Of a DNA stretch of 64,000 nucleotides, positions 1 to 64,000 are shown piece by piece (the stretch's first letter is position 1; every line of letters starts with the position of its first letter). The notes beneath the pieces were generated by a model. That model saw only the letters and a program-made list of their open reading frames with translations. It did not search any database and had not been told where the DNA came from. A program made the position numbers and the translations under genes. The DNA is from Brachyspira hampsonii (GTDB lineage: Bacteria > Spirochaetota > Brachyspiria > Brachyspirales > Brachyspiraceae). The DNA lies in the NCBI RefSeq assembly GCF_002214805.1, contig NZ_CP019914.1, positions 2,294,001 to 2,358,000 of the forward strand, written 5' to 3'.

Positions 1-106
1 TAGATACTTTTATTTCTATTATCGTGATTAATGCAATTATAAATACAATTACCATCGATATGATAATAAGAGGCATTTTCACTCTTAGGCTTTGAAGTTT
101 TTTCAT
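1..106 (-). CDS. Methyl-accepting chemotaxis protein, N-terminal fragment (cut by window edge)
   Basis: The minus strand opens with ATG at 106-104, preceded at good spacing by a GGAGAA ribosome binding site, and stays open to base 1. The 35 visible residues read MKKLQSLRVKMPLIIISMVI and continue as one hydrophobic helix. The basic start followed by K-M-P-L and a membrane helix matches the start of the receptor at 828 ([13 protein letters not shown]), so this is most likely a second chemotaxis receptor of the same family. The ligand-binding, HAMP and signalling domains lie outside the window. A TATAAT box lies about 45 bases upstream on this strand. Family assignment is inferred from the short N-terminus only. 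Confidence 0.6.
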   Translation of the reverse strand, partial: MKKLQSLRVKMPLIIISMVIVFIIALITIIEIKVS

Positions 107-206
107 AACTTATGTTCTCCGGATTCAAAATATTTTTTAACTATACTTATTAATTATACCTAATTTTAAAAAAAAGTGTTATATTTTTTTTACATATATT
201 TTAAAT

Positions 207-611
207 TTAGTTTACATTAGTGTATAAATTTTTTATATATTTATAAGGCAGCATTATATTTTTATCGGTATAATAAAAATTTCCTATAGAAGCATTTTCT
301 GGTGAATATATAATTAGATTATTAATTATGTTTTTATTAGTTGAATCTATATTTATTATATATCCTATTTTTGATTTATTCATTTTTAATATTGATTTGT
401 TTAAGGATATACTATTTAAACTTTTTATGATAAAATTTATATCATTAGTATTTGTTATAATCATAGCTTTTCCATTATAATTTATATCTATTTTTGATAC
501 GCTTTCAGGATAGCATTTTATTCCGTCAATAGGAGATTTATACCATAATACGACAATTACAATTACAAATATGGGAATGAAACTCAATAATTTTTTTAAT
601 TTCTTTTTCAT
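207..611 (-). CDS. Hypothetical protein with N-terminal membrane anchor
   Basis: A 134-residue protein with a very basic start (MKKKLKKLL), one hydrophobic helix at about residues 9-24, then about 110 polar residues rich in Asn and Ile. It is probably anchored in the inner membrane with its body in the periplasm. No cysteine follows the helix, so it is not an evident lipoprotein. I recognise no domain. It lies between two chemotaxis receptor genes: same strand as the first, divergent from the second. Asn/Ile/Lys-rich composition is normal for this genome. Confidence 0.6.
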   Translation of the reverse strand: MKKKLKKLLSFIPIFVIVIVVLWYKSPIDGIKCYPESVSKIDINYNGKAMIITNTNDINFIIKSLNSISLNKSILKMNKSKIGYIINIDSTNKNIINNLIIYSPENASIGNFYYTDKNIMLPYKYIKNLYTNVN

Positions 612-737
612 ATTAATATCATAATATACAATTTATTAATTGCAAATGATTTATTAATAAATTTATTATTTGTTAATAAATCATCAAAATAAAAAGTACA
701 AATACTAATAAAAAAACAAATAAATTTTTATATTAAT

Positions 738-764
738 TGAATTTTTTGTATAAAAAAACGATAA
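738..764 (+). promoter_or_regulatory. Possible sigma-28 (FliA)-type promoter of the chemotaxis receptor
   Basis: The sequence AACGATAA at 757-764 matches six of eight positions of the flagellar sigma-28 -10 element GCCGATAA. At the classical 15-base distance upstream lies TGAA (738-741), close to the -35 core TAAA. The element sits about 64 bases before the receptor start. Sigma-28 control of chemotaxis receptors is common in motile bacteria; whether it applies here is inference, and AT-rich DNA gives chance matches. Confidence 0.35.
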
Positions 765-827
765 ATGTAATTAATAATAAGTGTTAAATTATTTTTATAA
801 ATATTAAATTTTAGAGGGGCTAAAGTT

Positions 828-2669
828 ATGAAAAAGACTAGTTCTATAAGATTTAAGATGCCATTAACTATAAGCATTATAACAACAATACTTTTAGTAA
901 TAACAATAGTCATATTATCATATAAATCTCATGCAGGCATAACAAAATCTACATACGCAGGATATAACAATACTATAGAAGGCTATAAATCTATGTTGGA
1001 TACATGGTTTGAAGAAAATAATACTTTAATAAAAACATATTCTATTACGCCTTCTATCATTAATTATTTATCCGGCAATAATACTCCTGAAGCTGCTGCA
1101 GTCTTGATAGATGCATTAAAGCAGTTTGAAGGTATTAATAAATATTCTTTGGATATTGGAGTAACTGATGAAAATGGCGTAACTTTGCAAAATACGAAAA
1201 ATGTAAATTTAGGAATTAATTTAAAGGAGTTAAGACCAGGTATTTGGGATAATTTTGTAAAAAACAATTATGATGTTGCTTATGATACAAAGGTGTTAAA
1301 GTCTACTGTAAGTGATAATATGACTTTAGCAATTATCGCAGGGGTTAAAACCAATAATGTATTAGTTGGTACTGTGTATATGATTCTTAATTGGGATGCT
1401 TTGGTATCTAAATTAGGAGAATTGAGCCTTCCGGAAACAGGAAGATTATTTGCAATTGATTATGAAAGAAATATTGCACTTGATACTAGAAATCAGATAA
1501 ATACTTTAGCAAATCAAAGTTATGATGATGTAATAAAAGCTAATAAATCTAATGGTATATTGAAATATATATCTGATACAAATGGCGAAAAAAGAACTGC
1601 TGTTTATGTAAAAATGAATACTATGCCTTGGATATTATCTATGGCTACTGATGATAGGATTATATATGCTGAAAATATAAGTATGATTAGAATAGCTGTT
1701 ATAGTTTGTATATTATCTATAATATTTGTAAATTTATTTTCTGTTTCATATATTACAAAAACTATGAGTCCTTTAAGTGTTTTGATGAAAAAGGCAAACA
1801 AAATATCTGAAGGAAATATAGAGATTAAATCTGTTTCTAAATATAGAAAAGATGAATTTGGGGAATTAGAGAAAGCATTTAATATTATGAGTGAGAAATT
1901 GGCAGAGGTTGTAAGCAATGTTAATGAGGCATCAAATGAAATAGTATTAGCTTCTCAAAGAATGATGGAAAGCAGTGTTGAACTTTCAAGCAGAACTGAT
2001 TCTCAGGCATCTAGTTTGGAGGAAACAGCTTCAAGTTTGGAGGAAATAGTTTCTACTATAAAAGCATCAGCTGATAATTCTGTATCAGGTAAAAATATGA
2101 TGTCTGAATCTATGGAGCATATTGAAGGGGCTGCAAGTATAATAGCACAAACAGTTTCTAATATAGAAGAAGTGCATCAGGCAAGCGATAAAATTAAAGA
2201 TATTACAAAGATTATTGAAGATATAGCATTCCAAACTAACATACTAGCTCTTAATGCTTCTGTAGAGGCAGCAAGAGCAGGAACTCAAGGAAAAGGTTTT
2301 GCGGTTGTAGCAAGCGAGGTTAGGAATTTAGCACAAACTACTCAGTCATCTGTTAAAGATATTACTTCTCTTGTGGACAATACTGCTGAAAAAATAGATA
2401 CTGCCACAAATACAGCAAGAGAATCTCAGGAAATATTTGTTCAATTGCAGGATAAAGTATCAGGAACTTCTGATTTAATGCAGAATATAAGTTCAACAGC
2501 GTTAGAACAAGAGACAGGAGTTTCACAGATAAGCGTTGCTATAAATAGTATAGAAAGTTCTACTACTCAGAACGCTGCTTTAGCTGAAGAATCAAGTGAA
2601 TTGTCTAAGAAATTATTTGATAAAGCTAAGTTTTTAGAAGAAAGCATAAAATTCTTTCATATCTCATAA
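828..2669 (+). CDS. Methyl-accepting chemotaxis protein
   Basis: A 613-residue transmembrane chemoreceptor. It has a membrane helix near residues 13-31, a periplasmic sensor region of about 250 residues that looks like a Cache-type fold, a second helix near 285-308, a HAMP linker (about 308-360) and a long cytoplasmic coiled coil. The conserved signalling hairpin is clear at about 462-500 ([20 protein letters not shown], then [16 protein letters not shown]), where CheA and CheW bind. Glu/Gln-rich stretches beside it are likely methylation sites. GAGGGG precedes the ATG. No che genes are adjacent. It ends in ordinary sequence without a CheR-docking pentapeptide. The ligand cannot be told from the sequence. 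Confidence 0.95.
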
Positions 2670-2845
2670 TGATTTATTATTTTATAAATATGAGGCAGAT
2701 ATAATAAATAATTTTCTTAATAATTTTATAAATTGTTTGTATAATATAATGTTTTGTTAAAAATACTTTTTGTATAAAATACGGCTTGAAAAAATAATTC
2801 GTTATAATATCATTATTATATTAATTATTTTTTGGAGGTAATTAT

Positions 2846-3688
2846 ATGAAAAAATTTATATTTGCAGTCATTATACTATTATCACTATTTTCATGCAGCA
2901 GCAAAGGCGGTTCTGAACAAAATGGTAATTTTTTATCAACAACATCATCAATATCAGCGCCTCAGGCTAGAATGAAAGAAAGTACATCATCGGACTATGC
3001 ATCAGATTCTTCTGAGAAAACAGCAGAAAGAAAATTAATAGTTTCAGTTGATATAAGAGTAAATTCAAAAGATGTAGAAAAAAGCTATAAATCCATAGAA
3101 GAAAAATTAAAAGAATATAATGGATATTTTGATAATGTTGAATCTTCTAAAAATAGATATCATCTTACTATAAGAATACCTAAAGAAAATCTTTATGCTT
3201 TTATAGATTTTATAGAACAAAATGAAAAAGTTGAAAATAAAAATATAAATACTCAGGATGTTACAGAAACTTATTATGATACGGAAAATAGGATAAAAAA
3301 TAGAGAAGTGCTTTTAGAAAAATTGAGAAACTATTTAAGAGAGGCTAGAAACATTGATGAAATACTAAAAGTAGAAGATAGAATCAATACTTTAACTTAT
3401 GAAATAGAAACTATGAAAGGAAATTTAAAGAATCTGCAGTCATCTGTTGATTATTCAAGAGTAACTTTAAATATCTTAAATCCTGAAGCAATAAAAAGCA
3501 GCACAAATATATATAATAAATATTTGAATTTAATATCATTTTTGAAAGCATTTTTCTCAGGTATATTGTTCTTTTTGGTAGGTTTTACAGCTGCCGCTAT
3601 TCCTATAGTATTAATATTAGCATTATTCTACTATATATGTTTTGGAAAAATAGGATTAATAAAGAAATTATATAATAAAATCAAATAA
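2846..3688 (+). CDS. DUF4349 domain lipoprotein
   Basis: A 280-residue protein beginning with a lipoprotein signal (LLSLFSC, Cys at about 17). After a Ser-rich linker comes the DUF4349 pattern: a conserved beta segment (RKLIVSVDIRVNSKD), a region ending in the phrase IRIPKENL, the DVTETYYDTENRIKNRE motif, a coiled coil (about 155-205), and a single membrane helix near the C-terminus (about 234-260) followed by a basic tail. DUF4349 proteins are widespread envelope proteins of unknown role. The combination of a lipid anchor and a C-terminal helix suggests attachment at both ends. GGAGG precedes the ATG. It appears monocistronic. Confidence 0.85.
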   Translation: MKKFIFAVIILLSLFSCSSKGGSEQNGNFLSTTSSISAPQARMKESTSSDYASDSSEKTAERKLIVSVDIRVNSKDVEKSYKSIEEKLKEYNGYFDNVESSKNRYHLTIRIPKENLYAFIDFIEQNEKVENKNINTQDVTETYYDTENRIKNREVLLEKLRNYLREARNIDEILKVEDRINTLTYEIETMKGNLKNLQSSVDYSRVTLNILNPEAIKSSTNIYNKYLNLISFLKAFFSGILFFLVGFTAAAIPIVLILALFYYICFGKIGLIKKLYNKIK

Positions 3689-3857
3689 ATCATATATACA
3701 TGCCATTAGTATATAAAAAAAATCGTTTTTTTTAGTAAATTTATATTTTTTTGGGAACTTTTTAATTTTATCATCGTCTAATAAGGCATAAGAAAACAAA
3801 ATAATAAAAAATAAAAAACAGGAGAAAAGGTATTATCATTTTATTTAGGCATTAATA

Positions 3858-4000
3858 ATGATTTTTGCTTTGGTATCTTTATTTGGTCAATAATAAGTGA
3901 AAGGAGGTTTATGAAAAATAGAGAAGACTATTAAGATTACAGAGGCAGTTACAATGGATGTTATTATTACATAGATGATGATAATCAATTAACAAAATAA
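3858..4000 (+). pseudogene. Decayed relative of the Gly/Tyr-rich protein gene downstream
   Basis: The 349 bases between 3688 and 4038 hold no intact gene but clear remains of one. At 3858 a short frame reads MIFALVSLFGQ then stop, resembling the signal-peptide end SMSLFAQ of the next gene. At 3911, after a strong AAGGAGG, a frame reads MKNREDY, stop, then DYRGSYNGCYYYIDDDNQLTK, stop at 4000; the Tyr/Gly-rich stretch resembles the GYG repeats downstream. With two stops and a frame change it cannot make a protein. I infer a tandem duplicate that has decayed. An alternative is a tiny regulatory leader ORF using the strong Shine-Dalgarno at 3901. Confidence 0.45.
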
Positions 4001-4037
4001 TTTAAGAAAATATATAAATTAAAAGGAGAAAACAATT

Positions 4038-4553
4038 ATGAAAAACAAAATAAGTAAAAAAGTAGTAATATTAATCTCAATAGCAATTATGGTTTTAGGT
4101 TCAATGTCATTATTCGCTCAATACGGCAGAGGTTATGGTGCAGGTTACGGAAGAGGATATGGCAGAGGTTATGGTGCAGGTTATGGTGATGGAAGAGGAT
4201 GTGTATATGGTCAAGGCGGTTATGGAAGAGGCGGATGCGGATACGGCAGAGGTTATGGTGCAGGTTACGGAAGAGGATATGGAAGAGGCTACGGATATTA
4301 TGGTGCTGCACTTACTCAAGAGCAAATTGATCAAGTAAGAAGCATACAGGACAAATATTTTCCTCAAATGGACAGTTTAAGAATGGAAATATATACTCAG
4401 ACTCAAAATATAAATACTGAAATGAGAAAAGAAACTCCAGATCAAAATGCTATCAATGCGGCAATAGATGCAAGAAGTAAAGCTTCAGCAGATTTACAAA
4501 AATTAAGAACTCAATGCTTTTTAGAAATAGACAAAGTATACCAAAATAAATAA
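4038..4553 (+). CDS. Gly-Tyr-rich periplasmic protein with CpxP/Spy-like C-terminal domain
   Basis: A 171-residue exported protein. A signal peptide ends near SLFAQ (about 30). It is followed by about 65 residues built from repeats of G-R-G-Y-G and G-A-G-Y-G, containing two cysteines, then a helical domain starting with L-T-Q-E-Q (about 93) and running to the end. The LTxxQ start and the helices after it resemble the CpxP/Spy/ZraP 'metal-resist' family of periplasmic chaperones and sensors. The Gly/Tyr repeat could bind metals or RNA-like polymers or be structural; that is inference. AAAGGAG precedes the ATG. The repeat is also visible as DNA-level repetition. Confidence 0.7.
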   Translation: MKNKISKKVVILISIAIMVLGSMSLFAQYGRGYGAGYGRGYGRGYGAGYGDGRGCVYGQGGYGRGGCGYGRGYGAGYGRGYGRGYGYYGAALTQEQIDQVRSIQDKYFPQMDSLRMEIYTQTQNINTEMRKETPDQNAINAAIDARSKASADLQKLRTQCFLEIDKVYQNK

Positions 4554-4577
4554 TTTTTTTAATCGCTCAACTTTATA

Positions 4578-4617
4578 CCCCGTGTAATATATTGTTATGC
4601 GGGGACTATTTTTTATA
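4578..4617 (+). terminator. Rho-independent terminator after the GYG protein gene
   Basis: CCCCG at 4578-4582 pairs with CGGGG at 4600-4604, followed by a T-rich stretch (ACTATTTTTT). It lies 25 bases past the stop codon. Confidence 0.75.
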
Positions 4618-4674
4618 TTGCTTTATTGCACAATGGTTATATAATAGTAATATAAAACAATTAGGAGGGTATAT

Positions 4675-5142
4675 ATGAAAATATTTTTATTATTTTTGAC
4701 TATTGCAAGTTTAGCCTTTTCACAATATCATTATTCTCCGGCTAATAGAGTAGGTAATGTCAGACCTTTTATACCATCTACGGCAAAAACTGCCATACCG
4801 TTATATCCGTATAAAAATGATCTTTCTAAACCGAGATTTGCAAATCCGGGATATACTAAAAGTTATTACAGAAACGGAAGATTTCATTACTTTGGAAGCG
4901 GCTATATGAGTTATTGGGATAGACAGAAATTAAGAGATATAGACGGCAGATATTCTCCTAGATACAGAATGCTTGAAAATCAGATGAGAATAAATAACTC
5001 TACTATTAAATCTCAAATACATCAGAGGAATCCTAATAATAATGTTGTAAATAGTGCTGTAAATGATAATTTTAGAATAGAAATGGAAATGCAGATGATT
5101 AGAACTTTAAGAGAGCTTGATATTAATAGAACTTTTAAATGA
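4675..5142 (+). CDS. Hypothetical exported protein, Tyr/Pro/Arg-rich
   Basis: A 155-residue protein with a clear signal peptide (MKIFLLFLTIASLAFS). The mature part is rich in Tyr, Pro, Arg and Asn (for example YHYSPANRVG and YTKSYYRNGR) and ends in a likely helical stretch (about 105-155). I do not recognise a domain. The aromatic, basic composition and the position directly behind the CpxP-like gene suggest a related envelope role, but a terminator and a possible promoter (TTGCTT at 4618, TATAAT at 4640, 16-base spacer) separate the two. TTAGGAGGG precedes the ATG. Confidence 0.7.
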   Translation: MKIFLLFLTIASLAFSQYHYSPANRVGNVRPFIPSTAKTAIPLYPYKNDLSKPRFANPGYTKSYYRNGRFHYFGSGYMSYWDRQKLRDIDGRYSPRYRMLENQMRINNSTIKSQIHQRNPNNNVVNSAVNDNFRIEMEMQMIRTLRELDINRTFK

Positions 5143-5162
5143 TTTAGATTATTATTTTTATA

Positions 5163-5197
5163 AAGGTGCATTTTTTTATTAATGCACCTTTTTTATA
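5163..5197. terminator. Bidirectional terminator between convergent genes
   Basis: AAAGGTGCAT pairs with ATGCACCTTT around a T/A loop, with A-tract on the left and T-tract on the right, so it can end transcription from both flanking convergent genes. Confidence 0.8.
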
Positions 5198-5200
5198 TTA

Positions 5201-5755
5201 TCAATAATAATCTCTGTAATATTTTTTATAATCATCTTCTTCATTATCATCATCATCTATATCTCTATAATTATCATCAAAAAATTGAAACATGCTGTTT
5301 ATAAATTTATTGCTTATATCCAAATCTCCCAAATATATGTATAGCGGATCTTCTGATATTACTCTTCCTTTGAATTTCCTAAAATAATAAGTTTGAGGAT
5401 CTTTTAAATATATAAATAAATAGCTTCCTATTATATCCAAGTCTTTTATCTCCTTCCAGAGAACATAAATATAATTTTTTACAAGTAAGTTATTATAATA
5501 TATCCCTTTATCATCTAATATGAAACTAGGCTTTTTAAATATAACGCTTCTTATCAATATAATAGAGAGTATAATAACACCAAACATAAAGAAAGATACT
5601 ACAAATATAATAGCAGCTTTCATATCCTCATCAGGTTTTTTTGTAAATAATACATCTATTAAAAGTACAGCAATAATTAATCCTATCATCATTACCGCAA
5701 AGAATCTTATATTATTGATATAAATTTTAATAGAAAATTTTGTATCTTTTTTCAT
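5201..5755 (-). CDS. STM3941-like membrane protein
   Basis: A 184-residue protein with two membrane helices near residues 17-34 and 46-68. A soluble C-terminal domain follows that starts with K-K-P-S-F-I-L-D-D-K-G-I-Y and contains L-W-K-E-I-K-D. This layout, with a 'D-x-x-G-I' strand and a 'W-x-x-I' motif, fits the STM3941 family, whose soluble part looks like a small PH-like membrane-associated domain; no function is established. The tail is very acidic (DDDDNEEDD). Its upstream neighbour on the same strand is a paralogue, so this is a tandem duplicate. AAAGGAGATA precedes the ATG. Confidence 0.6.
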   Translation of the reverse strand: MKKDTKFSIKIYINNIRFFAVMMIGLIIAVLLIDVLFTKKPDEDMKAAIIFVVSFFMFGVIILSIILIRSVIFKKPSFILDDKGIYYNNLLVKNYIYVLWKEIKDLDIIGSYLFIYLKDPQTYYFRKFKGRVISEDPLYIYLGDLDISNKFINSMFQFFDDNYRDIDDDDNEEDDYKKYYRDYY

Positions 5756-5770
5756 AGTTGAATATCTCCT

Positions 5771-6274
5771 TTATGATTTTTTATTTTCAAAATAATATGT
5801 TATGAGATATATTAAAGTATTCGTTTTCATTTTTAGCTCTGACATATATAAAACAATAGGCTCATCATTATTTTTTTTATTATCTAATAAACTGCTTTCT
5901 TCTTTTAAATAAATATATATAAATGTTTTTGAGAAAACTATTTCTTTAATCTCTTTCCATCTTATAAATATATTTTTATTTTTTAATAATACATAATATT
6001 CTATTCCATTTTCATCTAATATAATTACAGGTCTTTTAGATTTTAAGCATTGAAAAATAAAAGTTAAAAGACATATAGAAAAAAGTATTAATATAAATAT
6101 ACTGATAATTTCCTCTTTTAATTCTTTTTTATTTATAAATATAAATATACCAATTAAAATAAAAATCAAAGATACAAATATAAGTATAGATAATTTTTTT
6201 TTATTTACATATATTTCAATCTTAGGGAAAGACTCATTAATCTGAATTTCATTATTATTTAATTCTTCATTCAT
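5771..6274 (-). CDS. STM3941-like membrane protein (paralogue of the next gene)
   Basis: A 167-residue protein with the same plan as its downstream neighbour: a polar start, EIYVNKKKLSIL then two helices (about 30-45 and 56-75), the strand K-R-P-V-I-I-L-D-E-N-G-I-E, and I-R-W-K-E-I-K-E. I place the start at 6274 (MNEELNNN) because AGGCGG lies ten bases upstream; a frame-extended start at 6310 has no ribosome binding site. The gap to the paralogue is 15 bases, so the two are co-transcribed. Function unknown. Confidence 0.6.
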   Translation of the reverse strand: MNEELNNNEIQINESFPKIEIYVNKKKLSILIFVSLIFILIGIFIFINKKELKEEIISIFILILFSICLLTFIFQCLKSKRPVIILDENGIEYYVLLKNKNIFIRWKEIKEIVFSKTFIYIYLKEESSLLDNKKNNDEPIVLYMSELKMKTNTLIYLITYYFENKKS

Positions 6275-6383
6275 AAAAATAATACCGCCTATAATTGATT
6301 TATATATCAAATATTATAATAATTCAATAGGCAGTTATTTAGATAATATGAATAATAAGAGTAAAAATATAAAAAATAATCTG

Positions 6384-6560
6384 TTATATTGCTTTTACAA
6401 TTTCATCAATATTTCTTGTTCTTGAGCTTTTGCAGTAAGGACATTTTTGTTTATTAAGTTTTATTATCAATAAATTTATGGTATATTTTTTTCTTCTTAC
6501 AGTAAATCTTCTTTTACATTTTTTGCATTGATAAAAATAAGGCGGTTCATCTAAACGCAT
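6384..6560 (-). CDS. Small zinc-ribbon protein (58 residues)
   Basis: A short minus-strand frame starts at 6560 with a TAGGAT ribosome binding site. It reads MRLDEPPYFYQCKKCKRRFT, a basic middle, then QKCPYCKSSRTRNIDEIVKA. The two C-x-x-C knuckles (CKKC and CPYC) about 28 residues apart form a typical zinc ribbon, as in FmdB-like or rubrerythrin-like small proteins. The basic charge suggests nucleic-acid or protein binding. It follows the STM3941-like pair on the opposite side of a gap that otherwise looks empty. The paired knuckles make it unlikely to be a chance frame. Confidence 0.7.
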   Translation of the reverse strand: MRLDEPPYFYQCKKCKRRFTVRRKKYTINLLIIKLNKQKCPYCKSSRTRNIDEIVKAI

Positions 6561-6625
6561 ATAAATATATCCTATTATAGTTATAAATTGTATTTATTTT
6601 TATTATCGTAAAACTTTAAATTTTA

Positions 6626-7696
6626 TTAAGGTTTAATATTATGGTATAACACTAAAAGCTTTACAACCCTTGAATAACTTTTTATTCCGTCATCTTGGCT
6701 GTTCGCTTTAAGGTATGTATCATTTACTTTTTGGCTTACTTTGGAAAGATTTCCCATATACTGCTGCCAAAACTCATAATATTTTTTTATTTCTTCTTTA
6801 GTGTCGCTATTTAAATTTGACATCAAATGTGCATAGTTTTCATCTCTTTTTAATTCCCCAAGCACATAAAGAAGTGCCTCAAAATTACCAGAGTACCTAA
6901 CAAAAGGATCTGTATGTTTTGAACAGGCTATATATGATATAAAATTAGCCTCATCTTCATAAGCTATACCTATTTGATGAGCCATTTCATGTGCTATTGT
7001 GAAAGGCATTGATATGCTTGGAATGAGTATATTTACATTTGCTTCAGATGTAAAAGGAGAATATATGCCTGTTATTTGAAGATGCAGAAATAGCTTTGAT
7101 ATCATTATTGGCTTTGTTTTTGAATAATGCATATTTAAAAACTCAAATTCTTCAAATACTTTGTTATATTCTGATTCTATCATTCTATTTAAAGCCTGAT
7201 AATTAGTATTAATTTCTTTATATTTCATTTCATTTTTCAGCTCATTTATATTTTTTATAAGTGTATCAGCTAATAAATATATATCATCATTATTGATTTC
7301 TTTCGGCGGATAATTATCTATTAAAGGAACTCTGTGATAATTTAATCCCCATACTAAAAGAAATACTATATATATAACAATTATAAAACAGGCTAGTATA
7401 TATAAAAAATTCAATGCTGTTTTTGATTTATCTGCTAATGATTTTATATTCTCATTGAAAAATGATTTTTTAAAAGCTATTATAATAAAAATAATAACTG
7501 CTATTATAAGTAAAAAAAGCAGAAGCTCTCCTAATGAAAAATTAAAATTTGAAGATATACGATTTAAAGATCCGGCTATTTTCTTGTATATTAATCTTGA
7601 ATAATAATTTTCTACAAAGTTTTTAGAAAATGTTACTATTTTTAATATGATAACAACGAATATAAGGGATAACATTAAAGTAATTTTTATTCTCAT
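6626..7696 (-). CDS. DUF3810 family membrane protein with HExxH motif
   Basis: A 356-residue protein with three membrane helices in the first about 125 residues (about 4-20, 56-73, 94-115) and a large soluble domain. It matches DUF3810: the phrase WGLNYHR after helix 3, and a gluzincin-like helix containing H-E-M-A-H-Q-I-G (HExxH, about residue 234) followed by E-D-E-A-N-F. The HExxH plus downstream Glu suggests a membrane-tethered zinc metallopeptidase, although activity in this family is to my knowledge unproven. It is convergent with nothing and upstream of the zinc-ribbon gene on the same strand. Confidence 0.8.
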   Translation of the reverse strand: MRIKITLMLSLIFVVIILKIVTFSKNFVENYYSRLIYKKIAGSLNRISSNFNFSLGELLLFLLIIAVIIFIIIAFKKSFFNENIKSLADKSKTALNFLYILACFIIVIYIVFLLVWGLNYHRVPLIDNYPPKEINNDDIYLLADTLIKNINELKNEMKYKEINTNYQALNRMIESEYNKVFEEFEFLNMHYSKTKPIMISKLFLHLQITGIYSPFTSEANVNILIPSISMPFTIAHEMAHQIGIAYEDEANFISYIACSKHTDPFVRYSGNFEALLYVLGELKRDENYAHLMSNLNSDTKEEIKKYYEFWQQYMGNLSKVSQKVNDTYLKANSQDDGIKSYSRVVKLLVLYHNIKP

Positions 7697-7744
7697 AAGT
7701 ATTATTATTATACTAAAAAGTAAAAAATTGTAAAGGTATGTATA

Positions 7745-8548
7745 TTATTTCATTTTTTTAATATCAGCATCCATTTTCTTTTTCCAAAGATCATACATTT
7801 TCTTTTTCTCTTCGGATTCTTCATTTTCATTTAAATATACATGTATTCTTCTTAGGGAGGCTATGATATTTAAAGCCATTTTCATATCATCTAATCTTTT
7901 ATCCTGAAGTTCATATTTAGTTCTGTATTGTTCAGCAGCGGAAGCCAATAATTTTTTTACTAGCTCCATCATTTTTACTCTAAATTTGTAGCCTTCTAAT
8001 TCAGGGCTTAATTCTTTAATATAGTTTTTAAAATCTATCATATTTTTGCATATAGTAGCGAATCTAGCTTCAATTTCTATAAAATTTTGAAGCCATTTAG
8101 AGTTTTCTCCGTAGCAATATTTGAAATAGTCTATGATATATCCGAATGAGCAAACAAATCTGTATCTCCATTCATCAGATAATTTATCTTTAAAATATTC
8201 ATGTATTTCTTCATTTAGAGAGAGCGAATCATCAGTATGATTTCCGAATACTTCCTCTAAAAGCATAATAGCTTTGTTTATATATCTTCTTCCATCATTG
8301 AGCTGATTATCAGAACGAACATCTATAAATTCTATAGCTATATAACAAGTAGTTGCAATATAAGAAGATGCTTGAATATATAATACGGCCGCCTCTATTT
8401 TTTTAGAAGCTATTTCAAAATTATCTTCTATAGTAAGTAAATCTTTTTCTACTTTTACTAATTTTGCTTCTATTCCAGCAAGTAAATTTTTGTATTTATT
8501 TTGCATTCTGGAACAATCAGCTTTTGCAGCTTCGCTTATTTTAGCCAT
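7745..8548 (-). CDS. Hypothetical helical protein
   Basis: A 267-residue, entirely helical, cytoplasmic protein. The first about 60 residues look like a coiled coil (KYKNLLAGIEAKLVKVEKDL). The middle holds aromatic and cysteine residues (YIATTCYIAIEF, YRFVCSFGYIIDYFKYCYG), and the C-terminus is charged (ENEESEEKKKMYDLWKKKMD). No signal peptide or catalytic motif is seen. It sits 37 bases downstream of the GAF-domain kinase gene, so it may be its operon partner, for example a regulator or target. I do not recognise the family. Confidence 0.65.
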   Translation of the reverse strand: MAKISEAAKADCSRMQNKYKNLLAGIEAKLVKVEKDLLTIEDNFEIASKKIEAAVLYIQASSYIATTCYIAIEFIDVRSDNQLNDGRRYINKAIMLLEEVFGNHTDDSLSLNEEIHEYFKDKLSDEWRYRFVCSFGYIIDYFKYCYGENSKWLQNFIEIEARFATICKNMIDFKNYIKELSPELEGYKFRVKMMELVKKLLASAAEQYRTKYELQDKRLDDMKMALNIIASLRRIHVYLNENEESEEKKKMYDLWKKKMDADIKKMK

Positions 8549-8585
8549 ATTTTATCTCCACCAAATTATTATCGGAAAATGATTT

Positions 8586-10982
8586 TTAATTATTTAAACT
8601 AACAGGTATAGAAACAAAAAAAGTTGTTATCTTAAATTGTCCATTAACACTTTTTATCACCATACTTCCGCCATGAGCTTCTACTATTCTTTTGGAAATG
8701 GCAAGTCCTATACCCACTCCATGACTTTTTGTTGTAAAGAATGGAGTAAATACTTTTTCAGCTAATTCCGGTTCTATATATGAATTAGTATTTTCCACTA
8801 TTATATCTATCATAGATTCCCTGTAAGCATTATCATCAAATATAACACTGATAATCGAATCTTCATCTCCGTTATTTATGGCATCTATAGCATTAATTAT
8901 CAGATTGGATATAACTTCATTCATTCTGTCATAATCCCATTTTACAACATCTTCTTTAGTGATTTTAGCAGCATAGAATTTAATATTTTTTCCGCTTTTT
9001 TTAATATATTCTTTTGCTAAAATAGTGAGGTACTTAATCATATCATCTATTTTTATATTTTCTACTTCCAGATTAATACTTTTAGCAAATGATAAATTCC
9101 TTCTCAAATAATTTTCTAAATTTTCTACCTCATTAGCTATTATCTGAGCATAGTTTTTAATATTTTCTTCTTTACTAACCTTAACAAGCCTATTAGCAAA
9201 TCCAGCAATAGGTACTATAAAGTTTCTAAGATTATGAGCCATAGAAGAACTCATCTCACCTATTATAGCTAAACTTTTTAAATCTAATAATGTTTTTTCT
9301 GCCGCTTTTAAGGCATTGTTATTTTTTTCTATTTCATTATAAAGATATGAATACTCTAAAGCTACCGCTGCCTGTCTTCCGAACATTTTTAAATAGTCTA
9401 AATCATCTTCCGGTATAGGCTTTCCATTATAAGAATTATCAACTACAACCATACCTATACAATTTGTTGCATTCATTATAGGTATTATAGCGAAAGGACA
9501 GTATCCGAATATATCTGTATATTTTTTTATTTGTTCTACTTCCTGATTATCTGTATTTGTTATATTGATGCTGTTCTTATTATTAAATACATCAAAGAAT
9601 AATTTGCAGTTTTCATTATTCGGTATAACAGTATTTAAGAATTTCTGATTTAAATCCCAAGAATCTTCCATGCTTCTTCTATCAAAAGAAAGCATTAATT
9701 TTTCCCTAAGGGCATATTTATCCAGCTTTTGCATATTACTCCATATCATACCGGCTTCCTGAGCATTTGTAGGAGCAACGCACATTCTTCCTCTAAATAC
9801 ATTAAATTCTTTATCATAAAGAAAAGCAAATGCCCTGTTAAAAGCAAATACATCTCCTATTGTTGCTATTGTCAGAAGTAAAAATAATATGTCTTCTGTT
9901 TTTGAACGCTCCAATAGAATATTGCTTATATCATATAATGTATTCAAACGAGACATGTGTTTCATGTTTTTTTCATTTGCTTTGCTTAATTCTACAATGT
10001 TATAATGTTCAGAAATTCTGCTCGCTATATTAGCTAGAAGCGGATTAAATAAATTAAGGTCATTTATATCAAAATCTCCAAGCGGATTAACAGCATCAGG
10101 TATTTTATCTATAACAACTATATAGCCTATGCAATTATTTTTTACAGGTATTCTATTGAATAGTACGGACCTGTTTATAATACCTTTAAATCTTTCATAA
10201 TATTTATTGTTTGCTGCATTATTTATATAGAATATGCCTTTATCCCAAAATTCTACTATATAAATATTATCATCAAACATTGAATAATCAAAATTATCCG
10301 GAAACCCATAACTAGATCTCGTATATAGTTCATTATTTTCGTTTCTAAGTCTTATAAATGCTTTATTAGCAGTAAAAATATTTGCAATATCATTTGCTAA
10401 TTGATTTAAATTATTTTCAAAATCATCAACTTCGCTTAATTTTAAGTATAATTCCCTAAGCAGTTTTAATTGTTTATCTCTTTCCTTATATGTTACGCTT
10501 TGAAGCACATTATTAGCATATACAGCAAAGTGTCCTATCACATTTTTTATTTCGTTAACTATAGAGTTATAGAATTCTATTTTATTTTCTTTATTTCTAA
10601 AAACTACAACTCCTATAGGATTGGCATAGAAAAATATAGGAAGTACAAACATAGATGAATAATTTGAAAATACTTCCATATTTGTATGATTAATATTTTC
10701 ACCTATAAAAACTTTCTGATCATATAATACATCTTTACAATGATTGGCGGATATTGGAAAATCAACTTTACATACATAGTATCTGTCAATTCCATATACG
10801 CCTCTAAGTATAAGATAATCGCCTTTAGGAAAATACACTTCTCCGCAATCAAAATTGTAATACCGGCAGGTTTTTTCTAAGAATAAATCAACAACTTGGT
10901 CTATTTCATTGGTGTTCTCTGCAAAAAGCAGTCCCATAGATAAATCCGAAAAAAAACTGTCTATAGATTTTCTCTCTTCCAT
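8586..10982 (-). CDS. Multi-GAF sensor histidine kinase (degenerate catalytic motifs)
   Basis: A 798-residue cytoplasmic protein without membrane helices. Three GAF-like sensory regions are seen (about 5-165, 185-330, 345-545), then a short coiled coil, a HisKA-like helix with the phospho-acceptor candidate in SMAHNLRN (about 581), and a C-terminal ATPase domain with N-box NEVISNLIINAIDAI (about 692) and G2 box SHGVGIGLAISKR (about 751). Two oddities: the acidic residue normally following the His is Asn, and the G1 box D-x-G-x-G reads N-T-N-S-Y. No response regulator is adjacent on this strand, so it is an orphan. It may be a weak kinase, a phosphatase or a pseudokinase. AGGAAG precedes the ATG. 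Confidence 0.85.
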   Translation of the reverse strand: MEERKSIDSFFSDLSMGLLFAENTNEIDQVVDLFLEKTCRYYNFDCGEVYFPKGDYLILRGVYGIDRYYVCKVDFPISANHCKDVLYDQKVFIGENINHTNMEVFSNYSSMFVLPIFFYANPIGVVVFRNKENKIEFYNSIVNEIKNVIGHFAVYANNVLQSVTYKERDKQLKLLRELYLKLSEVDDFENNLNQLANDIANIFTANKAFIRLRNENNELYTRSSYGFPDNFDYSMFDDNIYIVEFWDKGIFYINNAANNKYYERFKGIINRSVLFNRIPVKNNCIGYIVVIDKIPDAVNPLGDFDINDLNLFNPLLANIASRISEHYNIVELSKANEKNMKHMSRLNTLYDISNILLERSKTEDILFLLLTIATIGDVFAFNRAFAFLYDKEFNVFRGRMCVAPTNAQEAGMIWSNMQKLDKYALREKLMLSFDRRSMEDSWDLNQKFLNTVIPNNENCKLFFDVFNNKNSINITNTDNQEVEQIKKYTDIFGYCPFAIIPIMNATNCIGMVVVDNSYNGKPIPEDDLDYLKMFGRQAAVALEYSYLYNEIEKNNNALKAAEKTLLDLKSLAIIGEMSSSMAHNLRNFIVPIAGFANRLVKVSKEENIKNYAQIIANEVENLENYLRRNLSFAKSINLEVENIKIDDMIKYLTILAKEYIKKSGKNIKFYAAKITKEDVVKWDYDRMNEVISNLIINAIDAINNGDEDSIISVIFDDNAYRESMIDIIVENTNSYIEPELAEKVFTPFFTTKSHGVGIGLAISKRIVEAHGGSMVIKSVNGQFKITTFFVSIPVSLNN

Positions 10983-11018
10983 AAAATCAACTTCCTATTT
11001 TTTATCAAACACTTTTAC

Positions 11019-12446
11019 CTATAAAGCAAATATTTTTAATTCATACGGCAATATGTCTATAGTTTCTGTAATATTTTCTATTTTATTTTCAAATGATATA
11101 TCTTTTTTTATGCCGTATTCTTTTGTATCCAATTTTCTAGTTTTAGAAGTTATATTAACTATAATTAAAAGTTTCTCACTTTCATCTAAATTATATTTAT
11201 AAAACTTTCTAAAAGGATCTTTTTCTTTTTTTTCTTTATAATTTTTTTCTTGTTCATAGTATCCATAATGAGTATCGGTTTCTTTTTTCAATTTATCTAG
11301 TTTCTTTTTTTCTTCTATATCAATGGAAACTATTTTACCGCAATCAGCAAGTATAGTGTTATTTTTTATATAATTAGTGATATCTTTTATGTATTCGCTT
11401 AAATCATAGCTGATATTTTCATAATCTTTTTGATTACCGCCTACAACATTGCATCTTTTTAAGAATCCGTATTCATCACCCAAAGTTATCATCCACATAT
11501 CGCATACTATAGCTGTGAATAGGAAAGTCTGTTTTACCTGCCAAATATTTCCGTCATATTCAGAAATAAGCCTTTTTGTATCATGATTGCTTGGGAATGC
11601 TATTTGCCTGCATTTTTCTCTTGCAAGATCATACTGTTCTATAAACCATTCGCCTTCATAATCCCACCATTTGGCACTGCTTGCCACATAATCGAAACCT
11701 GCATCAATTAGCTTCTCAGTATCTTCCATAGAGCAGCCTAAACTTTCAGCAAAGAATATAACTTTATTATTTATCTGTTTAGCATTATATATTAGATATT
11801 TCCATAATTTTTTAGGGACTTTATATGCCGCATCACATCTGAATCCGCTGAATCCTAAATCTAGATTATGTTTTATTAAATCATTCCAATAATACCATAT
11901 AGGATTTAATATTTCATTATCATTAATATGCTGATTATTTTCTTTTTCTTCATTTTCTGCATTGCCGTCTTGATTATCTTTAGTATTAGCATTTTCTTCT
12001 TCGTCTTTTTCATTGGGATTCATTTTATTATTGAACACAGCTAAATCACCCCATTCAATCCATTTTCCATTATCCCAAGCCCCCGGAGACTGCAAAACTC
12101 CGTCTTTGGTTTTATACCATTCAAAATGTTCATTAACAAGATTACAGTCCTTTGATGAATGGTTAATAACTAAATCTATCATTACTTTTATTTTTTGATT
12201 ATTGCAATAGGCAAGAAAATCTTTTAACTCTTTTTCTGCGATTTCTTGTTCAGAACTAGTGAAAAAAGCAGGGTTATATTTGTAATAATATTTTGTAGCG
12301 TATAAACTTCCGCTAAATCCGGGATATGTTATAGGATTAATGTATACCCATTCAAATCCCATATTCTTAATCCTATCAATATGGCTGTACCAATTTTTTA
12401 TATGCCCTAAAAGAGGCGGAAATAAATTATATCCAGATATTTTCAT
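11019..12446 (-). CDS. GH13 family alpha-amylase-type glycosidase
   Basis: A 475-residue cytoplasmic enzyme of glycoside hydrolase family 13, acting on alpha-glucans or alpha-glucosides. The conserved regions are all present: DLVINHSS (region I), GFRCDAAYK with the Asp nucleophile (about 202), FFAESLG with the acid Glu (about 232) and FPSNHDTKR with the third Asp (about 285). A low-complexity Glu/Asn-rich insert (about 145-180) interrupts the barrel. There is no signal peptide, so the substrate is internal. The exact specificity (amylase, maltosyltransferase or debranching) cannot be read from motifs. It lies 36 bases upstream of the kinase gene on the same strand. Confidence 0.85.
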   Translation of the reverse strand: MKISGYNLFPPLLGHIKNWYSHIDRIKNMGFEWVYINPITYPGFSGSLYATKYYYKYNPAFFTSSEQEIAEKELKDFLAYCNNQKIKVMIDLVINHSSKDCNLVNEHFEWYKTKDGVLQSPGAWDNGKWIEWGDLAVFNNKMNPNEKDEEENANTKDNQDGNAENEEKENNQHINDNEILNPIWYYWNDLIKHNLDLGFSGFRCDAAYKVPKKLWKYLIYNAKQINNKVIFFAESLGCSMEDTEKLIDAGFDYVASSAKWWDYEGEWFIEQYDLAREKCRQIAFPSNHDTKRLISEYDGNIWQVKQTFLFTAIVCDMWMITLGDEYGFLKRCNVVGGNQKDYENISYDLSEYIKDITNYIKNNTILADCGKIVSIDIEEKKKLDKLKKETDTHYGYYEQEKNYKEKKEKDPFRKFYKYNLDESEKLLIIVNITSKTRKLDTKEYGIKKDISFENKIENITETIDILPYELKIFAL

Positions 12447-12612
12447 GTCTTTATTATATATAATTAAAGAAAAAAAACAACTTTTTATATATTTTTGTTA
12501 ATAAAAAACTTTATAGTAGTTTTTATTAAATATATAATATATTGTATTATATATTAATAAGTTATTATAGAAATATTTGCTTTATCATTTGTGATGAAGT
12601 TTATATATATTA

Positions 12613-12640
12613 TTGATTTTAATTTTTTCTATTATATAAT
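12613..12640 (+). promoter_or_regulatory. Sigma-70 promoter of the receiver-PilZ/thiD operon
   Basis: TTGATT (12613-12618) and TATAAT (12635-12640) are separated by 16 bases, about 38 bases before the start codon of the next gene. Confidence 0.55.
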
Positions 12641-12677
12641 GTAATAACAATATAATTAATTTTTCAGGTATAAAATT

Positions 12678-13385
12678 ATGAGAGTATTAATTTATGATTC
12701 ATCTTTACAGATAAGAGATAGTCTTATCAGTATTCTTATTACAGCAGGATATGAAGTTGTTGCTGTGAAGGATAAAAATAATATTTTGAGCATGTTTGGT
12801 AAACTTCCTTTTTCTATTGCTATTATAGAAGTTGGAGAAAATGATGCTGATATGGAGAGTATACTTGAAAAAATATATTTAGATGACAGATATCATGGTG
12901 TGCATGTTATAGTTCATGTTGCAGATCCTAGCAGGGAATTTTTTACTAAGATGATGAGAATAGGGGTTTCAGGTTTTTTATTAAAGCCTTTTAATGAAAA
13001 AGATTTTTTGAATAGATTTAATGTTTTAATAGATAAGGCAGGAGTTAAGCCTAAAAAACTAAAACATATAGTAATAAACAATTTGGATAATTTTAAATTG
13101 GTATTTAGACATGACGGAGTAAGACAGATTCTTCATGGTATGATAATAGAAATGTCTCCGGTAGGATTAAAATTTATTATGCCGCCTGAAGAAGCTAGTA
13201 TAGAAGTAGGGCATGTTATAAAGAATGCTTCTATGTCTATTAGTTCTTATAAAATAAGTTTTTCTATTAATATATTGGAAAAGATAGGAAATGAATATAT
13301 TGGTGAATTTGAGGATTTATCTGTATTTAATGCTAAATTGATATGTAAATTTATATATGATAAATACATAGAAAAATTAAAGTGA
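12678..13385 (+). CDS. Receiver-like domain fused to PilZ domain
   Basis: A 235-residue protein. Residues 1-120 have a response-regulator fold pattern, but key positions are changed: the acid pocket is Y-D-S-S instead of D-D, and the phospho-acceptor Asp position is Glu51 (AIIEVGE). The switch Lys is kept (Lys103, FLLKPF). Residues about 125-235 look like a PilZ c-di-GMP-binding domain, with FRHDGVRQ and an E-M-S-P-V-G turn standing in for the D/N-x-S-x-x-G motif. Glu in place of Asp can mimic constant phosphorylation, so the receiver is probably a protein-interaction module rather than a phosphorylation switch. Co-transcribed with thiD, 28 bases away. Confidence 0.75.
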   Translation: MRVLIYDSSLQIRDSLISILITAGYEVVAVKDKNNILSMFGKLPFSIAIIEVGENDADMESILEKIYLDDRYHGVHVIVHVADPSREFFTKMMRIGVSGFLLKPFNEKDFLNRFNVLIDKAGVKPKKLKHIVINNLDNFKLVFRHDGVRQILHGMIIEMSPVGLKFIMPPEEASIEVGHVIKNASMSISSYKISFSINILEKIGNEYIGEFEDLSVFNAKLICKFIYDKYIEKLK

Positions 13386-13413
13386 TATTATTTATTATTA
13401 CAGGAGTTTGACA

Positions 13414-14223
13414 ATGGTAAAGGCTTTGACAATAGCCGGATTTGATGGTTCCGGAGGTGCGGGTATACAGGCAGATTTGAAAACTTTTTCTGCTTTGGGC
13501 TGTTATGGAATGTGCGTACTTACTGCATTGCCTGTGCAGAATACTCAGGGTGTAAGAAGCTGCTATGAAATAGAATTAAAGGCTATAAAAGAACAATTAG
13601 AATGCATATTTGATGATATTATACCTGATGCTATAAAGATAGGAATGCTTTTTAATAGCGATATAATAAAGCTAGTTGCTGATTTTTTGGGCAGTAATGC
13701 TAAAAATATACCTATAGTAGTTGATCCTGTAATGGTAGCTAAAAGCGGAGATAGGCTTCTTTTGGAGGAGGCAGTGGACAGTTTAAAAAAATACATACTT
13801 CCTATTTCTACAATTGTAACTCCGAATATACCAGAGGCAGAGGATTTAACTCTAAAAAAAATAAAAACTGATGATGATATGATAGATGCTGCTAATGATA
13901 TACTTAATATGGGAGCAAAGAATGTTATGCTTAAAGGCGGGCATTTGGAAGGAGAGCTTTCAAGAGATTTATTTATGAGTAAAGAAAGTAAAGAGTTTTT
14001 AGATGCTTTAAGAATAGATACAAAAAATACTCATGGTACAGGATGCACTCTTTCTGCTGCAATATGCAGTTATATAGCACATGGTAAAAGTCCTCTTGAG
14101 GCTTCAAAACTAGGAAAAGAGTATTTATTTAATGCATTAAAGGCCGCCAAAACTGATAGTGTAGGAAAAGGTCATGGTCCTGTTCATCATTTTTATGAGG
14201 CTTGGACTCATTTAAGTATATAA
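13414..14223 (+). CDS. thiD: Hydroxymethylpyrimidine/phosphomethylpyrimidine kinase ThiD
   Basis: A 269-residue ribokinase-fold kinase that phosphorylates HMP and then HMP-phosphate in thiamine synthesis or salvage. Clear motifs: TIAGFDGSGGAGIQADLKTF at the N-terminus (HMP pocket), VVDPVMVAKSGDRLL, TPNIPEAE, and the catalytic anion-hole motif NTHGTGCTLSAAI near residue 210. I place the start at the ATG at 13414 because CAGGAG lies eight bases upstream; the TTG at 13408 is too close to it. No TPP riboswitch is visible upstream and no other thi gene is adjacent. Confidence 0.93.
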   Translation: MVKALTIAGFDGSGGAGIQADLKTFSALGCYGMCVLTALPVQNTQGVRSCYEIELKAIKEQLECIFDDIIPDAIKIGMLFNSDIIKLVADFLGSNAKNIPIVVDPVMVAKSGDRLLLEEAVDSLKKYILPISTIVTPNIPEAEDLTLKKIKTDDDMIDAANDILNMGAKNVMLKGGHLEGELSRDLFMSKESKEFLDALRIDTKNTHGTGCTLSAAICSYIAHGKSPLEASKLGKEYLFNALKAAKTDSVGKGHGPVHHFYEAWTHLSI

Positions 14224-14360
14224 TTTATTTATAGTATTTATATATTGGAATGCATTTTTAATAAAAATTATTAGCATTTGTTAAGTTTATTTTGCAGATA
14301 TTATTAGCTAATAAAATTTATATGATAAATAAAATAATTTTTAATATTTTTTTATTAAAT

Positions 14361-14397
14361 AAAAAAGGACTTTATATTTTTATAAAGCCCTTTTTTG
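14361..14397. terminator. Bidirectional terminator after thiD
   Basis: A-tract, then GGACTTTATA pairing with TATAAAGCCC with one mismatch, then a T-tract. It separates the convergent thiD and lipoprotein genes. Confidence 0.75.
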
Positions 14398-14409
14398 TTT
14401 GATAATTTT

Positions 14410-15171
14410 TTATTTAACTTCTTTTAATGTACCTTTCAAAGTTAAAGTGTCATTTTCAAAAGTACCCTGCAAATCTCCCTGCCAATAAGGAAGTCCGTCT
14501 TTAGCCTTATCAGTAACCATCTGAATATCAGTAAAATTTATGTCATTAGAAATTTGAGAAGTGCTTATTTTATTATTATCTAGTCCATAACCTATTTTGA
14601 ATATTCCGTTAGTATCAGATTTTAATTCATAAACCCAAGGATAAACTGTAGGTCCTCCAGCATGAGCATATCTTATGGTAATTACTCCTGTTTCATCTTT
14701 GGTAACTCCTGTTCCTGTAATCATAGGACCATTAGTTCCATCTAAAGTTTTTTGTGATACTCCGGTTCCTGTCATACCGTCAAAATTATAGGTTTTAGCA
14801 GGTGAAACTCCGTAAAGCACAAAGAATCCGAATCCTCTTTCTATTTTATTATTTGCATATTGTTTATTTTCGTATCTGTATGAGTCCCAAGATTTAGTAG
14901 CTCCTTTTGGAGTTGAAGCTCCTGTAGCAGCGTCTACTTTAGCATCAATATTGCCGTAAGTTCCTGAAACTTTTAAATATGAGTTTTGCATTAAGTTATT
15001 ATCATCATTTGCTTTTTCTCCGAATACAGCCTGAAAATCTATATCCATAGTGCCGGCTTCAGATGATGCATTATTATTTGATGTTCCTTCTTGATTTGAT
15101 GTTGTATCTGCTTTTGTACATGAAAATACTAAAACAAATATAAATAGTACTATAGGTATAATTTTTTTCAT
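14410..15171 (-). CDS. Hypothetical lipoprotein
   Basis: A 253-residue protein with a lipoprotein signal (FVLVFSC, Cys at about 18), a Ser/Asn/Thr-rich linker to about residue 45, and a beta-rich body with many Gly, Thr and Asp residues (for example DAATGASTPKGATKSWDSY and MTGTGVSQKTLDGTNG). The composition suggests a beta-barrel or beta-sandwich domain exposed in the periplasm or on the surface. I do not recognise the family. It is less Asn/Lys-biased than its neighbours but not foreign-looking. Confidence 0.75.
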   Translation of the reverse strand: MKKIIPIVLFIFVLVFSCTKADTTSNQEGTSNNNASSEAGTMDIDFQAVFGEKANDDNNLMQNSYLKVSGTYGNIDAKVDAATGASTPKGATKSWDSYRYENKQYANNKIERGFGFFVLYGVSPAKTYNFDGMTGTGVSQKTLDGTNGPMITGTGVTKDETGVITIRYAHAGGPTVYPWVYELKSDTNGIFKIGYGLDNNKISTSQISNDINFTDIQMVTDKAKDGLPYWQGDLQGTFENDTLTLKGTLKEVK

Positions 15172-15274
15172 TTTTTCTCCTTTTTTGTATTTATGATATA
15201 ATAAAATATATAGAAAATATTACAATAATAAAATGTAAATTTTTTTTATATTTGATAAATTATATAGCCAATAC

Positions 15275-15318
15275 AAAAAAGCACCTCCATTTGTAATAAA
15301 TGAAAGTGCCTTTTATAA
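15275..15318. terminator. Terminator after glyS
   Basis: GCAC..CATTT pairs with AAATG..GTGC, flanked by an A6 run on one side and TTTT on the other. On the minus strand it follows the glyS stop. Confidence 0.7.
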
Positions 15319-15337
15319 TGATTTATTTAATTATTTT

Positions 15338-17431
15338 TTATTTTACTAAACTAGAGAAATCAAGCATATTTTTAAAAATTTTATCAACTGAAGAAAGCAA
15401 AGCTATACGATTATTTTTGATTTTTTCATCGTCTACATTTACCATAATATCTTTGAAAAATTTATCCAAAGGTTCGTATAAACTAGCTAATAAGGCAAAT
15501 GTTTTTTCATATTCTCTATTTTCCATAAGTTTATTAACTTCATTTAATTTTTCTTTATATGTATTGTATAGAGATTTTTCTGCCTCTTCTTTTAATAAAG
15601 ATTCATCTAAGTTTACATCTTTAGCAGATTTAATCATATTCTTAATTCTTTTAAATACTAATAAAAGATTTGAGAATAGCTCTTCATTTTTCTTTCTGAA
15701 TGCATCAATAGCTTCTATTTTTAAGTAAGCGTCATACATATCGTCTATACCTGTAGAAAGAACACCTGCAACGGAATCTTTAGCAAAATCAATATCATTT
15801 TCAAAACGGGATTTAAAGAACTCGAATATATCTTTTACTAAATCTTCGCTTTTATTATTTCTTGCTTCTTTAGGCATAGAATTAATTGACTGTTCTATTA
15901 ATTTTTTAAGATTAACATGCTTTTTAGATTTTGTAAGTATATTAATAATACCTAAAGCCTGTCTTCTTAAAGCATTAGGGTCTTGAGAGCCTGTTGGTAT
16001 ATCTCCTACATAGAATCCGGCTGCTATATTATCCATTTTGTCAAGTATAGCTATAGCCTTACCTGTATCATTAGAAGGTATTTCATCAGCAGCAAATAAG
16101 GGTCTGTACTGTTCATTGATAGCTAAAGCAACATCGTCATTAAGATTCATAGCTTTTGCAAAATATCCGCCCATTATACCCTGAAGCTCTGGGAAATTAT
16201 AAACCATATTGCTTACTAAATCTGATTTCATATATTTAATAGCTTTAAGTATATTTTCTTTATCTTTTTCATAGCCTAAAAGTGTTATTAAAAGCTCAGA
16301 GTTTTTCTCAAGTCTTTTTACTTTATCAGCAACACTTCCAAGCTCTTTTCTAAACATAAGCATTTCAAGTCTTTCATTCATCTCGTCCATACCTTTTCTT
16401 ATATCCTCTTGGTATAAGAATCTTCCGTCTGAAAGTCTTGCTGTTAATACTCTTATATTTCCAGCTATTATCTGAGGAGTTTTAGGCTGATTAGCTGTTA
16501 TTACAAATACATTAGTTAAAGAACCGTCTTTTTTACATAATGGGAAGTATTTCTGATGCTCAATCATTTCACTTGTTAATACTTCTTTAGGTACTTCCAA
16601 GAATTTAGAATCGAATTCAGCAGTTAGTAAGTACGGCTCTTCTACCAAATCCACAACTATTTCAGATACTTTTTTCTTAGAAACAGCTTCAAATCCAAGC
16701 TCTTTTTCTATATTTTCTAATTGATTTATAATATTTTCTAATCTTTTTTCTCTTGAAACTACAACATGTTTTTCTAATAATATTTTTTCATAGTCTTTAG
16801 GATTATTAATTTCTTTAAATTCCGGTGAAAGAAGTCTATGTCCTGTTATTTTATTATTAGTTTCTATTCCTGCAACTGAAGTTTTAATGATTTCATTTCC
16901 AAATAAAGCAATCACATTTCTTATAGGGCGTACAAAAGCAAAATCTTTATTTCCCCATCTCATTTTCTTTTTAAAATCTATACTTGAAACAATACTTTCT
17001 AGTTTTTCTTCAAATAGTTTTTTGGTTTCTATGCCTTTTTTTTCTTTTTTTACGAATATATATTTTTTTCCATTTACTTCTTTTATATATGGTTTATCAA
17101 ATGATTCATTTTCATCAATATTTTTTACCGAATTAGCATCAATATTATGAGATTTCAAAAATCCTTCTCCTGCTTTTGTAGGAGTACCATCTTTAAAAGC
17201 ACTTTCAAATAAAGGTCCTCTAAATTCTATAACTTCATCTTTTGATTTTTCTTCTATATCTTCTGCTAAAATTGCTAATCTTCTTGGAGTAGTATATGAG
17301 TTAACAGAGCTGAAATTAATACCATTATTTTTTAATGTATTTTCTATTATTTTTTTAAAACTCATACTTGCCGGATATGCAAAATCTGCAGGTATCTCTT
17401 CAACCAATATTTCAATGAGTAAATCTTTCAC
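15338..17431 (-). CDS. glyS: Glycine-tRNA ligase beta subunit
   Basis: A 697-residue beta subunit of the heterotetrameric glycyl-tRNA synthetase, which binds tRNA and is needed for charging together with the alpha subunit. Characteristic phrases are LLIEILVEEIPADF at the start, YTTPRRLAIL, FRGP, GHRLLSP, an HD-like region and EQYRPLFAADEIPSN, and a C-terminal anticodon-binding helical region. The length is normal for the family. The start codon is GTG with AAGGAA upstream. The alpha subunit gene glyQ is not in the window and no partner is adjacent, which is unusual because glyQ and glyS are often paired. Confidence 0.95.
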   Translation of the reverse strand: MKDLLIEILVEEIPADFAYPASMSFKKIIENTLKNNGINFSSVNSYTTPRRLAILAEDIEEKSKDEVIEFRGPLFESAFKDGTPTKAGEGFLKSHNIDANSVKNIDENESFDKPYIKEVNGKKYIFVKKEKKGIETKKLFEEKLESIVSSIDFKKKMRWGNKDFAFVRPIRNVIALFGNEIIKTSVAGIETNNKITGHRLLSPEFKEINNPKDYEKILLEKHVVVSREKRLENIINQLENIEKELGFEAVSKKKVSEIVVDLVEEPYLLTAEFDSKFLEVPKEVLTSEMIEHQKYFPLCKKDGSLTNVFVITANQPKTPQIIAGNIRVLTARLSDGRFLYQEDIRKGMDEMNERLEMLMFRKELGSVADKVKRLEKNSELLITLLGYEKDKENILKAIKYMKSDLVSNMVYNFPELQGIMGGYFAKAMNLNDDVALAINEQYRPLFAADEIPSNDTGKAIAILDKMDNIAAGFYVGDIPTGSQDPNALRRQALGIINILTKSKKHVNLKKLIEQSINSMPKEARNNKSEDLVKDIFEFFKSRFENDIDFAKDSVAGVLSTGIDDMYDAYLKIEAIDAFRKKNEELFSNLLLVFKRIKNMIKSAKDVNLDESLLKEEAEKSLYNTYKEKLNEVNKLMENREYEKTFALLASLYEPLDKFFKDIMVNVDDEKIKNNRIALLSSVDKIFKNMLDFSSLVK

Positions 17432-17619
17432 TTTAATATTCCTTAAAATAATAATTATTAATGTCCTATATTGTATATTTATAGTATAAAAAAAACAATA
17501 TTTTTTGAATATTAATTTGCAATTTTGTTAACTATTTGTTTATTTGTAAGGTTATATTAATAAAGAATAAGAATGTTTAAAGAAAATAATCATTATTTTA
17601 CGATAATATAAATAAAGTA

Positions 17620-17648
17620 TTGATTATATATAATTAATATACTATATT
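17620..17648 (+). promoter_or_regulatory. Sigma-70 promoter of the receiver-LpxC operon
   Basis: TTGATT (17620-17625) and TATATT (17643-17648) with a 17-base spacer. Transcription would begin near 17655, which supports the ATG at 17670 over an in-frame TTG at 17655. Confidence 0.55.
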
Positions 17649-17669
17649 TGTAAATTGGAAGATTTTAAT

Positions 17670-18962
17670 ATGCAGACAGTAACAACTAAACAAAATATAT
17701 TAATAATAGATGATGAAGAGGATATACTGACTACTTGTCAGGATATTTTAGAAGATGAAGGCTATGGAGTAGATATAGCTAAAAATTATAAAGAAGCAGA
17801 GGCTATACTTAATAGTAAGAAAGTAAATTTAGTATTTTTAGATGTATGGCTTCCCGATGTAGACGGTTTGGATATACTTTCTAATATAAAAGAAAAATAC
17901 CCTAATACCATTGTAATAATGATGAGCGGACATGCCGGAGTTGAAACAGCAGTTAGGGCTACTAAAATGGGGGCTTATGACTTTTTAGAAAAGCCTATTA
18001 GCATATCAAAGCTGCTTTCAAGCTGTGAAGATGTATTCAAAGAGAGTATAGATAAAGCGGAAGCATCAGTAAATGAGGAAAATTGCTCTAATAAACCTTG
18101 CAGTAATGTAGGATATAAGGTTAAACAGAGAACTATAGCTAAAAGTATTGTTGTAAGCGGTTTCGCATTAATGGAAGGAAGAAAAACTGCATTAACATTG
18201 GTTCCTGCAGAGGTTAATACAGGTATAGTTTTTATTGATATTAATACAAATACTCATATAAAATTATCACATAATAATATACTTTCTAAAGATAAATCCG
18301 GGGCGGTTAATTCCACAGCATTAGTATCAGGAAACAGATATATAAAAACTACAGAGCATTTCTTGGCGGCACTTCATATGATGGGTATTACTAATTTAAT
18401 AGTAAAATGTGACGGAGAAGTACCTAATGTAGACGGTTCTGCTTTAGTATTTTGTGATGCTTTAAAAGAGGCTGGTTTTGTAGAGCAGGATGATTATATA
18501 GAGCCTATAGTTATAGATACTACCTTAACTTATGGAAATGTTAATGATAATGAAACTTATATAATACTTTCTCCTTATGACGGGCTTGAAGTAAGTCTTC
18601 GTATAGATTTTGCAGGATCTATAGGAGTACAGGAATATACATATAAATTTGAAAATTTTGATCAGTTTACTGATGAGATTGGAAGAGCAAGATCATTTAA
18701 TACTATAGATAATATTGATTATGCCCAAAAAATGGGAATGGCTGGAAGCGGTATGATAGGAAGTCATATACTTCTTTGCGACGGAAAAGTAATAAATACT
18801 AAACTTCATTTCGATAATGAGTTTGTAAGACATAAAATTTTGGATATAATTGGAGATTTATATATTTTGGGCAGACCTATAAGAGGCAAAGTTACTGCTA
18901 ATAAGTCTTCTCATTCTTTCAATCATTCCGTTGTACATGATCTTGCAAATAGATATTTATGA
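17670..18962 (+). CDS. lpxC: Response-regulator receiver fused to LpxC deacetylase
   Basis: A 430-residue fusion. Residues 1-125 are an intact NtrX-like receiver: acid pair Asp14-Asp15, phospho-acceptor Asp58 (FLDVWLPD), Ser86 and Lys108 (LEKP). After a Cys/Ser/Asn linker, residues about 152-430 are UDP-3-O-acyl-GlcNAc deacetylase, the committed step of lipid A synthesis. Zinc and catalytic residues are kept: Glu229-His230 (TTEHF), His388 and Asp392 (FVRHKILDIIGD), His415 (KSSHS). The Thr usually found in RARTF is Ser342, and the N-terminal G-L-H motif is altered. The start is chosen by GGAAG eight bases before the ATG. A sigma factor and hemW follow on the same strand. Phosphorylation-controlled lipid A synthesis is inferred. 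Confidence 0.9.
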   Translation: MQTVTTKQNILIIDDEEDILTTCQDILEDEGYGVDIAKNYKEAEAILNSKKVNLVFLDVWLPDVDGLDILSNIKEKYPNTIVIMMSGHAGVETAVRATKMGAYDFLEKPISISKLLSSCEDVFKESIDKAEASVNEENCSNKPCSNVGYKVKQRTIAKSIVVSGFALMEGRKTALTLVPAEVNTGIVFIDINTNTHIKLSHNNILSKDKSGAVNSTALVSGNRYIKTTEHFLAALHMMGITNLIVKCDGEVPNVDGSALVFCDALKEAGFVEQDDYIEPIVIDTTLTYGNVNDNETYIILSPYDGLEVSLRIDFAGSIGVQEYTYKFENFDQFTDEIGRARSFNTIDNIDYAQKMGMAGSGMIGSHILLCDGKVINTKLHFDNEFVRHKILDIIGDLYILGRPIRGKVTANKSSHSFNHSVVHDLANRYL

Positions 18963-19019
18963 ATTTGATTTAATGATTAAAAATGATATAATTAATAACT
19001 AATTTAAGAGTATAGAAAT

Positions 19020-19874
19020 ATGTCAGAAAGCAGGTTAAGAACTAATACGGAAGAACAGAATAATATATCATTATATTTTGCAGATGCTAAAAAAGAGAAA
19101 CTTTTAACTAGAGAAGAAGAGATAGAACTCACTAAAAGATTAAAAGAAGGAGATGCTGAAGCAAGATCAAAGCTAATTAGAAGCAATTTAAGATTTGTTA
19201 TTACAATAGCAAAACAGTATAAAAACAGCGGACTTCTGCTTGAAGATTTAATAAGCGAAGGCAATATGGGGCTTATAATAGCAGCTGATAGATTTGATCC
19301 TGATAAAGGGTATCATTTTATATCTTATGCGGTTTATTGGATAAGGCAAAGTATTTTAAGGGCTATAAATGAGAAATCAAGACTTATAAGGCTTCCTTTA
19401 AATAAAGCTATGGATTTGGTTGATTTGGAACGCACTGTACATCAATACTATTATAAAAGCGGGTATACTCCTGATGTTAATGAACTTGCCGCAATATTAA
19501 ATAAAGATCCTAATGATATACTTCATATTATGTCTATGAGTACAGAACATATTTCCCTTGAAGGCGAATATAATTATGACGGTATGAAGGATAGGCTTAT
19601 TGATACTATAGAGGATAAAACTTCTGCAAATGTTGAAGAAACTGCTATAAACAAAGAGCTTATGGAGGAATTAAAAACCGCTATTGAAAGTTTATCAGAT
19701 ATAGAAAAACAGATTATTAATGCCAGATATGGAATAGATCAGGAGAGAAAAACACTTAAAGAAGTAGGGGAAATGTTTTCTTTTACTAAAGAGCGTATAA
19801 GACAGATAGAGAAAAAAGCATTGAGAAAAATGCATTCTCAGAAATATAGTTCATTAAAAGATTTCTTAAAATAA
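19020..19874 (+). CDS. RNA polymerase sigma-70 family factor
   Basis: A 284-residue group 2/3-type sigma factor. Region 1.2 (NNISLYFADAKKEKLLTREE), region 2 (LIRSNLRFVITIAKQYKN, then DLISEGNMGLIIAADRFDPD and YAVYWIRQSILRAI for -10 recognition), region 3 (SRLIRLPLNKAMDLVDLE) and region 4 (LKEVGEMFSFTKERIRQIEK for -35 recognition) are all present. It lacks the long acidic region 1.1 of a main RpoD, so it is an alternative, RpoS/SigB-like factor. It lies 57 bases behind the receiver-LpxC gene and 4 bases before hemW, so it is probably in the same operon, which hints at an envelope or stress role. Confidence 0.85.
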   Translation: MSESRLRTNTEEQNNISLYFADAKKEKLLTREEEIELTKRLKEGDAEARSKLIRSNLRFVITIAKQYKNSGLLLEDLISEGNMGLIIAADRFDPDKGYHFISYAVYWIRQSILRAINEKSRLIRLPLNKAMDLVDLERTVHQYYYKSGYTPDVNELAAILNKDPNDILHIMSMSTEHISLEGEYNYDGMKDRLIDTIEDKTSANVEETAINKELMEELKTAIESLSDIEKQIINARYGIDQERKTLKEVGEMFSFTKERIRQIEKKALRKMHSQKYSSLKDFLK

Positions 19875-19878
19875 TAAA

Positions 19879-21018
19879 ATGTCAGGGCTTTATATACATA
19901 TCCCTTTTTGTACATATAAATGCAGTTACTGCAATTTTTATTCTATTGTTAATATGAATGACAGAGAAATATACAAAAAATATGCAGAAGCATTAATATC
20001 AGAACTAAAATTAAGAATACAAAATTATAAATCATATATAGAAACAATATATTTCGGAGGCGGTACTCCTTCAGTATTAGGCAGCGGGCTTTTAAAATAT
20101 TTATTAGATAATATATTAAATATTGTATATAATCATAATATTAATTTAAAAAATACAGATTTAATCAAAGAAATAACTATTGAATCAAATATAAATGATA
20201 TAAACTCGGAGTATATCAAATTTTTAGAGAATATAACAAATATAAGACTTTCTTTAGGTATACAGACATTCAATGAAAAAAGTTTAGCTATTATAAATAG
20301 GCATACTTATAAAAAAGATATCATAAATGCTATTAAATTAATAAATAAATCTTCTTTAGAAAATATATCTCTTGATTTTATATGTGCTCTTCCTTTAAAC
20401 TCAGAAACACAAATAAAAGATGATATATTATTTTCTTATGATTTACTTCCTAAAATCAAGCATTTTTCTCTTTATTATTTAGAGCTTACAGAGTCATTGC
20501 AAAAAAAATGGAAAGATTTACTCCCTAATGATGAAGAATCCGTCATTTATTATAAAAAAGCATCTGATACATTGGAAGGACTTGGATTTAAAAGGTATGA
20601 GGTTTCAAATTATTCGCTTCCTTATTATAATTCTATTCATAATAGTAATTATTGGCTTTTAAAGGATTATATAGGTATAGGAGTATCAGCTGTAGGATGT
20701 TATAATAATAATAGATACTGCAATGTAAAAATACTTAGAGATTATTTTAATTTTATTAATAATAGTAATCTCCCCATAAAAGAAAATGAATACTTAGATA
20801 TAGATACTAGAAAAAAAGAATTTATATTCCTTTCACTAAGAACAGTAAAAGGAATAAATATTGATAAGTATAATAATTACTTTAATGAAAAATTTTATGA
20901 TAAGTATTATAACATTATAAATAATAATACTAAGTATTTTAATATATATAATAATTATTTATCTATAAAAAAGTCATATTTTGATTATGTAGATGAGATT
21001 AGTATATTGTTACTTTGA
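19879..21018 (+). CDS. hemW: Radical SAM heme chaperone HemW
   Basis: A 379-residue radical-SAM protein. The 4Fe-4S cluster motif is C-T-Y-K-C-S-Y-C (C-x3-C-x2-C) in HIPFCTYKCSYCNF near the start; YFGGGTPS, TIESN, RLSLGIQTFNE and RHTY are typical of the HemN/HemW group. The extra Cys after the motif (CNFY) marks HemW, a heme-binding chaperone, rather than coproporphyrinogen oxidase. Start is only four bases after the sigma factor stop, without a clear ribosome binding site, suggesting translational coupling. Its last nine bases overlap the end of the convergent trpR-like gene. Confidence 0.9.
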   Translation: MSGLYIHIPFCTYKCSYCNFYSIVNMNDREIYKKYAEALISELKLRIQNYKSYIETIYFGGGTPSVLGSGLLKYLLDNILNIVYNHNINLKNTDLIKEITIESNINDINSEYIKFLENITNIRLSLGIQTFNEKSLAIINRHTYKKDIINAIKLINKSSLENISLDFICALPLNSETQIKDDILFSYDLLPKIKHFSLYYLELTESLQKKWKDLLPNDEESVIYYKKASDTLEGLGFKRYEVSNYSLPYYNSIHNSNYWLLKDYIGIGVSAVGCYNNNRYCNVKILRDYFNFINNSNLPIKENEYLDIDTRKKEFIFLSLRTVKGINIDKYNNYFNEKFYDKYYNIINNNTKYFNIYNNYLSIKKSYFDYVDEISILLL

Positions 21019-21309
21019 TTTGTTTAATGATTCTTGAAAGTTTTTATCATTTATAAGATATTTATCAACTATTATTGCTAAAGCACTGTCCTCTTTCTTC
21101 AATTCCTTTGCTCCTCTTGTTATCGAACAAAGACTTGCATTTAAATGTTTGGCTATTTCATATTGCGGCATTTTCTTTCTTAATAATGTTACTATCCTCA
21201 ATCTTTGCTGTATCATATCTTGTTCATCTTTTGTGAAGAGTTCTGTTAGAAGTTTTTTAATAAATTCTTCATTATTTTCGGTTGCTAAAATATGTGCTAA
21301 AAGTTCCAT
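21010..21309 (-). CDS. TrpR-family transcriptional repressor
   Basis: A 99-residue protein starting MELLAHILAT, with AAGGAG before the ATG at 21309. An open frame extends further upstream, but it overlaps the divergent ankyrin gene and lacks a ribosome binding site. The core FTKDEQDMIQQRLRIVTLL, then PQYEIAKHLNASLCSITRGA, follows TrpR closely: RLRIV (tryptophan-binding Arg), helix-turn-helix, and S-I-T-R-G. The Ser that contacts the indole carboxylate in E. coli TrpR (position 88) is Glu here, so the ligand may differ. This group also includes YerC/YecD-type proteins. No trp gene is nearby. Its gene is convergent with hemW. Confidence 0.75.
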   Translation of the reverse strand: MELLAHILATENNEEFIKKLLTELFTKDEQDMIQQRLRIVTLLRKKMPQYEIAKHLNASLCSITRGAKELKKEDSALAIIVDKYLINDKNFQESLNKSK

Positions 21310-21463
21310 TTTATATCTCCTTAAATTCATTACTATTAATAATACTACTATATTAAGTATAGAATAAATATTAATTTTTTCAAGCAAATTTCTTATTATT
21401 ATATATAATAATGTTACAAGTATATATAAATTACTGTTTATTAATAATAATAAAGGCAAATTT

Positions 21464-22021
21464 ATGAAAAAAGCTAATAAAAATACTAAAAAGATTTCTA
21501 CCAAAGAAAGCAATAAAAACAATATATTTATTATTTTATTTGTTATATTAGTTTTATTCACTGTATTTATATATAATTATTATAATAAAAAAATTAATTC
21601 CATTGCAAATATAAATGAAGTTGATTCTTCAGGACTTACAATAGTTATGAAGGCATTACTTAATGAAAATAATCAATTGAGTATTAATGATATAAAAAAA
21701 CTTATAAGAGATAATAGAAAAAATATAGATTATAAAATCAGAGATAGTGAGAGTAAGACTTTATTAATGTATGCGGTATATAACGGAGATACTGAAATAA
21801 TAAAAGATATAGCTGAATACGGCAATCAATTAAATGAAATAGACAACAATGGAAGAACGGCATTGCATTGGGCTGTTTATTATAACAAATACGATGCTGT
21901 TGTTGCTTTAATAGAGCTTGGTGCTAAGGATTTTATAAAGGACAATTATTCTCTTACTCCTATAGATATAGCACAGTATGAGGGGTACGAGGATATATAT
22001 AAATATTTATCAAATTTATAA
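21464..22021 (+). CDS. Membrane-anchored ankyrin-repeat protein
   Basis: A 185-residue protein: a Lys/Asn-rich start, one membrane helix (about 22-41), then about three ankyrin repeats. The second and third are the clearest (SKTLLMYAVYNGDTEIIKD, then NNGRTALHWAVYYNKYDAVV and a final LTPIDIAQYEGYEDI). The repeats probably face the periplasm and mediate protein binding. Brachyspira genomes are rich in ankyrin proteins. It lies 115 bases before dnaN; no promoter was identified between them. Confidence 0.8.
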   Translation: MKKANKNTKKISTKESNKNNIFIILFVILVLFTVFIYNYYNKKINSIANINEVDSSGLTIVMKALLNENNQLSINDIKKLIRDNRKNIDYKIRDSESKTLLMYAVYNGDTEIIKDIAEYGNQLNEIDNNGRTALHWAVYYNKYDAVVALIELGAKDFIKDNYSLTPIDIAQYEGYEDIYKYLSNL

Positions 22022-22136
22022 TAATTAAAATATATTGTAAAAAATATTTTTTAATGTTAGAATTAGTAATCAATATTATAGTTTTTAGAAATTAATAGAA
22101 TATAAATAAATAAAAAATAATAAAAAAGAGGAAGCA

Positions 22137-23264
22137 ATGAGATTTAGATGTTTAAAAAAAGATATAGTAAAATCTATCGGAGTTACTGAAAATGTTGTTG
22201 AAGGTAAAGTAATTTATAATATAGAAAGCAATGTGCTTTTTCATCTTTCAGGAAATATGCTTACATTGACTGCCACTGACGGCTCTGTTTGGGCTAGAAG
22301 CAGAATCATACTTGATGACTGCGAGGGTGAAGGTGCTGTAGCGGTATATGCCAAAAAAATAAGTTCTATATTAAAAGAGATGCCTGACGGGCTTATTACT
22401 ATCAATGTTGAAGAAAACGAAAAAATAAACATAGAATCTGAAAACGGAAAAACTAAACACTTAATCATCGGAATGAAAACAGATGATTTCCCTGCTTATC
22501 CTGAAAGCAATGGAGATATTAGTTATATCATGCTTCCAACTAAAGAATTGGTTACTATGATTAATAAGACAATATCATCAATAGCTAAAGAGCCTTTCAA
22601 GCCTGCTTTAAGAGGTATATGCTTTGAGAAAACCGATTCTAAATTTCTTGCTGTTGCTACTGACGGCAGAAGAATGGCAGTTATAGAGAGAGAATTTGAA
22701 GGTGTAGAAAATGGATCCTTCTCAATAATTATAGAGCCTAAAGTTTTAAATGAAATACTTGTTACTGCAAATTATGATGAGGTAGAACAAGTAAAAATGG
22801 GGGTTGACGGTCAGCAGGTTTATTTCCAAGTTGGCAAATATGATTTTGTATCAAGCCTTATAGAAGGAAAATATCCTAATTTCAGACAGGTTATACCAAA
22901 AGAGTTTGCATATAGTTTCAGAGTGAATAAAAATGATTTGCTTGATGCTATAAGAAGAATTGTACCTATGATTAATGATGTTCGTTCAAAGAGAATGATA
23001 TTAACCGTTTCTGAGGAATCTCTTAAAGTAAAAGGTATTAACCAAGAGATGGGAGAATCTTTAGAAGAAATTGATATAAAATATTCAGGCGAAGAGCATT
23101 CTGTGGCTTATAATTACACTTATATACAAGATGTTATAAAACAAATTGATTCTGAAATAGTTACTTTTATGGTTAATAAAGATTCTAGTCCTACTATGGT
23201 AAAAGAGATAGAAAGAGAGGATTATTATTATATTATTATGCCTATGAGTATAGGTGAGGAGTAA
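22137..23264 (+). CDS. dnaN: DNA polymerase III beta subunit (sliding clamp)
   Basis: A 375-residue sliding clamp, normal length, with three repeated domains. Recognisable pieces: MRFRCLKKDIVKSI, FHLSGNMLTLTATDGSVWAR, DGRRMAVIE, GKYPNFRQVIP and the C-terminal end YYYIIMPMS. The ring tethers the replicative polymerase and many partners by the pocket between domains 2 and 3. AAAGAGGAAG precedes the ATG. Unusually there is no dnaA, recF or gyrB beside it, and I see no cluster of DnaA boxes, so this is not an evident origin region. Confidence 0.95.
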   Translation: MRFRCLKKDIVKSIGVTENVVEGKVIYNIESNVLFHLSGNMLTLTATDGSVWARSRIILDDCEGEGAVAVYAKKISSILKEMPDGLITINVEENEKINIESENGKTKHLIIGMKTDDFPAYPESNGDISYIMLPTKELVTMINKTISSIAKEPFKPALRGICFEKTDSKFLAVATDGRRMAVIEREFEGVENGSFSIIIEPKVLNEILVTANYDEVEQVKMGVDGQQVYFQVGKYDFVSSLIEGKYPNFRQVIPKEFAYSFRVNKNDLLDAIRRIVPMINDVRSKRMILTVSEESLKVKGINQEMGESLEEIDIKYSGEEHSVAYNYTYIQDVIKQIDSEIVTFMVNKDSSPTMVKEIEREDYYYIIMPMSIGEE

Positions 23265-23286
23265 TTTATTTTAAGAGGAAATTCTT

Positions 23287-23475
23287 ATGGAAATTTTGGA
23301 TTTATCTGTATTGGATAATGAATCAAAAAAACAGATAATAGATTTTTATGATTTATTGCTCAATAAACAAAAAAAGTATACCAAAAATGATTTGAATAAA
23401 TTTAGCGGAAGTTTAAAAATATTAGAAAAAGATCCGCTAGAATTCCAAAAAGAAATAAGAAATGAATGGAAATAA
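23287..23475 (+). CDS. Antitoxin of a VapBC-like pair
   Basis: A 62-residue acidic protein whose N-terminus (LDNESKKQIIDFYDLLLNKQ) resembles DUF2281/VapB-type antitoxins and whose charged tail (FQKEIRNEWK) would be the toxin-binding part. Its last 14 bases overlap the toxin gene, the usual arrangement for toxin-antitoxin operons. AAGAGGAAATTC precedes the ATG. It starts 22 bases after dnaN, so it may be carried by the dnaN transcript. Confidence 0.65.
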   Translation: MEILDLSVLDNESKKQIIDFYDLLLNKQKKYTKNDLNKFSGSLKILEKDPLEFQKEIRNEWK

Positions 23476-23830
23476 TATATTACTTTATACAAATGCAATT
23501 ATATATTTTCTAAGCGGTAAGTTTTTATTCGATAGTGAATATAATATATTTACATCAATAATATCGGAAATAGAATTATTATGTTATCCAAAAATAACAT
23601 CAGAAGAAGAAAATATAATAAAAGATTTTATTGATAGTATTAATATTATAAATTTAGATAATTATATTAAAAATGAAACTATTTTAATAAAAAGAGAAAT
23701 TTCTATAAAACTTCCGGATGCAATTATACTAGCTACTGCAAAAACAAATAATTTAATTTTATTAACTCAAGATAAAGGCATATTAAAATATAATGTATAT
23801 AAAAATATACAAATAAAAAAATGTTTCTAA
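23462..23830 (+). CDS. PIN-domain (VapC-like) toxin lacking the first catalytic Asp
   Basis: A 122-residue PIN-domain protein, the usual size of VapC ribonuclease toxins. Typical parts are the N-terminal strand ILLYTNAIIYFLSG, the ISEIELL helix, LPDAIILATAKTNN and LLTQDKGI. The first catalytic residue, normally Asp in L-D-T-N, is Tyr9 here (codon TAT, one base from GAT), while the Glu and later Asp residues remain. PIN nucleases need this Asp for metal binding, so the toxin is probably inactive or weak. It overlaps the antitoxin gene by 14 bases. Confidence 0.75.
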   Translation: MNGNNILLYTNAIIYFLSGKFLFDSEYNIFTSIISEIELLCYPKITSEEENIIKDFIDSINIINLDNYIKNETILIKREISIKLPDAIILATAKTNNLILLTQDKGILKYNVYKNIQIKKCF

Positions 23831-23971
23831 GTATATTTATTTTTTATAAAATTACATATTTGTAAAAAAATAGTAAAATAATTGTAAAAAATACTTGCTT
23901 AAAATTATTATATAATATATTATCATTTTTCTAATATTTGATAGTTTTTATTATTTATTGAAAGAGGTTTA

Positions 23972-24835
23972 TTGAAAATTATGAAAATTTTAGGCAATTA
24001 TATTTATACTATAATAAAAGGTTTTATCATAGGAGCTTCAATGCTTGTACCGGGTTTCAGCGGCGGAACTATGGCCATGATACTTGGTATATATGATAAA
24101 TTAATTGCTTCTTTAAGCGGTATTTTAACTTTCTCAAAAAATGAAAACTACTTTCTTAAAAATAAACTTAACTTTTTGTTTTTAATATTTTTCTGTGCAG
24201 GCTCTCTTTTAGGTATGGTTATAATTTCAAAGCCATTATCAAATTTAATAGAGAAATATTATACAGTTTCTTCTTTCTTTTTTATGGGGGCGGCACTTGG
24301 AGGATTTAATACAGTTTATAATAAAACTAAATCATATAAATTTGATTTTTTAAGCATTATATATATTCTTTTAGGAGCAGGCATAGTATATTTAATATCT
24401 ATAATACCTGAAGGTTTTTTCAGCAGTTCAGGGGATAGAAGCGAGATGTTTATGTACTTTATACTTATAGTGGCTGGTTTAATAGTTGCTATTGCTATGA
24501 TACTTCCGGGTATAAGTGTTTCGTATATGTTTTTGCTTTTAGGTATTTATCAAGAAACTATTGATGCTGTTCATGATTTGTATATTCCATATTTAGCACC
24601 TTTGGCTATAGGTGCAATTTTAGGAGTTGTTCTTACTACTAAAATTTTAGAATATTGGATGGAGCATTATGTAAAGTCTTCTTATTTGATAATATCAGGT
24701 TTTGTATTAGGATCTATTATACAGGTCTTTCCCGGACTTCCAAAAGGCATAGAATGGGCTTTATGTCCTATAATGTTTTTAGCAGCTTATTTTTTAATAA
24801 GACTTTTACAGAGATTTGACCCTGATAATAGATAA
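23972..24835 (+). CDS. DUF368 polyprenyl-phosphate transporter
   Basis: A 287-residue protein with about eight membrane helices. The two inverted family motifs are plain: GASMLVPGFSGGTMAMILGI (about residue 18) and AMILPGISVSYMFLLLGIY (about 170). DUF368 proteins (PopT) were recently shown in other bacteria to help recycle undecaprenyl phosphate across the membrane for cell-wall and surface polymer synthesis. The first start is TTG at 23972 with GAGG four bases before it; an ATG at 23981 is the alternative. It is convergent with the gene at 24839, only three bases apart. Confidence 0.88.
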   Translation: MKIMKILGNYIYTIIKGFIIGASMLVPGFSGGTMAMILGIYDKLIASLSGILTFSKNENYFLKNKLNFLFLIFFCAGSLLGMVIISKPLSNLIEKYYTVSSFFFMGAALGGFNTVYNKTKSYKFDFLSIIYILLGAGIVYLISIIPEGFFSSSGDRSEMFMYFILIVAGLIVAIAMILPGISVSYMFLLLGIYQETIDAVHDLYIPYLAPLAIGAILGVVLTTKILEYWMEHYVKSSYLIISGFVLGSIIQVFPGLPKGIEWALCPIMFLAAYFLIRLLQRFDPDNR

Positions 24836-24838
24836 TAT

Positions 24839-25459
24839 TTAGTTGTATATTATCTTTATATTATAAATATTAAAATAGTATGGATATCTGCTGAAAAGCT
24901 CTATATCAAAACTTTTATAATTATCTATTTCTTTAAAATTTTTTATCTTTTTACTGCCGTTTAAAAAGAAATCAATTTTCAGAAATGAGTTTACATTTCT
25001 TTCATTAATACTGTCATAAATATTTTTTGGTATTTGTATTATAAATGATTTATTTTCTTTTATAGATTTATAATTATTGTAGCCGTCTGTAATTTCTATA
25101 TTAAATAGAGCAGGGTATATATTAATTTTATATGTATTTAGTATACGCCCTAATTTCATTATATTTATTTCTAAAATGTTTATATTGTATTTTTGATTTT
25201 GCTCTGAAGTTATATTTAATTTGATATCTGCATCTTTGTCTAATGTTTGAATATATAAATTGTTAGTGTCAAAATTATCATCTTCTAAAAATAAATTATA
25301 ATTATATTCATCTTTGTGAAAGCCTATTATATCAGATTTTTCTCTATGTATGTCATAGCCTTTATATTTTAAATCACTTAATTTATAAATATCATCAGCC
25401 ATAACTGGAAAAGCATTTAAACAAATAGCAAAAAATAAAAAAATAAAATATTTATTCAT
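24839..25459 (-). CDS. Hypothetical exported protein
   Basis: A 206-residue protein with a signal peptide (MNKYFIFLFFAICLNAFPVMA) and a beta-rich, Asn/Asp/Ile-rich mature part. No cysteine follows the signal, so it is likely soluble in the periplasm or exported. The end is rich in Tyr (FSRYPYYFNIYNIKIIYN). No known domain is recognised. It is 23 bases downstream of the DUF1877 gene. Confidence 0.6.
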   Translation of the reverse strand: MNKYFIFLFFAICLNAFPVMADDIYKLSDLKYKGYDIHREKSDIIGFHKDEYNYNLFLEDDNFDTNNLYIQTLDKDADIKLNITSEQNQKYNINILEINIMKLGRILNTYKINIYPALFNIEITDGYNNYKSIKENKSFIIQIPKNIYDSINERNVNSFLKIDFFLNGSKKIKNFKEIDNYKSFDIELFSRYPYYFNIYNIKIIYN

Positions 25460-25482
25460 TATTAATAATATTAAGAATAATT

Positions 25483-25998
25483 TTACTGGTCAACTGTAAA
25501 TATTACAGCTCTGTTTGAATCAGAGGCATTTTTCCAAAACTCTATGCTTCTGTAAAAATAATCCCAAGTATATTCAAAGTCTTCATCGCTTAAAGAATAC
25601 TCATAATCTTTTTCATCTATTTTAAAATATTTTTCTTTGAACTTTTCTTTTGTGATAGTTTCTATTTTTGAGGCAATGTCTTTAACAATGTTTGCTTTTT
25701 TTAATGTAATAATATAATCTTCTTCATCATCTCCGTTTCCGTATAAAACATCTCCTCCCATTATAACAGAGCCTAAAGGATAATTATCATCGCCGAATAC
25801 TAAAAATCCGTCATTAGAAAGGCATCTATGCATAGCGTCCCAAGATTTATCAAGCTCATAAATATATTTTTTATGTTTTTCAAAGTATATTTCTTCTAAA
25901 TATTCAGAAACAAAATCAGGTCTTTCAAGTCTTGAAGTTTTTAATAATTTATTTAAATCCTTATCGCTTAAAGCAAATAATACTCCCAAACAGCCCAT
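25483..25998 (-). CDS. DUF1877 (YfbM-like) family protein
   Basis: A 171-residue cytoplasmic protein starting MGCLGVLFALSD. It carries the family pattern of DUF1877/YfbM: an N-terminal G-x-x-G-V start, then LDKSWDAMHRCLSND, PLGSVIMGGDVLY and a C-terminal W-D-Y-F-Y-R-S-I-E-F-W region with aromatic residues. No biochemical function is known to me for this family. It is followed on the same strand by the exported protein gene. Confidence 0.75.
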   Translation of the reverse strand: MGCLGVLFALSDKDLNKLLKTSRLERPDFVSEYLEEIYFEKHKKYIYELDKSWDAMHRCLSNDGFLVFGDDNYPLGSVIMGGDVLYGNGDDEEDYIITLKKANIVKDIASKIETITKEKFKEKYFKIDEKDYEYSLSDEDFEYTWDYFYRSIEFWKNASDSNRAVIFTVDQ

Positions 25999-26070
25999 AA
26001 TTATAACTCCGTAGTGATTATTAATTTTTTATTAAAAACTTTTCAATAATTATTTTGTAAAACTAAAGTG

Positions 26071-26232
26071 TTTTTCTTTATTTATACATAAAAAAATTAT
26101 TCGCTGAAAATATCTGACAAGTAAACTTATCAGATGCTCATAATTTTTTTATTTTTCTTTATTTATACATAAAAAAATTATTCGCTGAAAATATCTGATA
26201 AGTAAACTTATCAGATGCTCATAATTTTTTTA
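26071..26232. repeat. 81-bp tandem duplication with hairpin at the 3' end of the Rpn-like gene
   Basis: Two 81-base copies (26071-26151 and 26152-26232) lie head to tail and differ at one visible position. Each contains the perfect or near-perfect inverted repeat ATCTGATAAG-TAAA-CTTATCAGAT. The second copy includes the last codons and stop of the nuclease gene, the first duplicates them downstream. The copies differ by C versus T inside one hairpin arm. Confidence 0.85.
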
Positions 26233-27175
26233 TTTCATCTATACTTAAACCTGTTATTCTGCTTATATCTTCATTACTCATATTCATGTTTTTTAAATTT
26301 AGTGCTATGTCTTTTGCTTTATTTATTTCTCCTTGCTCTATTCCTTCTTTAATTCCTTCTTTAATTCCTTCTTTAATTCCTTCTTTAATTCCTTCTTTAA
26401 TTCCTTCTTTAATTCCTTCTTTAATTCCTTCTTCTTTACCTAGTCTTCTTTCCTCATCAAGCATTATTTGATTGCCGTATAAATATGCTTCTTTTTTCTC
26501 ATATTCCATCATCATCAATCTGCTTTTTACAAAATTATTATATTTTTTCTGTACTTCTTCCATTATAGGTTTTTCTTTTACTATTTCAGACATAGATGCC
26601 TCCAAATTTTTACTTGTGAATATTTTGAGCCAATAATTTAAATCTTTAGATAATACATTTTTCCTAAACTTTTTTAACTCTATTATATGTATTTGTAAAT
26701 GATCTGTTAGAAGTTTTTTATTATTCATCTCATAAAGCATATAGCATGAATGTATGTTTTTAGTTTTATCCAAATTAAAATTGAGAAGATTAATGCTTAT
26801 TACAGGTGTAAGCTCATCATATCTTTCACCATGCTTTAATAATTTACTGTAATTAGCAGCCCAATAATAAAGTATACGTTCTGGAAATCTTGAATTACCT
26901 TGTAATTGTATTTCTATAATAACCACTGAACCATTTTGTGTAATGCATTTTACGTCAACTATTGTTTCTTTTAAATTTTTATTTTTTTTCAAGTTGAATG
27001 GTGTTAGTATTTCCACAGAACGAAAAGTCTTCATATTAGCATTAAGCATTATAGAATTGATAAAATCTAAAAGTATAGACTCGCTGCTGCCTTTATCAGT
27101 AAAAAGGTATCTTATAAAATAATCATTCAAAGGATTGAAATATTTTATTTTTGCAGTATTTAATTTTTTACTCAT
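26219..27175 (-). CDS. Rpn/PD-(D/E)XK nuclease family protein (transposase-like)
   Basis: A 318-residue protein of the Rpn family, recombination-promoting nucleases of the PD-(D/E)XK fold. It has NDYFIRYLFTDK near the start and the catalytic block TIVDVKCIT..GSVVIIEIQLQ (Asp, then E-x-Q), followed by PERILYYWAANYS. Near the C-terminus lie repeated K-E-G-I units (12-base DNA repeats), typical for this family, then a helical end resembling a DNA-binding or oligomerisation tail. There are no inverted repeats or target duplications, so I see no mobile unit. The start has no ribosome binding site; a consensus promoter lies just upstream (see separate entry). Confidence 0.85.
   Translation of the reverse strand: MSKKLNTAKIKYFNPLNDYFIRYLFTDKGSSESILLDFINSIMLNANMKTFRSVEILTPFNLKKNKNLKETIVDVKCITQNGSVVIIEIQLQGNSRFPERILYYWAANYSKLLKHGERYDELTPVISINLLNFNLDKTKNIHSCYMLYEMNNKKLLTDHLQIHIIELKKFRKNVLSKDLNYWLKIFTSKNLEASMSEIVKEKPIMEEVQKKYNNFVKSRLMMMEYEKKEAYLYGNQIMLDEERRLGKEEGIKEGIKEGIKEGIKEGIKEGIKEGIKEGIEQGEINKAKDIALNLKNMNMSNEDISRITGLSIDEIKKL
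26341..26433. repeat. 12-bp tandem repeat coding for KEGI units
   Basis: Seven perfect copies of TTCCTTCTTTAA run from 26341 to 26424, followed by a partial copy. On the minus strand they encode repeated Ile-Lys-Glu-Gly. Unit length is a multiple of three, so copy-number change alters protein length without changing frame. Confidence 0.9.
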
Positions 27176-27181
27176 ATAAAT

Positions 27182-27210
27182 ATTATACTAATAAAGAATG
27201 TATTTGTCAA
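27182..27210 (-). promoter_or_regulatory. Perfect consensus promoter of the Rpn-like gene
   Basis: On the minus strand TTGACA (27210-27205), a 17-base spacer and TATAAT (27187-27182) match the sigma-70 consensus exactly. Only six bases separate TATAAT from the ATG at 27175, so transcription should start at or next to the start codon. Confidence 0.8.
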
Positions 27211-27252
27211 AATTTACAGTTATAGTTAATTTTTTATTTAAGTATGAAATTT

Positions 27253-27519
27253 TTATAAAAAATAATTAGCTGCAAATATTATTACAGCTAGAATAATACT
27301 GTATATTAAAGACATTTTTATTTTGATAGATTTAAGAAAATATATAACTAAAAATAAAGCAAAAACTAATGCGGCAATAAAATAATATCTTTTAATGCCT
27401 TCATTTACTATTATTAAACTTATAGAAGCTACAAGATTACTAATCATAATCATTCTTACTAATATAAGCTGAATTGTTATAGCAAGAATATCACCATTAT
27501 CCGGTTCTTGATTATTCAT
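27253..27519 (-). CDS. Small membrane protein
   Basis: An 88-residue protein with three predicted membrane helices (about 17-37, 44-61 and 70-87) and a short acidic start (MNNQEPDNGD). No family is recognised. It lies 27 bases downstream of ftsA on the same strand, so it is likely co-transcribed with it. AGGCAG precedes the ATG. Confidence 0.6.
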   Translation of the reverse strand: MNNQEPDNGDILAITIQLILVRMIMISNLVASISLIIVNEGIKRYYFIAALVFALFLVIYFLKSIKIKMSLIYSIILAVIIFAANYFL

Positions 27520-27546
27520 ATTTTACTGCCTGATGTAATGAATATT

Positions 27547-28794
27547 TTATTTGAAAAACTCAGAGAAAGGGTTTTTAAAGTTGAATTTAAATTTACCTTT
27601 TTCAGATGTTTTTTTATGAGGTATATTTACCTGAGTAGCTTCATCTAAACTCATCATAAGTATTCCAATTACAGCTGAATATGCAGGATTATTCGCTATA
27701 TCTCTTATGCCTTCAATTTTATCAGGCACACCTATTCTGGCACTAATAGGGGCAGCACCTTTAACAGCAGTTTGATAAGCCTTAGCAAGTTCTACCAATC
27801 CCGGAAGCAATGCACCGCCTCCTGTAAACACCATACCGGCAGAAAGAGAATCAATATACTTCATTTTATTTAATTCTTTTCCGCATAAACTGAAAATTTC
27901 TTCTACTCTAGGCTGTATTATTTCAGTTAATACTCTTTTAGGTATAGTACGCATTTGTCCGCTTGCAGTAGGTACTTCAATAATTTCCTTTTCTCCAACC
28001 ATATCTATAAATGCAAAACCATGATCTCTTTTTAATCTTTCAGCAGAAGGTATTGTGATTCTTAATCCTTCGGCTATATCATTAGTTATATGCTGACTTC
28101 CTACAGGTATAACAGCAGTATGCCAAACGGAACCTTCCAAATATACCATAATAGAAGTAGTGGAATGTCCTATATCAAATACAACTACTCCAAGCTCTTT
28201 TTCATCTTCAGTAAGACATGCTTCAGAACTTCCTCTTATATTAACTATAAAGTCCTTTCCGGAAAAACGCATTTTATTTAAAGTTTTTCTTAAATGTTCG
28301 CTTACATGTTTAAGTCCTGTTATGATATGCACTTTAGTTTCAAGTCTGGTTCCGGACATACCCACAGGATTTTTTATTTCATCTTGTCCGTCCAAAGAAT
28401 ATTCCTGTTCTATAGCTTCTATTATTTCTCTATCGGCAGGTATTAATATATTTTTTGCACTTTCTAAAACTCTTTCTATTTCGGCGGGAGTGACTTCTTT
28501 ATCTTTAGTATTGACACCTATTACACCTTTACTGTTTAATCCTTTTATATGATCTCCGCCTATTGTTGCAATTATATCAGGAGCTTGTAATCCAGCCATA
28601 TGTTCAGCTTCATTTATAGATTTTTCTATAGCATTGGCAGCGGCATCTATATTGATAATAACTCCTTTTTTGATGCCTTCGCTTTCGCTTTCGCCTATAC
28701 CTATAACATCTAATTTGTCATTATTAACACGGGCAATGACAGTCTTTATTGATGCACTTCCTGCATCTAATCCTGCTAAGATTGGCTCTTTCAA
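27547..28794 (-). CDS. ftsA: Cell division protein FtsA
   Basis: A 415-residue actin-like protein that links FtsZ to the membrane. The nucleotide-binding motifs are visible: AGLDAGSASIKTVI (phosphate 1), VVVFDIGHSTTS (phosphate 2) and MVFTGGGALLPGL (adenosine). The C-terminal end, FKFNFKNPFSEFFK, is an amphipathic membrane-binding helix. The start codon is TTG with TAGGAG upstream. ftsZ and ftsQ are not adjacent; a small membrane protein follows instead. Confidence 0.93.
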   Translation of the reverse strand: MKEPILAGLDAGSASIKTVIARVNNDKLDVIGIGESESEGIKKGVIINIDAAANAIEKSINEAEHMAGLQAPDIIATIGGDHIKGLNSKGVIGVNTKDKEVTPAEIERVLESAKNILIPADREIIEAIEQEYSLDGQDEIKNPVGMSGTRLETKVHIITGLKHVSEHLRKTLNKMRFSGKDFIVNIRGSSEACLTEDEKELGVVVFDIGHSTTSIMVYLEGSVWHTAVIPVGSQHITNDIAEGLRITIPSAERLKRDHGFAFIDMVGEKEIIEVPTASGQMRTIPKRVLTEIIQPRVEEIFSLCGKELNKMKYIDSLSAGMVFTGGGALLPGLVELAKAYQTAVKGAAPISARIGVPDKIEGIRDIANNPAYSAVIGILMMSLDEATQVNIPHKKTSEKGKFKFNFKNPFSEFFK

Positions 28795-28913
28795 GGTAAA
28801 CTCCTAAATAATAATATTATGTTAATATTTTCGGTAAAAATAAAAGTATGATTAATGATTATTTTTTATGATTATATTATGGTTTAATTAATTTAATGCT
28901 ATTAGATATAAAA

Positions 28914-29411
28914 TTACAAAATAACCCATTTGTTGTTTTCATAAGACATTATGAATGTTTGTCTTGCTTTTGAAGTAGTATCTTCTACTCTGTCATAAAC
29001 AGATGAATCGGCATCTATATAAGCCTTTTTTCCTTCCAATTTTATATCATAAACCTTTTCTATTTTAGTTTCAAATTCAAAATCTAATGAAGGATCGCTT
29101 TGTACATATTCTTCAGCATTTTTTATATTTCTGCTTTTTCTTAATACTTCTTTATAATTTGTAGAATAGAATTTTTCATAAGCTATTCTAACACTGTCCT
29201 GATTATAAGGCAGTGAGTAAAACTCTTTTAAAGAAGATAAAGCTAGATTTTTTAATTTATCTTCATCATATTTTTTTACTTCTACATTTTCTTTAAAATC
29301 TTCATCGCTTAGAATTATTTCAACTCTTTTAGTATTTTCTTTATTATTACTGCTGCTGCATGATATTGAGAATAATATAGCAAATGATATTAATAATATA
29401 TATTTAAACAT
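28914..29411 (-). CDS. Hypothetical lipoprotein
   Basis: A 165-residue lipoprotein (ILFSISC, Cys at about 18) with an Asn/Lys/Glu-rich linker and a compact C-terminal domain (about 65-165) that alternates helices and strands and ends in MSYENNKWVIL. The ending resembles small NTF2-like domains such as DUF4878, but the assignment is weak. It starts three bases after the preceding gene, whose end overlaps its GGAAGG ribosome binding site, so the two are coupled. Confidence 0.65.
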   Translation of the reverse strand: MFKYILLISFAILFSISCSSSNNKENTKRVEIILSDEDFKENVEVKKYDEDKLKNLALSSLKEFYSLPYNQDSVRIAYEKFYSTNYKEVLRKSRNIKNAEEYVQSDPSLDFEFETKIEKVYDIKLEGKKAYIDADSSVYDRVEDTTSKARQTFIMSYENNKWVIL

Positions 29412-29414
29412 TTA

Positions 29415-30083
29415 TTAAAGTCCTTCCAATATAGATTTTCTTGTATTTTGAGGCGGCATAGCTTCCTTTTCTTTTATTCTTGTATCTGATGTTGTTGTAA
29501 CATTATTCATATCTATATATTTTACAATGCTTGGTCTTTCTAATATTATTCTTATATCTCCATTCTGCCAAGCTACTGTATTGGCATTTAGGAAAGCTCC
29601 TTTAGAGTATTTAGCGTTTAAAGCAGATAATAATTCAAGGAAATCAACCTGATTAGGCTGAAAATTTATAGTTATAGAATATAAAGCATCATTTTTAAAT
29701 ATGAAATATCCGCTTTTATAAAATTTATTTTCTTCTAATGCAAGAAATGTAGCACTTTCTTCAGCATTCAAATCAACAGTACCTGTCATATATTGTTTAG
29801 GCAAAGTCATAGTATTATCGCTTAATATAGCATTTATAGTATCTTGTCTTGTTGCCCCTAAAGTAATGTTTTTGAATCCTGTTATAGGAGTATCTATTAC
29901 AGCAGGTTTTCTGCCCATTATAGCATCATTAGTTATATATTCATCATTATTTTGATTATTTTCTTCTGTTTGTGTATTATTTTGTGTGTTATTTTGAGGC
30001 GGAATATAAGCATCATTTGTTGCATATTGAGAAAATAAACTGCATCCAAATACAAATATCAAAATAAATATATATTTTTTCAT
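29415..30083 (-). CDS. Hypothetical exported protein
   Basis: A 222-residue protein with a signal peptide ending near CSLFSQ, and a Gln/Asn/Thr-rich linker (PPQNNTQNNTQTEENNQNND). The C-terminal domain (about 65-200) contains GATRQDTINAIL and IFKNDALYSITINFQPN; this pattern, a conserved 'G-x-x-R/K-x-x-V' followed by paired strands, recalls periplasmic BamE/SmpA-like domains, but I cannot confirm it. Forms an operon with the lipoprotein gene that follows. Confidence 0.65.
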   Translation of the reverse strand: MKKYIFILIFVFGCSLFSQYATNDAYIPPQNNTQNNTQTEENNQNNDEYITNDAIMGRKPAVIDTPITGFKNITLGATRQDTINAILSDNTMTLPKQYMTGTVDLNAEESATFLALEENKFYKSGYFIFKNDALYSITINFQPNQVDFLELLSALNAKYSKGAFLNANTVAWQNGDIRIILERPSIVKYIDMNNVTTTSDTRIKEKEAMPPQNTRKSILEGL

Positions 30084-30314
30084 TTTTTATCCCAAATTTT
30101 TTATTTTATTCTTTTATAATAAAAACCTTATAAAAACAATCTTGTTATATAGTATCGGTTATATTTTATTTCAAAATAGTAAATTTATTTTGAGGTTTTT
30201 GTATATTATACTTGCAAATTATGCAATTAGTCTTTATTTATTTAATTAAAAAAATTTGAAAAAATTATGAAATATATTATATTTTAGTTATAAAAGGGTT
30301 TTAGGAAATTATTT

Positions 30315-30998
30315 ATGAATAAATATAATAGAGTTACAATCGTTTGCGGTCATTATGGAGTTGGGAAAACAACTTTTTCTATTAACTATAGTATGTATAT
30401 TAGAAATTTCACATCTAAAGGTATTTATATTGCTGATTTAGATGTTGTAAACCCTTATTTTAGATCCAGAGAGCATTCTTCGTATTTAGAAGGAAAAAAT
30501 ATAAAAGTTATAGGAAGTTATCTTCCGCAGTCAGGTTCTGATTTACCTGCGGTTTCTGCTGAGGTTTATTCTATTTTCGATAGAAAAGATATTATAGGCA
30601 TAATTGATATGGGCGGCAATTCAGCAGGCAGTTTATCATTCGCTTCTTTTCGTGATAATGTTGATATTAATGAAACAGATGTTTTTTTTATTTTTAACGC
30701 CAACAGAAAAGAAAATTCCACTTTTGAATTAGCATTGGGGCATCTGATTGATATAGAGTCGGTTCTTGGCTTAAAAGTTACTGGTATAATAAATAATACT
30801 CATTTAATGAATGAAACTTCTTTTGACGATATAGAAAAAGGAGAAAGTATAGCATACGATTTATCTAAAGAGAAAAATATTCCGATAAAGTTTACTTGTA
30901 TTAACAGTAAATTTTATCATAATAATTCTAAAATATTGACTAAATATGATTTATTTGTAATTGATTATGATATAAAAAATATAGGAAATATTATATAG
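30315..30998 (+). CDS. P-loop ATPase of the MinD/CobQ-like class
   Basis: A 227-residue cytoplasmic protein. Walker A is G-H-Y-G-V-G-K-T-T-F (about residues 12-21) and a second acidic motif IYIADLDVVNPYFR follows, as in deviant-Walker SIMIBI ATPases (MinD, ArsA, CobQ). IIDMGGNSAG (about 96) is the Walker B equivalent. NANRKENSTFE and VTGIINNTHL fit nucleotide contacts in these proteins. The specific function is unknown. TTTAGGAAA precedes the ATG. It leads a three-gene cluster with an unknown protein and a GT9 glycosyltransferase. Confidence 0.75.
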   Translation: MNKYNRVTIVCGHYGVGKTTFSINYSMYIRNFTSKGIYIADLDVVNPYFRSREHSSYLEGKNIKVIGSYLPQSGSDLPAVSAEVYSIFDRKDIIGIIDMGGNSAGSLSFASFRDNVDINETDVFFIFNANRKENSTFELALGHLIDIESVLGLKVTGIINNTHLMNETSFDDIEKGESIAYDLSKEKNIPIKFTCINSKFYHNNSKILTKYDLFVIDYDIKNIGNII

Positions 30999-31005
30999 TT
31001 GATTT

Positions 31006-31767
31006 ATGGATTATAGTAATATTAGATTATATGAGATAGCTTCTATGTTATCGCCTAGTGTATATGAAACTATATTCTATAGTCAGTATCAAGGCCGTTC
31101 TGATAAGGATGCTATAATTTTAGATGATGAAACATTTGAGAGATGTCATGTATCTGATAATGTTTATAAGAATTTCCTATTTTCTAATGCAGCCAGACTC
31201 GGAAAAAGTATTGATTATATAGGACTTAATCAAATGCATAGTGCTGTAATAGAAGATATAAAAATAACTGAAAATGATATATCTATAAAATTAAATGATA
31301 TTATTTTAACTAATTTGGCTAATACTCTAATAGATATAAAATCTATGGATGTAGAATTAGAGCCTTTTTATATTACTTTATTATTTAAAGGTATGAATTA
31401 TTATTCTAACAACTATATAGATAAAAATGAAAAATTAATACCTACTGATGAAAGCCCTATAAATTCTATATATTGTCAGGATCAATTATCTTTTATTAAT
31501 GACAAGCATATAGATATAGTAATTTCAACTAAGTATATAGATAATAAATTAAAATATATTATAATAAATTGCAGCAATGTTGAAGTTGTAGAATCTGCTA
31601 AAGATGTGTGGAAAAATATTTTTAAAAATGACTTTTCTATGCTTTATGAATATTTTCAAAATATTAGAAAGTCTAGTAATTTAATAATGGAAGGAACTAT
31701 TTATAAAACTATAATATCAGGATATGAAAAATTTATGGATGATTTCATAGATTTAGATGATTTTTAA
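31006..31767 (+). CDS. Hypothetical protein
   Basis: A 253-residue soluble protein, seven bases behind the ATPase gene and without a clear ribosome binding site, so probably translated by coupling. It is rich in Ile, Asp and Asn, with several strands (for example LNDIILTNLANTLIDIKSMD, then EPFYITLLFKGMNYYSN) and an acidic C-terminus (FMDDFIDLDDF). No known domain or motif is recognised. The tight spacing suggests that it works with the ATPase. Confidence 0.6.
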   Translation: MDYSNIRLYEIASMLSPSVYETIFYSQYQGRSDKDAIILDDETFERCHVSDNVYKNFLFSNAARLGKSIDYIGLNQMHSAVIEDIKITENDISIKLNDIILTNLANTLIDIKSMDVELEPFYITLLFKGMNYYSNNYIDKNEKLIPTDESPINSIYCQDQLSFINDKHIDIVISTKYIDNKLKYIIINCSNVEVVESAKDVWKNIFKNDFSMLYEYFQNIRKSSNLIMEGTIYKTIISGYEKFMDDFIDLDDF

Positions 31768-31794
31768 TTATATTTTTATAATTTTATTATTTTT

Positions 31795-32775
31795 ATGGAA
31801 AATATTAAGAACTTGCTTATACATTCACCTAATTGGCTTGGAGATATAATTATGTCTATGCCTGCCATTTATTTAATAAAAGAAAAATATAAGGGTATAA
31901 AAATTACCGTCATGGCAAAAAAATCTATGTTTGGAATATTTACTGCTTCTGATTTAGTTGATGAATGTTTGGAAGTAAAAAGGTTTCCGCATTTGAGAAA
32001 ATATAATTTTGATGCTGCTTTGATTTTTCCTAATTCATTTGAAAGTGCTTTTAGAGTATTTGGACATGGTATAAAAAATCGTATAGGTTATAAAGCCGAT
32101 TGTAGAAATTTTATGCTTACAAAAGCGGTTTATAGAAAAGAGGTTAGGTGGATACATACATCAGATTATTATGTTAATTTGCTTAAAGCTATTGGAATAA
32201 ATGAGCAAAGACCTAGTATTAAATTAAAAATAAGAGAAGATGTATTAAATAAGGCAAGAGATTATTTAAAAACTGTGAATCCTGAGAATAAAAAAATATT
32301 TGCTTATGGTATAGGAGCAACTAACAGTATAGGTAAAATTTGGCGGGAGGAGTATTTTGCTGAAGTTGCTAATTATCTGTCAAACAAATATGATGCTCTT
32401 ACTTTATTTATTACCACACCTAATGAAAAAGAGATATCTGATAAAATATCAGCTATGCTTTTAAAAGAGCCTATAATACCTTATATGTCATTAGATATGA
32501 TAACTGGTATTTTGAGCTTATGTAATGGCTTTATAGGCAATGATTCAGGAGCTATGCATTTGGCTTCTATAGTTGGAATACCTACTTTAGGATTATATTT
32601 TGCAACACCTGCTTATCAGAATTTTCCTATTGGTATTAATAGCCATATAATAGAGAAAAAGCCGGATAATCCTGCCTGTGTATGCGGCGGCAAAAAATGT
32701 AAATTAGAAACATTTGAATGCCGGGAGATTATAAAGCCTAATGAGGTTATAAGTAGATTTGAATCAATAATATAA
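31795..32775 (+). CDS. waaF: Glycosyltransferase family 9 (heptosyltransferase-like)
   Basis: A 326-residue GT-B enzyme like ADP-heptose:LPS heptosyltransferase II. The N-terminus NLLIHSPNWLGDIIMSMPAI and the donor-binding FIGNDSGAMHLASIVGIPTL followed by LYFAT are family hallmarks. GVGATNSI-like IGATNSIGKIW aligns with the second donor loop. The C-terminus has several cysteines (PACVCGGKKCKLETFEC), a pattern seen in some WaaF proteins. It would add a sugar to the lipo-oligosaccharide core. The exact sugar is not known. It closes the cluster behind the ATPase and the unknown gene; no ribosome binding site is evident. Confidence 0.8.
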   Translation: MENIKNLLIHSPNWLGDIIMSMPAIYLIKEKYKGIKITVMAKKSMFGIFTASDLVDECLEVKRFPHLRKYNFDAALIFPNSFESAFRVFGHGIKNRIGYKADCRNFMLTKAVYRKEVRWIHTSDYYVNLLKAIGINEQRPSIKLKIREDVLNKARDYLKTVNPENKKIFAYGIGATNSIGKIWREEYFAEVANYLSNKYDALTLFITTPNEKEISDKISAMLLKEPIIPYMSLDMITGILSLCNGFIGNDSGAMHLASIVGIPTLGLYFATPAYQNFPIGINSHIIEKKPDNPACVCGGKKCKLETFECREIIKPNEVISRFESII

Positions 32776-32781
32776 TTTATA

Positions 32782-33792
32782 TTATCGAATATGAAATTTG
32801 CTTCTGTTTTGTTTTCCGTTTATTAAAGTGTTTTTTATCCAAGAACTATTATCATTCATAGGAATCCATCTTCTCTCTTCGACTCTGTAATGCCAATCTT
32901 TATCTTCCTGATAATATATTTGTATTGTGCTGCCTTCATGTATGTTTAATATTTCATTGTCATGATAGTTAATTTCATCATAATCTGTACAGGATTTCTG
33001 TCCCATTTCTGAGTAATATTCATTTAGCGACATTAATGATTCATTTAGTTTATCATCCATTTCTTTAACATTAAGTCCTAATTTTTTAGCTTCTCTTATA
33101 GTAATAGGGTAGTTATGCGAAGGATAAGAAGAATTGAGAGAATTTGATATATCATCTATTAATTTCTGATCTTTCATATGATATGATAAAATATCTTTAC
33201 ATAACTTTATTGAAAGGCTTGAAGCCCTGTCAACAGCTCCCAAAACTAAAGGGTGTATATATTTGTATATATGTTCATAAGGATTATTATCATTATTATT
33301 TGACTGCTCTTTCCATAGTTTTATCACTCTAGCCAATTCATCCTGACTGACATATACAAGACTATTATCTTTATTTACAGGGGATAATTCATGCTGAAGC
33401 GATGTATCTACAGCTGTTATAAATGCTAAAGGTCCCATTTGTATTTCATCAGCACCCAAACAAAGCATTGTAGCCGCACTTGCAGCTTCTAAAGGCAGCA
33501 ATGCCACAACTTTTTTGGCAGACTCTCTAAGAAGATGTACTATTCTTAAAGATGCCTGTCCGCTTCCTCCGGAACTTTTTATAAAGAAGTATATTTTATC
33601 GCATTTTCCTATATGTTTAAGTATATCAGAGAGTACAATTACATCATTTTGGCATATACTTCCTCCATTAGAGTTCCAATATGAAAGTAATGGAGCATCA
33701 AGATGTTTTGTAATTTTATTAATAATTTCCTGAGTTTTGGAAAATAATATAGGCGGTTTAATAGTTTTAGTTTGTGATTTATTATCAGCCAT
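32782..33792 (-). CDS. Clp-fold serine proteinase-like protein (SDH/SppA type)
   Basis: A 336-residue cytoplasmic protein with a ClpP/crotonase-type core. FFIKSSGGSGQASLRIVHLL, and then VVALLPLEAASAATMLCLGA with the likely nucleophile Ser in A-A-S-A-A-T-M (about 107), followed by ADEIQMGPLAFITAVD, match the membrane or soluble protease family called SDH-type Clp-fold serine proteinases. A Lys/His general base is not obvious. The C-terminus carries a separate strand-rich part (about 255-336) with Trp-rich DWHYRVEERRWIPM. GAGGTTT precedes the ATG. It is convergent with the GT9 gene. Confidence 0.7.
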   Translation of the reverse strand: MADNKSQTKTIKPPILFSKTQEIINKITKHLDAPLLSYWNSNGGSICQNDVIVLSDILKHIGKCDKIYFFIKSSGGSGQASLRIVHLLRESAKKVVALLPLEAASAATMLCLGADEIQMGPLAFITAVDTSLQHELSPVNKDNSLVYVSQDELARVIKLWKEQSNNNDNNPYEHIYKYIHPLVLGAVDRASSLSIKLCKDILSYHMKDQKLIDDISNSLNSSYPSHNYPITIREAKKLGLNVKEMDDKLNESLMSLNEYYSEMGQKSCTDYDEINYHDNEILNIHEGSTIQIYYQEDKDWHYRVEERRWIPMNDNSSWIKNTLINGKQNRSKFHIR

Positions 33793-33896
33793 AGCATAAA
33801 CCTCATTTTTAATTTACATAATTACATTTTTGCGTAATATTCTATATTAATAATAGATAATGTCAAATATTGATTTATTTTTTTGACTAAATTTGC

Positions 33897-33925
33897 TTGA
33901 CAAATTAAGAAATTTAGTGTATAAA
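33897..33925 (+). promoter_or_regulatory. Sigma-70 promoter of flaA
   Basis: TTGACA (33897-33902) and TATAAA (33920-33925) with a 17-base spacer, about 48 bases before the flaA start. This near-perfect housekeeping promoter fits the high expression of the sheath protein. Confidence 0.8.
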
Positions 33926-33972
33926 AGTTATATTATTATGCTTATTAATTAGTACAAGGAGTGCAATAAATT

Positions 33973-34932
33973 ATGAAAAAGTTATTCGTAGTATTAACTT
34001 CAATTTTTATCGCTGCATCTGCTTACGGTTTAACAAACTCAACTTTGATTGATTTTGCTTTAACAGGTAATGCTGATAACTTACAAGGTGGAGAAGGTGA
34101 TACAAATGAATTAGTTCCAGTTGCAGAAAATCTTTATAATGATAACTGGGTAGTGTGGTTGAATGAATCTGCTAGATTAACAGAAAATCGCAGAAATTCT
34201 TATGTTACTAACGTAGATAGTAAAGGTAACAATGGTGCTTGGGAAGCTGGTAAAGTTCTTGGTATAAGAGTACATTTCCCATTAGCAGGTTGGAACAGCT
34301 ATGCTTTAGTAAAACCAGTATATGAACTTGAAATGTATGGCGGTGCTGATGGTACTAAATATACAGAAGGTAAAGGTGTTATACATAATGTAGGCGAAAT
34401 TAAATCTATAAGCTCTTGGGTTTACGGACGCAATTTCTTAGTTAGCTATTTCGTAAACTTACAAAACGAATACGGTGCATTAAAATCTTATCCTATGGGT
34501 ACTGTTTACTTCAATGGTTGGAGACAAGTAAGATGGGAAAACAGAGAATATTTACCTAATGTTCGCGACAGAATATTAGTAAGAGAACCTCTTTATCCTA
34601 GAATGATCCCTTCTGTAAAATTAGATTCTTTAGGTTTCTACAGAACTAAAGATACTCAAGGCGGAGATTTCATTACTTATGTTAAAGATGTAACACTTGA
34701 GTACGATGTAGTAGTTGTTGATGCTGAAGAAGATATCGATGATGAAGCTACTTGGCAAATCTTAAAAACTGAAAATGATAGAAAAGAAGCTATAGAAGCT
34801 GCTAGAATACGCGAACAAGCTGAATTAAGAGCTCTTGAAGAAAGACGTATAGGTGATGGTACTGCTGATCAAGGTGCTGCTAATAACGGTGCTGCTGCTG
34901 ATCAAGGTGCTGCTCAAGAACAAGCTCAATAA
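33973..34932 (+). CDS. flaA: Flagellar filament outer layer (sheath) protein FlaA
   Basis: A 319-residue protein forming the sheath around the FlaB core of spirochaete periplasmic flagella. The signal peptide is [19 protein letters not shown]. The body has the FlaA phrases [35 protein letters not shown]-like [20 protein letters not shown], and [20 protein letters not shown]. The C-terminal tail is rich in Ala, Gln and Asp repeats ([10 protein letters not shown]), a low-complexity end I would check for variability. Codon use is biased to the more frequent codons, which is usual for an abundant protein. AAGGAG precedes the ATG; a strong terminator follows. Confidence 0.96.
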
Positions 34933-34972
34933 TTAAATTAGTTTGGAAATAAAAGGCTAATTAATAGATTAA

Positions 34973-35001
34973 GGGGAAACTTAATAGTTTCCCCTTTTTT
35001 T
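34973..35001 (+). terminator. Strong terminator after flaA
   Basis: A perfect nine-base stem GGGGAAACT/AGTTTCCCC with a TAAT loop, followed by seven T. Confidence 0.9.
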
Positions 35002-35002
35002 A

Positions 35003-35030
35003 TTGTATTTTTTTTATTTTAGAATATAAT
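35003..35030 (+). promoter_or_regulatory. Promoter of the isochorismatase-like gene
   Basis: TTGTAT (35003-35008) and TATAAT (35025-35030) with a 16-base spacer, right behind the flaA terminator and about 30 bases before the next start codon. Confidence 0.45.
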
Positions 35031-35060
35031 TTTAATAAAATTATATTGAAGGAGTTATTT

Positions 35061-35624
35061 ATGAGATTAATGAAAGAACCTCTAATAAACAAAGATGATA
35101 CTCTATATATTTGTATTGATGAACAGGTTAAATTAGTTCCTGCTATATATGATATTGATACTGTTATAAAAAATACTAATATGCTTTTTAGAACTGCTGA
35201 TATGCATAATATTCCTGTTTTAGTTACAGAACAGTATCCTAAAGGTCTTGGCAGTACTGATGAGAAAGTTAAGCTGCCAAAAAATTATAAACTTTTTGCT
35301 AAAGAATATTTTAGTATATTCGGTACTGAAGATTTTGTAAATGAGTTTAATTCTATCAATAAAAATAATATTGTAGTGTTTGGTATAGAAACTCATGTTT
35401 GCGTTTATTATAGTGTTGTTCATTTGCTAGAAAATGGATATAATGTATATGTTGTTGCTGATGCTTGTTCTTCCAGAACTAAAGAGAGTAAGGATATAGC
35501 TTTAAAGCAAATGGCTAATCTTGGTGCTAATATAGTAACTACAGAAATGATAATGTTTGGTCATATAGAAAATTGTAAAGTTCCTTGTTTTAAAGATGTT
35601 AGTAAATTATTAAAAGATAATTAA
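35061..35624 (+). CDS. Isochorismatase-like cysteine hydrolase
   Basis: A 187-residue hydrolase of the isochorismatase/nicotinamidase superfamily. The catalytic triad can be placed: Asp in YICIDEQ (about 18), Lys in LFAKEYFS (about 76) and Cys in GIETHVCVYYSV (about 109). The substrate is not determined by these motifs. The start is the ATG at 35061, with AAGGAG six bases upstream; an in-frame TTG 15 bases earlier overlaps the ribosome binding site. It is 22 bases before tpiA, likely same operon. Confidence 0.85.
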   Translation: MRLMKEPLINKDDTLYICIDEQVKLVPAIYDIDTVIKNTNMLFRTADMHNIPVLVTEQYPKGLGSTDEKVKLPKNYKLFAKEYFSIFGTEDFVNEFNSINKNNIVVFGIETHVCVYYSVVHLLENGYNVYVVADACSSRTKESKDIALKQMANLGANIVTTEMIMFGHIENCKVPCFKDVSKLLKDN

Positions 35625-35646
35625 TATATAATTTAGGAGAAATAAA

Positions 35647-36408
35647 ATGGCTAGAAAAAAACTTATTGCTGGTAATTGGAAAATGAATAATTCCAATAAA
35701 GAAGCTTTAGAATTAGTTAATAGCTTAAAAGATTTAGTTAAAGATGTTAAAGACAGAGATATTATGATAGCTCCTACATTTACTTGTTTAAGTGATGTTC
35801 ATAATGCTATTAAAGGAACTAATATTAAATTAGGTGCTCAGAATTTATACTTTGAGGAAAAGGGTGCTTTTACAGGACAGATTTCTGCTGATATGCTTTT
35901 GGCTGTAGGATGCGAGTATGTTATTGTAGGACACTCTGAATGCAGAGATATATTCGGCGAAAAAGACGAGCTCATAAACAAGAAAGTAAAAAGAGCTTTG
36001 GATAAGAATCTTATACCTGTTTTATGCGTTGGAGAGCATTTAGAAGAAAGAGAGAAGGGTATTACTTCTGATATAGTAAGTTCTCAGATTAAAGAAGCAT
36101 TCAAAGGTTTAAGCGAGGCTGAAGCTAAAAAAGTTGTTATAGCTTATGAACCTGTTTGGGCTATTGGTACTGGTAAAACTGCTACTCCTCAGGATGCTGA
36201 TGATGTTCATAAAACTATTAGAGAAACTTTGAAATCTCTTTACAATGATTCTGTTGCTGAAGGTATGATTATACTTTATGGCGGAAGTGTTAATGAAAAA
36301 AATGCTGATGATTTACTTAATATGCCTAATATAGATGGTGCTTTGGTAGGCGGAGCATCTTTGGTTGCTGATAAATTTGCTAGAATAGTTAATTATGTAG
36401 CTAAGTAA
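35647..36408 (+). CDS. tpiA: Triose-phosphate isomerase
   Basis: A 253-residue TIM-barrel enzyme interconverting dihydroxyacetone phosphate and glyceraldehyde 3-phosphate in glycolysis. All signature elements are there: AGNWKMN (Asn10/Lys12 equivalents), VGHSECR with the catalytic His, AYEPVWAIGTGKTA with the catalytic Glu and flexible loop 6, and YGGSVNEKN and GALVGGASL for the phosphate site. TTTAGGAG precedes the ATG. Length is normal. Confidence 0.97.
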   Translation: MARKKLIAGNWKMNNSNKEALELVNSLKDLVKDVKDRDIMIAPTFTCLSDVHNAIKGTNIKLGAQNLYFEEKGAFTGQISADMLLAVGCEYVIVGHSECRDIFGEKDELINKKVKRALDKNLIPVLCVGEHLEEREKGITSDIVSSQIKEAFKGLSEAEAKKVVIAYEPVWAIGTGKTATPQDADDVHKTIRETLKSLYNDSVAEGMIILYGGSVNEKNADDLLNMPNIDGALVGGASLVADKFARIVNYVAK

Positions 36409-36431
36409 ATTTAATTATTATATTGTATTTT

Positions 36432-36466
36432 AAGGGCAATGCTTTATGAGTATTGCCCTTGTTTTA
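36432..36466 (+). terminator. Terminator after tpiA
   Basis: AAGGGCAAT pairs with ATTGCCCTT around an 11-base loop, followed by GTTTTATTTT. Confidence 0.85.
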
Positions 36467-36522
36467 TTTTGTAAAAAATATATAATATCTCATTATTAAA
36501 TAATTTAAAAGAGCATAATAAT

Positions 36523-37578
36523 TTGAAGATATTTAAATTGTTTTATATATTATTATTTGTTTTCTATTCAAATATTTTATTTTCTCAGCAGCCGGAAATT
36601 TCGCTTGTGAAGTTTTATATATGTGATGGCAATATTGGAAATTCTCAAATATCTATGTATTTAAATATAATGGATGGAACTAATGTATTTGGAAAATATT
36701 ATTACAAAAATATAAATCAATTTATAGATATAAAAGGACATATTAATCAAAATAAATTATATATTGAAGAAAAGGTTAATAATCGTGTAACAGGATATTT
36801 TAATGGAATAGTTTCTAATGATTTATTTTTTTCAGGGGAATGGACATCTCAAGACGGAGAAAATAAATATGATTTTTCATTTTATATGAATAAATCTTAT
36901 CCTATAAACACTCTTGATATTATCAATTTAGATTTGGAAGCTGCTTTAGATGACGGCAGAAAATTTGAATCGAGTAAAGATGCTGTAATAATAAAAAATG
37001 AAAAAAATCTTAATAATTTAGATAGAATTTCTTTAGATGTTGATGGAGTAAAATCTTTAAATACAAATAGAATAGCATTTATACTTAATAATTCTATTAT
37101 TGATGAATATAATGTGTGGAAAAAATCCAAAGAAAATAATGAGGATTTTCAATTAATAAAAGAAATAAATGTTTCTTATTTAGATGAGAATATAATATCA
37201 TTTACTATATATAATTATTCTTATACAGGCGGAATTCATGGTATATATAATGCTGTGCCTGCTATATATTTAATTTCAACAGGTGAAAGAATAGGTTTGA
37301 ATCTATCAGAGCTAATAGAAAATAAAAATGATAGAGAATTAATTAATTTGATGAGAAGTAAATTACTTAGGAATTTTACTGAAAAAGATTTTTTTGATTT
37401 TTATTCTATTGAACTTAGTGATATTTATGATATAACTCCATCTGGTGTAACATTTATATGGCCTTTATATAAGATTGCTGATTATGCTCATGGTATTATA
37501 GAAATTGAGTTTACATATTTAGAGCTTAAGCCTTTTATAAAAAAAGATTCTAAATTTTGGTATTTGTTTAATAAATAG
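36523..37578 (+). CDS. Exported protein with DUF3298-like C-terminal domain
   Basis: A 351-residue protein with a signal peptide (MKIFKLFYILLFVFYSNILFS). The C-terminal part carries the RsiV/DUF3298 pattern: YTGGIHGIYNAVPAIYLIST..GERIGLNLSEL, then ITPSGVTFIWPLYKIADYAHG and a final I-E-I-E-F strand. The N-terminal half has strands with many Asn and Asp, possibly another beta domain. DUF3298 occurs in anti-sigma and cell-wall related proteins, but no lysozyme-like or sigma-binding motif is seen. The start is a TTG; no strong ribosome binding site. Confidence 0.65.
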   Translation: MKIFKLFYILLFVFYSNILFSQQPEISLVKFYICDGNIGNSQISMYLNIMDGTNVFGKYYYKNINQFIDIKGHINQNKLYIEEKVNNRVTGYFNGIVSNDLFFSGEWTSQDGENKYDFSFYMNKSYPINTLDIINLDLEAALDDGRKFESSKDAVIIKNEKNLNNLDRISLDVDGVKSLNTNRIAFILNNSIIDEYNVWKKSKENNEDFQLIKEINVSYLDENIISFTIYNYSYTGGIHGIYNAVPAIYLISTGERIGLNLSELIENKNDRELINLMRSKLLRNFTEKDFFDFYSIELSDIYDITPSGVTFIWPLYKIADYAHGIIEIEFTYLELKPFIKKDSKFWYLFNK

Positions 37579-37612
37579 TTTATTGTTTTATATTGTATAA
37601 AGGACATATTTT

Positions 37613-38314
37613 ATGAATGATAATGATATTCACCCAATAATGAAAGAGCTTACAAAAGTTACTAAAGAAATGCCTATGCCTGTTGTAACTGAAATAAAAA
37701 TAATAACAAACAGAGATGCATATAAAATTTTAATATCTACAATGCTTTCACTTAGAACAAAAGATCCTACAACTAGAGATGCTTCTATGAGATTATTTGA
37801 AAAAGCTGGAAATCCTAAAGATATGCTTAAACTTACAGAAGAAGAAATAGAAAAACTTATATATCCTGTTGGTTTTTATAAAGTAAAGGCTAAAAATATA
37901 TTGGAAGTATCTAAAATGATAATAGATGATTTTAACGGACAAGTGCCTGATGAAATAGATGAGCTTTTAAAACTTAAAGGTGTGGGAAGAAAAGTTGCCA
38001 ATTTGGTAGTAACTGAAGCATTTGATAAAGACGGTATATGTGTTGATACTCATGTTCATAGAATATCAAATAGATTCGGATATGTTAATACAAAAACTCC
38101 TGAAGAAACAGAGTTTGCATTAAGAGATAAACTTCCTAAAGAGTATTGGAGGGTTTATAATGATACTTTGGTTGTTTACGGACAGAATTTATGCAAGCCT
38201 ATTTCTCCATTATGTTCAAAATGCACAGTATCTCAGTATTGCGATTATTTTAAAAATGAATATAAAGAGCATAAAGAAAAAAATAAAGAAAAAAAATCTA
38301 ATAAGAAAAAATAA
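37613..38314 (+). CDS. nth: Endonuclease III
   Basis: A 233-residue base-excision repair glycosylase/AP lyase for oxidised pyrimidines. The helix-hairpin-helix with catalytic Lys is [16 protein letters not shown] (about 124-138) and the catalytic Asp is in [11 protein letters not shown] (about 143). The 4Fe-4S cluster is complete: C-x6-C-x2-C-x5-C in [17 protein letters not shown]. The early helix reads LSLRTKD rather than LSAQATD. The C-terminus is an extra Lys/Glu-rich basic tail ([16 protein letters not shown]) that many Nth proteins lack. AAAGGAC precedes the ATG. Confidence 0.93.
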
Positions 38315-38319
38315 ATATA

Positions 38320-39249
38320 TTATTGATTGTTTATTATCTTTTTTGTATTTATTTTATTCATTTTTTTGAATGAAATATTTGCCTGCGATATTATAACTCC
38401 TAATAATATAAAAACTATTCCTACTACAGCGAATACAGTTATATTTTCATCTAAAATGATTTTTGAAGCTATTAAAGTTATTATTGGTATGAAGTATATA
38501 TATGTATTAGTTCTTACAGCACCTAATATTTTTATGGAATAAGCCCAAGTTATAAAACATAAAGTGCATGCGATAAAAGATAAAAATAAAAAATTGATTA
38601 AGTTTATAGGTTTTAAATAATCATTTATATTTACATCAAAGCCCATAAATAACATTGCAGGCAGCATAAATATTATTCCATACATAAAAGTTTTTTTAGT
38701 TATTAAAACAGAATTATATCCCAAATCTGCAATTTTTTTTACTAATACAGAATATATTCCCCACATAACAGCAGCTAATACGGCAAACATATCCCCTATA
38801 GGATTTATTTTTAATATAAACTTTCCATTGAATGCTATCACAAATATACCGATTATAGCAAATATGAATCCTATAAAGAAATTAATTTTTAGTTTTTCTT
38901 TTAAAAATACTGATGCGAATATTCCTGTAAATAATGGACCTATAGCAACTAAGATACCAACATTTGATGCCAAAGAATAGTTTAATGCTATATTTTCAAA
39001 TAAATAATAAAGTGTTATTCCGCTTAATCCTGTAAGAGCAAATAATATTTCTTCTTTCTTTGTATGTATTTTATTATTTTTACGGTATATTATTAAGAGT
39101 AAAGCAAATCCTAATAAAAACCTGCTGAAAAGTATCTCTATAGGGGAGAAATCTCTTAATAATATTTTTGTAGAAATAAAAGTAATACCCCACATTAATA
39201 TACTGAAAAATGTGCATAAGTATGCTTTAATATTTTGATTGATGAACAT
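38320..39249 (-). CDS. EamA/DMT family transporter
   Basis: A 309-residue membrane protein with ten helices arranged as two EamA repeats, typical of the drug/metabolite transporter superfamily. Motifs: ILMWGITFISTKILLRDFSP at the first helix, LSRFLLGFALL, and the second half VMWGIYSVLVKKIADLG. The exported or imported metabolite is unknown. GGAAAA precedes the ATG. The stop is five bases after the convergent nth stop. Preceded on the same strand by a small lipoprotein gene. Confidence 0.87.
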   Translation of the reverse strand: MFINQNIKAYLCTFFSILMWGITFISTKILLRDFSPIEILFSRFLLGFALLLIIYRKNNKIHTKKEEILFALTGLSGITLYYLFENIALNYSLASNVGILVAIGPLFTGIFASVFLKEKLKINFFIGFIFAIIGIFVIAFNGKFILKINPIGDMFAVLAAVMWGIYSVLVKKIADLGYNSVLITKKTFMYGIIFMLPAMLFMGFDVNINDYLKPINLINFLFLSFIACTLCFITWAYSIKILGAVRTNTYIYFIPIITLIASKIILDENITVFAVVGIVFILLGVIISQANISFKKMNKINTKKIINNQ

Positions 39250-39262
39250 TGTGTTTTTCCAA

Positions 39263-39409
39263 TTATTTAGAAGAATCCCTTATAACATTTTTTATATATT
39301 CATCATCTTCTATGACTTTTATAGAATTTTTATTATCTATTTCTTTTTTATCAGAACAAGATAACATCAGCATAACTAAAATTAATAAACAATATATCTT
39401 TTTTATCAT
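39263..39409 (-). CDS. Small lipoprotein (48 residues)
   Basis: A short minus-strand frame reads MIKKIYCLLILVMLMLSCSD, then KKEIDNKNSIKVIEDDEYIK and ends NVIRDSSK. The basic start, hydrophobic core and lipobox L-M-L-S-C with acidic residues after it are a complete lipoprotein signal, so the peptide is probably a lipid-anchored 31-residue mature protein. The second ATG (39409) is preferred, since GCGGAT is nine bases before it. It lies 13 bases upstream of the EamA transporter gene and is probably in its operon. Confidence 0.65.
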   Translation of the reverse strand: MIKKIYCLLILVMLMLSCSDKKEIDNKNSIKVIEDDEYIKNVIRDSSK

Positions 39410-39499
39410 TACCATTATCCGCAAATAAATTATACTATATTATATAAACAGTATAATTCCTAAAAATATAAAAAATAATTACTTTATTGATAAAATTGT

Positions 39500-39527
39500 T
39501 TGACAAAATGTTTAAATATAATATTAT
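39500..39527 (+). promoter_or_regulatory. Promoter of the rhodanese lipoprotein gene
   Basis: TTGACA (39500-39505) and TATTAT (39522-39527) with a 16-base spacer, about 45 bases before the start codon. Confidence 0.55.
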
Positions 39528-39571
39528 TGTTATTAACATAATATCGGCATAATTTTAAAGGAACTATGAAT

Positions 39572-39964
39572 ATGAAAAAGATTTCATTATATTTTATTAT
39601 TTCAATATCATTATTATTTGTATTTTCATGCTCCAAAAAACCTTATAATAATGTCAATTTAAAAAAAGCATTGGATTTGATGAGTAAATCAACTAATTTA
39701 GTTTTATTAGATGTTAGAACAGCAGAAGAATATATGGGAGGAAGTGCCCCTAATTCTATTAATATTGATGTACTTAATACAGATTTCAAAAGTAAAATAG
39801 ATCTTTTAGATAAAAATAAAGAATATATAGTATACTGCAGAAGCGGAAACAGATCTGCTATAGCTTCGAGTATAATGGCTACCAATGGATTTTTACATGT
39901 TTATAATTTGCAGAATGTAAGTTATGCAGATTTTGTAAATGCTATATTAACAAATCAAAATTAA
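39572..39964 (+). CDS. Rhodanese-domain lipoprotein
   Basis: A 130-residue protein with a lipoprotein signal (LLFVFSC, Cys at about 20) and a single rhodanese domain. LVLLDVRTAEEYMGGSAPNS is the start of the domain and YCRSGNRSA is the active-site loop with catalytic Cys. It would transfer or bind sulfane sulfur, or act in a redox step, at the outer face of a membrane. The ATG at 39572 is chosen over one at 39566 because AAAGGA is then nine bases away. A strong terminator follows. Confidence 0.87.
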   Translation: MKKISLYFIISISLLFVFSCSKKPYNNVNLKKALDLMSKSTNLVLLDVRTAEEYMGGSAPNSINIDVLNTDFKSKIDLLDKNKEYIVYCRSGNRSAIASSIMATNGFLHVYNLQNVSYADFVNAILTNQN

Positions 39965-39983
39965 CTTTTTGATATATTAATTT

Positions 39984-40022
39984 AAAATAGGCATGGAAAT
40001 TATTTCCCATGCCTATTTTTTT
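39984..40022. terminator. Terminator between rhodanese gene and STAS-like gene
   Basis: AAAATAGGCATGG pairs with CCATGCCTATTTT, with flanking T-tract; serves both convergent genes. Confidence 0.9.
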
Positions 40023-40028
40023 ATTATA

Positions 40029-40400
40029 TTATGATGCTTTTATTTCTTTTATAGCACTTTGTATATCATCATATATTTTTACTTTTTTATGTGCTTCTAA
40101 TGATTTTAAAGACCATTTTGAATATTCATTTAATCCCGTTAATATTAAATTTCCTCCCCTAAATTCCAATACTTTTTGAACTTCAAGCATTAAATATATA
40201 GCATTGGATATTATGTATTTAGTATTGTTTACGAAATGTATAATTATATTTTTGGTATAATTTTCTAACAGCCTATTTAGTATATTATAAAGCTCATTGT
40301 ATATGCTTGAATTAATATCTTTTTCTATTATTAGAATTATATTTTTATCATTATTTATATAGTATTCTTTTATACTGTTTTTTGTAATATTTTTTTCCAT
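40029..40400 (-). CDS. STAS-domain-like protein
   Basis: A 123-residue cytoplasmic protein. NIILIIEKDINSSIYNELYN, then NIIIHFVNNTKYIISNAIYL and FRGGNLILTGLNEYSKWSLK follow the beta-alpha order of STAS domains (anti-sigma factor antagonists such as SpoIIAA). The last helix (IYDDIQSAIKEI) is also typical. The usual D-S-S-G phosphorylation motif reads I-S-N-A here, so the phospho-Ser position is Asn. AAAGGAG precedes the ATG; the preceding gene is 26 bases upstream. No anti-sigma kinase is seen nearby. The family call is by pattern only. Confidence 0.55.
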   Translation of the reverse strand: MEKNITKNSIKEYYINNDKNIILIIEKDINSSIYNELYNILNRLLENYTKNIIIHFVNNTKYIISNAIYLMLEVQKVLEFRGGNLILTGLNEYSKWSLKSLEAHKKVKIYDDIQSAIKEIKAS

Positions 40401-40426
40401 AAATTACTCCTTTTCATTAATTAGTT

Positions 40427-40663
40427 TTATATTAAATTTCCCCCTTCTCTAAATTTATCAATTTTTTCTTTTAGTGTATCATATAGTCTCAGAAAACTAG
40501 GCAGAGATAAATATACAGCAGTGTCAACATCAACAGTATTTTCTTTTCTCATTTCATTTCCTAGCAAAAGAACTATTTCTTCATCATTTTGTATTATGGC
40601 ACTTCTATTGCTGTATATGCTTCTTGATTTTTTCATATTGTATTTTGTATTGTTTATTTTCAT
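40427..40663 (-). CDS. DUF3467-like small protein
   Basis: A 78-residue protein. SIYSNRSAIIQNDEEIVLLLGN, then TVDVDTAVYLSLPSFLRLYD and a final LKEKIDKFREGG parallel the DUF3467 layout (Y-x-N, a strand with D-E-x-V-L-x-F-G, then V-x-L-S-x-x and a last helix). The role of that family is not known. A perfect AAAGGAGG lies before the ATG. It leads the STAS-like gene, so the two may work together. Confidence 0.5.
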   Translation of the reverse strand: MKINNTKYNMKKSRSIYSNRSAIIQNDEEIVLLLGNEMRKENTVDVDTAVYLSLPSFLRLYDTLKEKIDKFREGGNLI

Positions 40664-40978
40664 ATTACCTCCTTTTATGATTTATATATTATTATCATAA
40701 TGTGATTTTCAATTCTTATCTTTATATATTTAAAATATACTTTATATTTTAAATAAGTCATTAATGTGAGGTAATATATAGTTCCTATAAATATTAATAA
40801 GTATATATATTATAAAAAAATTAAAAATTTATAAGCATTTTTTATAAAAAACGAGTATGAATTTATTTGTTTTAAATAAAAAAATAAAATACTTGTTTTT
40901 TATAGATTTTTATTATATCATATAATATTAGTAAAAAATCGAGTTAAAGTTTAATATTTAAGGAAAGAAAAATAATTT
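40664..40978. other. Intergenic region, 315 bp
   Basis: Divergent control region between the DUF3467-like operon and lolA. It holds no ORF. A TATAAT at 40925 is likely the -10 of lolA. A long inverted repeat lies at 40844-40903 (separate entry). The rest is A/T-rich and shows nothing else I can name. Confidence 0.5.
40844..40903. repeat. Inverted repeat upstream of lolA
   Basis: ATAAAAAACGAGTAT (40844-40858) is matched by ATACTTGTTTTTTAT (40889-40903), complementary at 14 of 15 positions, the exception being a G-T. The 30-base interval itself has TTTATTT/AAATAAA pairing, so the whole can form a long hairpin. It could be a terminator-like element on the minus strand or an operator or mRNA leader structure for lolA. 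Confidence 0.6.
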
Positions 40979-41701
40979 ATGAAAAAAATTGTATTGTTTA
41001 TTATATTGCTAAGTATTCAAGCTCATTCTCAAATAATGACTCCCGAAAAAGTTGTTAGTATGATATCTAATAGATTTTCTGCTATTAAAGGTTTTTCAGC
41101 TAATTTTGTAGAGAGAAATGGTGAAAAAGTATCTTACGGAAATGTTATAACTAAAAATCCTAATTTGTTTAGAATGCAGTACTCAAGCGGAGGAAATGGG
41201 CAGTCTATATACTGTAATGGAGAAACTTTATGGATAATATTTCCTAAAAATAATGTTGTGGCAGAACAGAAATTAAATTACGGTGATTCAGGTGCCATAT
41301 ATACTCCTGAAGGAATTATGAGACTTACTACTAAATTTAATATAGATTTTTATAATGAAAGAGAACTTGTGTCTGTAAACAGTTTTAACGATTCTGAATT
41401 GGGAATAGCTAAATATAATAGTTCTTATGCTGCAAATGATAACAGAAAGGCTTATCATATGCTTTTAACTTCAAAACAGGCCAGCGTAGACAGAACAGGT
41501 TTCACTAAAATACATTTATGGGTAGATAATACAGGTATGATTATAAGAATATTAGGAATAACAACTACAAATGTTCCAGTAGAGTATTTATTTACATCTA
41601 TTAGATATAACCCTAATTATGAAGATAACAATAAGGATTTTGAACCGGAAATATCAGAAAATATGCAGGTTCTTAAAGATGGTTTAGTACCTAACAATTA
41701 A
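40979..41701 (+). CDS. lolA: Outer-membrane lipoprotein carrier LolA
   Basis: A 240-residue periplasmic protein with a signal peptide (MKKIVLFIILLSIQAHS). FSAIKGFSANFVERN, GNVITKNPNLFRMQY and the CNGETLWIIFPKNN strand match LolA, the chaperone that carries lipoproteins through the periplasm. This fits the many lipoproteins in the window. It is slightly longer than the E. coli protein because of an insertion and an acidic C-terminal extension. No LolB or LolCDE genes are adjacent. Fifteen bases separate it from the RodZ-like gene, so they may share a transcript. Confidence 0.87.
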   Translation: MKKIVLFIILLSIQAHSQIMTPEKVVSMISNRFSAIKGFSANFVERNGEKVSYGNVITKNPNLFRMQYSSGGNGQSIYCNGETLWIIFPKNNVVAEQKLNYGDSGAIYTPEGIMRLTTKFNIDFYNERELVSVNSFNDSELGIAKYNSSYAANDNRKAYHMLLTSKQASVDRTGFTKIHLWVDNTGMIIRILGITTTNVPVEYLFTSIRYNPNYEDNNKDFEPEISENMQVLKDGLVPNN

Positions 41702-41715
41702 TTTTAAGGATTTAT

Positions 41716-43088
41716 ATGGAAACTATAGGTCAAATATTAAAAAATGCTAGAGAAAAGAAAGGGCTTACAATAGAAGAACTTGAGGCTACTACTCATATAG
41801 TTGCAAGATTTATAAAGGCTTTAGAGAATGAGGAATTTGATGTTCTGCCGGGAGAGATATATGTAAAAGGCTTTATAAAGAATTTGAGCGATAAATTATC
41901 ATTAGATGCTGATATGGTTCTTGAAAGATATAATTTGCAGAAAAACGGCATTAAGTCCGAACAGGATTTATTAAAAGGAAATAAGAGTATAAAAAATATT
42001 AAAAAAATAAAGAGCCTGTTAAAGAAATTAAAGACAATAAAGATGTTAAAGATACCAAAGAACAAGAAATTAATAAAGAAGCAAAAGATACTAATACAAA
42101 AGAATCTCTTAAAGATGTTATAAATACAGAAAAGCATGAAGAAAAAACCATAAAAGAAACAAATAAAAAAAATAAAAATACTAATACAAATAACCGTGCC
42201 GAAACAGATTTGATTTTTATGGCAAGGAGAGATTTATATAAATTAAGGAATAAGGATAAATCTATAATACCTACAATAATTGTTGTACTTGCGGTTATTG
42301 TTGTTATAGCAGTTATAGTACTTAATTGGAAAAATATAACAGGATTTATATTTCCTTCAAATAACAAAAGACAAAATAGGAATGAAGTTGAAATATCAAA
42401 GAATATAGTTGACAGTAAGGCTAAACAAAGCGTAAAATCCGGAGATATTATATATTTTAAGCCTCTTGGAATATCTGCTACAATTAAATTTAACAGCATA
42501 GGAAATGTTCTGCATATAAATATTAACGGACAGGACTTATCTTTCTCTAAGAGCAGTCCTATAATATTGGATTTGAACGGTAATGGAATAAATGATTTTA
42601 GGATAAGCGTTATAGAAGTTTATGATAATTCGGCTACTGTGGAAATGGAAAAACTTGAAGAAAATCAAATGGTTAATACAGGTTATACAAATGATATTGA
42701 AACAGATGCTGCTTTAAATAGTACTAATTATAATAATACAATTTCTACAAATTTACTTGTGATAAATGGAGAAACTTATATAGAACAGGATACTGAGAAA
42801 GTAGATATCAGAATAGAGATAACTGCTAAGCATTTTGTATATATAAGATATTTTATAGATTCAAACAGACCGGCAACTACTAACCTTTTAAGCGGTAAAA
42901 CATTGTATTTAGAGGCTAAAGATGTTGTTATGCTTACTATAGGTAATGCTGGAGAGGTTGTAGTTAAAGTTAATGGAAAGATTATTAATGTAGGAGCTGC
43001 TGGTGAAACTGTTAATAAGACTATAAAATGGGTTAAGAATTTGAATGACTCTACTAGATATAATCTTATTATGTCAGATACTAAATAA
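41716..43088 (+). pseudogene. RodZ-like HTH membrane protein gene, broken by a frameshift in an A-run
   Basis: Two frames make one protein: 41716-42123 encodes a RodZ-type helix-turn-helix (GQILKNAREKKGLTIEELEA, then ALENEEFDVLPGEIYVKGFI), and the other frame, open from 42003, continues with a Lys/Glu linker, one membrane helix (about IIPTIIVVLAVIVVIAVIVL) and a C-terminal DUF4115-like domain (GNAGEVVVKVNGKIINVG). One missing A in the A7 run at 42001-42007 explains the break: an eighth A would give ..KNIKKNKEPVKEIKDNKDV. The repaired protein would be 457 residues. RodZ links MreB to the membrane and sets cell shape. Without repair, only the N-terminal fragment (135 residues) and possibly an internal-start piece (42210-43088) would be made. 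Confidence 0.85.
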
Positions 43089-43156
43089 TTATTTATTTTT
43101 TATCTGAATAATTTTCGTCAGACTGTCATATTTAAAATTAAAAAAGGAAATTTAAT

Positions 43157-44479
43157 TTGCAGAATATATATTTACATAGTTTAGGATGTGAGAAGAATAC
43201 TGTTGATGGAGAGCATATATTAGCCATATTACAGAAAAAAGGCTTTAATATTACTAATAATCCGGAAGATGCAGATATAATAGTTATAAATACTTGTGCT
43301 TTTATAGAGGATTCAAAGAAAGAGTCCATTGATGCTATATTTGATCATTCTATGTATAAAAAATACGGAAAATGTAAAAGGCTAATAGTATCAGGCTGTA
43401 TGAGTGAAAGGTATAAAGAAAATTTTCTTGAGATGTTCAAGGAAGTTGATTCTGCTATAGGTATATATGATTTAGAGAATATATTAAAAGCCGTAGAAGA
43501 AGATGGTTTTCATGATGCAAAAGAAAATACTGAATATAAAGAGTATGGTGATAGAGTAAATACAGGCACTAAGTATAGTGTTTATATAAGAATAAGCGAC
43601 GGATGTCATGCCAACTGCAGTTTTTGTGCTATACCGGGAATCAGAGGCGATCATAGAAGCAGAAAGATTGAAGATATAGTAAAAGAAGCTGAAAATTATG
43701 CCAAAAACGGAGCTAAAGAAATTAATTTAATAGCTCAGGAAACAACTTTTTACGGATATGATATATATAATAAATTAGCCTTACCGGATTTACTTAAAGC
43801 TCTTTCAAAAGTTGAAGGCATTAAGTGGATAAGAGTGCTTTATCAGAATCCAGTTGTTTTGAATGATGAGATAATAGAATCTTTTTTTACTACTGATAAA
43901 GTTGTTCCTTATTTTGATATACCTTTGCAGCATGTGGATAAAAATATATTAAAATATATGAACAGAGGAACAAGAAGCTATAAATTTTATAGGGAAATGA
44001 TAGACAAAATAAGAAGCTATAATAATGATGCTGTTATAAGAACTTCTTTGATAGTCGGATTTCCGGGAGAGACTGCTGAATCATTTAAAAAGTTAATAAA
44101 GTTTGTAAGAAATGCTCAGATTGATAGGGTAGGAGTATTTACTTATTCTGAAGAGGAAAATACAAAGGCTCTTCTTATAAACAAGCCTAAAATGAGCAGA
44201 AATAGAAAATTAATGCTTAGAGAAAGACTTATGAGGGCGGCTATAGAAGTGTCTGAAAAAAGATTGGAGAGATTTATAGGAAGAACTATAGATGTATTGA
44301 TAGAAAAAAAAGAAGATGATAATAAATTTATAGGCAGAAGCATATACGATGCTCCGGAAGTTGATGGATATGTTGAAGTTTATAATGAAAATACTAATAA
44401 TAATATAAATATTGGCGATATAGTGCAGGTTGCTATTACTCATAATACAGAATATGATTTAATAGGCAATGTTATTTAA
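43157..44479 (+). CDS. rimO: Ribosomal protein S12 methylthiotransferase RimO
   Basis: A 440-residue radical-SAM methylthiotransferase that modifies Asp88 of ribosomal protein S12. The N-terminal UPF0004 domain starts IYLHSLGCEKNTVDGE with cysteines at LGCEKN, NTCAF and SGCM; the radical-SAM motif is C-H-A-N-C-S-F-C (C-x3-C-x2-C); a TRAM domain ends the protein (DGYVEVYN..IGDIVQVAIT). The Cys-Glu-Lys-Asn variant and L-G-C-x-K-N-x-V-D point to RimO rather than MiaB. The start codon is TTG with AAAAGG upstream. Confidence 0.94.
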   Translation: MQNIYLHSLGCEKNTVDGEHILAILQKKGFNITNNPEDADIIVINTCAFIEDSKKESIDAIFDHSMYKKYGKCKRLIVSGCMSERYKENFLEMFKEVDSAIGIYDLENILKAVEEDGFHDAKENTEYKEYGDRVNTGTKYSVYIRISDGCHANCSFCAIPGIRGDHRSRKIEDIVKEAENYAKNGAKEINLIAQETTFYGYDIYNKLALPDLLKALSKVEGIKWIRVLYQNPVVLNDEIIESFFTTDKVVPYFDIPLQHVDKNILKYMNRGTRSYKFYREMIDKIRSYNNDAVIRTSLIVGFPGETAESFKKLIKFVRNAQIDRVGVFTYSEEENTKALLINKPKMSRNRKLMLRERLMRAAIEVSEKRLERFIGRTIDVLIEKKEDDNKFIGRSIYDAPEVDGYVEVYNENTNNNINIGDIVQVAITHNTEYDLIGNVI

Positions 44480-44496
44480 TTAGGAGATCTTTTGTT

Positions 44497-46335
44497 ATGA
44501 AGAAAAAAAAGCAGGGAAATGAATCCAGCAGTATTGGAAAAGAAGAAAAAAAATCATCTTATGCTAATAAAGAAGATGCTTTCAGGGCATATTTTGAAAT
44601 AGTTACTAAAATAGTTTATACATTGAATCTAATATCAGATAGAAATGATATGACCAGAAGACTTTCAAGTAATATTGACAGAGCTTTGGGTTATGATGAT
44701 GAGATGATGTCCAATAATGAAAAAATAGTTAATAACAGTAATGAAGTTGAAATACTTATAAATTCTCTTAAGACAGATGTAAAAAAGATATATTCTTTTA
44801 AGAAGTATAATTTTAATATAGAAAGATTTATCTTAGAAAAGGATTTAGATTTAGATGAGAGATTTATTTTGTATTCTGTATTAGTTTATACTATTTACGG
44901 CGATTCTATGTCGGCTATATCTGTTAGAAGAATATTAGAGCTTATCACATTAAATAATGACATATATATAAATAAGTATCATTATTTTGATAATAATAGT
45001 AAATTAATATCAAGCGGTATATTTAATCTATCACATGAACCCTATCCTAGCAGCGGTATACTCGAAATAACAAATACATTAATAACATTTATAAATTCCA
45101 GAGTAATATTTGCATTTCTAGAGAAAGATAGTTACAGTGTTATAGAAAGTATAATCAGCAATGAAGAAATTTTAAAAAAATACTCATTAGAAAATAAAAT
45201 AGGCAGTAAACGCAAATCCTCAAAATCAGATATTTTAACTCCTAAAGAAATAGTTGCTCAATTAGATAAAACAGTCATAGGTCAGGACGAAGCAAAAAAA
45301 GCATTGGCAGTACATGCCTATTTGCATTGTTTGAGAATAAACGGCAATAAAGATATACCTTTCAGATCAAATATTCTTATGATAGGACCTACAGGAGTTG
45401 GAAAAACTTATTTAGTGAAAACATTGGCAGATATATTGGGACTTCCCTTTGCCCGTGCAGATGTAACTACACTCACAGAAACAGGATATGTGGGCGATGA
45501 TGTAGAGGTTGTTCTTTATAATCTTTATAGAAAAGCCAATGGCGATTTGGAGCATGCTCAACATGGCATAGTATTTTTAGATGAGGTTGATAAGATAGCA
45601 AAGGCTGATGCTCATCAATCCACTACGGGAAATCCTTCTGATAAGGCTGTACAGGAAGCACTTCTTTCTATGATGAACGGAGAGGATATAAGAGTTCCTG
45701 AATTCGGCGACAGAAGAATGATGCATTCTAGTGACGGCATACTTATGAATACTAAAAACATATTGTTCATATTCGGCGGTGCTTTTGTGGGGCTTGATGA
45801 TATTATTAAGATGCGTTTGAAGGGAGAAAGCAGTTTGGGATTTGGTTCTAATGCTGTTGTAAATAAGCTGCAGAAAAATAGGATATTGAGTCAGGTTGAT
45901 GTTAAAGATATAGAAAAATATGGTATGATACCGGAGTTTATAGGTAGAATTCCAATAATAGTAACATTAAATGATCTTACTAAAGAAAATTTGAAAGATA
46001 TCTTGACAAAAACTTCGGAATCTCCTATTATTAAATATACTGAATTTTTTAAAAGTATAGGTAAGAAGCTAGTAGTAACTGCTGAAGCTATCAATTTTAT
46101 AGTTGATAAGGCTTCCAGCATGAATATGGGTGCAAGATCTTTAAAAAGTATAGTTGAAACTGCGATGATTAATATACTTTTTAATTTAGATGGAGTAAAG
46201 GGAAATACCTTAACTCTTACTAAATATGATATAGAAAATGCATTCAGTGAGAAGGAGTTTGTAACTTCAGGCAATGAAGATGATAAATTAGATAATTCCG
46301 GCAAGAATTTTTCTAAAGAATCTTTTATGGCTTGA
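44497..46335 (+). CDS. ClpX-like AAA+ unfoldase with a non-standard N-terminal domain
   Basis: A 612-residue ATPase. Residues about 240-600 are a full ClpX core: LTPKEIVAQLDKTVIGQDEA, Walker A GPTGVGKT (about 298), the GYVGDDVE pore-1 region, Walker B VFLDEVD (about 357), L-G-F-G loop for ClpP docking, EFIGRIPI sensor 1, and GARSLKSIVE sensor 2. ClpX normally begins with a cysteine zinc-binding domain of about 60 residues. Here the first about 240 residues have none of those cysteines and form a helical, Asn/Asp/Ser-rich domain, so it is likely a ClpX paralogue or variant with other substrates. AGGAGATC precedes the ATG. Seventeen bases after rimO; no clpP neighbour. Confidence 0.85.
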   Translation: MKKKKQGNESSSIGKEEKKSSYANKEDAFRAYFEIVTKIVYTLNLISDRNDMTRRLSSNIDRALGYDDEMMSNNEKIVNNSNEVEILINSLKTDVKKIYSFKKYNFNIERFILEKDLDLDERFILYSVLVYTIYGDSMSAISVRRILELITLNNDIYINKYHYFDNNSKLISSGIFNLSHEPYPSSGILEITNTLITFINSRVIFAFLEKDSYSVIESIISNEEILKKYSLENKIGSKRKSSKSDILTPKEIVAQLDKTVIGQDEAKKALAVHAYLHCLRINGNKDIPFRSNILMIGPTGVGKTYLVKTLADILGLPFARADVTTLTETGYVGDDVEVVLYNLYRKANGDLEHAQHGIVFLDEVDKIAKADAHQSTTGNPSDKAVQEALLSMMNGEDIRVPEFGDRRMMHSSDGILMNTKNILFIFGGAFVGLDDIIKMRLKGESSLGFGSNAVVNKLQKNRILSQVDVKDIEKYGMIPEFIGRIPIIVTLNDLTKENLKDILTKTSESPIIKYTEFFKSIGKKLVVTAEAINFIVDKASSMNMGARSLKSIVETAMINILFNLDGVKGNTLTLTKYDIENAFSEKEFVTSGNEDDKLDNSGKNFSKESFMA

Positions 46336-46417
46336 TTTTACTTTATTTTTGTTTATTTGTTATAAATAATGTATATATAATTATTTAAGAACAGGTAATA
46401 TATTGGAGTTTGTAGAG

Positions 46418-46990
46418 ATGATAGTAACTAAAGAAAAAGAATTATTAAAAGATTATGAATTAATAGAAGCACATAAGAAAGGTGATAGTGAAGCATTGGA
46501 TATTTTATTAACAAGATATAAAAATTACATATTTAATTTATCATATCGCTTTATGCATAATTACGAAGATGCTATGGATTTAACACAAGATGTATTAATA
46601 CGCGTATATAAAGCAATAGACAGATATGAAGAACGCAATTATTTTAAAGGCTGGTTATATCGTATAATAAGCAATACAGCTATTAATATGTATTCTAAGG
46701 CTTATAGGAGGGAATCTCCTTATCTAGAAAAATTAGAAATAGTTGATGATAAAAGATATAATACAGAAAAAGAATATGAAAGAATATATCTTCAGGAAAA
46801 AATTTATAATGCTTCTACTAAATTAAAGGGAAAACAGAGAGATGTCTTTATATTGAGATATTATGAGAATTACTCATATAAAGAAATATCAGATATTTTG
46901 AATATATCAAGCGATTCAGCTAAGAGTAATTATTCTTATGCTCTTAAAAAAATGAAATCGCTCCTAGAAAAAGAAAGGACTCTTTTATGA
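46418..46990 (+). CDS. ECF-type RNA polymerase sigma factor
   Basis: A sigma factor of about 190 residues with region 2 (LSYRFMHNYEDAMDLTQDVL, then FKGWLYRIISNTAINMYSK) and region 4 (RDVFILRYYENYSYKEISDI, then NISSDSAKSNYSYALKKMK), the two-domain ECF plan. I prefer the ATG at 46418 (GGAG nine bases upstream); an in-frame TTG at 46403 is an alternative with a weaker site. It overlaps the next gene by four bases, which is typical of a sigma and anti-sigma pair. Confidence 0.9.
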   Translation: MIVTKEKELLKDYELIEAHKKGDSEALDILLTRYKNYIFNLSYRFMHNYEDAMDLTQDVLIRVYKAIDRYEERNYFKGWLYRIISNTAINMYSKAYRRESPYLEKLEIVDDKRYNTEKEYERIYLQEKIYNASTKLKGKQRDVFILRYYENYSYKEISDILNISSDSAKSNYSYALKKMKSLLEKERTLL

Positions 46991-47316
46991 AACTACATGA
47001 CATGATGCAATTTAAAAGCAAAATCGAAAAGAAAAGACATCATTTTGATTTGCCAAGTTTGCCTGATAGAGAATGGCAGTATATGCTTCAAAGGGCTAAG
47101 ATGGAAAGTATGAAAAAAAATGAAGTTACTCCATTTTATGCTTTTATGAGTTCTGCTAGGCTTTCTATAGCACTCTCTACAGCGATAGTCTTGGTATTAG
47201 CTTTATCTTTGTTTTATGGAAATCCTAGTAAGGAAGATTCCCATAATACTAATACTGCATCATCTCGTAAAACTAACATAAATGTTGTTAATGTGGCTAA
47301 TAGTAGTTTTATTTAA
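46987..47316 (+). CDS. Small membrane protein, candidate anti-sigma factor
   Basis: A 109-residue protein whose ATG overlaps the sigma factor stop by four bases. A cytoplasmic N-terminal part of about 55 basic residues (SKIEKKRHHFDLPSLPDREW) is followed by one membrane helix (about 61-77) and a short periplasmic tail. The layout (cytoplasmic sigma-binding part, one helix, outer tail) fits an ECF anti-sigma factor, but no zinc-binding anti-sigma motif (H-x3-C-x2-C) is present. Call rests on position and topology. Confidence 0.6.
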   Translation: MKLHDMMQFKSKIEKKRHHFDLPSLPDREWQYMLQRAKMESMKKNEVTPFYAFMSSARLSIALSTAIVLVLALSLFYGNPSKEDSHNTNTASSRKTNINVVNVANSSFI

Positions 47317-47343
47317 AATTTAAAACCTATAATAGAAATTCTG

Positions 47344-47391
47344 AATTATACATTGGCATATCTTTATGTTAATGTATAATTTTGTTTTATT
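47344..47391 (+). terminator. Terminator after the ECF sigma operon
   Basis: AATTATACATT pairs with AATGTATAATT (11 bp) around a 16-base loop, followed by TTGTTTTATTT. Confidence 0.75.
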
Positions 47392-47468
47392 TATAATAGT
47401 ATTTCTATTATATCCGATAATGATTAGTAAAATATTTTTTTATATAAAACATAATACAGGATTATAAT

Positions 47469-49955
47469 ATGTTTCAATTTCATTTAACAAGCAAAGCAAA
47501 AAAGGTAATAGAATTATATGCTCAGGAAGAGGCTAAGAGATTAAATCATGATATGGTTACTCCTGAACATATACTTTTGGGTCTTCTGCATGAATCAGAG
47601 GCTTTGGCTACTCGTGTGTTATTGAGATTGAAAATTGATTTAGACAGACTTAAATTAGAATTAGAATCAGCTATGGTAAAATCTTCAACTACAAAAGTAT
47701 TTGGAACTTTACCTACTGCTCCAAGAGTGCAGAAACTTATAAGCAGATCTGCTGAAGAAGCAAGAGCTTTAAGTCATAATTATATAGGTACTGAACATTT
47801 ATTGCTTGGTCTTTTAAGAGAGGAAAGCGGCACTGCTTATAATGTACTTACAAGTATGGGGCTTGAGCTTACTATATTAAGACAAGAAATATTAAAAATG
47901 CTTGGTGTTGCCGGAAGTAATATGTCTTCTATGGAACAGACTAATCAGGAAGATAATGTTAAAAAGGTTAAAACTCCTACTTTAGATCAATTTGCCCGTG
48001 ATTTAACTAAAATGGCTAGGGATAAGGCTTTGGATAAAGTTATAGGCAGAGAAAATGAAGTAATGAGAGTTGTTCAAATTCTTTCAAGGAGAAAAAAGAA
48101 CAATCCTATACTTTTGGGAGAACCTGGTGTTGGAAAGACTGCTATAGTTGAAGGCTTGGCAGAGAAAATAGTTGCTGCAGATGTACCTGATATACTTCTT
48201 AAAAAACGCGTATTAACTTTAGATTTGTCTTCTGTGGTTGCTGGTACAAAATATAGAGGCGAATTTGAAGAGAGAATAAAAAATATAGTTTTAGAAATTA
48301 AAAAAGCAAATAATATAATAATATTTATAGATGAGCTTCATACATTAATAGGAGCAGGCGGTGCTGAAGGTGCTTTAGATGCTGCTAATATGTTAAAACC
48401 TGCTCTTTCTCGCGGAGAAATACAGTGTATAGGGGCTACTACAATCAATGAGTATAAAAAATATATAGAAAAAGATGGTGCTTTAGTTAGAAGATTTCAG
48501 CCTATCAATGTTGAAGAGCCTAGCGTAGAAGATACCATAGAAATTTTAAATGGAATAAAACCTAAATATGAGGAACATCATAAAGTAAAATATACTGATG
48601 AAGCTATTACTGCAGCTGCTGTATTGAGTAAAAGATATATATTTGAAAGACATTTGCCTGATAAAGCTATAGATTTAATAGATGAAGCAGGTTCAAGAGC
48701 AAGACTTCTCAATATGACAAGACCGCAGGAGTTCAAAGATTTAGAGAAGAAAATAGAAGAACTTAATCAAAATAAGAAAAATGCAGTTGATAATCAGAAT
48801 TTTGAAGATGCTGCTAGAATAAGAGATGAAATTAGTTCTTTGCAGGAAGAGCTTTCAATTAAAGAAGAAAAATGGCGTGGAGAAAGAGAAAAGATAGAAA
48901 CATTCATTGAAGAAGATGATATAAGACATGTTATATCTGAAATAACTAATATACCTATAAAAAGATTATTAAACTCAGAAAGCAAAAGACTTATAGGTAT
49001 GGAAGAGGAACTTCATCAGAAGGTTGTAGGACAGGAAGAAGCTATATCTTCTATATCTAAAGCTATTAGAAGAAGCAGAGCAGGGCTTAAAACATCAAAA
49101 AGACCGCTTGGAAGTTTTATTTTCTTGGGACCTACAGGCGTTGGGAAGACTGCTTTAGCTAAAGTTCTTTCAGAGTTTATGTTTGGGGACAGTGATGCTC
49201 TTATCAGAATAGATATGAGTGAGTTTATGGAAAAGTTTGCTGTTAGCAGACTTATAGGAGCTCCTCCTGGATATGTAGGTTATGAAGAGGGAGGCGGACT
49301 TACTGAAAAGGTAAGAAGAAAACCTTATTCTCTTATACTTTTTGATGAAATAGAAAAAGCTCATCCGGATGTTACTAATATACTTTTGCAGGTGCTTGAG
49401 GAAGGGCAGCTTACTGATAATTTTGGAAGAAAAGTTGATTTTTCAAATACCATTATAATTATAACAAGTAATTTAGGAGCAAGAGATATTGTCAAAGGAA
49501 GTTCTTTAGGATTTAATGCCGTTGGAAGCGAAAAAGATGCTAATGATATTAAAAATTTTGCTTTGGAAGAATTAAAACAGAATTTCAATCCGGAATTTTT
49601 AAATAGAATTGATGATATTATAGTATTCCATACTCTTAGCAAAGATGATTTGAAAGATATTATTAATATAATGCTTAAAGAGCTTAATGATGCTATTAAA
49701 GAGAGAAATATTGTTATTAATTTAAGCGAAGAGGCTAAGAATTATATCATAGATAAAGGATTCGACAAGAAGTATGGTGCTAGAAGTTTGAGAAGAGCTA
49801 TACAGAAAGAGATAGAGGATTATGTGAGTACTGAGATATTGTTCGGTAATATAGAAGATGGTGATACTATTAATGTTGATGCTAATGATGGCTCTTTGAT
49901 ATTTTCTTATGACAAGTCAGTTAAGGCGGAAAATAAGGAATTATCTAAAAGTTAG
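47469..49955 (+). CDS. clpC: ATP-dependent Clp protease ATP-binding subunit ClpC
   Basis: An 828-residue AAA+ unfoldase. A double Clp-N domain (about 5-145, with [17 protein letters not shown] and [14 protein letters not shown]), first ATPase domain with Walker A GEPGVGKT (about 218), a UVR-like linker ([12 protein letters not shown]), second Walker A GPTGVGKT (about 555), and the L-G-F tripeptide (about 679) for ClpP docking. ClpC degrades misfolded proteins with ClpP and adaptor proteins. ctsR, mcsA and mcsB, which accompany clpC in Firmicutes, are absent here. ACAGGA precedes the ATG. Confidence 0.96.
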
Positions 49956-49980
49956 TTAACATACTCCTATAAATATTTGT

Positions 49981-50021
49981 GATGCTTCCAAAATTATTTT
50001 ATGATTTTGGGGCGTCTTTTT
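49981..50021. terminator. Terminator after clpC
   Basis: GATGCTTCCAAAAT pairs with ATTTTGGGGCGTC with a two-base mismatch, followed by TTTTTAT. Confidence 0.75.
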
Positions 50022-50032
50022 ATTTATATATA

Positions 50033-50596
50033 TTATTCATTTGTGAGTATTTTTTTTACTCTGTAATTTGTATAATCTTTTTCTACATTATAATCTATAA
50101 TAATTAAATATGGTCTTGTATTAGTATATACATACTTTATATCTATAATAATATTATTTATTTTATCCCCATTTATGATGCTTTCTCTCCATTCCATTTC
50201 TGTTTTTTTCATCTCTCCCATGTTTAGTTTTTTATTTATTGGTATAAGATTATCAATATTAGGAGAACCTCCGAATTGTCTGCCTATTATATGTCCTCCT
50301 TGATCCTTGCCCTTTATACCATAAAGCTCCACAACTTTTCTCTGAGCATAACTATTTCTTTTAGCATTTGAAAGTATGAGATTTTCTTTTCTTATAACCT
50401 TATATATTCTTGATTGTATGTCAGTGCTGTAGAGTGTTCCATTTATATTATATTTTATATTAGGTTTTAAATATTCTATTCTGTTTATTTTTATAAAATG
50501 AGATTTATCATTTTCATTTTTTATATTATATACATGATTAGTTTGGCATGATATTATAAAAATTATAGATAGTATTGAGATAATATATGTTTTCAT
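50033..50596 (-). CDS. Lipoprotein with DNA/RNA non-specific endonuclease domain
   Basis: A 187-residue lipoprotein (IIFIISC, Cys at about 17) with a beta-beta-alpha-metal nuclease of the non-specific endonuclease type. DQGGHIIGRQFGGSPNIDNL carries the catalytic His of D-x-G-H, and IPINKKLNMGEMKKTEMEWR supplies the metal-binding Asn and following acidic helix. It would digest nucleic acids outside the cell, for example DNA from shed host cells, or in the periplasm. Convergent with clpC. Confidence 0.75.
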   Translation of the reverse strand: MKTYIISILSIIFIISCQTNHVYNIKNENDKSHFIKINRIEYLKPNIKYNINGTLYSTDIQSRIYKVIRKENLILSNAKRNSYAQRKVVELYGIKGKDQGGHIIGRQFGGSPNIDNLIPINKKLNMGEMKKTEMEWRESIINGDKINNIIIDIKYVYTNTRPYLIIIDYNVEKDYTNYRVKKILTNE

Positions 50597-50750
50597 ATTC
50601 CTAATTAAATAGGATTATATTTTTTATTTATTTACTTACAACCTTTTAAAAGATTACTTTTTAATTTTTTTATATGAAAATACATTTTATATGCGGTATT
50701 TATTTTTGGAAATATTATTTTATAAGAATTATATTGTTGTATATATATTA

Positions 50751-50788
50751 AAAAAACCATGTACGAATTAATCATACATGGCTTTTTT
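50751..50788 (-). terminator. Terminator after the LysM protein gene
   Basis: CCATGTA (50757-50763) pairs with TACATGG (50775-50781), flanked by A-tract and T-tract; it ends the minus-strand operon. Confidence 0.85.
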
Positions 50789-50803
50789 TAATAACTGCTA
50801 TTT

Positions 50804-52648
50804 TTAATTATTTGTTTGAGCAGTATTTTCTTCTTGCTGAGTATTATTCTGATTATTTTGCTGCTGATTTCTTAATATCATAGCTTCATCATAAGTTATA
50901 TATTCCATATTAGGATCATAAGTACCAGCTCTTTCTTCACCATTCATACTAGGTATAGTTAATACCTGTCCAGGAAGTATCAAGTCTGGATTATTAGGAT
51001 CTCTTAATACATTTCTATTAGCCTGATACAATCTATACCATTGTATAGGATCATTATATATGAATGAATAACCAGCTATTCTCCATAAAGCATCAGTTAA
51101 AGGAGTTCTTTGTACTACAGTATAATACATAGGAAGTACAGTAACTTTTCCTTCAGTATTAACAGTTTGACCAGTAGTAGCATCTATGATTTGACCAGTT
51201 TCATTATTGTTATTGTCTGTATCAACCAAGTCGCCGTCTCCAGGTCTCTTAGGTCCCATTTCATATATAGCATTCATAGATCTGTTAGCTTCTTCCAATT
51301 TTTCTCTAGCTAGAGTATTGTCATTATTAGCTAAAGCATCTTCAGCATCTTTTATTATTTGAGAAAGGTTTTGATCTTCTTCACTATTTGGAATTATATA
51401 ACCCTCATCAATTAATTGCTGATATCTAGCTTTTATATCATCTAATTGTCTTTGATTTTCTTCTCTTGCTATAGTATTGTCGCGATTATTAACTAAGTCG
51501 TCCATAGCTTTAGAAGCCTCCAAAGCTTTTTGGCTTGCAGCAGCAGGATCTGTTTCTACAAGATTGTTAGCATCAGCTAAAAGAGTAGATATATTCTGAT
51601 CAGTTTCATCTCCTCTTGTTATAGTGCTGTCATTAACAAGACTGTCGTATTTCTGCTGTGCATTAGCAATATCTTGTTTAGCTTTAGCAACAGCATCTGC
51701 CTGTTCTTTAGCAAGTGCTTCTTGTTCTGCTTTTTGTCTGGCTTCTTCTTCAGCTTTTCTTTTAGCTTCAGCTTCTGCTTTTGCCTTAGCTTCTGCCTCT
51801 GCTTTAGCTTTTGCCTCAGCAGCAGCTTTTGCTTTAGCTTCTGCCTCTGCTTTAGCTTTTGCCTCAGCGGCAGCTTTTGCCTTAGCTTCTGCTTCAGCTT
51901 TTGCTTTAGCAGCAGCGGCGGCTCTTTCAGCAGCAGCTTTTGCATCTGCTTCAGCTTTAGTAATGCCGGCAAGAGCAGCAGCAACATTTTGCTGAACGCT
52001 TGCAAAGTTATCAGATTTTAAAGCCTCATCAGCTTTAGTTAAAGCACCGGAAACTGTTTTATCATTATTATCACCTGCTTTTATACTTTTACCTAAAGCA
52101 GCATTATATTTAGATCTAGCATCAGCTATTGATTTAGAAGCAGTGTCTCTTTCTCTTCCTAAATAACCTTCTTTAACTGAATTAGCAGAAGATAATGCAT
52201 TATTATAGTATTGTAAAACTGTATTAAAAGTATTAGAAGCAGTATTAAACTCTTCATCATTTTGAGCTACTGTATCAGGACCAGGTATGCTTCCTATATT
52301 AGCATTTCCTTCTTCAAAATATTTCACAGCTTCTTCATACTGAGTTTTGAATTGATTATCGCTTGCAGCTCCCATTTGATTTATTTCAGTTATTGCATTA
52401 TTAGCATCATTTTTAGTTTTATTGATTCTAGCATTCATAAGTCTGTAGAACAATGCCATAGAAGCTTTATCGATGCTTACAGATGCCTCTTGAGACTTAT
52501 CATAAGACTGCTGATATTGACCTTGATTTTGAAGATCATCAGCTTCTTGAGTTATTCTAGCAGCATCTTCATAAGTTTGTGCCGGTAAAACAGACCATGT
52601 GAAAGATAATAAAGCTATAGTAGCCATTATTTTTTTTATTTTCATCAT
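50804..52648 (-). CDS. LysM protein with Ala-rich rod
   Basis: A 614-residue exported protein with a signal peptide (MMKIKKIMATIALLSFTWSVLPAQ). An N-terminal helical part with repeated A-S-x-S-I-D/N-K motifs is followed by a long Ala/Lys/Glu-rich helix (about 230-330, AKAEAEAKAKAAAE repeats, TolA-like), two further similar helical repeats (ITRGDETDQNISTLLADANN and IPNSEEDQNLSQIIKDAEDA), and one LysM peptidoglycan-binding domain (about 498-560, MYYTVVQRTPLTDALWRIAG, then QWYRLYQANRNVLRDP). The rod would span the periplasm with LysM holding the wall. The signal peptide has no lipobox. Co-transcribed with the lipoprotein upstream (15-base gap). Confidence 0.85.
   Translation of the reverse strand: MMKIKKIMATIALLSFTWSVLPAQTYEDAARITQEADDLQNQGQYQQSYDKSQEASVSIDKASMALFYRLMNARINKTKNDANNAITEINQMGAASDNQFKTQYEEAVKYFEEGNANIGSIPGPDTVAQNDEEFNTASNTFNTVLQYYNNALSSANSVKEGYLGRERDTASKSIADARSKYNAALGKSIKAGDNNDKTVSGALTKADEALKSDNFASVQQNVAAALAGITKAEADAKAAAERAAAAAKAKAEAEAKAKAAAEAKAKAEAEAKAKAAAEAKAKAEAEAKAKAEAEAKRKAEEEARQKAEQEALAKEQADAVAKAKQDIANAQQKYDSLVNDSTITRGDETDQNISTLLADANNLVETDPAAASQKALEASKAMDDLVNNRDNTIAREENQRQLDDIKARYQQLIDEGYIIPNSEEDQNLSQIIKDAEDALANNDNTLAREKLEEANRSMNAIYEMGPKRPGDGDLVDTDNNNNETGQIIDATTGQTVNTEGKVTVLPMYYTVVQRTPLTDALWRIAGYSFIYNDPIQWYRLYQANRNVLRDPNNPDLILPGQVLTIPSMNGEERAGTYDPNMEYITYDEAMILRNQQQNNQNNTQQEENTAQTNN
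51788..51883. repeat. 48-bp tandem repeat in the Ala-rich rod
   Basis: Two almost identical 48-base units (51788-51835, 51836-51883) encode 16-residue AKAEAEAKAKAAAE-type repeats, with further degenerate copies on both sides. The unit is a multiple of three. Confidence 0.8.
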
Positions 52649-52662
52649 TTACTCCTTATAAA

Positions 52663-53283
52663 TTAGTTCTGTTCCTGTTCAAAGGCTTCTATTTCCTGCA
52701 TCATCTTTTCTAATTGAGCTAAACGCTCTTTAACTAATTTCAAAGCCTCATCACTTCTATCAAATTGTTCTTTAGTTTTATTGTATAAATCTGTATAAGC
52801 TACTTTAGCTTGATAAAGTTTATCTACCATAACTCTGTAATCTTTAGTTTCAGCTGTATACATTGCATTAGCTTCTTGATATACTGTATCAGCTTTAGTA
52901 AATTCATCGCCGTACATTACACTAGCTTTAATATCAATAGCATTAGTTGCACTTTCATCAGTCTGTTTTTTTAGTATTTCAGAATATGGCGGTAAACCTT
53001 TGTCTAAAACCAAATTATAATTAGTCTCAGCAGTCAATAATAATTCTTTAGCTTTTTCCGCTTCATCTTCATTTTCTTCTTTCATTATGATATCAGCTTC
53101 AGCATAGCCTTTTTCTGCTATATCAAAATCTTCCTGAGCAAATGTTTGTATCTCCGGATATTTGTTTACTACAGTATCTCTTAGGGCAGTTACTCTTTCA
53201 TACTCCTTTACAGGCAAACCGCCGCATGAAATAAGCATAAAAGCTATTAAGGTTATAAAACCTATTTGCAACTTCAATTTCAT
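52663..53283 (-). CDS. Helical lipoprotein, partner of the LysM protein
   Basis: A 206-residue lipoprotein (AFMLISCGG, Cys at about 19), wholly helical afterwards with heptad-like Lys/Glu/Ala patterns and repeated helical hairpins like DUF4398 proteins. The start is at 53283, where GGAGG is suitably placed; a longer frame from 53331 has no ribosome binding site. It sits directly upstream of the LysM protein gene on the same strand. A lipoprotein with helical arms next to a wall-binding rod suggests an envelope-spanning pair; this is inference. Confidence 0.7.
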   Translation of the reverse strand: MKLKLQIGFITLIAFMLISCGGLPVKEYERVTALRDTVVNKYPEIQTFAQEDFDIAEKGYAEADIIMKEENEDEAEKAKELLLTAETNYNLVLDKGLPPYSEILKKQTDESATNAIDIKASVMYGDEFTKADTVYQEANAMYTAETKDYRVMVDKLYQAKVAYTDLYNKTKEQFDRSDEALKLVKERLAQLEKMMQEIEAFEQEQN

Positions 53284-53492
53284 AATCAGATTAATCCTCC
53301 AGTGTTTATAAATATATTTTATGGCTTTCAATTAATTAAAACCATAATTATTAAAATAAGAAAAAAAAATAATTGCATTTTATAAAAAAAAGTGCAATTA
53401 TGTTAACTATGTTATTATTAACGGTATAAAAGTCAATAGCTTTTGTAATTTTTTACCTATTTTACATATAAGATTATTTATTTTTTTTTGAC

Positions 53493-53527
53493 AAAAAAAG
53501 AGACTTTTTTAAATAAAGTCTCTTTTT
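53493..53527 (-). terminator. Terminator after the glutamate synthase gene
   Basis: GAGACTTT (53500-53507) pairs with AAAGTCTC (53515-53522), flanked by A-tract and T-tract. Confidence 0.85.
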
Positions 53528-53550
53528 CATAAAGATATTTATAAAAAATA

Positions 53551-54950
53551 TTACTTATTAGACAAATATTTATCTATTCCGGCAGCAGCTCTTTTGCCAT
53601 CGCCAATAGCTAAGATAACAGTAGCAGCACCTCTGGCAGCATCGCCTCCAGCAAATACTCCTTCCATAGAAGTAGCACCTGTTTCTTCATCTATAACATA
53701 GGTACCTTTTTTAGTAGTTTGTAATTCAGAAACTTTTCTAGCTATAAGAGGGTTAGGAGTAGTACCTATTGCTACAATAACTGCATCAACTTCTATGTCT
53801 TCTGTTTGTCCTTTAACCGCAACAGGTTTTCTTCTTCCGTCAGTATCAGGCTCACCAAGTTCCATGACTTGAGTTCTAACACCTATAACATTGTCATTTT
53901 CATCACCCAATATTTCTAAAGGTGCTCTTAAGAATCTAAAATCAACTCCTTCTTCCATAGCATGGTGAATTTCTTCTAATCTTGCCGGAAGTTCTTTCTC
54001 AGTTCTTCTGTATATTATGTATACTTTTTCTGCACCTAATCTTACAGCAGTTCTGCAGGCATCCATAGCAACATTACCGCCGCCTAATACAGCTACTCTT
54101 TTATGTCTTATAACAGGAGTATCTACTTCAGGGAATTTATAAGCCCCCATTAAATTAACTCTTGTTAAATACTCATTTGCAGAGTAAACACCGCAGAAAT
54201 GTTCTCCCGGTACATTCAAAAATGCAGGAAGTCCCGCACCTGTTCCTAAAAATATTGCATCATATTCTTTTCTTAATTCATTAAAATCTAAAGAAATACC
54301 TGCAACTTCATTAATTCTAAATTTTACACCATCTTTTTTAAGATTTTCTACTTCATGTGCTACTAATTCTTTTGGAAGACGAAACTCTGGAATACCGTAC
54401 ATTAATACACCGCCTATCGTGTGTAAAGCTTCTAATACAGTAACATCATATCCTAATTTTATTAAGTCTCCTGCACAGGCTAAACCAGCAGGACCTGCTC
54501 CGACTATACATACCTTTTTACCATTTTTTCTACTTTTAAATCTTCATGCTGAGCATGTTTTCTTTCATAATCAGCTACAAACATTTCCAATTTACCAATA
54601 GCAACAGGTTCAAATTTTTTACCTACTACGCATCTTTCTTCGCATTGCTCTTCCTGAGGGCATACTCTTCCGCATGCTGCAGGTAAAGCGTTTGTTTCTT
54701 TGATTTTTTTAGCTGCTTCTAAGAATTTTCTTTCTGCTATAAGCCCTATAAATTCAGGAATTTTTACTTTAGCAGGACAGCCCTCCATACAATGCGGAAC
54801 TTTACAGTCTAAACATCTTAAAGATTCCTGATATGCCTGTTCTTCAGTGTAGCCCAAAGGAACCTCTTTAAAATCTTTCCTTCTTTCCTCCGGACTTCTA
54901 GTAGGCATTTCCTGTCTAGGTATTTCTCCTAATTTTGATCTTGGTGGCAT
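53551..54950 (-). pseudogene. gltA: NADPH-dependent glutamate synthase (small-subunit type), broken by a frameshift in an A-run
   Basis: Two frames join to one enzyme. 54504-54950 gives the N-terminal ferredoxin-like part (PPRSKLGEIPRQEMPTR, cysteine clusters CLDCKVPHCMEGC and CGRVCPQEEQCEERC). The second frame starts about 54530 with KNGKKVCIVGAGPAGLACAG (FAD-binding) and runs to 53551 with VAVLGGGNVAMDACRTAVRLG (NADPH-binding). One extra A in the A6 run (T6 at 54524-54529 on the plus strand) would restore V-E-K-N-G-K-K-V-C-I. The repaired protein, 466 residues, is a homotetrameric-type glutamate synthase or NADPH:acceptor reductase (also called GltD-like, SudA/NfnL-like). Both fragments retain high-quality codons, so the break is recent or an artefact. 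Confidence 0.87.
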
Positions 54951-55130
54951 ATATATATCTCCTATTCTAGGTATTTTTTATTTTAACTTTTTATTATTGA
55001 AAAGATTATACTACAATTTTAAATATAATCAATGCTAATATTATTTTTTATTTTGAAGTTTTTTATTATTAGATTAATATACCTAATATAAATAAATATT
55101 ATGAGTTTTATTATATGCAGCAATGCAATA

Positions 55131-55178
55131 AAAAAAACCGATCATTTATTTTAATGTGAATAAAAATGACCGGTTTTA
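55131..55178 (-). terminator. Terminator after the sialic-acid-type operon
   Basis: AAAACCGATCATTTATTTTA pairs with TAAAAATGACCGGTTTT with a few mismatches; ends the minus-strand operon 20-70 bases past its last gene. Confidence 0.8.
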
Positions 55179-55201
55179 TATAAAAAATTATACAAAATAT
55201 A

Positions 55202-56116
55202 TTATTTTATACTGTTTATAGCATCATCTATCATTTTGGCACAATTTTCTATTTTCTTTTTATCTTCATCTATTATATTGCTTAATGGTTTTCTTACTCC
55301 GCCTAATTCCAAACCTTTTAATTTAAGAATAGCTTTCATTACTGCATACAAATTACCATGACATTCGCACATAGCATATATGATTCTGTCTATTTTATAC
55401 TGTATATCTCTTGCTTTTTCAAACTGACATTTATTAACAGCATCATTAGCAGCTAAGAATAATTCAGGCATTACAGCATAAGTACCGCCTATTCCTGCAT
55501 CAGCCCCTATTAATCTTCCGGCTACAAACTGTTCATCTGGTCCGTTAAATATGATGCTGTCATCACCTCCTACATCTTTAAACATTTGAATATCTTGTAC
55601 AGGCATAGATGAGTTTTTTACACCTATAACTCTTGGATTTTCTCTCATTTTTTTGTAAAGATTAACATTTAAAGCAACACCTGCAAGCTGAGGTATATTA
55701 TATATAATAAAATCAGTATTAGGTGCAGCAGCACTTATATCATTCCAATATTCTGCTATAGAATAGTCAGGAAGGTGGAAATATATCGGAGGTATAGAAG
55801 CTATAGCATCTACTCCCAATTTTTCAGCATGAGCTGCTAATTCAGCACTATCTGCAGTATTATTGCAGCCTACATGTGCTATGATAGTGATTTTTCCTTT
55901 AGCCACTTCCATAACATTTTCTAATACTAATTTTCTTTCCTCTTTACTGTGGTAAATACATTCGCCTGAAGATCCGCCTACATATAAGCCGTTTACACCT
56001 TTGTCTATCAAATGCTGTGTAAACTTTTTAACTCTTTCTGGGCTTATAGCACCTTTCTCATCATAACAAGCGTAAAAAGCAGGAATAATTCCTTTGTACT
56101 TATCTAAGTTTCTCAT
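55202..56116 (-). CDS. N-acetylneuraminate lyase-like (DapA/NanA family) aldolase
   Basis: A 304-residue class I aldolase of the DapA/NanA family. It resembles NanA more than DapA: NGLYVGGSSGECIYHS, ITIIAHVGCNNTADSAELAA, FIIYNIPQLAGV with the catalytic Tyr, GVKNSS with the Schiff-base Lys (about 166), and NGPDEQFVAGRLIGADAGIG with D-E as in sialate lyases. It would cleave N-acetylneuraminate to N-acetylmannosamine and pyruvate. Overlaps the oxidoreductase gene by four bases and ends the operon. Specificity is inferred from motifs and neighbours; other 2-keto-3-deoxy sugars are possible. Confidence 0.75.
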   Translation of the reverse strand: MRNLDKYKGIIPAFYACYDEKGAISPERVKKFTQHLIDKGVNGLYVGGSSGECIYHSKEERKLVLENVMEVAKGKITIIAHVGCNNTADSAELAAHAEKLGVDAIASIPPIYFHLPDYSIAEYWNDISAAAPNTDFIIYNIPQLAGVALNVNLYKKMRENPRVIGVKNSSMPVQDIQMFKDVGGDDSIIFNGPDEQFVAGRLIGADAGIGGTYAVMPELFLAANDAVNKCQFEKARDIQYKIDRIIYAMCECHGNLYAVMKAILKLKGLELGGVRKPLSNIIDEDKKKIENCAKMIDDAINSIK

Positions 56117-57234
56117 ATTTTTTTATCTCCTATAATTTCTTTTAATTTTACTTTTTTATCCTCAAATCTTGATTTTGTCAAGGCATCAGCAGTTGCTATT
56201 GCTGCCCTTGCTGCCGCACCATTAAGAAGAGGTTTAAACTCTTCATCAGGTTTTTTTCCATGCATTATTTCATTAAAATAATGCATTTCTTTTTTCATAA
56301 TGCTATGAAGCCACATAGGAGGTTTTTTACCCGGTTTTCCATACATAATAGCCCCGTCCATTTCTGTGCTATGATAAATTCTAGTTCTGTCATCATCTTC
56401 TTCCTGAGTTTCATGTATAAGAAAATGCGTATCTTTTCCATCTATTTTTAAAGTTCCGCCGCAATCACACATATCTAATTTAATAGCACCTTTAGTTCCT
56501 TGTATTAGTACATAATGTTCAGGCCAATGAAAAGCAGAACCCCATTCACAAACAGCATATCTATTATTAGGGAATTCTAAATTAATAAAAAGCATATCAT
56601 CTTCATCTCCAAATCCTTCTCCATTATGCATAACATTTCCTCCTGTCATAGTAACAGTATCAGGTATTCCTCCCATTATAAATTGTATGCAGTCTAATTC
56701 ATGAATATGATGATATAAATGTCCTCCTGATTTACTTCTAATTTTCTTCCAAGATATAGAAGGCTGCTGTTCTTCCCAACCATTTCTTGCAGAATGACAA
56801 TATAATACTTCTCCTATTACACCATCATTAATAAGTTTTTTGGCATGACGAACTCCATTAAAAAAATTCATAACATGTCCGGCCATAAATATTACTCCAT
56901 TTTCATTGCATGCATTCACCATCTCATCACAATCCTTATAATTTAATGCTATTGGCTTTTCGCAAAAAACATTAACTTTATTTTTGGCCGCTTTTATTAC
57001 AGGTTCTTTATGCAAGTAGTTTGGTGTTGCAACTATAACAGCATTTACATCTTCTCTTTTGAAAAGGGTATCCAGATCTGTTTCAATATCACATTCTAAT
57101 TCTTTAGATATAGTTTCGGCATTTTCCGGATCAAGTATAGCTGATATTTTAGCACCTTCTTCTGCTTTCATAATTCTTCCAAGTTCAGCTCCAAAATAAC
57201 CAGTTCCTACAATAGCATAACCTATAGTTTCCAT
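56113..57234 (-). CDS. Gfo/Idh/MocA oxidoreductase, YjhC/NanOx-like
   Basis: A 373-residue NAD-dependent oxidoreductase. GTGYFGAELGRIMK is the Rossmann motif, VATPNYLHKEPVIKAAKN and CEKPIALNYKDC carry the family E-K-P, and SGGHLYHHIHELDCIQFIMG supplies catalytic His/Asp. The phrases match E. coli YjhC and the gut NanOx, which convert 2,7-anhydro-N-acetylneuraminate to N-acetylneuraminate, and the length fits. Together with the lyase next to it, this supports use of 2,7-anhydro-sialic acid. Overlaps the lyase gene by four bases and lies 41 bases downstream of the permease gene. Confidence 0.77.
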   Translation of the reverse strand: METIGYAIVGTGYFGAELGRIMKAEEGAKISAILDPENAETISKELECDIETDLDTLFKREDVNAVIVATPNYLHKEPVIKAAKNKVNVFCEKPIALNYKDCDEMVNACNENGVIFMAGHVMNFFNGVRHAKKLINDGVIGEVLYCHSARNGWEEQQPSISWKKIRSKSGGHLYHHIHELDCIQFIMGGIPDTVTMTGGNVMHNGEGFGDEDDMLFINLEFPNNRYAVCEWGSAFHWPEHYVLIQGTKGAIKLDMCDCGGTLKIDGKDTHFLIHETQEEDDDRTRIYHSTEMDGAIMYGKPGKKPPMWLHSIMKKEMHYFNEIMHGKKPDEEFKPLLNGAAARAAIATADALTKSRFEDKKVKLKEIIGDKKI

Positions 57235-57275
57235 TTTTATCCTCCTAAGTGTAGTATAATTTTTTTATTTGTTTT

Positions 57276-58109
57276 TTATTTTACTGCTCCGTCTGCCATT
57301 CCTTTTGCTATTTTCTTTTGTATAATCATAAAGAAAATAACCGAAGGTATAACAACTAAAGCAGATGCTGCCATCATATCACCCCAATTTAATATTTCCG
57401 CCCCCTGAAGTGATCTAAATTTTACAGATACAGTCATCATATCTGTGCTATTTATTAGTATTAATGCATATAGAAATTCATTCCAAGCATTTATAAAAGT
57501 ATAAATAGCCGTAGCTACTATACCCGGTGCCACCAAAGGCAATACAATTTTTATAAATACTTGTAATTTATTAGCCCCATCAACTTTTGCAGCTTCTTCA
57601 ATGCCAATAGGTACAGTCTTGAAAAATCCGACTAACATCCATACCGCATAAGGTACGCTAAATGACAGATATACTATAACTAGACCAATTCTAGTATTAG
57701 TTAATCCTAATTTTGCCATTACAAGAGAGTAGGGGATTGCAAGAAGTATAGGCGGAAATAAATATGTTGTAACTAATATTTTAGACATTATATTTCCTAG
57801 TTTAGGAAAGAATCTTACTATACCGTATGCTGCCATACTTGAAATAATTATTGCTATTATTGTTGTTAATAAAGCAATGATAATACTGTTTCCTATGTTT
57901 CTTGCAAAATCTAAGTCTTTGATTACATGAATAAAATTATTCAATGTAAAATTCTTTGGAATAAAATTTGTAGGATATGAAGTAAGTTCCGTATTGGTTT
58001 TTACAGAAGATATTAATATCCATAGCAAAGGGAATACAGATATTATAGATAATACTATAAGATATAAATGGCATAGAATATTTCCTATAATCTCTTTTGA
58101 TTTAAACAT
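57276..58109 (-). CDS. Sugar ABC transporter permease (MalG type)
   Basis: A 277-residue permease with six membrane helices. The EAA motif is EEAAKVDGANKLQVFIKIVLPLVAPG (about 180-205). It pairs with the preceding permease, overlapping it by one base. It belongs to the CUT1 class, which imports oligosaccharides and sugar acids. The ATPase is not encoded here; CUT1 systems often share one. Confidence 0.9.
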   Translation of the reverse strand: MFKSKEIIGNILCHLYLIVLSIISVFPLLWILISSVKTNTELTSYPTNFIPKNFTLNNFIHVIKDLDFARNIGNSIIIALLTTIIAIIISSMAAYGIVRFFPKLGNIMSKILVTTYLFPPILLAIPYSLVMAKLGLTNTRIGLVIVYLSFSVPYAVWMLVGFFKTVPIGIEEAAKVDGANKLQVFIKIVLPLVAPGIVATAIYTFINAWNEFLYALILINSTDMMTVSVKFRSLQGAEILNWGDMMAASALVVIPSVIFFMIIQKKIAKGMADGAVK

Positions 58110-58999
58110 TATTTATTCTCCTTTTCCCATTTAGCAATTATCATGAAATATACAAAGCATATAATAAGCAGGAATAATAGAAGCAAAATAGTAACAGCAG
58201 ATGATTTTCCAAGCAGTTTTGTACCCCAACCCATTTTATAAGCATAAATTGGAATTGTGCTGGTTTTATTGGCAGGACCTCCTCCTGTAAGAAGATATAT
58301 AATATCAAAATTATTAAATATCCATATAGTACGAAGAACTACCAATAATCCTACTACTATTTTTATATGGGGAAAAGTTATATACCAAAACTGCTGATAT
58401 TTTTTAGCACCGTCTATTTGTGCAGCTTCATATTGATCCTGAGGTATAGTTTGCAATGCTGATAATATATTTACCATAATCATAGCCGATCCGAACCAAA
58501 CATTTATGAAAATTAAAGTTGGAAATACCATATTGCTATCGCTTAAGAATTGAGGCAGTTCATTACTCAATCCTACTTCAACCATTAAATTAGGTAAAAA
58601 TCCTGATACTCCATTTAATATCCATTTCCATGAAAGAGCTATAACTATTGAAGGAAAAGCCCATGGTATAATCATTAATGTTCTATACACATTTTGAAGA
58701 TGCTTAACTCTATTTAAACATAATGCAGCTGTAAATCCTATTATTATCTGCCCCATTAAAGAAAAAGCTGTCCATAAAATAGATGTTAAAAAAGCCTTAA
58801 AAAATAAAGGATCCATTAAAACATCTATATAATTTTTCATTCCTATAAAGTCATATACAGGTCTTATTAAATGCTTTGTTGTAAAGCTATAATAAAGGCT
58901 TGAAAAAATAGGATATATTAATAAAGCTATTACGATGATCATAGCAGGAAGTACAAATATCCATCTTGCATAATCGATAGTATTCAGCCATTTTTTCAT
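58109..58999 (-). CDS. Sugar ABC transporter permease (MalF type)
   Basis: A 296-residue permease with six helices, starting MKKWLNTIDYARWIFVLPAM. The EAA loop is YEAAQIDGAKKYQQFWYITFPHIK. Forms the heteromeric channel with the next gene (one-base overlap). It is 23 bases downstream of the binding protein gene. Confidence 0.9.
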   Translation of the reverse strand: MKKWLNTIDYARWIFVLPAMIIVIALLIYPIFSSLYYSFTTKHLIRPVYDFIGMKNYIDVLMDPLFFKAFLTSILWTAFSLMGQIIIGFTAALCLNRVKHLQNVYRTLMIIPWAFPSIVIALSWKWILNGVSGFLPNLMVEVGLSNELPQFLSDSNMVFPTLIFINVWFGSAMIMVNILSALQTIPQDQYEAAQIDGAKKYQQFWYITFPHIKIVVGLLVVLRTIWIFNNFDIIYLLTGGGPANKTSTIPIYAYKMGWGTKLLGKSSAVTILLLLFLLIICFVYFMIIAKWEKENK

Positions 59000-59022
59000 A
59001 AATGCCTCCTAGCAATAATCAT

Positions 59023-60357
59023 TTATTGTACGCTGCTGAATAATTCATTTAATCTATCTTCAGCATCTTTAGCAGCTTGATTTATATCTTTACCATCAAC
59101 AAGAATTTCTTGGAACATATCTTCAATAACACTCTGAGAAGTTAATAAACTTCCTTGAATATTAGGACCTTTTTCAAAACCTATAGATGTACCCATATCC
59201 ATTGTTTTTCTTATAACTTGTTCAGCATTGGCGAATTTTTTTACTATTTCATTTTCCTGATATTTTGGATTATCTGATATTCCGGATATAGAAGGAAGCA
59301 TGCCTACAGGAGTTGCTTGTAAAAATTCTATATATGTATCAGTTTCATATAATTTTTTGATAAACTCTTTACATATTTCAGGATGTTTAGAATTTGCCCA
59401 AATAACCATTGGTATATGAGCAGTTTCAGCACCATAATCTGGATCATTGGCATTTATTTTAGGAAGAGGGGCACAGTCTATTTGGTCAATTAGATGAGGA
59501 GAATTTATTTCTACTCCGCTTATTTGGAAGCCTGAATTGAAATCAAATGCTGTTTTTCCCTGATAATATAAATTTGCTTGATCTAATGTTATATAGTTAA
59601 CAGAATCTTTAGGAGAGCAATTTTGATATATATCAACCCAAAATTTTATTCCGTCAATTGCAGCTTTACTTGTTAGATTTGCTTTTAGATCATCAGTTAA
59701 TAAACGGTCTCCTGCACTTCTTACATAATAATTCAAAAATCTTGTTGCCATAAAATCACCTGATCCGCAAGGGAAAGAACAGCCGTATATTCCGTCTTTT
59801 GTAAGAGCTTTTGCAGCTTTGGCAAATTCTTCCCAAGTTTTAGGTACTTCTAATCCGGCATTTTTTAATAAATCTTTTCTATACCACATAACTTGAGCAT
59901 GGGAGTATAATGGTATTGAATAGCATTTTCCGTCTTTTTCTCCTTCCAATAAAGATAATTTAGAAAATTTATCTCTTCCTATATCATCAATCAAATCATC
60001 AATAGGTATTATTGCACCGGCATCCATCATTTCTACAACCTGCATTGGTAAAGCTGTACTCATATCCGGAACATTACCTGAAGCTAATCCTGTTGTCCAT
60101 TTTGTATAAAAATCTGCCCAAGAGAATGTTTCTATTGTGATTTTTACTTTTGGATTATCTTTCATAAATTGATCTGCAACTTTTTGTATAACATCCAATC
60201 TTTGACCTTGAGTAAATGAATGCCAGAAAGTTATTTCGCCTTCAAGTTCTCCGCTGGAAGATGCTGAAGAAGATGTTTTCTTGCCGCATCCTGTTAAACT
60301 AATTATTAATAATGATAATGCAATAAATAAAATATACAATTTGTTTTTTATACTCAT
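59023..60357 (-). CDS. Sugar ABC transporter substrate-binding lipoprotein
   Basis: A 444-residue lipoprotein (LIISLTGCGKK, Cys at about 24) of the CUT1/SBP family. The motifs EGEITFWHSFTQGQRLDVIQ and PKTWEEFAKAAKALTKDGIY are typical of extracellular solute-binding family 1 proteins; the sequence around FNSGFQISGVE and MVIWANSKHPEICKEFIKKL is the domain-closing region. In this operon it most likely binds a sialic acid derivative. TTAAGGAG precedes the ATG. A palindromic operator candidate lies 37 bases upstream. Confidence 0.9.
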   Translation of the reverse strand: MSIKNKLYILFIALSLLIISLTGCGKKTSSSASSSGELEGEITFWHSFTQGQRLDVIQKVADQFMKDNPKVKITIETFSWADFYTKWTTGLASGNVPDMSTALPMQVVEMMDAGAIIPIDDLIDDIGRDKFSKLSLLEGEKDGKCYSIPLYSHAQVMWYRKDLLKNAGLEVPKTWEEFAKAAKALTKDGIYGCSFPCGSGDFMATRFLNYYVRSAGDRLLTDDLKANLTSKAAIDGIKFWVDIYQNCSPKDSVNYITLDQANLYYQGKTAFDFNSGFQISGVEINSPHLIDQIDCAPLPKINANDPDYGAETAHIPMVIWANSKHPEICKEFIKKLYETDTYIEFLQATPVGMLPSISGISDNPKYQENEIVKKFANAEQVIRKTMDMGTSIGFEKGPNIQGSLLTSQSVIEDMFQEILVDGKDINQAAKDAEDRLNELFSSVQ

Positions 60358-60393
60358 AACATTCTCCTTAATTAATTTTGATTTTTTTAGATT

Positions 60394-60419
60394 TAAGATA
60401 TTATCTTATACTTATAAGT
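60394..60419. promoter_or_regulatory. Palindromic operator candidates upstream of the sugar operon
   Basis: TAAGATA-T-TATCTTA (60394-60408) is a perfect palindrome with one central base, and ACTTATAAGT (60410-60419) is a second one right beside it. They lie 37-62 bases before the binding-protein start, between it and the regulator gene, and could bind the AraC-type regulator or overlap the promoter. Confidence 0.45.
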
Positions 60420-60527
60420 CTATAATTTTTTTTACTGACTTCTACTAACTTAACGCTCAAAAATAGCACTACAATCTTTTTGGTTAATTAAGAATGAAAT
60501 TATGAAAAATAAAATTAAAATCGATTT

Positions 60528-61226
60528 TTATCCATCTCTATTAACTTTACGGTATTTATTTGGGGTAACTCCAAAAGCAGATTTAAATTCTCTTATAAAA
60601 TAATTCGGATCTTTATATCCTACATCATAAGCTATATCGCTGATGCTTTTATTTTCCATTAATAGAAATCTTGCTGCTGTTGTTAATCTTATTTCTTTTA
60701 AATATTCCATAGGAGGCTTACCCATCATATTTTTTTTAGCATTTTCTAAACTTAATGGATGTTCTAATTTATTATTTTCAGCTCTAATAGATAAAGAACC
60801 TATTAAAAGATTCAAATTTCCTTGTATAAAGCATTTTTTAGCAATAGTTTTTTCATGCAGCCATTTATACATTTCTCTGAAATAAACATCTTCTCCGTTA
60901 TTATCCAAAATCCTAGGAATTCCATAAATTTTTCCAAGAATATCATAAACTTCAGATGAAACTAGAGTAGTGAATCTAACACTGAAAAAATCAAAAGTAT
61001 CAGAAATAGATTTACAAGACATATTACAGCCCTTAGGTATATATACTATTTGATTTTCTTTAACTTTTACTGTTTCGTCATTAATATAAAATAAAGCTTC
61101 TCCTTTTACTATATATCTCAAAATATTATATGGTATTATTGATTGCGGAAACTCCCAATTTTTGCCCATAGAGTATAGATCTATGTATAAAAATGAAAAT
61201 TTTATGTTATCTATTAATGACATCAT
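60528..61226 (-). CDS. AraC-family transcriptional regulator with a shortened first HTH
   Basis: A 232-residue regulator. The N-terminal part (about 1-150) is a cupin-like ligand domain (IPYNILRYIVKGEALFYIND, then NQIVYIPKGC). The C-terminal DNA-binding half has an intact second helix-turn-helix (ISDIAYDVGYKDPNYFIREF, then GVTPNKYRK). The first one is too short: after L-S-L-E-N only K-K-N-M-M-G-K-P-P-M-E-Y-L follows, about 15 residues fewer than usual, so the first recognition helix is missing. It is the likely local regulator of the sugar operon downstream, which has the same orientation, 170 bases away. Start at 61226 with CGGAG upstream. Confidence 0.85.
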   Translation of the reverse strand: MMSLIDNIKFSFLYIDLYSMGKNWEFPQSIIPYNILRYIVKGEALFYINDETVKVKENQIVYIPKGCNMSCKSISDTFDFFSVRFTTLVSSEVYDILGKIYGIPRILDNNGEDVYFREMYKWLHEKTIAKKCFIQGNLNLLIGSLSIRAENNKLEHPLSLENAKKNMMGKPPMEYLKEIRLTTAARFLLMENKSISDIAYDVGYKDPNYFIREFKSAFGVTPNKYRKVNRDG

Positions 61227-61323
61227 AATATTACTCCGTTTATTTGTTATAACCGCATATATAATTATTATATGCATAATTCATCATTGTACAAATAAAT
61301 TTTTAATAATTTTTAATAAATCA

Positions 61324-61352
61324 TTGACTAAAATCATTTTTTAATATATAAT
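61324..61352 (+). promoter_or_regulatory. Sigma-70 promoter of rpmB
   Basis: TTGACT (61324-61329) and TATAAT (61347-61352) with a 17-base spacer, about 50 bases before the L28 start. Confidence 0.75.
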
Positions 61353-61402
61353 CACTGCATTATAATTGTAAACTAAATAATATTATTTTTTTGGAGGAAA
61401 AA

Positions 61403-61594
61403 ATGGCAAGAGTATGTGAAATATGCGGAAAAGGCAAGCAAAATGGTCATAGTGTAAGCCATTCTAATATAAAAACTAAACGCTCTTTTAATGCTAACTT
61501 ACAAAATGTTAAAATAGAAGTAAATGGTTCAGTAAAAAAAGCATTAGTTTGTACTAAATGTATTAAAGGCAATAAAATTTCTAAAGCTAAATAA
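61403..61594 (+). CDS. rpmB: 50S ribosomal protein L28
   Basis: A 63-residue ribosomal protein with the L28 signature [20 protein letters not shown] and [12 protein letters not shown]. It keeps both C-x-x-C pairs (CEIC and CTKC), the zinc-binding form. TTGGAGG lies before the ATG at 61403. It precedes ispH by 36 bases; since ispH has no ribosome binding site, the two may be coupled. Confidence 0.95.
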
Positions 61595-61630
61595 TAATAT
61601 TATTATTATTCCTTTAAAATTCTAAATACA

Positions 61631-63376
61631 ATGAATGTAGATATAGGTAAATTTGCTGGTTTCTGTGACGGTGTGAAGTATGCTGTAGAAAATACTTTCT
61701 CTCAGGCTTCTAAAAAAAATAATGAAATATATATAGATGGACATTTAATACATAATCCTCAAACTCTTGATATGTTAGAAAACGCAGGCGTAAAAACTTA
61801 TGAAGATGATGAGGATATGTCTGTTTTAGATGGAAAAACTGTTATTGTAAGGGCACATGGTATATCTCCTAAGAGAAGAGAGGCTCTTTCAAGTCATGCC
61901 AAAAAAATAGTAAATCTTACCTGTAAATATGTTGCTAAAATTCAAGGTCTTGTAAAAAAATATAGTTCTCTAGGATACAGAGTTATAGTAATAGGTAATC
62001 CTTCTCACCCTGAAATTATAGGCGTATGCGGATATGCTGATGATGTTTATGTTGTTTACAAAGATGAGGATTTAAATAAACTTCCTAATGATTCTAAAAA
62101 AGCTTTAATAGTTGCTCAAACTACTTTACAGAAAGATGTTTTTGATAAATATGTAACTCAAATACAAAATAAGTATAAAGATACTGAAATAATTATTAAA
62201 AATACTATATGTGCCGCTACTGAACAAAGACAAAATGAGGTATTAGAAATAGCAAAAAGAAATGATGTTGTACTTGTAATAGGCGGTTCTGAAAGTTCAA
62301 ATACTAGAAATTTATATAATATAGCAGCAGCTATTAAGCCGGCATTTTATGTGGAATATAAAGAAGATTTGGATAAAATTGATTTATCAAACTATAAAAA
62401 TATAGGTATAATGGCAGGAGCATCTACTCCTGATTGGCTTATAGAGGATATAGCACAAACTATAAAGGATAAATATGCCGGTAATTTTGTTAGGTTTATG
62501 TCAAGGATATTTGATTTTCTAAATTACGGCTATATATTCTTTTCTGTAGGTGCTTTTTTAATGTCTTATGCTATATATGATATATTATCGCAGCCTTTTC
62601 AATATCAAATAGGTATTATAATATCTTTGTACTATTTATATATGAGTTTAGAAAATGGGTATAGTAATTATACTATAAAGATAAGCGATAAAAGAAGGTA
62701 TTTATTTTATCAGGAGTATAAAATATTTTTTAGATTTTTGATATTAATGAGTGCTATTCTTATGTTTTATTTTGCCTATAAAATTAATGTAGGAATATTG
62801 ATGCTATCAATTCTTTCAAGTTTACTTGGAATGGGGTATAATATTAGTTTTGAAAATAAATCAAGATTTGAAAGTTCTTTTTTCTTCAGATTATTTAAAA
62901 AACTCATACCATTTAAAGCCGTAGTAATATCTGTTGCAGTTACTGTATTATTAAACGGTTCAATATTTATTATGCATAGAAATATACTGAAAGAGAAATT
63001 ATTTTTATATTTATTTTCTACATTGACAGTATTTTTATTTATGTTTATAAGACAGGCTTTAATTGAAATAAAATTTTCTCAAAGTGATAAAATTGCAGGT
63101 GCTGTAACTTTGACTACATATATAGATTCTAATAAATTGGCATTTATAACAGGGATAATACCTATTGTTTTAGCTTTGTTTATGCTGGTAGGTATTATAA
63201 TAGGCAAATTTCCATTAGAGATTAATAAATTGAAATATTGTATTCCAATTATATACAGTAGTATAATTTCATTTGTTGTGATGAAAAAGAAGATAATAAC
63301 AAGCAGACATTTATTTTCTATATTGATAGATTCACCGCTTTATATATTATTTCTAGCGGCATTAATTAATATTTAA
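61631..63376 (+). CDS. ispH: IspH (LytB) reductase fused to a multi-pass membrane domain
   Basis: A 581-residue fusion. Residues 1-280 are 4-hydroxy-3-methylbut-2-enyl diphosphate reductase, last step of the MEP pathway, with the three cluster cysteines Cys12 (GFCDGVK), Cys98 (NLTCKYV) and Cys194 (NTICAATEQRQ), plus His41, His76, His126 and the SSNT motif. IspH normally ends here. Residues about 285-581 form some eight membrane helices. IEIKFSQSDKIAGAVTLTTY resembles the second Asp motif and G-x-x-T-L of UbiA-family prenyltransferases, but its first Asp is Phe and the first UbiA motif (NYTIKISDK) has lost most Asp. So the C-terminus is a UbiA-like domain, perhaps inactive as a transferase. 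Confidence 0.87.
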   Translation: MNVDIGKFAGFCDGVKYAVENTFSQASKKNNEIYIDGHLIHNPQTLDMLENAGVKTYEDDEDMSVLDGKTVIVRAHGISPKRREALSSHAKKIVNLTCKYVAKIQGLVKKYSSLGYRVIVIGNPSHPEIIGVCGYADDVYVVYKDEDLNKLPNDSKKALIVAQTTLQKDVFDKYVTQIQNKYKDTEIIIKNTICAATEQRQNEVLEIAKRNDVVLVIGGSESSNTRNLYNIAAAIKPAFYVEYKEDLDKIDLSNYKNIGIMAGASTPDWLIEDIAQTIKDKYAGNFVRFMSRIFDFLNYGYIFFSVGAFLMSYAIYDILSQPFQYQIGIIISLYYLYMSLENGYSNYTIKISDKRRYLFYQEYKIFFRFLILMSAILMFYFAYKINVGILMLSILSSLLGMGYNISFENKSRFESSFFFRLFKKLIPFKAVVISVAVTVLLNGSIFIMHRNILKEKLFLYLFSTLTVFLFMFIRQALIEIKFSQSDKIAGAVTLTTYIDSNKLAFITGIIPIVLALFMLVGIIIGKFPLEINKLKYCIPIIYSSIISFVVMKKKIITSRHLFSILIDSPLYILFLAALINI

Positions 63377-63449
63377 TTTATAGAGTCCAATAATTGCAAA
63401 AACAGAAAAATTAATATTGTGATTTTATAATTAATACCGCTGATTATTC

Positions 63450-64000
63450 TTAATTTTTTTTCATAAAAAGTGAAGATGAAGAAGATGCTAAATGATTTCT
63501 TCTTAAATCTATAAGTTCAAATATTGTAGCAGATGATAAACTTTCTCTTAAAGCTTTAGGAGATTTTAAAAGTTTGATGATCTCTTCATTAACCATCCAT
63601 TCTTCATCATAAACATTGCTCATAGAATCTCTAGGAGCATAAATCATATTACTTCTGGCTAATACTATAAATCTGTTATTTTCATCATAGTATCCAAGTT
63701 CACCTATAAAATAGGCATGAGGCATAGCCAAATTGACATATCTATCACCATAAATGTAATTAACTTCTATTTCTTTATGAATTTCTCCATTAGTAATATC
63801 ATAACCAAATACATGGAATATTCTTACAGATATTCTTTTTCCTTTTAAAGAATGATAATTTATATCTTCATCAGATATGTCCCAATAGAAAAAACACCAT
63901 TCAGGATCACGCATCATAAGTACTAATTTTGTTTCTTTATATCTTTCAGGCAGTTCTCTTACTATATCAACTTCATCAGGTATATATTTATCTTTTCTGG
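63450..64000 (-). CDS. DUF4912 protein, C-terminal part (cut by window edge)
   Basis: The minus-strand frame is open from the window edge to the stop at 63450 (183 visible residues), so the true start is beyond 64000. LPERYKETKLVLMMRDPEWC followed by F-F-Y-W-D-I is the hallmark of DUF4912, and the middle (VRIFHVFGYDITNGEIHKEI) fits a compact beta domain. The end is Ser-rich (HLASSSSSLFMKKN). The family's function is unknown to me. Internal methionines at 63917 are not the start because conserved sequence continues upstream. Confidence 0.8.
   Translation of the reverse strand, partial: RKDKYIPDEVDIVRELPERYKETKLVLMMRDPEWCFFYWDISDEDINYHSLKGKRISVRIFHVFGYDITNGEIHKEIEVNYIYGDRYVNLAMPHAYFIGELGYYDENNRFIVLARSNMIYAPRDSMSNVYDEEWMVNEEIIKLLKSPKALRESLSSATIFELIDLRRNHLASSSSSLFMKKN

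Follow-up and report, generated by a model that had tools for sequence, protein, structure and literature searches.

Fusion of an NtrX-type receiver with LpxC in Brachyspira and related spirochaetes, and an orphan NtrY as its likely kinase

The receiver-LpxC gene and its neighbours

The stretch of the Brachyspira hampsonii genome analyzed here (64,000 nucleotides, hereafter the window) contains at 17670..18962 of the forward strand a single uninterrupted frame of 430 codons plus stop, which begins with ATG and ends with TGA (18960-18962) and is preceded, 7 nt 5' of the ATG, by a likely ribosome-binding site, GGAAGA (17657..17662, +). Pfam and NCBIfam matches divide the product into a receiver domain (residues 10-117; 17697..18020, +), a linker (residues 118-152; 18021..18125, +), and an LpxC deacetylase domain (residues 153-426; 18126..18947, +). 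The receiver match (Response_reg, PF00072, E = 4.8e-30) spans positions 1-108 of the 111 in the profile and the domain is complete, with D14, D15, D58, S86, and K108 all in place; the codon of the phospho-acceptor Asp58 occupies 17841-17843 (+). The LpxC match (PF03331, E = 4.1e-69) covers profile positions 1-267 of 268 with 233.5 bits against a cut-off of 27, and TIGR00325 (lpxC) gives 196.8 bits, above its cut-off of 187.25. Similarly, the solved LpxC of P. aeruginosa (5u39, E = 1e-39) aligns along the entire C-terminal part, and alignment to the solved LpxC chains maps E229/H230, H388/K389/D392, and H415 onto the catalytic and metal positions. The match of both domains together with these residues is far beyond chance, and by all sequence tests made the fused protein is a member of the LpxC family. 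An earlier, sequence-only reading of the window had described an intact receiver and an intact LpxC in one frame, and the open frame, Pfam, and NCBIfam all confirm it.

No lpxC besides the fused gene is present in the genome, a single contig of 3.19 Mb. The genus is known to make LOS (PMC2650404), and deacetylase activity would be expected of the only LpxC of such an organism. The profile of the LpxC-FabZ fusion (PRK13188) scores 169.8 bits against a cut-off of 465, with the match confined to the LpxC half and no FabZ dehydratase at the C-terminus. The protein lacks a C-terminal tail, since the chain stops four residues beyond the LpxC domain.

Examination of the linker region for ATG, GTG, and TTG revealed no start codon between residues 112 and 167 of the window's gene; the next in-frame start after the receiver is M168, which lies within the LpxC domain. 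Production of a separate LpxC from an internal start is thus ruled out for this gene, and LpxC is expected to be made with the receiver attached. Isolated start-like codons do occur in the linkers of some orthologues, where their position is not consistent. In an AlphaFold model of the fused protein (mean pLDDT 62.7) the receiver is folded and the linker is disordered, with pLDDT below 50 at residues 127-152; the LpxC part of the model is only moderate, because just 17 close sequences were usable.

A gene for an RpoS/RpoD-like sigma factor (19020..19874, +; NCBIfam RpoS, 227.9 bits, under the cut-off) begins 57 bases downstream of the fusion and is followed by hemW. Brachyspira and its sister genus (g2) retain this gene order (fusion, sigma factor, hemW), with the exception of some genomes in which genes are inserted or hemW has moved. 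The sigma factor is possibly co-transcribed with the fusion, and such an operon may link envelope control and the sigma factor. About 7 kb from the fusion, the reverse strand encodes at 8586..10982 a soluble histidine kinase with a GAF domain, to which no regulator gene is linked. Its GAF and HATPase matches exceed the Pfam cut-offs and its HisKA match falls short; it was also matched in NCBIfam.

Distribution and conservation of the fusion

The fused frame is present in all 26 Brachyspira genomes (in G003 it is interrupted by a contig end), the close relatives being at 85-97% identity, and in 31 of 31 genomes examined from the class; besides Brachyspira, these represent two other genera of its family and two of a second family. 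Each of these 31 genomes has a single LpxC, and no second, unfused copy was found among them. An artefact of assembly or frame is ruled out, as the frame is open and all genomes of the class have it in fused form.

Of the 393 Spirochaetota genomes sampled, 110 possess LpxC. Outside the class the fusion was found in three of them (G040, G052, and G062), belonging to two spirochaete families. In the draft assembly G070 the receiver and LpxC lie in two frames that overlap where the sequence has undetermined bases; this gene most likely is fused too, since the split of the frame coincides with those bases. It is the single split case met in a search of the orthologues for a stop or start between the two parts, and the gene is fused throughout the class. 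In the remaining spirochaetes with LpxC the open frame is mostly 275-345 codons long, and no receiver match was obtained in the unfused LpxC frames fetched from them.

The LpxC domains of the fused proteins are monophyletic with support 100/99, and by this tree the fusion arose once. Judged from its distribution it is old and conserved.

Multiple alignment of 33 fused proteins revealed that D14, D15, D58, S86, and K108 of the receiver, as well as E229, H230, H388, K389, D392, and H415 of LpxC, are invariant in all of them; all ten residues that the sequence-only reading had picked out are among these. The invariance holds although the identity of the receiver to that of the window's protein drops to 35-40% in the most distant fused proteins. 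The earlier proposal that LpxC is the only output of the receiver is likewise supported, the architecture being conserved across three lineages. Ala at position 89, found in all 33 aligned proteins, was considered as a signature of the fused clade and ruled out by the Gly at this position in the fusion of G694, described below.

Among Brachyspira, the median dN/dS is 0.088 for the receiver and 0.049 for LpxC, compared with 0.73 for linker residues 121-147. These ratios indicate that both domains are maintained and that the linker is nearly free to change; the receiver, by this measure, is under strong purifying selection and the linker is not. They also bear on the possibility that the receiver is a structural hitch-hiker, which stabilizes or folds LpxC and has lost its signalling role. 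An unconserved linker and the lack of a kinase gene linked to the fusion would fit such a module, but the acceptor Asp would be dispensable in it, and all five residues of the phosphorylation site remain invariant across the 33 proteins, even where receiver identity is as low as 35%, with the receiver under strong purifying selection. We consider this explanation very improbable.

Beyond Spirochaetota, one phylum was sampled, via a record titled Myxococcales, and the listed open frames of at least 400 aa were followed up. One genome of 379 in that phylum, G694, has two LpxC matches and carries a receiver-LpxC fusion of the same clade (L232:440-1843; G694:C121), on a contig with 69% GC. It could represent transfer, an older origin of the fusion, or a contaminant contig.

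Origin of the receiver

Among named regulators, the window's receiver is matched best by the NtrX profile (113.6 bits, versus 77.7 for NtrC). Receivers of NtrX proteins encoded next to NtrY match it at 83-110 bits, and those of NtrC type at 50-66 bits. In a phylogenetic tree of receivers, which is based on about 120 columns and has moderate supports, the fused receivers form one clade (87/73) adjoining the spirochaete NtrX receivers adjacent to NtrY (95/59), and are separate from NtrC-type and other receivers, including those of AAA+ regulators that were taken from fused genomes. The affinity to NtrX seen in this tree agrees with the profile scores, and the receiver most likely derives from NtrX.

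The fused protein itself is not an NtrX: the sigma-54 AAA+ and Fis-type DNA-binding domains that define these regulators are absent by Pfam, with LpxC in their place, and only the receiver is of NtrX type. Nor was an NtrX-type AAA+ regulator found among those fetched from the fused genomes, all of which fall in NtrC-type or other clades; by tree placement, retention of a full-length NtrX is ruled out within this set.

The orphan NtrY

The kinases and regulators of the genome were inventoried by family searches, which yielded 14 receivers above the Pfam cut-off and few histidine kinases. One of the latter is an NtrY-type membrane kinase (G000:C1:2185347-2187134) with HisKA and HATPase over the cut-offs and HAMP just under; it stays below every NCBIfam equivalog cut-off and fits the H-box pattern W[RK]..A...AHEIKNPL.PI, as WREAAIKVAHEIKNPLMPI. 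No response regulator gene adjoins it, the only receiver-like neighbour being a convergent pseudo-receiver gene.

An NtrY-type kinase is present in 16 of 16 fused genomes checked, and in none of these is an NtrX adjacent to it. In contrast, 14 of the 17 scorable unfused LpxC-bearing spirochaetes with NtrY have NtrX immediately next to it (the unfused set also included one genome cut by a contig end and five without a clear NtrY). The other three, G032, G064, and G077, have NtrY without adjacent NtrX, so that an orphan NtrY is not unique to the fused genomes. Moreover, the fused genomes descend from one event, and their co-occurrence of fusion and orphan kinase therefore counts as one coherent change, not sixteen. 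The kinase tree unites the NtrYs from both sets of genomes, fused and unfused (98/94), and keeps them apart from 23 other kinases. None of the genomes seen has NtrY linked to the fusion, and in the distant fused genomes no kinase gene lies beside the fusion.

The small receiver-like gene convergent with ntrY (G000:C1:2187135-2187500, reverse strand; L092:2636-3001) is retained next to ntrY in both Brachyspira and the sister genus, and is seen also at L107:3267-3614, L108:3273-3677, and L109:1079-1489. Its acceptor Asp apparently is replaced by Asn (FNPN, FNSN). The pseudo-receiver may modulate NtrY.

Another protein of unusual architecture joins a NUDIX domain and a histidine kinase core in 516 residues (G000:C1:1371880-1373427; L093:1881-3428) and has no linked regulator. 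As the GAF kinase shares this lack of a linked regulator and its gene lies near the fusion, either of the two could be the partner of a receiver that works as a phospho-switch on LpxC. However, the receiver is of NtrX type, and NtrY is the very kinase that misses its NtrX partner in the fused genomes; in addition, the regions fetched around the fusion in other genomes did not reveal the gene of the GAF kinase. A kinase other than NtrY thus seems to us distinctly unlikely.

The genome also encodes single-domain receivers without linked kinases, which makes a branched network possible. In such a network the flow could be reversed, with LpxC reporting the state of lipid A precursors to a receiver that serves as a phosphate sink for NtrY and so shifts another NtrY target. 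None of the AAA+ regulators sampled from fused genomes was an NtrX-type transcription factor that could take such a signal, and we regard reversed flow as extremely improbable.

Possible control of LpxC by phosphorylation

The above analysis favours the earlier suggestion that lipid A synthesis is tuned by a kinase directly at its committed step, the points in its favour being the invariant phospho-site, purifying selection on the receiver, and the orphan NtrY. In the scheme that we propose, the NtrX receiver in the ancestor of the fused lineages would have shed its AAA+ and DNA-binding parts and become the N-terminal part of the lpxC product, and NtrY would have been retained without its usual neighbour. 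NtrY most likely phosphorylates Asp58; phosphorylation would change the output face of the receiver and alter LpxC through the flexible tether, possibly by docking of the receiver on the deacetylase, by pairing of the deacetylase, or by holding LpxC at the membrane. The signal sensed by NtrY would then set lipid A flux directly, without a transcription step. Taken as a whole (an NtrX receiver joined to LpxC, NtrY kept as its kinase, and phosphorylation of Asp58 altering LpxC), we consider this reading fairly probable, and phosphorylation of the fused LpxC probably gives the cell a direct means of control. The interpretation offered by the sequence-only reading appears well founded and, as a whole, partly supported.

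Published effects of NtrYX on lpxC in alphaproteobacteria add weight to an NtrY-to-LpxC switch. In R. sphaeroides, loss of NtrYX raises the lpxC transcript 8.8-fold and the LPS content with it, and an NtrX site at lpxC was not found (PMC7240162), so that the effect is probably indirect. In Caulobacter, NtrYX also inhibits lpxC transcription (review PMC12444477). The fusion may have made a transcriptional influence direct.

How a signal would cross between the domains is not hinted at by the unconserved linker. Its fast evolution and disorder speak against a rigid, lever-like connection and favour docking on a tether, pairing, or retention at the membrane kinase. The same properties suit tethering more than rigid allostery, which is one of the points in favour of a role of the receiver in setting the amount or location of LpxC and not its activity: phosphorylation would mark the protein for proteolysis, shield it from proteolysis, or tie it to the membrane kinase. 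The receiver would then replace the FtsH degron found at the C-terminus of E. coli LpxC, for which the tailless fused protein has no equivalent; other bacteria are known to regulate LpxC through its turnover or its placement at the membrane (PMC12444477). On the other hand, a degradation signal was not identified in the fused protein, and many non-enterobacterial LpxCs that lack the C-terminal degron lack a receiver as well (PMC12444477). We hold control of amount or location instead of activity to be unlikely, and prefer NtrY-dependent phosphorylation acting on LpxC itself.

Comparison with known systems

The fused protein shares with standard LpxC the full catalytic domain and all zinc and catalytic residues. 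Standard LpxC occurs alone or fused to FabZ (PMC3087551), whereas that of Brachyspira has an N-terminal receiver and a linker and no C-terminal tail. LpxC-FabZ (PRK13188) resembles it in joining LpxC to another domain in one chain, but its partner is a C-terminal, next-door metabolic enzyme in place of an N-terminal signalling domain. Enterobacterial control of LpxC by FtsH, LapB, and YejM (PMC12444477) is post-translational and concerns the same step as the control proposed here; it proceeds by proteolysis via a C-terminal degron (PMC12444477), while in Brachyspira it would use an attached receiver. The alphaproteobacterial NtrYX-lpxC connection (PMC7240162, PMC12444477) involves the same two-component system and the same enzyme, acting there via transcript level, in contrast to the receiver on the enzyme here.

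With the NtrYX system of other bacteria the fused genomes have in common the type of receiver and the presence of an NtrY-type kinase. NtrX has an AAA+/DNA-binding output and an adjacent kinase gene; the fused protein has a metabolic enzyme as output, and ntrY is not adjacent. Its N-terminal receiver and C-terminal enzyme follow the plan of CheB methylesterase, receiver-PP2C, and receiver-GGDEF proteins. Since the receiver is complete, the fused protein has the make-up of a response regulator, and by make-up it is an enzyme-output response regulator, a known kind. The known members have outputs that serve signalling or chemotaxis; that of the fused protein is a committed step of envelope lipid synthesis. 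To our knowledge, a lipid A biosynthetic enzyme is new as the output of a response regulator. No description of a receiver-LpxC fusion was found among the open-access papers that were searched, and the domain databases will hold the architecture. The new elements are the probable NtrX origin of the receiver, the orphan NtrY as its likely kinase, and the depth of conservation.

LpxC catalyzes the committed step of lipid A synthesis, the one most regulated, and is a target of antibiotics; its control outside enterobacteria is largely open, and a receiver on the enzyme offers a directly testable control point with a named kinase. It would also be a rare case of one two-component system tied to one enzyme by transcription in one phylum and by attachment in another, which bears on the rewiring of regulatory circuits.

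Two minor observations concern other proteins. In the window, the gene at 12678-13385 (+) encodes a protein of 235 residues. Its N-terminal receiver is divergent and narrowly misses the cut-off (29.7 bits), and its C-terminal half, which is unassigned, resembles PilZ on inspection by eye. Finally, weak and divergent LpxC homologues (E values from 1e-10 to 1e-18; G146:C28, G175:C30, G186:C51, G192:C9, and G198:C122) occur in one spirochaete family that lacks the fusion; several of its genomes carry them, for the most part as a second copy, and they are possibly deacetylases with another substrate.
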